From Clostridiales bacterium GWF2_38_85 (GTDB lineage: Bacteria; Bacillota; Clostridia; Oscillospirales; CAG-382), in NCBI GenBank assembly GCA_001797275.1, contig MGOY01000010.1, forward strand, positions 1-41,333: DNA of 41,333 nucleotides, read 5' to 3'. The position numbers and the translations under genes were made by a program. Positions within the stretch are counted from its first letter, which is position 1, and each line of letters begins with the position of its first letter. Positions 1-41,333 of the stretch are shown here, in pieces. A model generated the notes under the pieces. That model saw only the letters and a list, made by a program, of their open reading frames with translations. It had not been told where the DNA came from and made no database searches.

Positions 1-369
1 ATGAATTACCTTAGCGATTTTGAAAAAGCCTTTTCTGTACGGCTTTTTCAAAATCAATAATATCCTGATTCATTTGTTAGTTTAATATAGCATGGAAAAG
101 TCTTTACTGTATGGACTTTTTCGAGAAATTTTTTCTACTGTTTATTATAGAAATAGTATTATCACCTCCGCGACAATAATATTCGTTAAAGACAAAAACT
201 CTATGTCATATACACCGCTCCCTTCGTTATCTATTCTAACAACTCCGTTGTCCGTTACATTGGACTTCCAATAAAATTGTATAAAAAAATAAGCCTATCG
301 CATTTCTGCGATCTGAACTCATCCGAAGGCGAGCTGATTAAATTGATTTGATTATTGATATAAATAGTA
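1..369. other. Non-coding stretch downstream of the amidase gene
   Basis: No convincing gene is seen here. The stretch holds a 14-bp perfect hairpin (17-54), a second related hairpin (95-122) and a small 6-bp hairpin (297-302 with 307-312). On the minus strand the small hairpin is followed by a T-rich run, so it could end the amidase transcript. A minus-strand reading of about 45 codons around 140-290 is protein-like but has no start codon, so it may be the remains of a gene end. Confidence 0.5.
17..54. terminator. Perfect 14-bp hairpin, probable bidirectional terminator
   Basis: Bases 17-30 pair perfectly with 41-54 around a 10-base loop. The stem has A-runs on one side and T-runs on the other, so it could terminate transcription in either direction. 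It lies at the window edge, and the gene it serves on the left is not visible. Confidence 0.6.
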
Positions 370-936
370 TTATTCAAAACCGAAATATCTTAATAATCCC
401 AAATAGATACCATATGCAAATTGATATTGATCATCTCGCAACTTTTGAGCATCAGCTTGATTTGTTACGTAGGCCAGCTCTGCAAGCACTGCCGGCATAG
501 TAGTATTACGTAAAACATATAAAGCTCTTGCAAAAATGCCGTTGTTTTTTGTGCCGACAACATCCACGATTCCGCTCATTATTTTTTCAGCAAGCCAGTT
601 CGCCTGACTGTTATATCGATAAATGTACATTTCGGTTCCGTTAACTTGCGGATTAAAGTTAGCATTTGCATGAATACTGATAAAATAATCAGCAGGCCAT
701 CTATTTGCCAGCCATACTCGTTCTGCTAAGCTGGTGCTATTGCTTGTACCAAGGACAGTATCAGCTATAGGTCTTGATAGACGAACTTCAAAACGGGGAT
801 CATTGTCGAGTAACTCTTTAAGGTAAACACCGACCTGATAAGTTATGTCTTGCTCAAATAGCCCATTACCGACTGCACCGGTATTATGATATCCCGTTGG
901 ATTATGTCCTTGATCAATAAATATTTTTATTGCCAT
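370..936 (-). CDS. N-acetylmuramoyl-L-alanine amidase (Amidase_3 family)
   Basis: Zinc-dependent amidase that cleaves the bond between N-acetylmuramic acid and the L-alanine of the stem peptide in peptidoglycan. The 188-residue protein is a single Amidase_3 domain. Zinc ligands fit His11 (IDQGHN), Glu28 and His89 (SIHANA), and the catalytic Glu is Glu153 in the AELAYVTN motif. There is no signal peptide, anchor or cell-wall-binding repeat, so export is not evident; CwlD-like or phage-type lytic roles are both possible. The ATG start gives the full domain from its first strand. Nothing nearby suggests an operon. The family call is secure; the biological role (sporulation, lysis or remodelling) is not. 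Confidence 0.88.
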   Translation of the reverse strand: MAIKIFIDQGHNPTGYHNTGAVGNGLFEQDITYQVGVYLKELLDNDPRFEVRLSRPIADTVLGTSNSTSLAERVWLANRWPADYFISIHANANFNPQVNGTEMYIYRYNSQANWLAEKIMSGIVDVVGTKNNGIFARALYVLRNTTMPAVLAELAYVTNQADAQKLRDDQYQFAYGIYLGLLRYFGFE

Positions 937-1013
937 AAATTCACTTCATTTCAAAAAATAATATATCAATACTATTATACGAATTTAACTTACTTCTGCT
1001 AAACAATTTTTAA

Positions 1014-1439
1014 TCAATAGTTATTTACTCTATCAATAAATTTTTTAATATTGTCTATTGTTGGTTTATTTAAGAAGTGTTCTATTTTCTCAACTTGTTC
1101 TGTTTCATTTTCCGAATGATTGATTATACATAATAGTTTATTCAATACATCGTGCCTATATAATAAATACTCTCCAACCGCCATTCCTTCGGCGGTTGGT
1201 TTTATATATCCGTATCGTTCAAAAATTACAAGTCCAGCATATTTTAAATTATTCACCATTTTTGATGCTGATGAAGGCTTAACATGGAGCTTCCTTGCAA
1301 TTTCGGTAATTCGAACATAATCTCTTGTTTCCATCATTCTGGATATCATTTCAAGATAATCCTCCATTGATGTAGTTATTTGAGAATTATCATTTAGTTG
1401 ATATCCCTTTAATGTATAAAAATCAGAATTATTATTCAT
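1014..1439 (-). CDS. DtxR/MntR-family metal-dependent transcriptional regulator
   Basis: Metal-sensing repressor of the DtxR family. An N-terminal winged helix (about residues 25-85) is followed by a dimerisation/metal-binding region. Residues matching the MntR binuclear site are all present: Asp27, Glu30, His96, Glu117, Glu120 and His121. The length of 141 residues matches the short MntR type without an SH3-like domain. The ATG start is preceded by AGGA at normal spacing. The gene is divergent from feoAB, with a palindrome in the shared spacer, so it most likely controls ferrous iron uptake and perhaps itself. The ligand set is MntR-like, so the true metal (Fe or Mn) is uncertain, but context favours Fe(II). 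Confidence 0.87.
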   Translation of the reverse strand: MNNNSDFYTLKGYQLNDNSQITTSMEDYLEMISRMMETRDYVRITEIARKLHVKPSSASKMVNNLKYAGLVIFERYGYIKPTAEGMAVGEYLLYRHDVLNKLLCIINHSENETEQVEKIEHFLNKPTIDNIKKFIDRVNNY

Positions 1440-1500
1440 TTAATTCATCCTGTCTAAAAATTTTGTCACATAAACGACTTAACAACCATACTATAGCATT

Positions 1501-1523
1501 AGAAAACAATGTTTCCTTATACT
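1501..1523 (+). promoter_or_regulatory. feoA -10 box overlapped by a palindromic operator candidate
   Basis: AGAAAACAATGTTTCCT (1501-1517) is an imperfect palindrome: eight-base arms with one mismatched pair around a central A. It ends directly at a TATACT -10 box (1518-1523). GGAG at 1538-1541 is the feoA ribosome binding site. The position is what a DtxR-type repressor site would need. Binding by the neighbouring regulator is inferred. Confidence 0.55.
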
Positions 1524-1550
1524 AAATTATATTAATTGGAGTGAATATAT

Positions 1551-1775
1551 ATGAATACATTAAAAGATTTAAAACAAGGACAGATAGGGAAAGTTAATTC
1601 GTTATTGTCAACCGGCAGCATGCGTAGGAGATTACAGGATATAGGGTTGATAGAAGGAACTGATGTTGAATGTTTGCAAAAAAGTCCTGCAGGTGATCCT
1701 ATAGCATATCTGATAAGAGGAGCTGTAATTGCTCTGAGATCAGAGGACTCATCGAATATTCTAATTAATTATTAA
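1551..1775 (+). CDS. feoA: Ferrous iron transport protein A
   Basis: Small cytosolic SH3-like protein (74 residues) that works with the FeoB iron transporter. The Feo pattern is clear: an N-terminal 'L..L..GQ.G.V' segment, then a central 'RRRLQDIGLIEGTDVE' segment, then a 'GDPIAYLIRGAVIALR' segment typical of FeoA C-termini. The ATG start has GGAG nine bases upstream. The stop is 33 bases before feoB and the two are surely co-transcribed. Metal regulation by the divergent DtxR-type protein is likely. Family and operon position make the call secure. Confidence 0.95.
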   Translation: MNTLKDLKQGQIGKVNSLLSTGSMRRRLQDIGLIEGTDVECLQKSPAGDPIAYLIRGAVIALRSEDSSNILINY

Positions 1776-1808
1776 AATACAAATGCAATAAAGCGAGGTA
1801 CTTTTAAT

Positions 1809-3953
1809 ATGGGATTAACAAATAATTCTACAGGTATTAAAGCAGTCGATTCAGGTTTGGTTATTAGAAAACAAACTCCTAATGATAAAATAATTGCAGT
1901 AGCAGGCAATCCGAATGTGGGTAAAAGTACCGTGTTCAACAGTCTTACAGGGTTAAATCAGCATACTGGTAACTGGTCAGGTAAGACTGTCACTAACGCA
2001 CAAGGATATTGCACACATGGTGATATGACATATGTTCTTGTCGATATTCCAGGTACATATTCACTTATGGCACATTCAGCAGAAGAAGAAGTCGCGCGAG
2101 ATTTTATTTGTTTCGGAGATTCAGATGCAGTAATTGTAGTATGCGATGCTACATGTCTTGAGCGGAATTTAAATCTTGTACTGCAGACAATTGAAATTAC
2201 AGATAAGGTTGTTGTTTGTGTCAATCTTATGGATGAAGCAAAAAAGAAAAATATAAAAATAGATTTTGAAGGGATATCATCAAAGCTTGGTGTTCCTGTA
2301 GTTGGAACTATTGCAAGGAAAAAGAAGAGCCTAAGCAATTTAATGCAATCAGTTAGTGAACTATTAAATTGTGAAAACAAGAAAGTACCGATAAAAATCG
2401 AATATAATACAACTATAGAAGAAGCAGTGGATATAGTTGAGCCCATTTTAAAGCAAAAACTGAACAATAAAATTAACTCACGTTGGTTAAGTTTAAAACT
2501 TTTAGATTATGATGAAACGCTGATTCAATCACTGAATAAGTATTTGAGTTACGATATATTTTCAGATACAGAAGTAAAGGAAAGTTTAGAACAAGCGGTA
2601 AGTTATCTGACTGATAATGGATTCACAAAAGAGTCATTGCGAGATGAAATTGTCTCGTGTTTAGTAAGAACAGCAGAAGATGTATGCTCTGACACAATGC
2701 AATTCGAGGAAGCTGATTACAATGCAAGAGACCGGAAGATAGATAAAGTACTGACAAGCAAATGGACAGGATTTCCAATAATGATTGCAATTTTGTTAAT
2801 CGTATTCTGGATTACGATTACAGTTGCAAATATACCTTCTGAAATTTTGGCAAAAGGTCTCTTTTGGATAGAAGACAGACTTACTGATTTATTTCATTAT
2901 TTTGATGCTCCAAACTGGTTACATGGTATGTTGGTACTTGGTGTTTATAGAGTGCTGGCATGGGTAATAGCTGTTATGTTGCCACCAATGGCGATATTCT
3001 TTCCGTTATTTACATTACTTGAAGATTTGGGTTATCTTCCGAGAGTTGCATTTAATCTCGATAAATACTTTAAAAAGTGCTGTGCCTGCGGCAAACAAGC
3101 TTTAACAATGTGTATGGGATTTGGCTGTAATGCCGCAGGCATTATAGGATGCAGAATTATAGACTCACCGCGCGAACGATTGATTGCTATGATAACAAAT
3201 AATTTTGTTCCATGCAATGGACGCTTTCCAACACTTATTGCAATAATATCAATGTTTTTTGTTGGTGTTGTTGTTTGTCCTTTCAATTCATTATTTTCTG
3301 CATTCCTTCTTACTTGCGTTATTATTTTAGGGATTCTTATGACCTTCGCAGTTTCAAAACTATTAACTATAACTATATTAAAGGGTGTGCCGTCTTCTTT
3401 TACTCTTGAGTTACCACCATATCGTAAACCTCAGTTAGGCAGAGTTATTGTTCGATCTATTTTTGACAGAACGCTGTTTGTTTTAAGCAGAGCGATTGTT
3501 GTTGCTGCACCTGCAGGATTAATTATATGGCTCATGGCAAATATATCAGTTGGTGATTTGACATTACTTGCTCATTGTTCAGGATTTTTAGATCCGTTCG
3601 CTAAATTGCTTGGAATGGATGGTGCTATATTATTAGCGTTCATTTTAGGATTCCCAGCTAATGAAATTGTTGTCCCAATTATTATTATGACTTATATGTC
3701 AACAGGTAGTATTTTAGAGCTAGATAGTTTAGCTAGCTTAAAACAGCTGTTAGTCGATAATGGATGGACATGGATTACAGCGGTATGTGTCATGCTGTTC
3801 TCTTTGATGCACTGGCCTTGTTCTACAACATGCTTAACTATAAAAAAAGAAACACAGAGCTTAAAATGGACGGCGGTTTCGTTCGTAATACCTACTGTAA
3901 TAGGGTTAATTGTTTGTTTTGTATTCGCAAATATTGCCAAGTTATTCTTATAA
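1809..3953 (+). CDS. feoB: Ferrous iron transporter B
   Basis: Inner-membrane Fe(II) transporter with an N-terminal G-domain. The GTPase motifs are visible: P-loop GNPNVGKST (residues 33-41), DIPGTYSL (G3) and NLMD (G4). A helical linker follows, then a polytopic membrane region from about residue 320 with the FeoB Cys-rich segment (CCACGKQALTMCMGFGCNA) and the LPR and PCNGRFPT gate motifs. At 714 residues it is full length. It follows feoA in an operon. The gene is immediately followed by an IS3 transposase remnant, so the region downstream has been invaded, but the reading frame looks complete and ends in a hydrophobic helix as expected. Confidence 0.97.
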   Translation: MGLTNNSTGIKAVDSGLVIRKQTPNDKIIAVAGNPNVGKSTVFNSLTGLNQHTGNWSGKTVTNAQGYCTHGDMTYVLVDIPGTYSLMAHSAEEEVARDFICFGDSDAVIVVCDATCLERNLNLVLQTIEITDKVVVCVNLMDEAKKKNIKIDFEGISSKLGVPVVGTIARKKKSLSNLMQSVSELLNCENKKVPIKIEYNTTIEEAVDIVEPILKQKLNNKINSRWLSLKLLDYDETLIQSLNKYLSYDIFSDTEVKESLEQAVSYLTDNGFTKESLRDEIVSCLVRTAEDVCSDTMQFEEADYNARDRKIDKVLTSKWTGFPIMIAILLIVFWITITVANIPSEILAKGLFWIEDRLTDLFHYFDAPNWLHGMLVLGVYRVLAWVIAVMLPPMAIFFPLFTLLEDLGYLPRVAFNLDKYFKKCCACGKQALTMCMGFGCNAAGIIGCRIIDSPRERLIAMITNNFVPCNGRFPTLIAIISMFFVGVVVCPFNSLFSAFLLTCVIILGILMTFAVSKLLTITILKGVPSSFTLELPPYRKPQLGRVIVRSIFDRTLFVLSRAIVVAAPAGLIIWLMANISVGDLTLLAHCSGFLDPFAKLLGMDGAILLAFILGFPANEIVVPIIIMTYMSTGSILELDSLASLKQLLVDNGWTWITAVCVMLFSLMHWPCSTTCLTIKKETQSLKWTAVSFVIPTVIGLIVCFVFANIAKLFL

Positions 3954-3992
3954 AATAAAACAAAAGTTAGATATAATAAAATCAAACAAAGA

Positions 3993-4229
3993 ATGAATGG
4001 TACGGGAAAATGTTATGACAATGCCCGGATGGAGCGCTTTTTCGCCACGCTGAAAAAGGAAAAGTTGTACCGGATACCAACGCATCGTTTACCGATGGAA
4101 CAAGTAAAATCAATAATTTTCAGATACATAATGGTCTATTATAACCGCAAGAGGATATACACCCGAAATCCCGGAGAATTGCCTCCTGCTGTTTATCGGG
4201 AAACCATGTTAAAGCATTCAGCAGCTTAA
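3993..4229 (+). pseudogene. IS3-family transposase (OrfB) C-terminal fragment
   Basis: The 78 codons match the last part of an IS3/IS150-type DDE transposase. 'KCYDNARMERFFATLKKE' carries the final catalytic Glu (residue 14), and 'YYNRKRIYTRNPGELPPAVY' is the usual C-terminus. The first catalytic Asp residues and the whole N-terminal two thirds are missing. Upstream of the ATG the frame runs into unrelated sequence after feoB, so the copy is truncated and inactive. A 17-bp hairpin lies about 45 bases downstream and may represent IS-end sequence. Confidence 0.85.
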
Positions 4230-4273
4230 AACTGCTGATGGATTACAACAGTGGATGTATTTATTTTAATACA

Positions 4274-4311
4274 TTGGTGAGACAACTTTTTGCGAAAAGT
4301 TGTCTCACCAA
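4274..4311. repeat. Perfect 17-bp inverted repeat, probable IS end pair
   Basis: Bases 4274-4290 are perfectly complementary to 4295-4311 around a TGCG loop. The arm reads TTGGTGAGACAACTTTT. There is no T-run, so it is not a typical terminator. Its place just behind the IS3 transposase tail, and a CA end at 4312-4313, suggest two abutting IS termini or a folded IS end. Confidence 0.6.
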
Positions 4312-4423
4312 CACCCTTCTTTCAAATGAGAGTCCCAGAAATCAAATTTAGTGTGTTTCCCCGACTGTATCTGGCTTGATAAGTCCATAAACCTTTGCTG
4401 GGATATCACTTGTTACAAAATGT

Positions 4424-5301
4424 ATTTTATTTAAAGACTGAGCTGATCAATGGCTTATCTCATATAAGTTCGTCAAGGTAAAAGAACATACTTATAATTT
4501 TACTTATGAGAGCAACATCGATAAATATTTGAAACATTACTTCGGTAATTTTGATTTGCGAAACATTAAACTGTCTGATATACAGGACTATTTTAATAAA
4601 ACAAAACTGGCAAAATCGACAATGTTAAAGCAACGCATTATTATAAATGATATGTTCGAAAAAGCAATTATTAACGATCATTGTTATAAGAACCCGATCT
4701 AAAATATAAAGGTAGGGAGTAGGGAAGTTGGCGATCGGAAGATATGGACCGAAGCAGAGTATAAAAAAGCATATAGTCATTCTGTTGATAAACCAGAAGC
4801 GATCGGGCTAATTATCTTGATGTATACAGGAATGCGTAGGAGCGAACTGCTGGCTTTAAATGGGGAGATATAGACTTTACGCAACCAAAAAGCAGTCGTA
4901 CTGACGACAGTGAAGATCATCGAAGGCGATTCGAAGACGGAATCATCAAAAAATTTATACCTATCTCAGACGAGCTGGTCGAGTATCTGAAAAAGCATAA
5001 AAAACCAAAATCCGAATATGTAACTGTCGTCAGAGTATCGTTATCCTTCTCGAAACAATTTGTGAAATATATGGAGCAGATGGCTAAGCAAATAAAAGCT
5101 CCGGTTATTACCCCATATGGTGTCAGGCACTCATACGGAACGCTACTCAGAGCGCGCGGAGTTGATATATATACAATACATAAGGTTTTAGGGCACGCAA
5201 AAATTTCGGTCAATGCTGATATTTATGTGCATAATGATATTAATGTGCTTCACCGGCAAGTCAAATTAGACAAAAAAATAAAAAATAATCGTCAACTCTG
5301 A
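4424..5301 (+). pseudogene. Degraded tyrosine recombinase (phage/ICE integrase)
   Basis: Three reading-frame segments together spell an integrase. The N-terminal SAM-like part (about 4430-4699) starts 'FKD*ADQWLISYKFVK', with a TGA (4439-4441) where Trp is expected and a TAA at 4700-4702. A middle part contains the motif 'MYTGMRRSELLAL' with the first catalytic Arg (about 4820-4857). A one-base loss at about 4857-4860 shifts the frame, and a second shifted stretch lies at about 4885-4950. The C-terminal part (4861-5301) has 'VRHSYGTLLRARGVDIYTIHKVLGHA' and the Tyr motif 'ADIYVH'. The gene points at the 3' end of tRNA-Ser, its likely attachment site. Confidence 0.82.
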
Positions 5302-5341
5302 CGACAATTTGACGACATAAAGATATGTTTATCTGGACCGG

Positions 5342-5377
5342 AACAGCACTCTCGTGCGATAATGAGTGCTGTTTTTT
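5342..5377 (+). terminator. Rho-independent terminator after the integrase remnant
   Basis: ACAGCACTC (5343-5351) pairs with GAGTGCTGT (5364-5372), followed by a T-run (5373-5377). The orientation fits transcription from the integrase side. Confidence 0.8.
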
Positions 5378-5383
5378 CGTGTG

Positions 5384-5427
5384 AATAAATAAAAATATAC
5401 CTTGATATATCTGAAATATCAAGGTAT
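5384..5427 (-). terminator. Terminator of the tRNA-Ser transcript
   Basis: ATACCTTGATAT (5397-5408) pairs perfectly with 5416-5427. On the minus strand the stem is followed by a T-rich run (5384-5396), three bases after the tRNA CCA end. Confidence 0.8.
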
Positions 5428-5429
5428 TT

Positions 5430-5521
5430 TGGCGGAAAGAGAGGGATTCGAACCCTCGGAACGGTATTAGCGTTCACACGATTTCCAATCGTGCGCCTTA
5501 GACCAGCTCAGCCATCTTTCC
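5430..5521 (-). tRNA. tRNA-Ser (GGA anticodon)
   Basis: Read on the minus strand, the molecule starts GGAAAGA at 5521 and its seven-base acceptor stem closes at 5434-5440, with discriminator G and an encoded CCA (5430-5432). The anticodon loop TTGGAAA gives anticodon GGA, which reads UCC/UCU serine codons. A long variable arm typical of class II tRNAs precedes the T-loop GGTTCGAATCC. It has its own consensus promoter and terminator. Confidence 0.96.
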
Positions 5522-5588
5522 TTGTTGATATTCTGTTGAGCAAAGTAAAAAATGTTTGTAAGCGACACATTTATTTACCAGCTTTCGA

Positions 5589-5617
5589 ATTATAACATAT
5601 TCGTTTTTTTATGTCAA
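5589..5617 (-). promoter_or_regulatory. Sigma-A promoter of tRNA-Ser
   Basis: On the minus strand, TTGACA (5617-5612) and TATAAT (5594-5589) are separated by 17 bases, which is a perfect consensus match. Confidence 0.88.
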
Positions 5618-5855
5618 GTGCTTTTTACTCAAAGAAGAATTTTCGCGCATTACAAAATTGAGATGTTTTGTGAATGAGGAAATAAGTAAGAAATATTTAA
5701 AATTACAGACAAAATATATCGTTTGTTTTTATCTGATATGAAACATTTGGTTAAAAGCTATTGCAAACGATAGGATATTATGATATGACAATTTTAGCCA
5801 AATAAAACTAACATATGAATTTTATAAGCTAATATACCATAAGGAGTAATACATA
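5618..5855. other. AT-rich intergenic stretch before the lipoprotein gene
   Basis: I see no gene or stable hairpin here. An AAGGAG ribosome binding site ends the stretch and serves the ATG at 5856. Confidence 0.5.
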
Positions 5856-6643
5856 ATGAAAATGAAAAGAATCAGTTTGTTTATCAGTTTTATAATAATT
5901 TTTATGGTGTTATTAACTGCATGTAATCCTAATGACACAGTTTCGGAAGCAAACAATATTTCAGGAACTTCTATTGTTTCAAGTACATCAGAATCAACAA
6001 CAAGCGAAACAACCTCTGATAATACTTTAAGTGAAGCAGCAAGCGAACCAGAAGCATCAGATACTGAATCGACAACAAGCTCAGACATTAGCGATGTCAG
6101 CAGCGGCGAAAGCACAGAAATCAAGCTGACCACCGTTATTGAAAACGAAACTGAGGCACCTGAAGGATTCAAGAGTATAACAATAACCTTTACGATAATA
6201 ACCCGATCACTCTCGATATGGTGATACCGGAGGAGTGGACATTGATTCCATATGATGGTATAAATAGAATTTTTGGCATGACTCCTTGCTATGCTGTTGA
6301 TATAATTGTAAATGAAAATAATATCGGCTCAATTTCTAATAGTGTATTTCAATTAAATGACATTAATCAACCCTCATATCAGGAAATCTATTGCTATTTA
6401 AGAGAAAATCATAGAGACTTTCTTAATGAATATAATGAAATTAACAAAGCAGATAAAACCAGCACAGCAATCACAAGACCATTTAATGACTTTAGCGGTG
6501 AAGATGAGTTTGACACCGGTATAGTATCATATGATATCAATCTTATGAAGTACATAGGCATCAGCTTTGATGAAGATATCCTTACCGAAGAACAGATTCA
6601 GACAATGGCTGAAAGCATAAAGCTGTCGGAAGCAGAAAATTAA
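5856..6643 (+). pseudogene. Secreted lipoprotein gene split by a one-base frameshift
   Basis: The 5' part encodes a lipoprotein signal peptide with lipobox LLTAC (Cys23) and a long Ser/Thr/Glu-rich linker (about residues 24-95). After 'EAPEGFK' the frame shifts. Restoring one A near 6171 (AAGAG to AAAGAG) joins it to a second frame reading 'EYNNNLYDNNPITLDMVIPEEW' and continuing to 6643. The joined product would be about 262 residues: a lipid anchor, a flexible stalk and a globular C-terminal domain of unknown family. The seven-base overlap of the two frames contains no obvious slippery heptamer. A real disruption or a sequencing error are both possible. The function is unknown. Confidence 0.7.
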
Positions 6644-6787
6644 AATAATTCTTAAATTGAAATTTTTTATTAAGAACTGTTTAATTCCTGCAAAGCAAAT
6701 ATATGATTATATAAATACAAACAGATAAATATACTGTAGCAGATGTAGCAAGTAAAATAGGTCTTTTCTATTAAAGCTTTATATAAT

Positions 6788-6814
6788 AAAACCGAACCTT
6801 CACAGTTCGGTTTT
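6788..6814. terminator. Hairpin terminator between convergent genes
   Basis: AAAACCGAAC (6788-6797) pairs with GTTCGGTTTT (6805-6814). It lies just past the stop of the minus-strand zinc-ribbon gene, with T-rich flanks on both strands. Confidence 0.75.
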
Positions 6815-6817
6815 TCG

Positions 6818-7471
6818 TTATGTTGTTTTTGTTGTATCATCCGGATGTTTTCTATAATACCATTCCAAAAACTCGCCAAAGGTCAGCTTTTTTGCTTCTT
6901 TGCAAAGCTGAATGACAACCATCATGTTTTTTGACGAGCCAAGTATGTATTTGTGATTATTAAAACTAATCACAGCTTTCCAAAGACAACAGGAATCATC
7001 GAAATAGACACCTGAAATACCGTTTCCTTTTATATCTTCTTGAGCTAAAATATATTTTCTTATTTCTTTTGTAAATTTATGAATGCGTAAGTTTTCCTTT
7101 GTTTCTAATGAAGGATGTTTTAAAGTTGTACAACCGCAGCTTTGATATTTACCATTTAATAACGACGAATAAGGCTTATAGGTCTGCTTGCCACAGTCGC
7201 AGCGACACATCCAGAGTGTTTCTTTCCCACATGTTTTTTCTGGGTATACAGCAACCAAGCTTCCAAATCTTTTTCCGGCAATATTATTTTCGGCAGTTTT
7301 TATATAATCGTTACAACCACAGCTCTGTTTTCGTATTATTTCATCGTGTGTGGCACTGATTTCATTCCCACAGTCGCAACTGCAAAGCCACATAATACGT
7401 CCGAATTTACGCTCATTGGTTTTTCTGGTTACAACAAGCTTACCAAATCTCTTGTTCGTTAAATTAAGCAT
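6818..7471 (-). CDS. Double zinc-ribbon protein with AP2-like DNA-binding domain
   Basis: The 217-residue protein has two repeats of about 45 residues. Each starts 'RFG.L' and carries CxCDCG...CGC: Cys30/32/34/51/53 and Cys89/91/93/112/114. A C-terminal segment (about 145-190, 'GVYFDDSCCLWKAVISFNNHKY') resembles AP2/ERF-type DNA-binding domains. Such architectures are common in phages and integrative elements and suggest a nucleic-acid-binding protein, though the cargo is unknown. The ATG at 7471 is chosen because AAGGA lies at 7481-7485; an upstream in-frame start lacks a ribosome binding site. Upstream is a very AT-rich spacer with an 11-bp A/T-only inverted repeat (7537-7547/7567-7577). 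Confidence 0.75.
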   Translation of the reverse strand: MLNLTNKRFGKLVVTRKTNERKFGRIMWLCSCDCGNEISATHDEIIRKQSCGCNDYIKTAENNIAGKRFGSLVAVYPEKTCGKETLWMCRCDCGKQTYKPYSSLLNGKYQSCGCTTLKHPSLETKENLRIHKFTKEIRKYILAQEDIKGNGISGVYFDDSCCLWKAVISFNNHKYILGSSKNMMVVIQLCKEAKKLTFGEFLEWYYRKHPDDTTKTT

Positions 7472-7649
7472 TTTTACACATCCTTGAAAATGAAAAGTAA
7501 ATTTAGGCAATTTTAATTATTATAAACTATAAAATTAAATAAATATACATTTAACAAATAAACAAATATATTTATTTATTGCCATTCAGATAAATTTAAT
7601 GAATGAACAATATTTTTACTTGAAATTATCCTTGATTTTTACTCAAAAA

Positions 7650-7676
7650 AACAGATGACTTTATTTGTCATCTGTT
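7650..7676 (-). terminator. Terminator ending the nitrogen/pyrG/HAD gene set
   Basis: AACAGATGAC (7650-7659) pairs with GTCATCTGTT (7667-7676). On the minus strand a run of Ts follows (plus-strand A-run at 7645-7651). It lies about 45 bases after the HAD gene stop. Confidence 0.88.
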
Positions 7677-7720
7677 AAGTGTATATCGATTCTTTGATAT
7701 GTATATTGTCAAAAACAGTA

Positions 7721-8386
7721 TTATATGTGATTTTCGTTGATTTCAGAAATAATATCAATCGCATCAACCAGGGTGTCACATATTGCATATGTGAAAGGTA
7801 TTATCTCTTGAGTTGGCTTTCTGAGGTCTGGGATCATTATAGGTATCATCTTTGCATTGTATGCGGCTTTGATTCCGCTGAAGGAGTCTTCAAGCACAAT
7901 ACATTCAACCGGTTCCTTGTTAATAGACTCAGCTGCCTTAAGGAAAATATCCGGTTCGGGTTTTGACTTTTCGACCATATCTCCGGTAATAACAGAATCA
8001 AATCGATCATAAATACCTGTTGATTTTAAAAGTGGAATTGCATGTTGACCGAAGGTTGAAGTACCGATTGCTTTTTTGCATCCGATTTCGTCAAGATAAT
8101 CAAGAATCTCATACAATCCATATTTTTTGGGGATCCCGTTTTCAGCAAGATATTCTTTTACATACTGTAAAGTAGTCTTGTGGAAATTCTCATACAAAAA
8201 ATTTTCACCGTACTTTCTCATGTAAAGAGCTTTAACGGCAATATGATTGACTCCATACGATTCATTTATAACCTCATCGATATCGTCCAATGACCATTCT
8301 TTAGCGATTCTGCGTTCCATATCCGCAAAAACCCTCTCGGTATCGAATATAAGACCATCCATATCGAAAATTACTGCAATTGACAT
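7721..8386 (-). CDS. HAD-superfamily phosphatase (beta-phosphoglucomutase-like)
   Basis: Cytosolic haloacid-dehalogenase-fold hydrolase of 221 residues. Motif I is DMDGLIFDTE, with nucleophile Asp8 and acid/base Asp10. Motif II is the Thr/Ser in AIGTSTF, motif III is the Lys in KSKPEPDIF, and motif IV is VLEDSFSGIKAA. The cap is the helical type inserted after motif I, as in PGMB-like enzymes. The substrate cannot be read from sequence; sugar phosphates or nucleotides are usual. It starts 19 bases after pyrG and ends just before a strong terminator, so it is the last gene of that transcript. The link to nucleotide metabolism is inference from position only. Confidence 0.87.
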   Translation of the reverse strand: MSIAVIFDMDGLIFDTERVFADMERRIAKEWSLDDIDEVINESYGVNHIAVKALYMRKYGENFLYENFHKTTLQYVKEYLAENGIPKKYGLYEILDYLDEIGCKKAIGTSTFGQHAIPLLKSTGIYDRFDSVITGDMVEKSKPEPDIFLKAAESINKEPVECIVLEDSFSGIKAAYNAKMIPIMIPDLRKPTQEIIPFTYAICDTLVDAIDIISEINENHI

Positions 8387-8405
8387 ATTTAATTTCCAAT
8401 CCTGT

Positions 8406-10624
<2,219 letters not shown>

Positions 10625-10668
10625 TCATGTCGGCTCCTTTCGTTATCAAAATTAAATTTGTATATTTT

Positions 10669-11922
10669 TTAGATTCTTGGTATGGATTTCATTTGCTTTT
10701 TTGTTTTTAAATAACATTCAATTGTCTTTTTGGGTAAGGTTTTATTAATAAATTCGCTTTTTTCAGCTTCTCCTATCGCATCAACAAGCGAAGAGGGAAG
10801 TTGCTTTAATGATTTTGTTGTTTTATCGTCTGCAGCGAAAAGATTAATGTTAGTGGGTTCGCAAAGTGTTTCTTTGTTTTTGATACCTTCAACTCCGGCA
10901 TAAATCAACAAAGCAAAAGCAAGATAAGGGTTTAACATAGGATCTGGAGACCGAAGCTCGGTTCTTGAGTATTCGTCGCTCGAAGCCGGTATTCTGACTA
11001 ACTGTGAACGATTCTGGCAGGACCATGTAACATATCGCGGAGCTTCGAATGAGCCAAGCCGTTCGTAAGAGGTGTGCATTGGATTGAAGAACGCTGTCAT
11101 CTCTGCAATACGATTCATTATGCCTGCTGTAAAGTACTGGTTCTCATTACTACCGAATAGGTTTTTACCGTTTTTGGTTAGCGAATAGTTGATATGCAGC
11201 CCATTACCGGCTTTATCAGGAATTGGTTTCGGCATAAAGGAAGCATAGATTCCATTTTGAGCAGCGACAGTGTTAACAACTGTTTTAAATGCTATGAAGT
11301 TATCAGCTGCCATAAGAGCATCGCTGTATTTGAAATCAATTTCATTCTGTCCGGGGCCTTGCTCATGATGGCTTTTTTTCGGAGTTATTCCCATAGCTTC
11401 GAGCATCAGGCAAATTTCTCTTCGTACATTCTCGCCCTTGTCCTTAGGTGCAATATCCATATATGTCGCATTATCAAAGGGTACTTCATTCGGATTGCCA
11501 TCCTCGTCGTTTTTGAAAAGGTAAAACTCACATTCCGGTTCGATATCGCAACCGAAACCGGCTTGTTCAATTACTTTGACAGCATTTTTGAGAATATTTC
11601 GACTGTCACCCTCGAACAATCTTCCATCCGGATATTTGATGGTACAGAACAATCTGACAACACGTCCATGAGATGGACGCCAGGGAAGAAATGCAAGTGT
11701 TTGGGGTTCGGGGAAAAGGAACAGGTCAGACTCGGTTATGTCATTAAATCCGCTGACAGCAGAAGCATCGAAAGAAATGCCGTATTTGAAGGCTCTTTCA
11801 AGCTCAGAGGGCATAATAGAGATATTCTTTTGAATACCGAAAATATCACAAAAAGTCAGCCTGATAAATTTTACATCGTTTTCATCAATAAAACGAATTA
11901 CTTCTGAAGCGGAATTTAACAT
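10669..11922 (-). CDS. glnA: Glutamine synthetase, short GlnA-type
   Basis: Makes glutamine from glutamate, ammonia and ATP. The 417-residue protein has a beta-grasp N-terminus (1-95) and a catalytic barrel. Recognisable motifs are ECEFYLF (metal Glu), GPGQNEIDF, GNGLHINYSL, APRYVTWSCQNRSQLVRIP and ELRSPDPMLNPYLAFA. It is shorter than classical type I enzymes (about 440-470) and has no adenylylation-site segment, so control is probably transcriptional or by feedback. It lies between the GXGXG glutamate synthase subunit (62-base gap) and the ANTAR regulator. A second, unrelated-size glutamine synthetase (GlnN) is encoded at the other end of this locus. Confidence 0.95.
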   Translation of the reverse strand: MLNSASEVIRFIDENDVKFIRLTFCDIFGIQKNISIMPSELERAFKYGISFDASAVSGFNDITESDLFLFPEPQTLAFLPWRPSHGRVVRLFCTIKYPDGRLFEGDSRNILKNAVKVIEQAGFGCDIEPECEFYLFKNDEDGNPNEVPFDNATYMDIAPKDKGENVRREICLMLEAMGITPKKSHHEQGPGQNEIDFKYSDALMAADNFIAFKTVVNTVAAQNGIYASFMPKPIPDKAGNGLHINYSLTKNGKNLFGSNENQYFTAGIMNRIAEMTAFFNPMHTSYERLGSFEAPRYVTWSCQNRSQLVRIPASSDEYSRTELRSPDPMLNPYLAFALLIYAGVEGIKNKETLCEPTNINLFAADDKTTKSLKQLPSSLVDAIGEAEKSEFINKTLPKKTIECYLKTKKQMKSIPRI

Positions 11923-11984
11923 AGCTTAAGCCGTCCTTTCAAAAAATGAAACTTTAATAAATACTTATAACATATAAATATGAA

Positions 11985-12704
11985 TTAATTATGAACATAC
12001 ATCTGTTTGTAAGGATTTTTTGTATCAGGTGTAACTAAATAATATGTGCTGTTCAACATATCTTTGCAGTTATAACCGAATTTCTCACAAAACTCATTTA
12101 ATATCGGTGCGATAGTGTCAAGATCCTCTTTTTCTGCTTCTTTGACTATAACTTGCTTGTGCAGGTTGGGAGCAGTTGTACAACGAAGGAATATCCTGCC
12201 GCCATGCATTCCGGTACCACAGAAGTTTGCGATTGGTGGAGCTCCATTGCTGTCGAGACCGAGTATGATTATTGTACCGCCTGCCTGATACTCACCAAGA
12301 AAGCTGCCTGCTTTGCCTCCGACAACAAGAACAGGTTGTTTTTCTTTGTAAGCCTTCATGTGGATACCTGCGCGGTAACCAATATCACCTTTTACAAAAA
12401 TTTTACCGCCGCGCATTGCATAACCTGTTGCATCACCCGAATTACCGTTGATTGTGATTGTGCCATCGTTCATGGTATCGCCGACTGCATCCTGAGCATT
12501 GCCGTTGACAATAATATCAGCACCGTTCAGGTATGTGCCGAGCGCATTGCCGGGAGTGCCGTTTATAGTAATTTTTTTATCGCTCAGAGCATCACCAATA
12601 TATCTTTGCCCAAAGCATTTGTTTATTGTTATTTCAGATTCATTCGAGCTTCTGATTTCTTCGTTAAGCTCTTTGTAATCCTTAAGATTTGCTTCTATTA
12701 TCAT
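11985..12704 (-). CDS. Glutamate synthase GXGXG-domain subunit
   Basis: Corresponds to the C-terminal beta-helix domain of the large glutamate synthase subunit, here a separate 239-residue protein as in archaeal-type/GlxC-like enzymes. It shows repeated G-x-x-G-x-x-x-G turns ('GDALSDKKITINGTPGNALG', 'NGNAQDAVGDTMNDGTITI', 'GNSGDATGYAMRGGKIFVKG') that build the helix linking the amidotransferase and synthase sites. The ATG at 12704 is preferred because AAAGGA lies nine bases upstream; nearer ATG/TTG codons overlap the ribosome binding site. It is part of the leftward glutamate synthase set. A formylmethanofuran dehydrogenase C-like role is possible by fold but excluded by context. Confidence 0.9.
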   Translation of the reverse strand: MIIEANLKDYKELNEEIRSSNESEITINKCFGQRYIGDALSDKKITINGTPGNALGTYLNGADIIVNGNAQDAVGDTMNDGTITINGNSGDATGYAMRGGKIFVKGDIGYRAGIHMKAYKEKQPVLVVGGKAGSFLGEYQAGGTIIILGLDSNGAPPIANFCGTGMHGGRIFLRCTTAPNLHKQVIVKEAEKEDLDTIAPILNEFCEKFGYNCKDMLNSTYYLVTPDTKNPYKQMYVHN

Positions 12705-12735
12705 ATACATGAATCCTTTCAAAAAATTAAACTTT

Positions 12736-13965
12736 TCAGACTACGCTCCCAAGAAATTTCGCACGGTCTGTTCTTGAAAATGCCATCAGCTGTGGTTTAT
12801 CTTTAATCAGTTCAAAATCGATGCTGTCAAGCGGTGTTTTGTTTCTGATAAGTGCGGTATATATACCTGCTCTGAGAACATCACCGATTATAATATAACC
12901 AACCAGCCTGTTGTCTTTAACGAACAGCTTCTTGAAGGTGTCGTCAGACTTAACTATATGAGTTACTCCGTCATAACTTCCGGCTGTAATCATATGCATG
13001 CCGAGAAGACCTGTTGCATTCATCGGAATTGCTTTGTTGAATATGCAATCACTGCCTGCCATATTCTTTCCCGCACATTCACCCTGTATATAAGCATTAG
13101 GTAATATAGCGAGTATACGGGTTACATCTGCTGAAATATCATAGGATTCGGTGCAGTCACCGGCAGCATATATATCCGGCAGGGAGGTATTGCAATGCTC
13201 ATCAATGACTATACCTCTGTTTACATTTCCGCCAATAGCTTTGACTAACTCTGTATTGGGACGTACACCGACAGCAATAATTAAAACATCAAAATCTATT
13301 GTTTTTCCACTCTTCATTTTTGCTGTTTTACCTTCGAACACCTCGACACTGTCCGCAAGCATGAAAGTAAAGCCTTTTTCTTCGAGATGTTGCTGCATAA
13401 TTGAAGCGCATTCGTTGTCGAGTACATTAGGAAGAATTCGTTCGGCAAGGTCGGCAATAATAATGTTTTTGGTCTTGTAATGTAAGCTTTCAGCACATTT
13501 CAAACCGATAAGACCGGCACCGATAATAAAGATACGGCTGTTTTCTTTTACATCATTATCAAGAGCAAGAGCATCATCAAGCTTCATAAAGGTATGATAA
13601 TGAGGAACGCTGTCAAGTCCGTTAAACGGCGGTACGAATGCCCTTGAACCTGTCGCTACAAGCAACTTATCATATGGAATGATCTCGTCCTTGTCTGTGC
13701 TTACAGTTTTCTTTTCATTATCGATTGAAGTTACTCTTGTACTTAATTTTATATCGCATTTATTATTTTTATAAAAATCATCGGGACGGTATTTCATCCT
13801 GTTGATATCGGTCTTACCTTCAAGCAGATAGGATATCAGCGGTCTTGAATAGGTATGCTGAGCTTCGTCGGATATTATAGTTATTCTGTTGTCTTTATCA
13901 ATGTTTCTTATACCTTCAACACAACCGATGCCGGCAGCAGAGTTGCCTATGATAACGTAATTCAT
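12736..13965 (-). CDS. FAD/NAD(P)-dependent pyridine nucleotide oxidoreductase
   Basis: Two-dinucleotide-binding flavoprotein of 409 residues. An FAD-binding Rossmann motif lies at the N-terminus (VIIGNSAAG), a second NAD(P)-binding motif in the middle (IFIIGAGLIGLKCAESL), and the FAD-contacting 'DIYAAGDCTE' near residue 270. The 'YSRPLISYLLEGK' segment is typical of NirB/rubredoxin-reductase-like class enzymes, without the redox Cys of NADH oxidase. It begins nine bases after the ferredoxin gene, so the two probably form the electron-input arm that delivers NAD(P)H electrons through Fe-S clusters to the FMN synthase subunit. This replaces the usual GltD. The role is inferred from context; the fold is secure. 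Confidence 0.88.
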   Translation of the reverse strand: MNYVIIGNSAAGIGCVEGIRNIDKDNRITIISDEAQHTYSRPLISYLLEGKTDINRMKYRPDDFYKNNKCDIKLSTRVTSIDNEKKTVSTDKDEIIPYDKLLVATGSRAFVPPFNGLDSVPHYHTFMKLDDALALDNDVKENSRIFIIGAGLIGLKCAESLHYKTKNIIIADLAERILPNVLDNECASIMQQHLEEKGFTFMLADSVEVFEGKTAKMKSGKTIDFDVLIIAVGVRPNTELVKAIGGNVNRGIVIDEHCNTSLPDIYAAGDCTESYDISADVTRILAILPNAYIQGECAGKNMAGSDCIFNKAIPMNATGLLGMHMITAGSYDGVTHIVKSDDTFKKLFVKDNRLVGYIIIGDVLRAGIYTALIRNKTPLDSIDFELIKDKPQLMAFSRTDRAKFLGSVV

Positions 13966-13974
13966 ATTATAAAC

Positions 13975-14400
13975 CTACCTTTCTTCAAAAACTATAGCTT
14001 TGTTTATACAGCCTTTAACGCAAGCAGGTTCGCCGCCGTTCTGAGTGCAAAGCTCACATTTTTGCATAACACCATGATCGCTCGGTGAAACTGCACCGTA
14101 TGGGCAGCTAAGAACACAGGTATAACAACCGACGCATTTATTCTTATCAATTGTGATAACACCGTCTTTAATTGTTAAAGCTCCCGAAATGCAGCCTTTG
14201 ACGCAAAGCGGCTCCTCGCAGTGACGACAGGATACTGCAAAGCTGATTGATTGTAACTCCTCAATCTTAATACGAGGACGAATTGTTACATCTTTCAAAG
14301 CATCAACCATATTTTTTATATTTGAATTTGCAAATGCACAATAATACTCGCAAAGATGGCAACCCAGACACCACTTTTCGTTTACATATATTCTTTTCAT
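13975..14400 (-). CDS. Polyferredoxin-type 4Fe-4S electron-transfer protein
   Basis: 141-residue protein with sixteen cysteines arranged for four [4Fe-4S] clusters: Cys11/14/17/21, Cys58/61/66/70, Cys89/92/95/99 and Cys115/118/127/131. The layout resembles HycB/CooF-type electron-transfer subunits. No signal or membrane segment is seen, so it is cytosolic. The ATG at 14400 is chosen (AAAGGA 11 bases upstream); a TTG one codon earlier is also possible. It is tightly coupled to the FAD oxidoreductase and sits between the catalytic glutamate synthase subunits, so it most likely carries electrons within this complex. Confidence 0.9.
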   Translation of the reverse strand: MKRIYVNEKWCLGCHLCEYYCAFANSNIKNMVDALKDVTIRPRIKIEELQSISFAVSCRHCEEPLCVKGCISGALTIKDGVITIDKNKCVGCYTCVLSCPYGAVSPSDHGVMQKCELCTQNGGEPACVKGCINKAIVFEER

Positions 14401-14403
14401 CAA

Positions 14404-14544
14404 TAAATATGTCCTTTCATAATAGCAGTATAATTATATAAATAAAGTGTAAAGTTTGATATAGATCAGCATTAGTAGAATTTAGATATTATGAATACTG
14501 AAAATATAAAACTTTTTGACATTGAATTTTCAAATTCAATGTTT
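14404..14544 (-). promoter_or_regulatory. Spacer with hairpin and possible internal promoter
   Basis: An 11-bp stem (14519-14529 with 14532-14542) lies immediately after the FMN subunit stop. On the minus strand no T-run follows directly, so it may be an mRNA-stabilising or processing hairpin. Further on, TTTACA and TATACT lie about 15 bases apart upstream of the ferredoxin gene and may be a weak internal promoter. Confidence 0.4.
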
Positions 14545-16050
14545 TTATTCACCAGCATGTTTGATCCCGAGAATCTCAAGTTCTTTCTCGTTTAGACCTA
14601 TGCCGCGGAGCATCAGCCTGTTGCCCTTTAGTGCTTCGATAGAGTTGATACCCATGCAGCCCATAAGCTCTGTTATCTCGTGTCTCCAGGCTGTTATCAG
14701 GTTGACCAGCCTTGTGTATCCGACCTCGGGATTCAATCTCTTTACCAATTCGGCTTTTTGTGTTGCGATACCCCAATTACAAAGTCCTGTGTGGCAGCTT
14801 CTGCAAAGATGGCATCCGAGAGCGATAAGCGCTGCTGTTCCTATATATACTGCGTCGGCACCGAGTGCGATTGCTTTAACGACATCAGTGCTGCTTCTGA
14901 CCGAACCGCCGATAACAAGCGAAACATTTCCGCGTATACCTTCGGCTCTGAGCCTTTCATCAACGCTGGCAAGTGCAAGTTCGATCGGAATACCTACATT
15001 GTCACGGATCCTTGTAGGAGCAGCACCTGTGCCGCCTCTGAACCCGTCAATTGATATAATATCAGCACCGCTTCTTGCTATACCCGAAGCGATTGCAGCA
15101 ACATTGTGTACAGCTGCGATTTTGACTATAACAGGTTTCTTGTATTCAGTTGCTTCTTTCAATGAGTAGACAAGCTGTCTGAGATCTTCGATTGAATATA
15201 TATCATGATGAGGTGCAGGTGAAATAGCATCTGTACCTTCAGGGATCATACGTGTTTTGGAAATGTCACTGCCTATCTTTGTGCCTGGCAGATGGCCACC
15301 GATACCGGGTTTTGCGCCTTGTCCCATCTTGATTTCAACCGCTGCCGCTGCATCAAGATAACCCTTGTGAACACCAAATCGGCCGGATGCAACCTGAACG
15401 ATTGTATTTGCACCATATTGATAGAAATCCTCATGAAGACCGCCTTCACCTGTGTTGTAGTAAATACCAAGCTCTCTTGCGGCTCTTGCAAGGCTTTCGT
15501 GTGCATTATAACTGATTGAACCATAAGACATAGCAGAGAACATAATAGGTAATGTAAGCTCAAGCTGCGGTGGGAGGTTGTTTATCAACCTGCCATCTTT
15601 GTCTCTCTCAATTTTATTGGGTTTTGCGCCAAGAAAGGTTTTCGTTTCCATAGGTTCACGAAGCGGGTCGATTGACGGGTTTGTAACCTGCGAAGCATTA
15701 ATCAGAATTTTATCCCAGTATACCGGGAAAGGCTTCGGGTTTCCCATTGATGACAGTAATACGCCACCGCTTTCCGCTTGTCTGTATATTTCTGTTATTG
15801 TTTCGGGCATCCAGTTTGAATTTGTTTTAAATGTGTGATCGCTTTTAACAATTTTGAGTGCTTTGGTCGGGCAGACCGAAACACATCTATGGCAGCAGAC
15901 ACATTTACTGTCGTCGGCTGTCATTATATTATGATCAGGGTCAAGTTTATGCACCTCGTTTGAACATTGTCGTTCGCAAACGCGGCATTTAATACATTTA
16001 TTAAAATCCCTGATAACTTCATATTCGGGATGTATAAAATTAATCGGCAT
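14545..16050 (-). CDS. Glutamate synthase FMN/Fe-S catalytic subunit (archaeal type)
   Basis: Converts 2-oxoglutarate plus amidotransferase-derived ammonia to glutamate. The 501-residue protein has an N-terminal two-cluster ferredoxin (Cys19/22/25/29 and Cys50/53/56/60), then the FMN-binding TIM-barrel synthase domain ending about residue 480. Typical motifs are 'MSYGSISYNAHESLARAA', 'GEGGLHEDFY', 'KIGQGAKPG'-like 'EIKMGQGAKPGIGG', 'SIDGFRGGTGAAPT' and the Cys cluster 'GCHLCRSCHTGLCNWGIATQ'. The ATG at 16050 is supported by AAGGA; a start 16 codons earlier has none. It is GlxD/GltB2-like. Ferredoxin clusters fused here plus the separate polyferredoxin suggest Fe-S-mediated electron input. Confidence 0.94.
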   Translation of the reverse strand: MPINFIHPEYEVIRDFNKCIKCRVCERQCSNEVHKLDPDHNIMTADDSKCVCCHRCVSVCPTKALKIVKSDHTFKTNSNWMPETITEIYRQAESGGVLLSSMGNPKPFPVYWDKILINASQVTNPSIDPLREPMETKTFLGAKPNKIERDKDGRLINNLPPQLELTLPIMFSAMSYGSISYNAHESLARAARELGIYYNTGEGGLHEDFYQYGANTIVQVASGRFGVHKGYLDAAAAVEIKMGQGAKPGIGGHLPGTKIGSDISKTRMIPEGTDAISPAPHHDIYSIEDLRQLVYSLKEATEYKKPVIVKIAAVHNVAAIASGIARSGADIISIDGFRGGTGAAPTRIRDNVGIPIELALASVDERLRAEGIRGNVSLVIGGSVRSSTDVVKAIALGADAVYIGTAALIALGCHLCRSCHTGLCNWGIATQKAELVKRLNPEVGYTRLVNLITAWRHEITELMGCMGINSIEALKGNRLMLRGIGLNEKELEILGIKHAGE

Positions 16051-16116
16051 AATATTTTCCTTATCTCCAACATTTTTATTTAAATCGCTATGAACCATTC
16101 TTCGTTGGCAGAATGT

Positions 16117-17217
16117 TTATATTTTGACATCATCGTTCAGCTTTACAATTACAGGCTGACCGCCCTTAGGTGCATATATCCTGTCAAGGTCGGGCTCGAT
16201 AACTCGAATTGCAGCTTCTTCACTTGCCATGTATACGCGGTCACCTCTTTCACCGACAACCATCGAACGCAGTTTCAGTCTGTCATTAAGTGCCATGATA
16301 CCGCCTGTATAACCTAACAGAATTGAGAAAGGTCCGGTTATAAGCAGACTTGAGAAGATGTTCCTCAAGTATTTCAAACGCTCTGCTTCCTGAGGTTCCT
16401 TTTTATTAATGGTTGACCAGAACGGAGCGGCAACAACACTCGCAGCTTCTTCGATTGTAAGCCCCATCCTGCGGACAAGATAATCGAATATATATGTGAT
16501 TGCTTCTGTATCGGTCAGTAATGTACATTTGTAACCGAACATTTCAATGTATCTTCTGTTCGCATCGTATGATGAAATTTCACCGTTGTGAACAATCGAA
16601 TAATCAAGCATTGCAAACGGATGAGCACCACCCCACCAGCCGGGTGTGTTTGTGGGATAACGACCGTGCGCTGTCCAGCTGTAGCCTTCGTATTCGGCAA
16701 GTCTGTAGAACTCACCGACATCCTCAGGAAAACCGACAGCTTTGAAGACACCCATGTTTTTTCCGCTTGAGAATACATATGCACCTTTTATCTCACTGTT
16801 TATCTTGATTACACGTCTTACAACATATTCGTCTTCATCGAGGTGACTGTCTGCAAGCCTGACAGGGAGGGGATATACGAAATATCTCCAGATAAGCGGC
16901 TCATTGGTGATTTTTCTGGTTTTCTTTATAGGTATCTTTGACAGATTGACTATTTCAAAACAGCGTTCAAGATACTTTTCACATTCGTCCTTTGCAGCTT
17001 GGGTGTCATAAAAAATATGCAATGCATAAAAATCCTTGTATTCGGGATAGATTCCATATCCGGCAAATCCGCCTCCAAGACCATTTGAACGGTCGTGCAT
17101 GACAGAAATGGATTTTATAATAGATTCACCTGAAATCCTTTCACCTTTTTTCGAGAATATACCCGATATAGCACAGCCTGAAGGGATTCTGTTCTCGTTT
17201 TCGCCTTCTCTGAACAT
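16117..17217 (-). CDS. Glutamate synthase class II amidotransferase subunit
   Basis: Releases ammonia from glutamine for glutamate synthase. The 366-residue protein has the N-terminal-nucleophile glutamine amidotransferase fold. The candidate nucleophile is Cys15 in 'PSGCAISGIF', which would need removal of a short propeptide. Further motifs are 'TAHGRYPTNTPGWWGGAHPF', 'IVHNGEISSYDANRRY' and 'LLTDTEAITYIFDYL'. It is GlxB/GltB1-like. The start is placed at ATG 17217 with GAGG six bases upstream; an earlier TTG lies inside the ribosome binding site. It is the first gene of the leftward transcript, about 210 bases from its promoter, behind a terminator-containing leader. Confidence 0.92.
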   Translation of the reverse strand: MFREGENENRIPSGCAISGIFSKKGERISGESIIKSISVMHDRSNGLGGGFAGYGIYPEYKDFYALHIFYDTQAAKDECEKYLERCFEIVNLSKIPIKKTRKITNEPLIWRYFVYPLPVRLADSHLDEDEYVVRRVIKINSEIKGAYVFSSGKNMGVFKAVGFPEDVGEFYRLAEYEGYSWTAHGRYPTNTPGWWGGAHPFAMLDYSIVHNGEISSYDANRRYIEMFGYKCTLLTDTEAITYIFDYLVRRMGLTIEEAASVVAAPFWSTINKKEPQEAERLKYLRNIFSSLLITGPFSILLGYTGGIMALNDRLKLRSMVVGERGDRVYMASEEAAIRVIEPDLDRIYAPKGGQPVIVKLNDDVKI

Positions 17218-17303
17218 AAAAAACCTCAAATCTCCGGCAGAATATTTTTCGATTATAATATAAACTATTCAAATTCATTCACTGTCGGCTGAATGAATAA
17301 AAT

Positions 17304-17376
17304 AAAAAAGCCTGTATAAGGGCGCAATAATCCCTTAACAGACTCCATTGTCTGCTTTGCGACCTGAGTCGCAAAG
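17304..17376 (-). promoter_or_regulatory. Terminator/antiterminator leader of the glutamate synthase genes
   Basis: Read on the minus strand, hairpin 1 (17376-17355) has a 9-bp stem and TCAG loop. Hairpin 2 (17354-17339) has a 5-bp stem CAGAC/GTCTG and a six-base loop AATGGA. The terminator left arm (17343-17332) pairs with 17322-17310 (12 bp, one bulge), followed by TTTTTT (17309-17304). The GTCTG arm of hairpin 2 is also the first part of the terminator, so the two are mutually exclusive. Loop A1 and G4 fit the ANTAR hexaloop rule; hairpin 1 does not obviously fit. Confidence 0.75.
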
Positions 17377-17431
17377 TATAAATTAAATTCGATTATAATT
17401 TAATACTGAAACTATTATTAAGTATGTCTTG

Positions 17432-17460
17432 ATTATATACCATATTATTTATCTTGTCAA
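17432..17460 (-). promoter_or_regulatory. Sigma-A promoter of the glutamate synthase/glnA genes
   Basis: On the minus strand, TTGACA (17460-17455), a 17-base spacer and TATAAT (17437-17432) match consensus perfectly. The predicted start is near 17425, about 50 bases before the leader hairpins. Confidence 0.88.
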
Positions 17461-17608
17461 TAGTGAAATTGAATATTATTTATATTTATCCTGCAATTAT
17501 TATATGTTTATATTGTATAAACGGTGATAAGCATAGTACAAAATGAATAAAGTAAATGTATTGGGTTCATTTATAAAAAAAATATTTTGAAAAAAATATA
17601 AAAACCTA
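17461..17608. other. Spacer between divergent glutamate synthase and glnN promoters
   Basis: AT-rich sequence with A-tracts next to the glnN -35 box that could act as an UP element. No clear operator palindrome was recognised. Confidence 0.4.
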
Positions 17609-17637
17609 TTGACAAATGATTTTTTGTATAATATAAT
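17609..17637 (+). promoter_or_regulatory. Sigma-A promoter of glnN
   Basis: TTGACA (17609-17614), a 17-base spacer and TATAAT (17632-17637) match consensus perfectly. The predicted start is near 17644. Confidence 0.9.
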
Positions 17638-17653
17638 AGCAATATCAGCAAAG

Positions 17654-17691
17654 GCGCTGTGGGCTTACTACCCGCAGCGCTATTTTTATTT
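17654..17691 (+). terminator. Terminator-like hairpin in the glnN leader (attenuator candidate)
   Basis: GCGCTG (17654-17659) pairs with CAGCGC (17675-17680). The stem continues through a U-G pair and GGG/CCC to a seven-base loop and is followed by TATTTTTATTT. It starts about ten bases after the predicted transcript start and lies before the AGGAGG site (17708-17713). This position means most transcripts would end early unless something intervenes. Confidence 0.75.
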
Positions 17692-17722
17692 GAAAATCAG
17701 TTTTATTAGGAGGTTATAAAAA

Positions 17723-19816
17723 ATGAGTTATTCAAATGATATGTTCGGCAGCATGGTTTTTAATGATCAGGTTATGCATGAGAGATTACCGAAGGATATA
17801 TACAAGTCTTTGAAACAGACTATATTGAAAGGTAAAGACATTGATATTGCAGTTGCAAATGTTGTCGCGAATGCAATGAAGGATTGGGCAATTGAGAGAG
17901 GTGCGACACATTATACTCACTGGTTCCAACCTATGACAGGTATAACCGCTGAGAAACATGACAGCTTTATTTCACCTCAGCCTGACGGTTCGGTTATTAT
18001 GGAGTTTTCCGGCAAAGAGCTTATTAAAGGTGAACCGGATGCATCCAGCTTTCCGTCCGGCGGACTCAGAGCAACCTTTGAAGCAAGAGGCTATACTGCA
18101 TGGGATCCCACATCTTATGCATTTCTTAAAGACGGAACACTTTATATTCCGACAGCTTTCTGCAGCTACGGCGGCGAGGTTCTTGACAAAAAAACCCCAT
18201 TACTGAGATCAATGGAAGCACTCAGTAATCAAGCACTCAGAGTTCTTAAGCTGTTCGGAGCAACGAATGTCGATAATGTCAACTCAACAGTAGGCGCTGA
18301 ACAGGAATATTTCCTTATAGATAAAAAGTCTTATGATGAAAGAAAAGATATTATATTCACCGGCAGAACTTTATTCGGTGCAAAATCACCAAAAGGCCAG
18401 GAGCTTGAAGATCACTACTTTGGTACAATAAAACCGAGAGTTGCCGCTTTTATGAAGGAGCTTGATGAAGAACTTTGGAAGCTCGGCATTCCCGCAAAGA
18501 CAAAACATAACGAAGTTGCTCCTGCACAGCACGAGCTGGCACCTATTTTCGAAACAACTAACCTCGCAACCGATCATAACCAGCTAACAATGGAGTTCAT
18601 GAAAAAGGTTGCACTCAGACATGGTATGGTCTGCCTGCTTCATGAAAAACCCTTTGCAGGTGTCAACGGAAGCGGCAAACATAATAATTGGTCTCTTGCG
18701 ACAAATAAAGGTGTTAACCTTCTCGAGCCGGGAACATCACCTCATGAAAATGCACAGTTCATACTGTTCCTTTGTGCTGTAATAAAAGCTGTTGATGAAT
18801 ATCAGGATCTTCTAAGAATCTCAGTTGCCAGTGCAGGAAACGATCACCGTCTCGGCGCAAACGAAGCACCTCCTGCAATTGTATCAATGTTCCTCGGTAC
18901 AGAGCTGACAGAAATCCTTGATGCAATAGAAAAAGGAATTTCATACGGTAATAAATCGTCCGAGTTCATGAAAATCGGTGTTCATGTTTTACCGCATATT
19001 CCTAAGGATACAACTGACAGAAACAGAACCTCACCATTTGCATTTACCGGCAACAAATTTGAGTTCCGTATGGTTGGTTCTACATTCTCAATTGCAGGGC
19101 CTAACATTATACTTAATACTATCGTCGCCGAATCATTGTCATACTTCGCAGATAAACTTGAAAATGCAGATAATTTCACTGAATTGTTGAATTCTCTGAT
19201 CAAGGAAACAATAAAGAAACATAAACGCATCATATTCAACGGGAACAACTATTCCGATGAATGGGTTAAAGAGGCTGAAAAACGCGGTCTTTCAAACCTT
19301 AGAACAACTGCTCAGGCACTTCCGTTATTTACTTCACAGAAGTATGTTGATTTATTTGAGAAGCACAATGTATTTACAAAGGCTGAGGTTGAGTCCAGAT
19401 GTGAAATCCTCTGCGAGTCATATTGCAAGACGATTCATATAGAAGCTTTAACAATGCTTGATATGACAAAGAAGGATATTTTCCCGGCAGTCTGTGAATA
19501 TATTAAGTCGCTTACTGAAACTGCACTTGCAAAGAAGTCGCTTTGTGATGACGGGATAACAACAGAAGCTGAGATAGCTTTGATTAAAAAGCTTTCGAAT
19601 CTCAGCAAATGCCTGGTTGACAAGACAGATTTACTTGATAAAGCAGTTCTCGGCACTTATGAGATTGATGATATAATTGAAAAGATGAATTATTATCATG
19701 ACACTGTTTTCACAAGTATGCAGGAATTGAGAGCAATAGCAGATGAACTTGAAATCAATGCATCATCTAAATACTGGCCGTTCCCGACATACGGTGATCT
19801 GTTGTTTAATGTTTAA
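17723..19816 (+). CDS. glnN: Glutamine synthetase type III
   Basis: ATP-dependent glutamine synthesis by the large GSIII class found in Bacteroides, Ruminococcus and relatives. The 697-residue length matches the family. Family features seen are '[10 protein letters not shown]', 'KHDSFISP', '[24 protein letters not shown]', '[10 protein letters not shown]', '[15 protein letters not shown]', '[11 protein letters not shown]' and '[11 protein letters not shown]'. AGGAGG nine bases upstream fixes the ATG. The gene is monocistronic, divergent from the glutamate synthase set, and has a strong promoter and an attenuator-like hairpin. Having both a short GlnA and GlnN in one locus suggests different ammonium or glutamine set points. 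Confidence 0.97.
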
Positions 19817-19865
19817 TACATTTTTCACTATTTCTTCGTATATGTCATAAATATATCTTCCCAAG

Positions 19866-19898
19866 AGTTCACACTCCGACTTCCCCGGGGTGTGAACT
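19866..19898 (+). terminator. Hairpin downstream of glnN
   Basis: AGTTCACACTCC (19866-19877) pairs with GGGGTGTGAACT (19887-19898) with one G-U pair. The T-run is poor, so it may be an mRNA 3'-end stabiliser rather than a strict terminator. Confidence 0.55.
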
Positions 19899-19994
19899 TA
19901 TATCCATACTCAAAACATCTGCTTGACTTTATACTGATATTGCAGTATTATATATAATACTATTTCTCATAAGAAACAATAGAAAATAATACAA

Positions 19995-20046
19995 AACTGA
20001 TCGCAATGCAATCAGTTAAGAAAAAGTCCGCCAGGCAAGGACTTTT
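19995..20046. other. Two adjacent hairpins before the GNAT gene
   Basis: AACTGAT (19995-20001) pairs with ATCAGTT (20011-20017), and AAAAGTCC (20022-20029) pairs with GGACTTTT (20039-20046). The stretch 19817-20123 holds only these and the glnN hairpin. The second hairpin resembles the one at 95-122. Function unknown. Confidence 0.45.
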
Positions 20047-20123
20047 CCTCAAATTTTATCACTGTTTCTAAATCGAATTAGTATAAAATCTGTTTTAAGG
20101 AGTTTTATTGTATAATTTATTAT

Positions 20124-20630
20124 ATGAAAGAAATACTATCAACAGTAACATTCAAAAAGCTTGAAGAGAAGCACTTCCAGGCTGTTTATGATATTTATGA
20201 TTATTATGTATTGAACAGTACAGCATCATTCCATCTTTCATGTATCTCCCAAGAAGAAGCGCGTAGTATATTTTTTCCACCGAATCCATTGCATGAGGCA
20301 TTTGTCATCGAAACGGATGACATGGTAATCGGTTATGCGAAGTATTCACAATATAAAAAGCGTGAAGGGTATAATGAAACTGCGGAGGTAGCGATTTATT
20401 TGTCGTCTGAATATACCGGCAAAGGTATTGGCTTAAAAGCTCTTGAATTTTTGGAAAAATCAGCACGTAAAAACGGATTTCATGTATTGTTGGCATGTAT
20501 TTGCTTTGAAAATAAAGCAAGCATTTTCCTTTTTGAAAAAGCCGGATATGAAAAATGCGCTCATTATAAGGAAATAGGAAAGAAATTTGGCAGGTACATG
20601 GATGTTGTCGATTATCAGAAAATTTTTTGA
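20124..20630 (+). CDS. GNAT-family N-acetyltransferase (phosphinothricin-acetyltransferase-like)
   Basis: Acetyl-CoA-dependent acetyltransferase of 168 residues with the GNAT fold. The acetyl-CoA-binding region is 'VAIYLSSEYTGKGIGLKALEFLE' (motif A, Gly-rich turn at about 100), followed by 'ACICFENKASIFLFEKAGYE' (motif B), the pattern of PAT/MnaT-like enzymes that acetylate amino-acid analogues such as methionine sulfoximine. The substrate is not known. The start is uncertain: AAGGAG (20097-20102) lies 21 bases upstream of the ATG, and a TATAAT at 20111-20116 might instead give a near-leaderless mRNA. Monocistronic. Confidence 0.85.
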   Translation: MKEILSTVTFKKLEEKHFQAVYDIYDYYVLNSTASFHLSCISQEEARSIFFPPNPLHEAFVIETDDMVIGYAKYSQYKKREGYNETAEVAIYLSSEYTGKGIGLKALEFLEKSARKNGFHVLLACICFENKASIFLFEKAGYEKCAHYKEIGKKFGRYMDVVDYQKIF

Positions 20631-20663
20631 TTTGGGAAAATTTAAAAACTTTATTAAAAAAGC

Positions 20664-20692
20664 TTGACAAACACAAAAAAATATGATATATT
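20664..20692 (+). promoter_or_regulatory. Sigma-A promoter of the cold-shock gene
   Basis: TTGACA (20664-20669), a 17-base spacer and TATATT (20687-20692). The start is near 20699. Confidence 0.85.
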
Positions 20693-20698
20693 ATCATT

Positions 20699-20821
20699 GT
20701 ACTTAGACCGTATTGATTGGACTCACATGTTTTTGTAATCCATTGATTGTTGGTAGGTTGATGGTTTATAAAAGAGTGTGAGTTATTTTCATATACGCAA
20801 TTTTCACAAGGAGGAAACACA
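20699..20821 (+). promoter_or_regulatory. Long structured 5' leader of the cold-shock gene
   Basis: About 120 untranslated bases. ACTCACA (20721-20727) pairs with TGTGAGT (20777-20783) to enclose a 49-base loop, and the motif ATTGATTG occurs on both sides of the left arm. AAGGAGG sits near the ATG. Long leaders of this kind act as temperature-responsive RNA in cspA-type genes; that function is inferred here. Confidence 0.6.
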
Positions 20822-21037
20822 ATGAACAACGGTACAGTAAAGTGGTTTAACAAGGAAAAAGGATATGGTTTTATATCCAACGATGAAGGTGGCGAGGATG
20901 TATTCGTACACTTCTCATCCATTAATACAGATGGTTATAAGCTTCTCGTAGAAGGTCAAAAGGTAACATTTGATACCGAACAGGATCCCCGCAATTCGAG
21001 CAAGCTCAGAGCTGTTAACGTAACTCCGTTAAGCTAA
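20822..21037 (+). CDS. Cold-shock protein (CspA/CspB family)
   Basis: Single-stranded nucleic-acid-binding OB-fold chaperone of 71 residues. RNP1 (KGYGFISND) and RNP2 (DVFVHFSSI) motifs are intact, and the protein begins with the usual '[12 protein letters not shown]'. It acts in the cytosol to melt mRNA structures at low temperature or during growth transitions. It is transcribed alone from a strong promoter with a long leader and ends at a strong terminator. Several csp paralogues usually exist per genome, so a specific gene letter is not assigned. Confidence 0.96.
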
Positions 21038-21054
21038 TTTTAAATAGAGAATTA

Positions 21055-21092
21055 CCGCCGGAACAGAAGACTGCTCCGGCGGCCTCTTTTTT
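21055..21092 (+). terminator. Terminator of the cold-shock gene
   Basis: CCGCCGGA (21055-21062) pairs with TCCGGCGG (21075-21082), extended by CAG/CTG inside. It is followed by CCTCTTTTTT. Confidence 0.93.
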
Positions 21093-21103
21093 ATATATTT
21101 CAA

Positions 21104-21131
21104 TTGACTTGATAAATAAAAATGTTATAAT
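21104..21131 (+). promoter_or_regulatory. Promoter of the CorA gene
   Basis: TTGACT (21104-21109), a 16-base spacer and TATAAT (21126-21131). The untranslated leader is about 150 bases. Confidence 0.8.
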
Positions 21132-21199
21132 ATTAGTAATATAGTTATATAGTAATAAGTCAAAAGCTTGAAAGAAATATCTTTTAAATAAGGAGTTTT

Positions 21200-21259
21200 G
21201 TGATTTACCAATATATATTAAGGCGTGAATTTGACTTTAATAAAACACAACGCTTATGA
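21200..21259 (+). CDS. Possible 19-residue leader peptide upstream of corA
   Basis: GTG at 21200 follows AAGGAG (21190-21195) by only four bases and opens a 19-codon frame ending TGA (21257-21259). It precedes the CorA start by 31 bases in another frame. The good ribosome binding site is the only evidence. It may be a regulatory leader peptide or chance. Confidence 0.25.
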   Translation: MIYQYILRREFDFNKTQRL

Positions 21260-21290
21260 CATAAATAACGAGAAAAGGGATGATCATAAA

Positions 21291-22118
21291 ATGGTAAAAG
21301 TAATATTATACGAACAAATAGATACTCTGAAAGAAATTCTTGATGAAAATTTGACTATACGTATATGCAGCAAACAAGCAAATAAATTCGACAGTTATAA
21401 TCAATTTAATCTTATTACTTTTGACTGGTATGAAGTTGAAGATAAAAAGTCAAAACCTGTTCAGATTGCGATATATTTATCAAAAGAAGATTTGATTTTC
21501 ATTTGTGAAGAGGAAGAAACACAAATGAAAATATTGAAAATAGTATCAAAGAAAGCTTCAAATGAAAAATTGCTTTATATGTTCTTTTCAGAGCTTCTTG
21601 CAGATGATATAATGTACCTTGAGGAACTCGAGGAACAAATAACCGAAACTGAAGATGAATTATTACAAACAACAAAAACCTTATACACTAACGTAATAAT
21701 TACTTATCGCCGTGAGCTGCTTAGGCTGAAAAGGTATTACGAGCAATTGAATAGAATTTTTGACGGACTGACTGATAATGAGAGCTCAATAATTTCGACA
21801 AGTGACTTACACTACTTTAAAATATTAAATAATAAAATTGACAGACTGTTATCTCATATCCTGAATCTAAGAGACTATGTATCTCAGCTTCGCGAGGCTT
21901 ATCAGGCTCAAATCGATATTGAACAGAATAAATTGATGAAAATATTTACTGTTGTATCATCAATTTTTATGCCGTTGACGCTTATAGTCGGATGGTATGG
22001 AATGAATATGAGAATGCCTGAATATTCATGGAATTATGGATATGTATTTGTAATTACATTATGTACTGTTGTAACGATACTTTGTATCAGATTCTTTAAA
22101 AATAAAAAATGGTTATAA
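21291..22118 (+). CDS. CorA-family divalent metal ion transporter
   Basis: Membrane channel of the CorA/2-TM-GxN family (275 residues) for Mg2+ or related ions. A large cytosolic N-terminal domain is rich in charged helices (about 100-210, acidic/coiled). Two C-terminal helices follow, with the signature GMN at residues 237-239 in 'VGWYGMNM', and a basic C-terminus (FFKNKKWL). The ATG at 21291 is chosen because AAGGGA (21275-21280) precedes it. A GTG 22 codons earlier gives an N-terminal extension without its own site. Monocistronic, with a 150-base leader. The exact metal cannot be told from sequence. Confidence 0.9.
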   Translation: MVKVILYEQIDTLKEILDENLTIRICSKQANKFDSYNQFNLITFDWYEVEDKKSKPVQIAIYLSKEDLIFICEEEETQMKILKIVSKKASNEKLLYMFFSELLADDIMYLEELEEQITETEDELLQTTKTLYTNVIITYRRELLRLKRYYEQLNRIFDGLTDNESSIISTSDLHYFKILNNKIDRLLSHILNLRDYVSQLREAYQAQIDIEQNKLMKIFTVVSSIFMPLTLIVGWYGMNMRMPEYSWNYGYVFVITLCTVVTILCIRFFKNKKWL

Positions 22119-22149
22119 CACTATTTTGAATAAGCAATATAGAACAAAG

Positions 22150-22178
22150 AAAAACGCTCTCTTACGAGAGTGCTTTTT
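22150..22178. terminator. Bidirectional terminator between corA and hsp20
   Basis: AAAAACGCTCTC and GAGAGTGCTTTTT pair around TTAC with one bulge. A-run and T-run flanks let it serve both convergent genes. Confidence 0.85.
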
Positions 22179-22207
22179 CTTTAGAGAAGATTATGGATTT
22201 ATCGTGG

Positions 22208-22639
22208 TCAGTTAATTTCGATGTTTTTTCCGAGCTTGGGTTTCTCCTCTAATTTTGGGAGAGTGATCATAAGAACGCCGTCTTTGTAATCAGCTTTGAT
22301 TGCATCTTCATTGATACCCGAAACATCGAAGCAGCGGCGGACAGAACCGTATCTGCGTTCGCGTCGGATATAATTATCCTTCTTATCTTCGGCAGCTTCT
22401 TCTTTCTTTGCTGAAACGGTTAAGCAGCCGTCTTTAAGCTCAAGTGAAATGTCTTTTTTATCGAAGCCGGGAAGCTCTGCTTCCAATACATAGCTGTCGC
22501 CATTGTCGATAAAATCAGTTCTGAATACGCTGGCAGGTTGAGAAAATCCTTTGAATTCATCAAACATATTTTTGTCAAAATCATCAAAAATACTGAATAT
22601 GTCATTTCTTTTTCTCCCAAAAGGTATAAGCTCAAACAT
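22208..22639 (-). CDS. Small heat-shock protein (Hsp20/alpha-crystallin)
   Basis: ATP-independent holdase chaperone of 143 residues. The alpha-crystallin domain spans about 35-130, with 'YVLEAELPGFDKKDISLELKDGCLTVSAKKE' and 'DGVLMITLPK' strands, and a short C-terminal tail 'NIEIN' carries the I-x-I-type anchor motif. AAGGAG precedes the ATG. The upstream region on the minus strand has a sigma-A-like promoter, and a CIRCE element lies upstream of it, so HrcA-linked heat control is likely. Confidence 0.94.
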   Translation of the reverse strand: MFELIPFGRKRNDIFSIFDDFDKNMFDEFKGFSQPASVFRTDFIDNGDSYVLEAELPGFDKKDISLELKDGCLTVSAKKEEAAEDKKDNYIRRERRYGSVRRCFDVSGINEDAIKADYKDGVLMITLPKLEEKPKLGKNIEIN

Positions 22640-22727
22640 AATAACAACTCCTTTTATAATTTAATTAATTTCAAACAATATTAAGTGCCGTATTAGCACT
22701 CTCAACCGCTTGTTTTTTTACAACCAT

Positions 22728-22756
22728 ATTTTATCCGATAAATGTAAACAAATCAA
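22728..22756 (-). promoter_or_regulatory. Probable hsp20 promoter
   Basis: On the minus strand, TTGATT (22756-22751) and TAAAAT (22733-22728) are 17 bases apart. An intact CIRCE half-site (TTAGCACTC on the plus strand, 22693-22701) lies downstream of the start. Confidence 0.6.
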
Positions 22757-22783
22757 GCAATATATATGACTAAGCTGTAAAAC

Positions 22784-22810
22784 ATAGCACTCAAATTATG
22801 AGAGTGCCAA
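22784..22810. promoter_or_regulatory. CIRCE element (HrcA operator)
   Basis: ATAGCACTC (22784-22792), nine bases, then GAGTGCCAA (22802-22810). Each arm differs from the CIRCE consensus TTAGCACTC-N9-GAGTGCTAA at one position. It lies about 28 bases upstream of the hsp20 -35 box. Confidence 0.85.
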
Positions 22811-23039
22811 CTAAAACTGTTCATATATAGCAATCGCACAATCTATGTGATAAATTTGTGTAATTGTAATTCATCATGCTGTCATACGCGCTTGCATCTT
22901 GACAATAATTGAAGCATGATATATAATTATCTTTGATCTTCAAATAAAATATATTGATTTAGAATTATATATTTATCATTTCGCGTTATATTAATATGAA
23001 AGGAATCTTTATCACTTATGTGATAAAATAATAAAATAA
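22811..23039. other. Intergenic stretch before the pantothenate kinase gene
   Basis: AT-rich. A seven-base-pair hairpin TTATCAC/GTGATAA (23009-23026) sits between an AAAGGAA sequence (about 22999-23005) and the ATG at 23040. No other structure or gene was seen. Confidence 0.45.
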
Positions 23040-23861
23040 ATGAGTATTGTTATAGGTATTGATGTTGGTGGCAGCACAACAAAAATAGTTGGTTTTGAAG
23101 AAAAGAATCTTTTAAATCCAATGTTTGTCAAAGCGAATGATCCGATTGCTTCAATTTACGGAGCGTTCGGGAAATTTACTGCTGTCAACAAGATTCCACT
23201 TGATAAAATATCAAGGGTTATGATAACGGGAGTCGGTTCTTCATTTATAACCGATTCAATTTTCGGAATATCAACAACTCATGTTACGGAATTCGAAGCT
23301 ACAGGTCGTGGGGGATTATATCTGACCGGACTTGATGAAGCAATAATTGTCAGCATGGGTACCGGCACAGCGATTGTACATGCTAAAAAAGATGATATCA
23401 ATTATCTTGGTGGTACAGGTGTCGGTGGTGGTACGATTGTCGGTCTTTCAAAAAAGATGCTGGGCATCTTGACCGTAGAACATATTATTGATCTTGCCAA
23501 AAACGGAGATCTTTCAAATATTGATTTAAAAATTCATGATATAACAAGCAAAAAAATTATTCCATCATTACCGTCCGATATCACGGCTGCAAACTTCGGA
23601 AAGCTTAGTGATATGGCTACGGATGCCGATATTGCATTGGGAATTATAAACCTTGTCTGTGAAACAATCGCAATGATGACCATCTTTGCAGCGCGTCAGA
23701 AGGATCTGCTTGATGTTGTACTGACCGGTAATTTGACAACAATACCGCAAGCGAAGGAAATATTCGCAAAGCTCAGTGCGATGTTCGGTTATAGGTTCCA
23801 TATGTCAGAGAATGCTCAGTTTGGCACTGTTATCGGTGCGGCATTAACATATTTCATATAA
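23040..23861 (+). CDS. coaW: Type II pantothenate kinase
   Basis: Phosphorylates pantothenate in the first committed step of coenzyme A synthesis. The 273-residue ASKHA-fold protein has phosphate-1 motif 'GIDVGGSTTKIVGF' at residues 6-19, the 'MGTGTAIVHA' strand, and 'LGGTGVGGGTIVGL' typical of the eukaryotic/Staphylococcus-like type II kinases, which are usually insensitive to CoA feedback. An in-frame TAA directly precedes the ATG, so this start is the first possible. The ribosome binding site is unusually distant, with a small hairpin between, so translation may be weak or regulated. Confidence 0.88.
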   Translation: MSIVIGIDVGGSTTKIVGFEEKNLLNPMFVKANDPIASIYGAFGKFTAVNKIPLDKISRVMITGVGSSFITDSIFGISTTHVTEFEATGRGGLYLTGLDEAIIVSMGTGTAIVHAKKDDINYLGGTGVGGGTIVGLSKKMLGILTVEHIIDLAKNGDLSNIDLKIHDITSKKIIPSLPSDITAANFGKLSDMATDADIALGIINLVCETIAMMTIFAARQKDLLDVVLTGNLTTIPQAKEIFAKLSAMFGYRFHMSENAQFGTVIGAALTYFI

Positions 23862-24023
23862 CAAGAAAGGTTATAGAGTGAAAAATGATTTTCACGCAGG
23901 CAAAAATCACTTGATGATCATAGTTATGACCGTTAATCCGCAAGCGGAATTACTTCCGCTACGCAGAACGTGTCTTTTTCATTTCTATTAGTACTAACGC
24001 AAAGCAACAGAATGGAGATTAAT

Positions 24024-24584
24024 ATGAAAAAAGTTCTTTTATTTATTCTAATTGCAGTTTTAAGTATTTCAAGCTTTGCCTCATGCAAAGATAACTCAAG
24101 TAATGAATCCGATGCAAGTGATACAACCTCAAAATCTGTCATCAATGTAAGCTGCAAAAAGTTACTTGATATCGCAATCAATATTGACAACAATGACGGT
24201 ATCACTGTTTATACAAGTGAAGGCACAGAGCTGGGGGAATACCTCGATGAATTCATGATATCGGATTTATACGGATCGTTAACAAACACTCCTGACTTCA
24301 GCATTGTTGACAGTTATGCAGTTTTTATGACTGATGAGCAGGTAGTCAAGGAATGCCATATCTTTAAACCAAAGAAAAAAGCTGATGCAGCAACAATCAA
24401 GGAATATCTTGAAAACCGATTTACAAGAGTAAAAGAAAAGTTTGTCGGATACTTACCCGAACAGGTTGCATATGCTGAAAAAGGCAAGGTATTCGAATAT
24501 GGTGACTTCGTTATATATATAACAACAATAAGCAATAATGATAATATAATTAAAGCAATAAAAAATAAAATCGACGGTAAATAA
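24024..24584 (+). CDS. DUF4358-type lipoprotein
   Basis: Secreted lipoprotein of 186 residues with a signal peptide and lipobox-like FASC (Cys21). A Ser/Asp-rich spacer (22-40) is followed by a domain that fits DUF4358: a central 'ECHIFKPKKKADAATIKEYLENRF' segment and a terminal 'YLPEQVAYAEKGKVFEYGDFVIYI' segment. The family is common in Clostridia and has no known function. GGAG six bases upstream fixes the ATG; an in-frame upstream extension has no ribosome binding site. A regulator-like gene follows 35 bases later and may be co-transcribed. Confidence 0.82.
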   Translation: MKKVLLFILIAVLSISSFASCKDNSSNESDASDTTSKSVINVSCKKLLDIAINIDNNDGITVYTSEGTELGEYLDEFMISDLYGSLTNTPDFSIVDSYAVFMTDEQVVKECHIFKPKKKADAATIKEYLENRFTRVKEKFVGYLPEQVAYAEKGKVFEYGDFVIYITTISNNDNIIKAIKNKIDGK

Positions 24585-24619
24585 ATATACGAATATAAAT
24601 ATATTAAGGAAGAATTTTG

Positions 24620-25039
24620 ATGGCAGACAGCACCCGATTTTCAAAAAGAATTTTTGCTATATTACTTGAAAAAGCGAAGGGCGAAAGAAGCTGGAGACAG
24701 TTCTCTATTGATTGCGGAATCAGCTATGTTCAACTCAGAAAACTTGCTCAGGCAACCCAGGAGAATCCACCTCGACCGAAGCTGATAAAAAAGATAGCTG
24801 ACAACAGCTTTGATGTTTATCTTGAAGATTATATGTTTTCAATAGGAATTACACCGAATGACAACCGAAAAAAAGGTGTTATTGCTGATGAGAGCACAGC
24901 AAGAAAAAGCACCGTCGCAGCACAGCCTGAACTTGTTATGGAAAGATACAAGTCAATGACTATGAAGCAACGGCGTCTGGTTGAAGAATTTTGCGAATTT
25001 CTCTGTGAGAAAAATAAAAAGGAAAATAGTAAGGATTAG
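24620..25039 (+). CDS. Putative helix-turn-helix regulator
   Basis: 139-residue soluble protein. The N-terminal 70 residues ('FSKRIFAILLEKAKGERSWRQFSIDCGISYVQLRKLAQ') resemble a Cro/C1-type helix-turn-helix. A linker and a short helical C-terminus rich in Lys/Glu follow. It may bind DNA, but targets are unknown. AAGGA nine bases upstream supports ATG 24620; a TTG one codon earlier is less likely. Its TAG stop overlaps the stop of the opposing small gene, so the two transcripts converge with no spacer or terminator. Confidence 0.65.
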   Translation: MADSTRFSKRIFAILLEKAKGERSWRQFSIDCGISYVQLRKLAQATQENPPRPKLIKKIADNSFDVYLEDYMFSIGITPNDNRKKGVIADESTARKSTVAAQPELVMERYKSMTMKQRRLVEEFCEFLCEKNKKENSKD

Positions 25040-25347
25040 GTCAATAATAATACAATAAGTATTACTAACAAATCATTGCCTTCGTTTTTATCTGTAAGTA
25101 AATAAATCGTAAGGCCGATAAGGATCAGATCATCGATACTCCAGCTATTGAACAAGCCACCGAATAAATTTCCAAGAATTCCACCTGGTTGCTTTGACTG
25201 ACAGGATGTATTAACACCATCCAATACCGGAATTATAGGTTCGGGCGGCTTGAAAGTCAGGTCTTTCAACAGTTCCTGTTGTCTTTCTTTTTGTACCTTC
25301 AGAAGCTGTCCGTCTGTTTGCAGACCGTTGAATTTTCTGCTGTACAA
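25036..25347 (-). CDS. Small protein with hydrophobic C-terminus, unknown function
   Basis: 103 residues: a charged N-terminal half ('KVQKERQQELLKDL'), a Pro-rich stretch, a Gly/Phe-rich segment ('GGILGNLFGGLFNSW'), then two hydrophobic strands separated by 'LLTDKNEGNDLL'. Similar tails are seen in uncharacterised clostridial, often sporulation-linked, proteins; this is memory of a pattern, not a proven homology. The start is a TTG with GGGAGGG six to seven bases upstream, inside the end of the previous gene. It is the last of three small leftward genes. Confidence 0.6.
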   Translation of the reverse strand: MYSRKFNGLQTDGQLLKVQKERQQELLKDLTFKPPEPIIPVLDGVNTSCQSKQPGGILGNLFGGLFNSWSIDDLILIGLTIYLLTDKNEGNDLLVILIVLLLT

Positions 25348-25351
25348 TTAA

Positions 25352-25744
25352 TTACCCTCCCTTCATTTTGCCCAATGAATTGCTTATGGTAATTGCAGAT
25401 ATAACATTGTCTACACGCTTTTGTTTTACATCAGTCATAAAAGGTCTAATCGCATTCAAGAGTACAACTCGTTTATCCGTTCCTGAACTTGATGAACCTA
25501 AAGCACTTAGGATATTTCCCGATGAAAGCAGTGAACTCAGGGCAGATGTGTTGCTTGATGCGACAGGAGTTGAGCCAGATATAGCTGCTGTGGGTATAAC
25601 CGTATCGGCAGCATTAGTGACGGCATCTGCCGGTTGCGTTTTTACATCGTTGCTAACACCCATACCTTTCGCAATCTGCATTATTTTATCGAGTGTTTCG
25701 GGATTTGATAAAAGGTCATTAATTTTATCGGAGAATTCAGACAT
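25352..25744 (-). CDS. Small hydrophilic protein, unknown function
   Basis: 130 residues. A helical N-terminus 'MSEFSDKINDLLSNPETLDKIMQIAKGMG' is followed by a Ser/Ala/Thr-rich low-complexity middle (50-90) and a C-terminal helical part 'VVLLNAIRPFMTDVKQKRVDNVISAITISNSLG'. No known domain is recognised with confidence. ATG 25744 has a GGGGGT site 10-11 bases upstream. It lies between two other small genes in one compact leftward unit. Confidence 0.6.
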   Translation of the reverse strand: MSEFSDKINDLLSNPETLDKIMQIAKGMGVSNDVKTQPADAVTNAADTVIPTAAISGSTPVASSNTSALSSLLSSGNILSALGSSSSGTDKRVVLLNAIRPFMTDVKQKRVDNVISAITISNSLGKMKGG

Positions 25745-25764
25745 GCTGACCAATACCCCCTTAT

Positions 25765-26013
25765 TTAAAGTTTATCATCCAGGTTTTTTAATATCCCCTC
25801 CGCACGGCTTTTGCCGACTTTATTAATTAATTGCTGAGCTTCGGCTTCGCTCATACCTGCAATCATTTCTTTCAGCTTTTTTGTATCCTGCATAAAAATT
25901 GCGGTTTTTGCGGGATTGGCACCTGCTGATGATGCAATTTCGCTGATAATTCTTTTGAAGTCATTATCATTCAATTTCAAAAGCTTGTCGATAGAATCTC
26001 TGTTAATTGACAT
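25765..26013 (-). CDS. Small helical protein, unknown function
   Basis: 82 residues, almost wholly helical and charged ('DNDFKRIISEIASSAG', 'MQDTKKLKEMIAGMSEAEAQQLINKVG'). There is no signal peptide or membrane segment. AAAGGA eight bases upstream supports ATG 26013; an in-frame start seven codons earlier is less likely. It is the first gene of the three-gene leftward unit, divergent from the membrane-protein gene at 26081. Function unknown. Confidence 0.6.
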   Translation of the reverse strand: MSINRDSIDKLLKLNDNDFKRIISEIASSAGANPAKTAIFMQDTKKLKEMIAGMSEAEAQQLINKVGKSRAEGILKNLDDKL

Positions 26014-26080
26014 TAGTATCATCCTTTCAATCAATTATATGTTTTTTTTAAAAATTAAATACAGGAAAGGCAGAAGAAGC

Positions 26081-26584
26081 ATGATTTTGTGTAAACCGGA
26101 ACGAAACAGTAAAAATACTTATTGCGTAATTTTTGTTTTTTCATTGTTAGGGATATCCATGTGGATTTTTTCATCTACTTTTCAATATTTGAAATGGGTT
26201 TTTCAGTTAATCTTGATTCTTTCTGCAGTAGCAGCAATTTATCTTATCATACGTTATACAATGACTCAATATGTGTATCAGTTGTCGTTGACCGATTTGA
26301 TCATCACCAAAACTGTCGGTAACAAAACCACAACTGTCTGTTCTCTTGATCTTGCGGAATCAAAGTTGCTTGTATCAAAGCAGGCCTTTTATGAAAAGAA
26401 CATGGAAAAGGACGTGGGGTACATTCATAATAAATTTAACTTTTGTCAGAACCTGAACTGTGAATGTTATTATTATATTTACAGCTTCAGAGATAAAAAT
26501 TATCTGATTAAATTTGAGCCGAACGAAGTATTTGTGAGAGCAATGAAGGAGAACATAGGAAATATAAAAAAGGATAAGAAATAA
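26081..26584 (+). CDS. Two-helix membrane protein, unknown function
   Basis: 167 residues with two adjacent membrane helices near the N-terminus (about 15-60: 'YCVIFVFSLLGISMWIF' and 'FQLILILSAVAAIYLII') and a cytosolic C-terminal domain of about 105 residues with 'ISKTVGNKTTTVCSLD'-like beta structure and a basic tail. No family was recognised; it resembles PH-like membrane-associated domains in layout only. A purine-rich ribosome binding site precedes ATG 26081. Its TAA is immediately adjacent to the stop of the opposing SpoIID-like gene. Confidence 0.55.
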   Translation: MILCKPERNSKNTYCVIFVFSLLGISMWIFSSTFQYLKWVFQLILILSAVAAIYLIIRYTMTQYVYQLSLTDLIITKTVGNKTTTVCSLDLAESKLLVSKQAFYEKNMEKDVGYIHNKFNFCQNLNCECYYYIYSFRDKNYLIKFEPNEVFVRAMKENIGNIKKDKK

Positions 26585-28036
26585 TCAATACTTGATTTCA
26601 GCTACGATTCTATCCCAAGTTTCCTTATCCACTTTTCCGTCAGGTATACAATTAAGCTTTTGCTGAACTTTTATAATTGCTTTTTCAGTTTCAGAATCAA
26701 AGATTCCGTCTGTATTATCGACAGCTACAGACGGTATTTTTTTGCCTAAAAGAATAAGCATATTTTTTAATCTTTTGACATTATAACCGCAGCAGCCGAT
26801 CTTTAATGTGACACCGGGGTAATCATAAAAGCTTCCGTTTTCGACTGAATATTTTAAGTCCACAATAGAATTCCAGGTTCTTTCATTTATTCTGCCTGTC
26901 TGAGGTAAACATAAATATTTCTGCACATTGATGACCGCAGTCTCAACATCAGTATTATATATTCCGTCAACCTTTAAAGGTTTCAATGTTATAATTACTT
27001 TACTTAGCGTATTAAGGTCTTCCTGCAGGTTCATAATATAAATACCACGTGAGCCTATTCCGAAATCAATGTTCTTTGTAGCACTTTCTTCATGAAATTC
27101 TTCAGATTCCGCTTCTTGTATTCTGATTTTATCTCCGAGGTAGTGCTGTAATATTTCAATCACTGAAAATCCTTTTTCTGCAAGCTCATTTGCATCCCAT
27201 AACGAAAAATTGCTTTGTATATTATTACAGTATAAAACCGGATTACCGTTATTGTCCGCTGCAAAAAGATTGTCTATATCCTCAACAAAATATCTTATAT
27301 TGTCAAAAACGCCATATTCTTGAGCATAACTGTAATCATGTGAGGAATCAGCGGTTATATCAAAATTATAGCCTGAACTGCGGTAATAAGAACTCTGTAA
27401 ACGATTCAAAATAAATGAATTTAGCAGTAACACAATTGCACGGATTGCATTAGTGTTCCAGGTTGGATATATCATTCCGGATACAACCGCAGCGATATAA
27501 TTTTTATATTCTATCTCAATATTCTCAGCTTCCATATCATCAGGATCCCCCTGATGAACAATCAACTTCTGTGGTAGCTTTAAATTATTGAGAACATTAT
27601 TGATTTGTGCTTCTTTTTGGGTATATTGTTCATTCTCGATTTCGCTTGAAAACCATAATCCGTGTGGTGGCAGCATTATTAACTTATATCCAGAAGCTAT
27701 TTTATGTATTGTTGTTGTATCGGGAAAAATTTGAATACCGTAAAATTGAATTTTATCTTTCTCTGGAGTTTCGATGCAGACATTATATTTATAATAAGGT
27801 GGTTTAACATATGTACCGGTTTCGTATTTGGTTTTGATATAACGGCTGATACGTGAGTTTTCAGGCGGAGGTGCCGGAAGTGTTATTTTCATGCATTTCC
27901 CATCTTTATCGAGCGGTGATGTAATTTGAGTTAGATTGTCAGCAGAATCCCGAATTTCTATATTTACTTTACAAAACACATAAGATTCGGGAAAAATAAA
28001 TTGCAGAAAACCAAAATGTTTTTCAGCTCCTGGCAT
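26585..28036 (-). CDS. SpoIID-like protein with two C-terminal peptidoglycan-binding repeats
   Basis: 483 residues. An N-terminal beta-rich region (1-165) is followed by a SpoIID/LytB-like central region ('YKNYIAAVVSGMIYPTWNTNAIRAIVLLLNSFILN', about 180-215, then 'LAEKGFSVIEILQHYLGDKIRI'). Two PG_binding_1 domains follow (about 335-400 and 415-483, each ending '.NERTW'/'DKETWDRIV'). Relatives in Clostridia are uncharacterised, often spore-associated, wall-binding proteins. The usual 'C.G....SQWG' segment is replaced by 'LYCNNIQSNFSLWDANELAEKG', so hydrolase activity may be lost. No signal peptide is seen. GGAG supports the ATG. Confidence 0.78.
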   Translation of the reverse strand: MPGAEKHFGFLQFIFPESYVFCKVNIEIRDSADNLTQITSPLDKDGKCMKITLPAPPPENSRISRYIKTKYETGTYVKPPYYKYNVCIETPEKDKIQFYGIQIFPDTTTIHKIASGYKLIMLPPHGLWFSSEIENEQYTQKEAQINNVLNNLKLPQKLIVHQGDPDDMEAENIEIEYKNYIAAVVSGMIYPTWNTNAIRAIVLLLNSFILNRLQSSYYRSSGYNFDITADSSHDYSYAQEYGVFDNIRYFVEDIDNLFAADNNGNPVLYCNNIQSNFSLWDANELAEKGFSVIEILQHYLGDKIRIQEAESEEFHEESATKNIDFGIGSRGIYIMNLQEDLNTLSKVIITLKPLKVDGIYNTDVETAVINVQKYLCLPQTGRINERTWNSIVDLKYSVENGSFYDYPGVTLKIGCCGYNVKRLKNMLILLGKKIPSVAVDNTDGIFDSETEKAIIKVQQKLNCIPDGKVDKETWDRIVAEIKY

Positions 28037-28205
28037 CTGTTTATCACTCCATTCTGATAAATTCTTATTACTTAAAAGAAAATGATCTATATTGGAATTT
28101 AATAATTAATCGTTTTTCGATTCGTTTTGAATTATTTCATACTGTTTTTTATGAGAATTAGTAATATTATTATATGCCGAGCCAAAAAAACTGTGAAAAC
28201 AACGG

Positions 28206-28234
28206 TTGATTTCTTAATCTATTTATGATATTAT
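28206..28234 (+). promoter_or_regulatory. Promoter of typA
   Basis: TTGATT (28206-28211), a 17-base spacer and TATTAT (28229-28234). Confidence 0.7.
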
Positions 28235-28267
28235 ATTATGATACAAAAAATTAGGATGTGAATTTTA

Positions 28268-30091
28268 TTGAAAAGAGAAGACCTTAGAAACATTGCAATA
28301 ATAGCCCATGTTGACCACGGAAAAACAACATTGGTTGATGAAATGTTAAAATTCGGCGGGTTGTTCAGAGAAAACCAGGTTATTGAAGAACGCATGATGG
28401 ATTCCAATGCTCTCGAGCGTGAGAGAGGAATAACTATACTCGCAAAGAACACCTCGACTTATTATAAAGATGTAAAAGTTAATATAGTTGATACTCCCGG
28501 CCATGCTGATTTCGGTGGGGAGGTTGAACGTATACTGAAGATGGTAAACGGTGTACTACTGCTTGTTGACGCTGCCGAAGGCCCGATGCCTCAGACACGG
28601 TTTGTACTACAGAAATCCATCGAGCTTGGGCATCGCGTTATTGTTGTCGTAAACAAGGTTGATAAACCGGATGCGAGGTCGTATGATATCGGTGATGAGG
28701 TACTTGAGCTTCTGCTTGACCTCGATGCATCAAACGACCAGCTTGACAGCCCTGTTGTATTCTGCTCAGGCAGAAACGGTACGGCATCATATTCTCCCGA
28801 TTACCAGAATGATGATCTTACTCCACTATTTGATAAAATTCTTGAGCATATCGCCGCACCTGAGGGCGATGAAAATGCTCCGCTTCAAATTCTTGTTTCG
28901 TCTGTTGATTACAATGATTATGTTGGAAAAATCGCTGTGGGTAGAATTGAGCGTGGCACAATAACAGCTAAGAAGGATGTCGAAGTTTGTAATTTTCACA
29001 CCGATACAAAATACCGCGGGAAAGCTACGACAATTTCACAGTTTGATGGATTGGTCAGAAGGGAAGTACCTTCCGCTACTGTAGGTGATATTGTCAGCAT
29101 TTCCGGACTTGAAGATATAGCAATCGGTGAAACTATTTGTGATGTCGGATTCTGTGAACCGCTGCCTTTTGTCAAAATCAGCGAGCCGACAATGGAAATG
29201 ACCTTCTCTGTGAACAACAGCCCGTTTGCAGGCAGGGAAGGCAAGTATGTAACAACACGCCATATTCGCGATTATCTGTTCAAGGAAGCAATCAAGGATA
29301 TGTCACTTCGTGTCAATGAGACAAACAGCGCTGATTCATATAATGTATGTGGCAGAGGTGAAATGCATCTCTCGATTTTGATGGAAAATATGCGTCGTGA
29401 AGGTTATGAGTTTATGGTCAGCACGCCGCGAATTATTTATAAAATAATTGATGATGTCAGATGTGAGCCGATCGATCGTGTTTATATTGATGTTCCGCAG
29501 ACCGCAGTTAGTGTTGTTATGGAGAAGATGGGTATCAGAAAAGGCGAATTAGTTAATATGATGCCAAAAGGAAGCAGAACGCATATGGAGTTTCTGATTC
29601 CAACTAGAGGTCTTTTCGGATATAAGACCGAATTTTTGACTGATACAAAGGGTGAGGGAATCCTTAATCCGATGTATGATTCATATCAACCTGAAAAGGG
29701 TGAGATCGTCAAGAGATTTACCGGTTCGCTGGTTGCTTACGAGGACGGTGAAACAACCTCATACGGTTTATTCAATGCACAGGACAGAGGAGTTATGTTT
29801 CTTGATCCGGGTGTGAAGGTTTATACCGGTATGATTGTCGGCTATTCGCCCAAAGGCGAGGATCTGGTTGTCAACACATGCAAGAAAAAACACCTGACAG
29901 CAGTTCGCTCAACAGGTGCAGATGAAGCTCTTAAGCTGGTACCCCCGAAAAAGATGTCACTTGAGGAAGCGCTTGAGTTTATTTCCGAAGATGAGCTTAT
30001 TGAAGTTACACCGAAAAGTATCAGACTACGCAAGCGAATTCTCAACAACGCAGAACGCATGAAGACCAGAATGAGTAAGAAAACAGATTAA
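28268..30091 (+). CDS. typA: Ribosome-associated GTPase TypA/BipA
   Basis: Translational GTPase of the EF-G-like family that binds ribosomes under stress and aids 50S assembly. The 607-residue length is full. The G-domain has '[16 protein letters not shown]' (P-loop), 'ERERGITI' and '[16 protein letters not shown]' (switch regions), and 'VVNKVDKP' (NKxD). The C-terminal family-specific domain is present ('[21 protein letters not shown]'). Initiation is from TTG with AGGA about 11 bases upstream. It is transcribed alone and ends before a hairpin terminator. Confidence 0.97.
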
Positions 30092-30144
30092 GTATTGGCT
30101 CTATAATTAATGCAAGGGTTGAAAAAGCCCTGAATGAATTTATG

Positions 30145-30180
30145 AAAACAGAAGCAGCAATCAAGCTACTTCTGTTTTTT
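30145..30180 (+). terminator. Terminator of typA
   Basis: AAAACAGAAG (30145-30154) pairs with CTTCTGTTTT (30169-30178), with an inner AGC/GCT extension and a trailing T-run. Confidence 0.9.
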
Positions 30181-30379
30181 GTGTTTTCGTATATGTGTCG
30201 AATTGATTTTACATGTGAATAATGCGGTTCCTGAACCTTTTGAAATCATGTACAAAAATATACGCTCAACCCAATGAAAGCATTACTTTTAAAGTTGTCG
30301 TATATTTGATTGGTTACAGGGATGAGACGCGCTTCGTGCCTTTATAAAGTTCAAATTCTTTTATTATCGTAATAAATAA
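30181..30379. other. Intergenic stretch between typA and the tRNA pair
   Basis: I see no gene, repeat or strong hairpin here. Confidence 0.5.
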
Positions 30380-30414
30380 AAAATACAACCCATCACAAGG
30401 ATGAGTTGTATTTT
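30371..30414 (-). terminator. Terminator of the tRNA-Leu/tRNA-fMet transcript
   Basis: AAAATACAAC (30380-30389) pairs with GTTGTATTTT (30405-30414), with an inner CATC/GATG extension. The minus strand continues into TTTATTTATT. Confidence 0.85.
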
Positions 30415-30417
30415 CAT

Positions 30418-30495
30418 TGGTTGCGGGGGTGGGATTTGAACCACACGGCCTACGGGTTATGAGCCCGTCGAGCTACCAGACTGCTCCACCCCGCG
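30418..30495 (-). tRNA. Initiator tRNA-Met (CAT anticodon)
   Basis: Minus-strand cloverleaf starting CGCGGGG at 30495, with an encoded CCA (30418-30420). The anticodon loop CTCATAA gives CAT. The 5' C opposite A at the end of the acceptor stem and the three G-C pairs next to the anticodon loop (GGG/CCC) are hallmarks of the initiator form. Confidence 0.95.
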
Positions 30496-30519
30496 ATATA
30501 TAAACCGTGTAAAAGAAAT

Positions 30520-30608
30520 TGGTGCCGGAAACCGGAATCGAACCGGTACGGGAGTTGAATCCCACGGGATTTTAAGTCCCGGGCGTCTACCTGTTCCGCC
30601 ATTCCGGC
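30520..30608 (-). tRNA. tRNA-Leu (TAA anticodon)
   Basis: Minus-strand class II tRNA starting GCCGGAA at 30608, with an encoded CCA (30520-30522). The anticodon loop CTTAAAA gives TAA, reading UUA/UUG. A long variable arm is present. It is followed by the initiator tRNA in the same transcript. Confidence 0.96.
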
Positions 30609-30623
30609 GTAGACAGCTTTATT

Positions 30624-30652
30624 ATAGTAACATATCAACCTCTATTTGTCAA
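30624..30652 (-). promoter_or_regulatory. Promoter of the tRNA-Leu/tRNA-fMet pair
   Basis: On the minus strand, TTGACA (30652-30647), a 17-base spacer and TACTAT (30629-30624). Confidence 0.8.
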
Positions 30653-30729
30653 CCCCTTTTATTAAAGTTTTGGAAAAATGTTTTCTCAGATTTAATAGAA
30701 CGAAAATTGCATTTTTTCGTTATCAATAT

Positions 30730-30758
30730 TTGACATATATAAATTTATGTGCTATTAT
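30730..30758 (+). promoter_or_regulatory. Sigma-A promoter abutting the tandem hairpin repeats
   Basis: TTGACA (30730-30735), a 17-base spacer and TATTAT (30753-30758). The predicted start (about 30764-30766) falls just inside the first repeat. Confidence 0.75.
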
Positions 30759-30760
30759 AA

Positions 30761-30810
30761 AGCCAACATAAAGATAAATAAGTTTATAGTATAGCATCGG
30801 TTGGCTTTTA
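30761..30810 (+). repeat. 50-base hairpin repeat, copy 1
   Basis: The unit begins AGCCAAC and ends GTTGGCTTTTA. The terminal heptamers are perfect complements, enclosing a 32-base AT-rich core with a GAT/ATC pair. Copy 2 begins 99 bases later with 47 of 50 identical positions. Confidence 0.8.
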
Positions 30811-30830
30811 GAAAAACACTTCGTGTTTTC
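30811..30830 (+). other. Short hairpin between the two repeats
   Basis: AAAACAC (30813-30819) pairs with GTGTTTT (30823-30829) around TTC. It lies directly after copy 1. Confidence 0.55.
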
Positions 30831-30859
30831 AGAATGTCAGTAAGATAAATTTAAAACAT

Positions 30860-30909
30860 AGCCAACATAAAGATAAATAAATTCATAGTATAGCATCAGT
30901 TGGCTTTTA
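30860..30909 (+). repeat. 50-base hairpin repeat, copy 2
   Basis: Differs from copy 1 only at unit positions 22 (G to A), 25 (T to C) and 39 (G to A). The outer heptamer stem is unchanged. It has no promoter of its own. It ends about 70 bases before the membrane-protein start at 30979. Confidence 0.8.
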
Positions 30910-30978
30910 AACAAGATATTTAAATTCGACATACGCACAAAGCGCCAAAAAATTAAATTGAATAGGGGAATGACAGAC

Positions 30979-31710
30979 ATGGAAAAGAAAGATCAGATGC
31001 TCTGCAAAACTGTTTCTATCATTATGCTCTTGTACATCCTACCCATTGTTATAGTTTTTTATAACATATTCAAGTATGAATATTTACATGTTTTAAACTT
31101 GCCGCTGCTTTTACTGTATTTCATCGGCTTGACTGTACTTCCGCTTCTTATTTTTCTGATATTCAGAGGCTTTATGAAATACACTAAACGACGATCTGCG
31201 TTTTTTTTCGCTGTATTATTGGTATTATTTTTCCCAATTGAGATTATAGGTATTTTTTTATCTGCAAATGCATCCCCAACAGCTTCAATGACTGATGATC
31301 GCGATAACTACAACATTATTTGCAAGAGCATTTACAACTACACAGTGTATGACGACCTGTTTCCCGAAACAGCACCTGAAGATGCACTTATCACAGCATA
31401 TCATTACATGTATAAAGAAGACATAGAACCGGTATTCGATTTATATTGTGAAATGCAATATAACAACTTCGATCACTACACAGCTGAAGTCGAACGAGTC
31501 AACTCAATGTTAACTTCAGTTGTATATCAAGCAGGAGATTTCAAGTGTATCAATTTAAAGAATGATTCAAATATAATGGGATATCACTGCGAGATATTTG
31601 CGTATAACGCTGAAACAATGACTACCAGATATATATACAGCTATTGCGACCGGAAGTATGAATATAGTGACCAGTCATATTATTATGAATTGTATTGGAA
31701 TTTGAAATAA
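30979..31710 (+). CDS. Membrane protein of unknown function
   Basis: 243 residues with three hydrophobic helices in the N-terminal 95 residues ('TVSIIMLLYILPIVIVFY', 'LPLLLLYFIGLTVLPLLIFLI', 'FFFAVLLVLFFPIEIIGIFL') and an extracytoplasmic C-terminal domain of about 145 residues with many Tyr/Asp and four Cys. No family was recognised. ATG 30979 is chosen because AGGGGA lies nine bases upstream; an ATG three codons earlier overlaps it. It follows the tandem hairpin repeats and precedes the esterase lipoprotein by 25 bases, so the two genes are probably an operon. Confidence 0.65.
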   Translation: MEKKDQMLCKTVSIIMLLYILPIVIVFYNIFKYEYLHVLNLPLLLLYFIGLTVLPLLIFLIFRGFMKYTKRRSAFFFAVLLVLFFPIEIIGIFLSANASPTASMTDDRDNYNIICKSIYNYTVYDDLFPETAPEDALITAYHYMYKEDIEPVFDLYCEMQYNNFDHYTAEVERVNSMLTSVVYQAGDFKCINLKNDSNIMGYHCEIFAYNAETMTTRYIYSYCDRKYEYSDQSYYYELYWNLK

Positions 31711-31735
31711 ATATAAAAGAAGAAGGAATCTATAA

Positions 31736-32875
31736 GTGAAAAAATTTATTATTGTTATGTCAATTTTATGCATTACCCTTTCAATTTTTGCAAGCTGCGG
31801 TGATGACGATATAGAAAGCATCACTTCAGAAGTAAGTACAATTAATATGGAGCAGAAGACATTGAATTTAGCAGATGAAAACGTAAGCAGTAGACTTAAA
31901 ATACAAGGTAGATATGCTGTTATTGAAAATGAAGGTATAACCTTTGATTGGACAGGATCAACGCTTGAATGTAATGCATATTGTATGGGTGATGTTTCAA
32001 TTGCAATGATATTGCAGAGTCTTGTACAGGATAACTGGAATTGTTACTTTACTGTTTTTGTAGATGGTACACAGCAGGAACGTGTGGAACTTCAATCATC
32101 TTCACTGAATCCGGAAATAAAATCGTTAACAATCGCATCAGGTTTAGAAGAAGGAAACCATAGCTTTAAAATTGTCAGACAAACAGAATCAGCTTTGGCT
32201 CTTGTTACATTCAGAAGTTTATCTGTCAGCGGTGAACTGACAGAAAGACCGAAGGACAACGATCTATATATTGAGTTTTACGGCGATTCAATAGCAGTTG
32301 GGCTTGGTAACCTTATATTAAACACCAATGGACCTGAGAGCTTTTATCCGATAAATCAGGACGGTACTCTCTCATATCCATATATGACAGCTCAAGCATT
32401 AGGTGCTGATGTAAGCATAGTCGCAAGGACAGGCATCGGAGTAAAAAAAGGTTGGGATGACGGAAACCCAGACATGATTTCTGTTTACCCTTACACAAAC
32501 TTTTATCGTAACAAAACCAATTTATGGAGCTTCGAGCGTAAGGCTGATATTATTTCAATCAATCTCGGCACAAATGACTGCTGGCTTGGTTTATCAAGCG
32601 AAGATTTACAAGCAGCTATGGTTGAGTTTTTGACTATGGTACGACAGGATAACCCTAATGCGAAGATAGTCTGGGTTGTCGGCGGTATGGAGCATTTGTA
32701 TGAAACACAAGCTACTAATGCAATAGAAGAATGTGGTGGTGCGGATAAAGGTTTTTACGTATTCAAAATGTCAATTGCAGAAAAGAATGGCGGTAAGATG
32801 CACCCATATTACACCGAATATCCTAAACTCGTAGATGAACTGACAGAGTTTTTAAGAGAATTATTGAATCAATAA
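31736..32875 (+). CDS. Lipoprotein SGNH esterase, carbohydrate esterase family 2-like
   Basis: 379-residue secreted lipoprotein with lipobox FASC (Cys21). A beta-sandwich N-terminal domain (about 45-165) is followed by an SGNH hydrolase domain: GDS at 183-185 with nucleophile Ser185, 'ARTGIGV' block, GTND at 278-281 and catalytic His356 in 'KMHPYY'. This two-domain order is that of CE2 acetyl esterases, which deacetylate xylan or other glycans. It starts with GTG after AAGGAA. It shares a transcript with the membrane protein upstream. The substrate is unknown; plant glycan or own-wall deacetylation are both possible. Confidence 0.83.
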   Translation: MKKFIIVMSILCITLSIFASCGDDDIESITSEVSTINMEQKTLNLADENVSSRLKIQGRYAVIENEGITFDWTGSTLECNAYCMGDVSIAMILQSLVQDNWNCYFTVFVDGTQQERVELQSSSLNPEIKSLTIASGLEEGNHSFKIVRQTESALALVTFRSLSVSGELTERPKDNDLYIEFYGDSIAVGLGNLILNTNGPESFYPINQDGTLSYPYMTAQALGADVSIVARTGIGVKKGWDDGNPDMISVYPYTNFYRNKTNLWSFERKADIISINLGTNDCWLGLSSEDLQAAMVEFLTMVRQDNPNAKIVWVVGGMEHLYETQATNAIEECGGADKGFYVFKMSIAEKNGGKMHPYYTEYPKLVDELTEFLRELLNQ

Positions 32876-32969
32876 AATTTATTGTATATTATTTTGTTAA
32901 AAATTGTAGATAAATATCCTCTGGTTCATATACTGAGAGTAGTAACACATTATGAAACGGAGGATTTTT

Positions 32970-33500
32970 GTGCAGAACAAAATAAATAATGGAATGAATA
33001 ATAATATGCAAAACGGTAACAACGGAACAACACCGCCAACCCGCCCGCCTGTTACGAGAACACCAACAATACCACCAACTATGCCACCGACAACACCGCA
33101 GCGCCCCGGTATGCCGATGCCACAGCAGCCTGGGATGCCGATGCCGATAGAGCCGGGTAACGGAAGCGCAGTATATCCGGAGATATATTACAGGATTTTA
33201 CCGTACATTTTATTAGCTTGCGACAGACTTGATTCAACCGGCGCAATGCCCGACCAGGATATGATCGACAGGATGACAGAGGAGATATACAGGGATTTAC
33301 TTGAGATGAACCCCGATCTCGAAGAATATGCAAGAGGGTTGGAAGATCAGACAAGTCCGACAATGGCTCAAGCTATATCCCGTAATCCTTATTATTACGG
33401 CAGACGTTATAGAAGAAGGGGCGGGCTGAGAGATATAATCGATATACTATTCTTGTCCGAATTTTACCGCCGCCGCAGAAGACCGTATTATTGGTATTGA
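32970..33500 (+). CDS. Proline-rich small protein, conserved clostridial hypothetical
   Basis: 176 residues. An Asn-rich start is followed by a Pro/Thr/Met-rich low-complexity stretch (20-65), then a helical domain 'YPEIYYRILPYILLACDRLDSTGAMPDQDMIDRMTEEIYRDLLEMNPDLEEYAR'. The tail is Arg/Tyr-rich ('LRDIIDILFLSEFYRRRRRPYYWY'). Similar proteins occur in spore formers without known function; a spore-coat or surface role is a guess. GTG 32970 is preferred because CGGAGG lies six bases upstream; the ATG six codons earlier has no site. Confidence 0.65.
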   Translation: MQNKINNGMNNNMQNGNNGTTPPTRPPVTRTPTIPPTMPPTTPQRPGMPMPQQPGMPMPIEPGNGSAVYPEIYYRILPYILLACDRLDSTGAMPDQDMIDRMTEEIYRDLLEMNPDLEEYARGLEDQTSPTMAQAISRNPYYYGRRYRRRGGLRDIIDILFLSEFYRRRRRPYYWY

Positions 33501-33516
33501 GCAACTAACAGTAAGA

Positions 33517-33545
33517 ACGAGGTATTGGACTGTCCAATACCTCGT
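33517..33545. terminator. Perfect 14-bp bidirectional terminator
   Basis: Bases 33517-33530 pair with 33532-33545 around a single central base, giving a 29-base palindrome. It lies between two convergent genes, with an ATTTTT tail to the right. Confidence 0.85.
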
Positions 33546-33562
33546 AAATTTTTGATTCAAAT

Positions 33563-33955
33563 TTAATCCATCTCAAATGTTTGCAACTGTCCGCACAGCA
33601 TATGTTGAAATCCGAATCGGTTATAAAATCCAAGAAGCTTCTCTTCAAACACAACTGAAATCATATAAATCTGCTTTTCCTTTAGATAATTAATAATTCT
33701 ATTCATTAACTCAGTTCCGATACCTTTTCCCTGATAGTCGGGATGAACCATAAGGTCTTGTATATATGCATCAGTAACAGTGTTGCTGACCGTATCCACA
33801 TAACCGACAAGTATGTCGTTATTATAACACGCTATGTGGCAATATGATGTCATCTTTGGATTATTGTAACATGACTCCATCTTGTTCCAACCGACCGCTG
33901 AACGCAAATCGGTGATTTGTTTTGCGGAAACAGTAGTATTGTATTCGTATCGCAT
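33563..33955 (-). CDS. GNAT-family N-acetyltransferase
   Basis: 130-residue acetyltransferase. Motif A is 'DLMVHPDYQGKGIGTELMNRII' (acetyl-CoA pyrophosphate loop, about 67-88) and the C-terminal 'LGFYNRFGFQ' is motif B. It is a compact single-domain GNAT whose substrate is unknown. It starts two bases after the end of the PLP-enzyme gene, so it is co-translated with it and may be part of the same amino-acid-related transcript. Confidence 0.88.
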   Translation of the reverse strand: MRYEYNTTVSAKQITDLRSAVGWNKMESCYNNPKMTSYCHIACYNNDILVGYVDTVSNTVTDAYIQDLMVHPDYQGKGIGTELMNRIINYLKEKQIYMISVVFEEKLLGFYNRFGFQHMLCGQLQTFEMD

Positions 33956-33957
33956 AT

Positions 33958-35178
33958 TTAAATCTCCATTACATTTTCTATCGCTTGCATTATTGCGATT
34001 TTTGCACTTTCGTATGTCAGCCCGCCCTGCATATATACTGTGTATGGTGGGCGCATGGGAGCGTCAGCAGACAGTTCAATCGATGCGCCTTGTGTGAATG
34101 TACCGGCAGCCATGATTACAGGATCGTCATAGCCCGGCATATCCCAGGGTTCGGGTGTTGCATGCGAATCAATCGGCGATTTTGCCTGGATTCCTTCGCA
34201 GAAGCTGCAAATCCTTTCGGCGCTTCCCAATCTTACCGACTGGATTATATCAAATCTTTCATCAGTAGATTTCGGCGATACATCAAAGCCTGATTTTTCG
34301 AGCATTTTAGCGGCAAAAGCAGCAGCTTTGAGTGCCTGGGCAACAACATGCGGAGCAAAGAACAGGCCTTTTATCATGTTCTTTGTCTGCCCAAGCGACG
34401 CACCGCATTCGAGTCCGATACCGGGTGCAGTCAGTCTGTATGCCGAAAGCTCAACAGCTTTTTTTGTGCCGACAATGTATCCACCCGTTTCAGCCATACC
34501 ACCGCCGAGGTTTTTTATCAGCGAGCCGATTGTAAGGTCAGCACCTACAAATGGTGGTTCGTGCTCCTCGCAAAGCTCACCGTAGCAGTTATCGACCATA
34601 ACATAGGCATCAGATACAGTATGAACAACATCGCAAATCTTTCCAATCTGTGCAACAGACAGGGTAGGGCGGTCAGAGTCATAGCCTCTTGAACGCTGGA
34701 TGTAAACGACCTTGATGCTTTTATCTGTTAGTAATGCTTCTTTAATCTCATCAATATCCGCAAATTTTTCAGCTTGTCTGTACTTAACACCAAAATCAAC
34801 GAGCGAACCTTCGCATTCTGTTATTCCGATAATGCTGTGCAGAGTGTCATAAGGTGTTCCTGTAACAGAAAACAGAGTATCATTTGGTCGCAGTAAACCA
34901 AACAGGGCAATATTGAGTGCATGAGTACCCGACACAATGCTATGCCGTGCGAATCCGGCTTCTGCTTCCATCACCTCAGCAAACAGCTTATCACACAAAT
35001 CTCTGCCGTTGTCACCGTAACCGTAGCCGTCTGACGGAGCAAAATGAGTTGCTGATACACGGTTTTTTATGAAAACATCGAGTATTTTTTTTGTATTGCG
35101 GTATGCAAGCGAATCGAATTTTCTGAATGTATCCTCAAGTTCCTTTTCGCATTCAACCGCAAGCTTTTCTATATCCAT
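33958..35178 (-). CDS. PLP-dependent methionine gamma-lyase-family protein (YnbB-like)
   Basis: 406-residue fold-type I PLP enzyme of the Cys/Met metabolism group, often annotated as 'aluminium resistance' or methionine gamma-lyase family protein. PLP-binding features: 'SGTHALNIALFG' (phosphate loop), 'MVDNCYGELCEEHEP' (Asp for the pyridine N) and the Schiff-base Lys in 'LTIGSLIKNLGGG' (about residue 238). The reaction is unproven; elimination on sulfur amino acids is expected. It lies downstream of three M42 peptidase genes, which fits amino-acid catabolism. Confidence 0.87.
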   Translation of the reverse strand: MDIEKLAVECEKELEDTFRKFDSLAYRNTKKILDVFIKNRVSATHFAPSDGYGYGDNGRDLCDKLFAEVMEAEAGFARHSIVSGTHALNIALFGLLRPNDTLFSVTGTPYDTLHSIIGITECEGSLVDFGVKYRQAEKFADIDEIKEALLTDKSIKVVYIQRSRGYDSDRPTLSVAQIGKICDVVHTVSDAYVMVDNCYGELCEEHEPPFVGADLTIGSLIKNLGGGMAETGGYIVGTKKAVELSAYRLTAPGIGLECGASLGQTKNMIKGLFFAPHVVAQALKAAAFAAKMLEKSGFDVSPKSTDERFDIIQSVRLGSAERICSFCEGIQAKSPIDSHATPEPWDMPGYDDPVIMAAGTFTQGASIELSADAPMRPPYTVYMQGGLTYESAKIAIMQAIENVMEI

Positions 35179-35213
35179 GAAAATAATTAACCTTTCAAAA
35201 TATAAGCATGTAG

Positions 35214-35234
35214 GGCAGGGGCTTTGCTCCTGCC
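35214..35234. repeat. GC-rich hairpin, possible dispersed palindromic element
   Basis: GGCAGGGGC (35214-35222) pairs with GCTCCTGCC (35226-35234) with one G-T pair. It is notably GC-rich against its surroundings, sits between two co-directed genes and lacks a T-run. It resembles dispersed palindromic units of Clostridia. Confidence 0.5.
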
Positions 35235-35250
35235 TCTATATTATTTAAGT

Positions 35251-36249
35251 CTATTTCTCGAAACCATCTTCAATCGCTGCGGCAAGAAGTGATACGCAAG
35301 CATTGACATCCTTGAGATCAACAGTTTCGACACTGGAATGTATATATCGTGTTGGTATTGAGATAACGCCTGCATACGAGCCTGAACCGGCAGTCTGCAT
35401 CGAGGAAGCATCTGTTCCGCCGTACTCAAGGATTTCATATTGGTGGGTTATCTTTTTGTCTTTCGCAAGCTTTGTCAGCCCGTCAACAATGATTTTTGAG
35501 CAAATCAGCGAATTATCCTTTATTTTTATCGCTGCGCCTTCTCCTAACTTGACAGCCATTGGAGTTGCACCGATTGTATCACCTGTAGCGGTAACATCGA
35601 TTGCGATTGAGTAGGTCGGAGCGATTGCAAACGCTGTGGGCTTAGAACCGCGGCAGCCGACCTCCTCCTGAACGCTGAATACGAAGTATGCGTCATATTT
35701 CGCTGACTTGATTTGCTGAGCGGCGATAACAGCAACAGCACAGCCTAATCTGTCGTCAAATGCCTTTGCGGTATATCTGTTGTTCATCAGTCTTGTAAAA
35801 GAGGGAACAAGCGCACAGACATCGCCGATTTTGACCTTGCGTTCGGCTTCTTTCTTTGTCTTTGCACCAATGTCAACAATCAGCTTTTTAACGGCAATGT
35901 CTTCGGGTTTTATGTTGCCTTCGGGAGCAATTACACCGATCTGTCCGTTTGCGAAGCGCACCTTGCTGTATGCACAGGCAATCGAATTGATACCTCCGAG
36001 ATTGGAAACACGAAGCATACCGCTGTCCTCAATGTAGGTAACAATAAATCCGATTTCATCCATGTGTGCGGCAATCATTAGCTTTTTATCGCTGTTTTCG
36101 CCCTTTTTGAAGGCAACAACGCTGCCTAAAGCATCAATCGAGATATCGTCAACGTATGGAGCGATATCTTTCGTTATAATATCCGCAAGCTCACCTTCAA
36201 AGCCGGTAACCGAGAAAACCGAGGTATATTTCTTCATTAATTTAATCAT
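35251..36249 (-). CDS. M42-family metallo-aminopeptidase (copy 1)
   Basis: 332-residue cytosolic aminopeptidase that trims peptides; members form 12-subunit tetrahedral cages. The two-metal site is visible: AAHMDEIGF (His/Asp), 'KAFDDRLGCAV' (bridging Asp), 'QEEVGCRGS' (catalytic Glu pair), 'SIAIDVTATGD' (Asp) and a late 'RYIHSSVE' (His). AAAGGA precedes the ATG. It is the third in transcription order of three tandem M42 genes. Related family members also include endoglucanase-annotated and CelM-like proteins, a historical mislabel. Confidence 0.92.
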   Translation of the reverse strand: MIKLMKKYTSVFSVTGFEGELADIITKDIAPYVDDISIDALGSVVAFKKGENSDKKLMIAAHMDEIGFIVTYIEDSGMLRVSNLGGINSIACAYSKVRFANGQIGVIAPEGNIKPEDIAVKKLIVDIGAKTKKEAERKVKIGDVCALVPSFTRLMNNRYTAKAFDDRLGCAVAVIAAQQIKSAKYDAYFVFSVQEEVGCRGSKPTAFAIAPTYSIAIDVTATGDTIGATPMAVKLGEGAAIKIKDNSLICSKIIVDGLTKLAKDKKITHQYEILEYGGTDASSMQTAGSGSYAGVISIPTRYIHSSVETVDLKDVNACVSLLAAAIEDGFEK

Positions 36250-36273
36250 AAATATATTTCCTTTCGTTAATAC

Positions 36274-37290
36274 TTATTTCAATGTATCGGAAGTGATAAG
36301 AGCTAGAGCTAACTTGTAGACATCTTCAAGATCACTTTCCTTGACAACACAGGAGGCTGAATGAATGTATCTGCAGGGAGCGGCAAGCCCAATGACTTTA
36401 ATACCGGCAACAGCTCTCTGAATTGCAGAGCTGTCAGTGCCACCGGCGATAAAGTTCTTTATCTGGTATTTGATTTCATTTTTCTTTGCTGTTTCAATTG
36501 TCAGGTCAAACAACTTGCGGTCATATATGGTACCGCCGTCCATAAATACAAGCACTGCGCCGCTTCCGACACAACAAGCCTGTGCATGCTTGGGAGCATC
36601 GTTGATGTCTCCTGCGGTTGTCGCCTCGACAACTATTGAAACATCGGGTTTTATCTGGTATGCAACAGGTGTTGCGCCACGGCATCCGATTTCTTCTCTG
36701 GTGGTGAAAGTAAAGTATGTGTCGTACTCTACTTCTTTACGAATAAGTTTACATAATACCGAGCAACCGAATCTGTCATCAATAGCTTTTGATTTTATCA
36801 TACCATCACCGAACTGCTCAAAGTTCGGCTCAAATACCGCAACATCACCGATTGAAACATATTTTTCTGCTTCTTCGCGACTCTCAACACCGATGTTGAT
36901 ATACATTTTATTGATAGGTGTGGTCTTTTCTCTTTCTTCCTTAGTCTGCATATGAATAGCTTTTGCTGACAGAATACCAACAACCTTTTTGTCGCTAATA
37001 ATAACACGCCTGCCTGCCATTACACGAACATCGATTCCGCCAAGTGTGTCAAAAAGCAGTCTGCCATCGTCGGTAATGTATTTTATCATAAATCCGACTT
37101 CGTCCATGTGTGCAGCAACCATCAGCTTTTTCTCTGAGCTTCTGCCTTTTTTGAATGCAATCAGATTACCGATTTTGTCGGTATAAACTTCGGTTGCATA
37201 TGGGGTGATATCCTGTTTTATCATTTCACGCACATCAGCTTCAGAGCCTGAAGGACCGAATGAGTTGCATAAGTTTTTAAGTTCTATCAT
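36274..37290 (-). CDS. M42-family metallo-aminopeptidase (copy 2)
   Basis: 338-residue paralogue of its neighbours. Metal-site motifs: VAAHMDEVGF, 'KAIDDRFGCSV', 'TREEIGCRGA', 'SIVVEATTAGD' and 'RYIHSASC'. In the fourth motif the usual Asp is Glu (VVEATTAGD), as in some family members, which may alter metal preference. It starts 127 bases after copy 3 and has a possible own promoter in that spacer; copy 1 follows 24 bases later. The three copies are clearly diverged, so they probably differ in residue specificity. Confidence 0.92.
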   Translation of the reverse strand: MIELKNLCNSFGPSGSEADVREMIKQDITPYATEVYTDKIGNLIAFKKGRSSEKKLMVAAHMDEVGFMIKYITDDGRLLFDTLGGIDVRVMAGRRVIISDKKVVGILSAKAIHMQTKEEREKTTPINKMYINIGVESREEAEKYVSIGDVAVFEPNFEQFGDGMIKSKAIDDRFGCSVLCKLIRKEVEYDTYFTFTTREEIGCRGATPVAYQIKPDVSIVVEATTAGDINDAPKHAQACCVGSGAVLVFMDGGTIYDRKLFDLTIETAKKNEIKYQIKNFIAGGTDSSAIQRAVAGIKVIGLAAPCRYIHSASCVVKESDLEDVYKLALALITSDTLK

Positions 37291-37417
37291 AATTTATATA
37301 CATTCCTTTTCAGTAGTGTGGAGTTTTGTGCTTATTAAAATTTTTATTGAGGAAGTAGAATATACATTATACTGTCCACCGCATAACTTGTAATGCGGGT
37401 GTAAAAATCACAAAACT
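37291..37417 (-). promoter_or_regulatory. Structured spacer with promoter between M42 genes
   Basis: GAGTTTTGTG (37321-37330) is the perfect complement of CACAAAACTC (37409-37418). Inside is a CCGCAT/ATGCGG hairpin (37379-37384/37393-37398). A further 10-bp stem (37422-37431/37434-37443) covers the end of the preceding gene. On the minus strand, TTACAA (37393-37388) and TATAAT (37371-37366) with 16 bases between make a plausible promoter for copy 2. Confidence 0.5.
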
Positions 37418-38464
37418 CTATGTCTGAAAGTTTACTTTCAGACTTCCTCCTTTGATGAATTCTGTAAGGAGTTTTGCAGTGTTATCAACATCATCAAGAT
37501 CGATGATTTCGTTGTATGTGTGCATATTGTAGAGAGGTATAGATATCAATGCGCCAGGAATGCCTGCTCTCACCAGCTGATGAATGTGTGCATCAGTACC
37601 CGTTCTTGAAGGCTCTGCGATAACCTGATAGGGAATATTGTTTTTCTTCGCAGTATCAATAATATTCGTTGTAAGCTCACGACAGGTTGTTGCCGAATAT
37701 GATATTGCACAACCGGCACCCATCTTTCTCGCCTTGAACATATTGTCAGCACCGTCAACATATGCATTGCAGACATCAAGTGCAATCGCATAATCAGGAT
37801 CAATCTCAAATGCACCGGTCATAGCACCTACATATCCGGTTTCCTCACCGCTTGCGAAAAGAGCATATATATCGCAGTCAAGCTCGGCATCCTTGAGGTA
37901 CTCTACAGCCTGCATTATTGCAAGCATACAAATCCTGTCGTCGAACGATTTACCGCAGATTCTGTTGCCGATCATTCGAGATACTTCGCACTTGTATGCA
38001 ACAGGAGTTCCAATCGGTGCGATTTCTTTGAGCTTGTCCGTCGGCAATCCTGTATCAATCGCAAGATCCGAGAGCTTTGGTTTCTTTTCGGATTCTCCGG
38101 CTGTTTGCAGATGCGGTGGCTTTGAGGTGAAAACACCAAGTATCTTTTCACTGCCAAGTACCCAGACCTCAGCGGCACTGAGAATAGCTGTATCGATACC
38201 GCCGACATTGACAATCTTCAAAAATCCGTTTTCAGCTATATCCTTAACCAAAAATCCAACCTCGTCAAGATGCGCGTCAAGCATAACCTTCTTTGCATCA
38301 GGCTTCCCGCATCTCTTGATAGCGATAACACTTCCGGTTGGTGTAAATCTGTATTCATCGAATAAATCTCCGCAAAGCTCTTTCAGCTCCTCGTGTGCAA
38401 GACATTCACGTCCTGACACAGCCGGCAGCTGTGATAGCTTTTGCGCTGTCTCAAATAGTAACAT
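37418..38464 (-). CDS. M42-family metallo-aminopeptidase (copy 3)
   Basis: 348-residue member, first of the three in transcription order. Metal-site motifs: LDAHLDEVGF, 'KSFDDRICML', 'SGEETGYVGA', 'AIALDVCNAY' and 'LYNMHTYNE' (late His). It departs from the others by ETG.VG in place of E[IV]GCRG and by 'SRTGTDAHIH', so substrate range may differ. AAAGGGAAAG precedes the ATG. It begins 33 bases after the broken HAD gene and belongs to the murD transcript or has read-through from it. Confidence 0.9.
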   Translation of the reverse strand: MLLFETAQKLSQLPAVSGRECLAHEELKELCGDLFDEYRFTPTGSVIAIKRCGKPDAKKVMLDAHLDEVGFLVKDIAENGFLKIVNVGGIDTAILSAAEVWVLGSEKILGVFTSKPPHLQTAGESEKKPKLSDLAIDTGLPTDKLKEIAPIGTPVAYKCEVSRMIGNRICGKSFDDRICMLAIMQAVEYLKDAELDCDIYALFASGEETGYVGAMTGAFEIDPDYAIALDVCNAYVDGADNMFKARKMGAGCAISYSATTCRELTTNIIDTAKKNNIPYQVIAEPSRTGTDAHIHQLVRAGIPGALISIPLYNMHTYNEIIDLDDVDNTAKLLTEFIKGGSLKVNFQT

Positions 38465-38497
38465 ATCTTTCCCTTTCTATATAAATCTTTTATATAA

Positions 38498-39151
38498 TTA
38501 ATCATTTAAAATATCAGTTAGTTTTATTATTTGTTTATTTACTATATCAGGTATAGTCTTATTTTTTCTATTTATCCAAATTGCATTAATTCCTGCGTTT
38601 TCTGCTCCAATAATATCGCTGCTAACAGAATCACCAATGTGTATTACATCGTTTTCATTCAAGTTATATTTCTTTAAAGTATAATCAAATATTTTTTTAT
38701 CGGGTTTATATGATTTTGCTTCCTCACTAGTTACAATACCATATGGATTTAGATTATTATAAGATATTGCATGCATTAAATCATCTGTATCAATATTAGA
38801 TACAATAATTATCGGTACAGGACAAAGCTTAAAAAATTCTGTTGAGTCGTCGAAAATAAGTAGTTTTTGCCAATATTCAAATAAGTAATCCGATATATTG
38901 CAAACGTTAATATTAGATTTAAAATGGTTAATTGTGTTTTGCAAAGAAATTATTTCAATTTCTCGTTGTAATAAAAATCTAATACCTTTTGATTGATTAC
39001 ATAATCTTTGAAATTCCATCCACTAATAATGGCTGATTTCAGAAGTACTTTTTGCATTAGATGAGTTGAGTATTTTTGCTGTTATATTTTCAATAATCTC
39101 GTCATCTTCATGAACAATAGTACCATAAAAATCTAAAAAAATAGCTTTCAT
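38498..39151 (-). pseudogene. HAD-family hydrolase interrupted by an in-frame amber codon
   Basis: A complete HAD gene of 217 codons is readable from ATG 39151: 'MKAIFLDFYGTIVHEDD' (motif I, Asp7 and the DxYGT form), 42 residues, then TAG (39025-39023), then continues in the same frame 'WMEFQRLCNQSKG' through motif II (IIIVSNID), Lys motif 'YKPDKKIFDYTLKKY' and motif IV 'IGDSVSSDIIGAENAG'. ATG 39151 lies one base past the murD stop with GGAG in the murD end, so it is the natural start. Truncated restarts (ATG 39019) would lack motif I and be inactive. Confidence 0.82.
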
Positions 39152-39152
39152 C

Positions 39153-40508
39153 TTACAACTCCGATGTCAACTTATTTACTTCATCCTTATATATATTGCC
39201 TCGTTCGGCAAAGTTTTTGAATAAATCAAAAGAAGCTGCAGCAGGTGAGAGTATAACGCAATCACCATTTTTTGCTAACGCTCTTGCTTTATGCACAGCA
39301 TCATGCATATCAGTTGCTCTTGCAATCGGTTCGGTATATCCGTATTCGTTCAGCATCTTTTCAAGCTTGTTTGCAGTGTTTCCCATCAGTACAGCCGCGC
39401 GTGTGTGCTTCTTGAACACCTCTCCGAGGATGTCAACAGGAATGTTTTTGTCATATCCTCCGGCGATAACAACAAGCTTGCATTTAAAGCTCTCAATTGC
39501 TGCCTTTGTGCGAGTAGGTGATGAGTCGATTGATGAATTGTAATACCTGACACCGTCCAGCTCGCGTACAAACTCATTGCGATGCTCGACACCGCCGAAG
39601 CTTGCAGCAACAGACCTCATACTTTCATAACTGGAATAATCCTCAGTAGCCGCCATAGCAGCCATCAGGTTTTCATGGTTGTGTGTGCCGGGCAGTATGA
39701 TAGAGTCATCATCAATCACAGCTTTGCCGTCAACATATATTGATTTCCCGTCAGCAAAAAATCTGCAATCGGGATTTTTTCTTGAAAAGAATGCAACCTT
39801 TGATACAGTTTGCTCTGCAAAACCTTTTGTTATATCATTATCAAGATTTAAAACTAATTTGTTCTCTGCTGTCTGAAACTCAAATATGCGTTTTTTCGAA
39901 TCAACATATTCATCCATATCTGTGTGCCAGTCAAGGTGATTTGGGCTGACATTGGTTACGATTGCTACATCGGGTTTAACCTTCAGCTTTTGAAGCTGGA
40001 AGGATGAGATTTCAACGACTGCAAAACCGTCTTTTTGTATGTTTGGAAGCTCCATAAATAAATTCTTGCCGATATTGCCGCCTAAATAAACATTATACCC
40101 CTCTGCTTCAAGGATTTTTGCTATCAGTGTTGTTGTTGTCGTCTTGCCGTCGCTTCCGGTAACACAAATCCTTTTGCACGGACAAAACGAGAAGAACTCA
40201 GGCAGCTCGCCTGTCAGAATAACGCCCCTGTTTGCTGCTTCCAGCAGCTCTGGAAACCGCTTAATTGCAGGTGATAGAAACAGCATATCCTCATCAATGC
40301 TTTCAAGATAATGCTCTCCAGTGATTATGCTTGCGCCAAGAGCAATGAATTCATCCGCAAGCTTTTGTTCAAGCGGCTTCAAATCGCGGATTGTGACAGC
40401 AATCCCATTGCTGCAGAACAGCCTTGCAATAGGCGTATTGCTGACACCGACACCGACAAAGCCGATTTTTTTATTTTTATATTTTTCAAGAAGAAAATTA
40501 AAATCCAT
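39153..40508 (-). CDS. murD: UDP-N-acetylmuramoylalanine-D-glutamate ligase
   Basis: Adds D-glutamate to UDP-MurNAc-L-Ala in peptidoglycan precursor synthesis. The 451-residue protein has the Mur ligase three-domain layout: N-terminal Rossmann domain 'KKIGFVGVGVSNTPIARLF', central ATPase with P-loop 'CVTGSDGKTTTTTLI' and 'EISSFQLQ...' and 'SPNHLDWH', and a C-terminal domain with 'NSIDSSPTRTKAA'-type sequence. ATG 40508 is preferred (GGA eight bases upstream); a start 15 codons earlier lacks a site. It is not in a dcw cluster. It is the first gene of the leftward series. Confidence 0.93.
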   Translation of the reverse strand: MDFNFLLEKYKNKKIGFVGVGVSNTPIARLFCSNGIAVTIRDLKPLEQKLADEFIALGASIITGEHYLESIDEDMLFLSPAIKRFPELLEAANRGVILTGELPEFFSFCPCKRICVTGSDGKTTTTTLIAKILEAEGYNVYLGGNIGKNLFMELPNIQKDGFAVVEISSFQLQKLKVKPDVAIVTNVSPNHLDWHTDMDEYVDSKKRIFEFQTAENKLVLNLDNDITKGFAEQTVSKVAFFSRKNPDCRFFADGKSIYVDGKAVIDDDSIILPGTHNHENLMAAMAATEDYSSYESMRSVAASFGGVEHRNEFVRELDGVRYYNSSIDSSPTRTKAAIESFKCKLVVIAGGYDKNIPVDILGEVFKKHTRAAVLMGNTANKLEKMLNEYGYTEPIARATDMHDAVHKARALAKNGDCVILSPAAASFDLFKNFAERGNIYKDEVNKLTSEL

Positions 40509-40558
40509 AAACATATTCCATTCAAAAATTGTATTATATATTAAGTATATCAAAGCTT

Positions 40559-40587
40559 ATTATACAACTAACAACAGTATAAATCAA
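40559..40587 (-). promoter_or_regulatory. Promoter of murD
   Basis: On the minus strand, TTGATT (40587-40582), a 17-base spacer and TATAAT (40564-40559). The -35 boxes of this and the rnpB promoter are only four bases apart. Confidence 0.8.
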
Positions 40588-40591
40588 CCAT

Positions 40592-40620
40592 TTGACAAAA
40601 GATTTTTTAAGTGATATAAT
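40592..40620 (+). promoter_or_regulatory. Promoter of rnpB
   Basis: TTGACA (40592-40597), a 17-base spacer and TATAAT (40615-40620), perfect consensus. The predicted start is about 40627. Confidence 0.9.
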
Positions 40621-40626
40621 ACCGAA

Positions 40627-40988
40627 GAGTTAGCTGAACAATCGCGTGGTATCATATCGAAAGATCATACCATGAGGAAAGTCCGGGCTCCGCAGGGCAG
40701 GATAGCGGATAACCTCCGCCAAGGGCGACCTTAGGGAAAGTGCAACAGAAATAAACCGCCATAAAATATATGCTTGCATATATTTTATCGGTAAGGATGG
40801 AAAGGTGAGGTAAGAGCTTACCGCCGCACTGGCAACTTTGCGGGTCCATGTAAACCCTATCCGGAGCAACACCGCAAAAAGGTGCAATTGTTTGCCCGAC
40901 AGCACCTGAAGGTGGCAGGAGGTGTGCGGCAACGCATACCCAAGATAGATGATTGTTCCCGACAAAACCCGGCTTATAGGCTAAGTTG
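40627..40988 (+). ncRNA. rnpB: RNase P RNA
   Basis: Catalytic RNA of RNase P, which matures tRNA 5' ends. Conserved blocks are recognisable in order: GAGGAAAGTCCGGGCTCC (about 40673-40690), AGGGCAGGATAGCGG, GGGAAAGTGCAACAGAAA, AAGGATGGAAAGGTG, the CR-IV/V region near AGATAGATGATTG, and ACAAAACCCGGCTTATAGG at the end. TTAGC near the 5' end pairs with GCTAA near the 3' end (P1). An AU-only 12-bp stem at about 40761-40788 is a variable helix. The ends are estimated from promoter and terminator. Confidence 0.95.
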
Positions 40989-40989
40989 A

Positions 40990-41036
40990 TTAAGACTGAC
41001 AGATGTCAAACCGACATTTCTCAGCCTTAATTTTTT
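40990..41036 (+). terminator. Terminator of rnpB
   Basis: TTAAGaCTGA (from 40990) pairs with TCAGcCTTAA (41021-41030), with an inner ATGTC/GACAT stem. It is followed by TTTTTT (41031-41036). Confidence 0.88.
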
Positions 41037-41253
41037 ATATGCAATTATTTATATTTATTGAAAAGCAGAAAAACACCAGCTATCATTTTATACAACGACA
41101 GCCGGTGAAATGAGTATACTATTCTAATCCTTTAAATTTCGCTTCTTTTTTCGATTTCCTTATCAATATTATCAAGGATAGATATTGCAGTTTCATTTTT
41201 TGATAGTTTACTATGAATATTTTATTCTTATCTGGATAGTCTGAATGTGCTGG
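41037..41253. other. Intergenic stretch with no clear gene
   Basis: AT-rich. An imperfect CACCAGCT/AGCCGGTG stem lies near 41076-41106. A minus-strand run of codons about 41115-41205 looks protein-like but has no start codon. It may be the remains of a mobile element. Confidence 0.4.
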
Positions 41254-41333
41254 TCAAGCGAAATTGTAACAATCTGACCTAATATTTTTCGAATTGAAGC
41301 GAGCTTCGAACGGAGTCAGTCCGTTATTATAGG
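41254..41333 (-). pseudogene. Tail of an IS3-like transposase entering from the right edge
   Basis: On the minus strand the frame reads 'YNNGLTPFEARFNSKNIRSDCYNFA' and stops at TGA (41256-41254). The YNN...TP.EAR pattern is the usual C-terminus of IS3-type DDE transposases. Only about 26 codons lie inside the window, so completeness cannot be judged. Confidence 0.5.

Follow-up and report, generated by a model that had tools for sequence, protein, structure and literature searches.

A predicted ANTAR-type attenuator with a single hexaloop hairpin precedes the glutamate synthase operon of Clostridiales bacterium GWF2_38_85

Introduction

The glutamate synthase operon of Clostridiales bacterium GWF2_38_85 is preceded by a leader RNA with two adjacent hairpins, only one of which carries the loop expected of an ANTAR target. 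Which part of this leader would an ANTAR protein recognize, and could one hairpin be enough? We addressed this question for the stretch of 41,333 nucleotides that carries the operon (hereafter the window) and for its relatives.

ANTAR control of nitrogen genes, glutamate synthase leaders included, is already known (PMC3369931; commentary PMC3369936), and Ramesh 2012 connected such leaders with the glutamate synthase genes of Desulfotomaculum reducens (PMC3369931). In addition, NitR antitermination of GS/GOGAT genes was described for C. saccharobutylicum (Stutz 2007, via PMC6316151). In the case of EutV, both hairpins of the target are needed in vivo and deletion of the first one, P1, lowered eutP induction (PMC3369931). 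According to the structure paper, the protein must contact each hexaloop of a pair in turn to prevent termination (PMC8934654). NasR binds a lone second hairpin, P2, weakly (~12 uM; PMC7496416). In the EutV crystal, one hexaloop is contactable by both ANTAR domains, and the authors of this structure redefined the minimal site as a single hexaloop and called for searches. They left the extent of its use open and expected it where the transcribing polymerase sets no time limit (PMC8934654). The actinobacterial survey relied on dual stem-loops (PMC8164766). Since the searches of Ramesh 2012 and those in actinobacteria require two hairpins, single sites would not be expected to score.

Results

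The gltA operon and its leader RNA

The leader and the genes behind it comprise the following features:
17432..17460, minus strand: sigma-A promoter driving the gltA operon, TTGACA-17-TATAAT (12/12 consensus positions matched)
17355..17376, minus strand: P1 hairpin CUUUGCGAC-UCAG-GUCGCAAAG, 9 bp with tetraloop UCAG (fold -12.7 kcal/mol)
17339..17354, minus strand: P2 antiterminator hairpin CAGAC-AAUGGA-GUCUG, predicted ANTAR binding site (sequence; fold -4.9 kcal/mol)
17304..17346, minus strand: intrinsic terminator whose 5' arm takes in the P2 3' arm (hairpin 17346-17307, -16.9 kcal/mol)
16117..17229, minus strand: gltA, glutamine amidotransferase (GATase class II) subunit of a split glutamate synthase (PF00310)
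14545..16098, minus strand: glutamate synthase FMN-domain subunit (PF01645, E 9.4e-142)
13975..14403, minus strand: 4Fe-4S ferredoxin-type subunit (PF13247)
12736..13965, minus strand: FAD/NAD(P) oxidoreductase subunit (PF07992)
11985..12722, minus strand: GXGXG-domain glutamate synthase subunit (PF01493)
10669..11922, minus strand: glnA-type glutamine synthetase, immediately preceding the ANTAR gene (PF00120/PF03951)
10022..10624, minus strand: ANTAR regulator with pseudo-receiver domain, NitR-like (PF03861, PF00072)
8406..10004, minus strand: pyrG, CTP synthase, next gene on the strand, with inferred operon membership (NF003792)

The likely start of gltA is the ATG at 17217, as judged from homologues. 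The glnA-type protein scores 377.9 bits against TIGR00653 GlnA, which is under the cut-off of 429. Elsewhere in the window, an RNase P RNA of class A is located at 40626-40992 (plus strand).

The first-pass annotation had described a perfect sigma-A promoter, followed by two directly abutting hairpins and a terminator with a U-run, and we recovered this architecture in full (promoter at 17460-17432, hairpins and terminator at 17376-17304). The U-run consists of six U (17309-17304), and none of 200 dinucleotide shuffles folds as well as 17420-17290 (z -4.95). A weaker promoter-like site (10/12 matches) is present at 17421-17392. Likewise as annotated, the six-base loop of P2, AAUGGA (17349-17344), has A at position 1 and G at position 4 (A1/G4), a rule that is kept in relatives, and its 3' arm forms part of the 5' arm of the terminator. 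P1, which was already noted to deviate, does not follow the ANTAR loop rule, as it contains neither a hexaloop nor A1/G4. Both hairpins abut with a linker of 0 nt and have GAC/GUC closing pairs in common. No Rfam family was found at gathering score in the leader.

A loop-agnostic scan of both strands of the window delivered 56 hexaloops (stem of at least 4 bp) that overlap terminator-like hairpins. Four of them are of the A1/G4 type and two of these four are linked to a promoter, namely the one in the gltA leader and one in the leader of the divergent glnN.

A second site before glnN

The glnN leader went unnoticed in the first-pass annotation. It comprises:
17609..17637, plus strand: sigma-A promoter of the divergent glnN (12/12 matches)
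17646..17659, plus strand: single hexaloop antiterminator CAGC-AAAGGC-GCUG at the predicted glnN transcript start (sequence; 33.1 bits with model R1 described below, being a training-set site)
17653..17681, plus strand: terminator overlapping the hexaloop hairpin, with the 3' arm common to both (-20.6 kcal/mol)
17723..19816, plus strand: glnN, type III glutamine synthetase (PF12437, E 6.4e-82)

Its hexaloop (17650-17655, plus strand) starts 12 nt after the -10 element. Thus one A1/G4 hexaloop as the whole target, the form proposed by Walshe 2022, is what the glnN leader contains, while P1 intervenes at gltA. The antiterminator hairpins of glnN and gltA reach -3.7 and -4.9 kcal/mol vs. -20.6 and -16.9 kcal/mol for the respective terminators.

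Conservation of the hexaloop before gltA and glnN

The gltA gene was found in 15 of 63 genomes of the family, and the upstream DNA was readable in 14. All 14 leaders, including that of the window, contain an A1/G4 hexaloop that overlaps a terminator; the exceptions in detail are L004 with a stem of 3 bp and L013, in which the promoter is cut by the contig end. In the 12 other leaders with a readable promoter (L004 included) the hexaloop lies 11-16 nt after the -10. This places the hairpin at about +1, if the start is deduced from the -10, and leaves no space for a first hairpin. This does not support the suggestion of the first-pass annotation that P1 might be a deviating form of the first ANTAR hairpin. 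In 11 of the 14 leaders the hexaloop is no more than 24 nt away from the -10; a twelfth is L004 with its 3-bp stem.

The window gltA leader itself is the exception within the family, as its P2 loop lies 82 nt from the -10 with the extra P1 in between. A similar distance is found for the second hexaloop of tandem leaders (76 nt by hand count before the strain's own amt, 83 and 86 nt in two glnN leaders). P1 looks peculiar to this leader and is perhaps a local addition, either stacking on P2 or as a remnant of the first of two tandem attenuators.

In addition, we inspected the best 80 of at least 587 confirmed relatives among gltA loci of named GTDB genomes, ranging from Clostridium methylpentosum and Acetivibrio mesophilus to Desulfosporosinus and a few non-Clostridia bins. 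A hexaloop with terminator was detected in 54 of these 80 loci vs. 13 of 800 sequences obtained by first-order resampling, which is not exact shuffling, and none of the 13 resampled positives was promoter-proximal. The 54 positives divide into 41 with a distance of no more than 24 nt between -10 and hexaloop, 7 with a farther promoter but without an A1/G4 first hairpin, and 6 in which no promoter was found. Leaders of the dual-hexaloop class numbered 0 of 80 when a first hairpin was sought in those with a farther promoter. An A1/G4 first hairpin (at least 4 pairs) up to 70 nt upstream of the site occurs in one of the 80 loci, L214, where no promoter was found.

When the 80 loci were scanned for loops of any sequence, 45 hexaloop instances were located near a promoter and 43 of them are A1/G4; a few instances are overlapping registers of one hairpin. 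The corresponding numbers in the family sets are 11/12 for gltA and 12/15 for glnN. Other loop sizes in the 80 loci amounted to 9 (4 nt), 1 (5 nt), 4 (7 nt) and 16 (8 nt), and 11 of the 16 8-nt loops correspond to this hexaloop if its closing pair is opened. In an alignment of 23 rows, A1, A2, G4 and the C-G closing pair are invariant and the other pairs vary together; the rows were chosen for A1/G4, so that independent evidence is limited to the stem and A2. Stem cells pair in 98.9%, and changes on both sides occur in 22 cells vs. a shuffled mean of 6.7. Three of five covariation measures exceed every shuffle; pairs with double changes and pair types are not above the shuffles. The check in relatives that was suggested for the loop and the common arm did not refute the first-pass annotation.

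The scan found no leader in 26 of the 80 named loci. Among these leaderless loci, an A1/G4 hexaloop was recognized by eye in L162, L163, L182 and L211 (outside the counts), while that of L149 was found in one scan, missed in the counting scan and left out of the 54. The gltA upstream regions of L202 and L203 contain G-first hexaloops (GAAGGC and GACGGT) at the usual place, so that a purine may suffice at position 1. In L186, L200, L207, L209 and L220, gltA is preceded by a long leader of another type that lacks the hexaloop, with no Rfam family at gathering score. Finally, the glnN leader L050 (G061) has the loop AATGGG and a competing hairpin without U-run that ends near the ribosome site, and is perhaps a translational form.

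The ANTAR protein

As the first-pass annotation had stated, an ANTAR protein is encoded in the same gene set (10022-10624, minus strand). Its ANTAR domain reaches 57.2 bits with PF03861 vs. a Pfam cut-off of 27.3 (E 1.4e-15), and no other ANTAR protein was detected in this genome, for which completeness is rated at 96%. Among the 37 named loci that show an ANTAR gene, 36 have glnA immediately before it.

We compared 64 ANTAR rows, in which some genes are represented twice, from two loci each; the EutV contact residues follow the numbering of PMC8934654 and were mapped by hand through the alignment. The phosphoacceptor Asp of a phosphorylated response regulator of the EutV type is absent: the window receiver has Asn63 at this position, and Asn is found in 58/64 rows and Asp in 1. 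The receiver Lys is kept in 60/64. Among the RNA contacts of EutV, K149 (64/64) and E160 (63/64) are kept, K147 is replaced by Arg in 60/64 and K143 corresponds to Arg or Lys in 61/64. Two positions differ in nature: Arg142 is exchanged for the hydrophobic residues I, M, V or L in 63/64 rows, and Tyr164, which stacks on G4 in EutV, is His in 63/64. These changes at two contact positions may bear on single-site function. We dropped His at the Tyr164 position as a diagnostic mark because AmiR has His there as well.

Within the family, an ANTAR domain over the cut-off was detected in 21/63 genomes, including 13 of the 15 with gltA. In G046 and G023, which carry the leaders, none was found over the cut-off, nor with the protein as query. 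G046 carries an amt leader as well, and G023 shows a weak ANTAR-like match under the cut-off. A glnN leader is present in 10/20 ANTAR-positive vs. 2/32 ANTAR-negative genomes (Fisher P 0.0005, inexact as the genomes are related). Among the 10 ANTAR-positive genomes that lack it, G041 and G043 carry the leader in front of a gene farther upstream, which we take to be asnA.

By named locus, the association of ANTAR and leader is weak (Fisher P 0.06 for 64 loci, with 16 early-ending loci set aside) because ANTAR is often encoded elsewhere. This was the case in 15/15 genomes with a leader but no ANTAR in the locus; ANTAR was also found in 10/12 genomes whose locus contains no leader and no ANTAR gene.

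Regulon search

A promoter plus loop pattern scan of the own genome (96 matches vs. 75 in a reversed control) was too weak alone and was replaced by R1, a model of promoter and hairpin. As the promoter is included, sites with a distant promoter such as the window gltA site are missed. R1 scored 150 first-look candidates per genome in the own genome, relatives and controls, and 24 per genome across the order.

Of 6 non-training matches in the own genome, the top one scores 26.6 bits (E 0.06) and lies before amt on another contig. This leader (L274, C8:77000-80500) contains two hexaloop attenuators in tandem, the second hexaloop being CACAC-AAAGGC-GUGUG with its own terminator-like hairpin. Tandem units were likewise seen in the amt leaders of G041 and G043 and the glnN leaders of G044 and G007.

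Among the relatives, 44 matches were obtained, 22 of them training sites. Fifteen of the other 22 were inspected, and the 7 left over map to the DNA that separates gltA from glnN in G022, G023, G060 and G062. Together with 2 of the 6 own matches, 17 non-training matches were thus inspected. Seven show a hexaloop that overlaps a terminator, and these precede amt (4, in the own and three relatives' genomes), asnB, gdhA and purF. One match, before glnA-ANTAR in G042, has the hexaloop with a terminator under the cut-off, and the other 9 show no such terminator-overlapping hexaloop and look like chance. The leader before purF (L271, G044 C2), which encodes a glutamine-using purine enzyme, is of the same kind; the regulon may therefore reach beyond assimilation.

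R1 was run on 20 ANTAR-bearing genomes of the family; 5 of them returned no match, and the matches of G027 and G061 lack a terminator. As a control, 22 of the 42 family genomes without ANTAR over the cut-off yielded 6 weak matches, 0/6 with a terminator; these genomes also lack gltA, so that the control covers glnN and other sites only. Over the order, 93/295 genomes match at E <=0.02, a number that includes the family genomes that trained R1. The best 26 loci outside the family, one per genome, are located before gltA (21), glnN (4) and gdhA (1), and 25 of them show an overlapping terminator.

Discussion

The window gltA leader shares with the targets of EutV, NasR and AmiR the A1/G4 hexaloop, the hairpin 3' arm that is common with the terminator 5' arm, and the nitrogen genes behind it. 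In contrast, those targets comprise two hexaloop hairpins, P1 and P2, whereas the form described here has one at the transcript start. If measured against the dual-hexaloop class of Ramesh 2012, the window gltA leader shows the loop rule and the terminator overlap and lacks a pair of such hexaloop hairpins with a linker. What the sequences show directly are the hairpins with their overlap, the geometry of the promoters, the conservation, the genes targeted and the features of the protein. The leader is probably an ANTAR-type attenuator with one A1/G4 hexaloop hairpin as its recognition element. We judge it to represent a widespread single-hexaloop variant of the ANTAR target. The autoregulated nitrogen switch of the first-pass annotation stands in kind, since the sequences of 14/14 family leaders and 54/80 named loci give good support to antitermination of the ANTAR type in a nitrogen operon that regulates itself, but its general form with a single hexaloop had been missed.

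Other explanations need to be weighed against this. The leader could be a classical dual-hairpin target, with protein on both hairpins and the tetraloop P1 serving as a deviant form of the first site. P1 and P2 indeed abut with common closing pairs and EutV needs two hairpins (PMC3369931); however, P1 has neither hexaloop nor A1/G4, and the linker of 0 nt differs from the 5-12 nt between P1 and P2 in the E. faecalis eut leaders (PMC3369931). The 12 other readable family leaders start their hexaloop 11-16 nt past the -10, and L214, where no promoter was found, provides the sole A1/G4 hairpin within 70 nt upstream among the 80 named loci. We therefore regard a dual target as unlikely. A chance occurrence of hairpins at an ordinary terminator or in a constitutive leader deserves even less weight: small single hairpins are common, but conservation leads us to reject this reading almost entirely, as the named loci exceed the resampled sequences by far and the non-training matches that bear a terminator sit at nitrogen or glutamine-using genes.

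About as improbable as the dual target is a terminator-antiterminator pair under another factor, be it a small molecule or another protein, for which the hexaloop would be conserved. The leaders of G046 and G023 without detected ANTAR gene, the changes at Arg142 and Tyr164 in this ANTAR group and the ANTAR-bearing genomes without R1 site would fit such a factor. Against it stand the A1/G4 loop rule itself, the ANTAR gene inside the operon, the lack of an Rfam family at gathering score, the 22 ANTAR-less genomes without a terminator-bearing R1 match, and the 15/15 genomes in which ANTAR is encoded elsewhere if the leader locus has none. An ANTAR-type attenuator with a single hexaloop is the reading that we follow below.

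For this attenuator we infer binding, switch direction, signal and partner as follows. By default, the nascent RNA would fold the stronger terminator and transcription would halt before gltA. The NitR-like ANTAR protein, predicted to be active under nitrogen limitation, would bind the emerging hexaloop and hold the weak antiterminator hairpin, so that its 3' arm is kept from the terminator and read-through follows. That termination is the default and that bound protein is needed is suggested by antiterminators far weaker than the terminators and by analogy to EutV and NasR. With the regulator encoded in the same operon directly after glnA, positive autoregulation would result, and we predict that this regulator also acts on the divergent glnN and on amt on the other contig. 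The pseudo-receiver without phosphoacceptor makes a kinase less likely and points to a protein partner, as has been stated for the AmiR class (PMC7496416). Activity is thus probably set by such a partner, and glutamine synthetase is the leading candidate because of its constant adjacency; a precedent is glutamine synthetase-TnrA in Bacillus (PMC6316151).

Systems of this type were known before; what is new is the form with a single hexaloop. NitR of C. saccharobutylicum and C. acetobutylicum is likewise an ANTAR regulator of GS/GOGAT genes that is said to act by antitermination under nitrogen limitation (Stutz 2007, via PMC6316151). The likeness of the window protein to NitR follows from the descriptions in PMC6316151 and PMC4676874 and not from sequence. 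A published single-hexaloop target for NitR was not seen in the literature searched. AmiR shares the pseudo-receiver class (PMC7496416, PMC3369936) and the His at the Tyr164 position; its partner AmiC binds amides, whereas the constant neighbour of the window protein is glutamine synthetase. The cluster Clo1313_2030-2036 of Clostridium thermocellum is also a glutamate synthase cluster with a co-expressed ANTAR gene, for which an antiterminator role was suggested (PMC4676874). It differs in that the parts consulted of PMC4676874 describe no leader RNA element. Single-hexaloop ANTAR leaders were not recognized in any description within the literature searched, with most subscription papers and supplements outside the search. 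Given the need of EutV for P1 and the weak single-hairpin binding of NasR, a working single site would be a real departure.

One might go further and envision a Clostridia-wide nitrogen regulon based on single 5'-end hexaloops, one of which suffices in the cell, with glutamine synthetase as the sensor that holds or releases the regulator. We put this forward as a tentative idea that could well turn out otherwise. Nevertheless, with matches in 93 of the 295 order genomes, a large natural set of single-hexaloop sites that are predicted co-transcriptional attenuators is now at hand, and such short leader RNAs make the need for P1 directly answerable. Furthermore, GlnA and the pseudo-receiver ANTAR protein are a candidate sensor pair, and the switch described here is the probable main nitrogen switch of many Clostridia.
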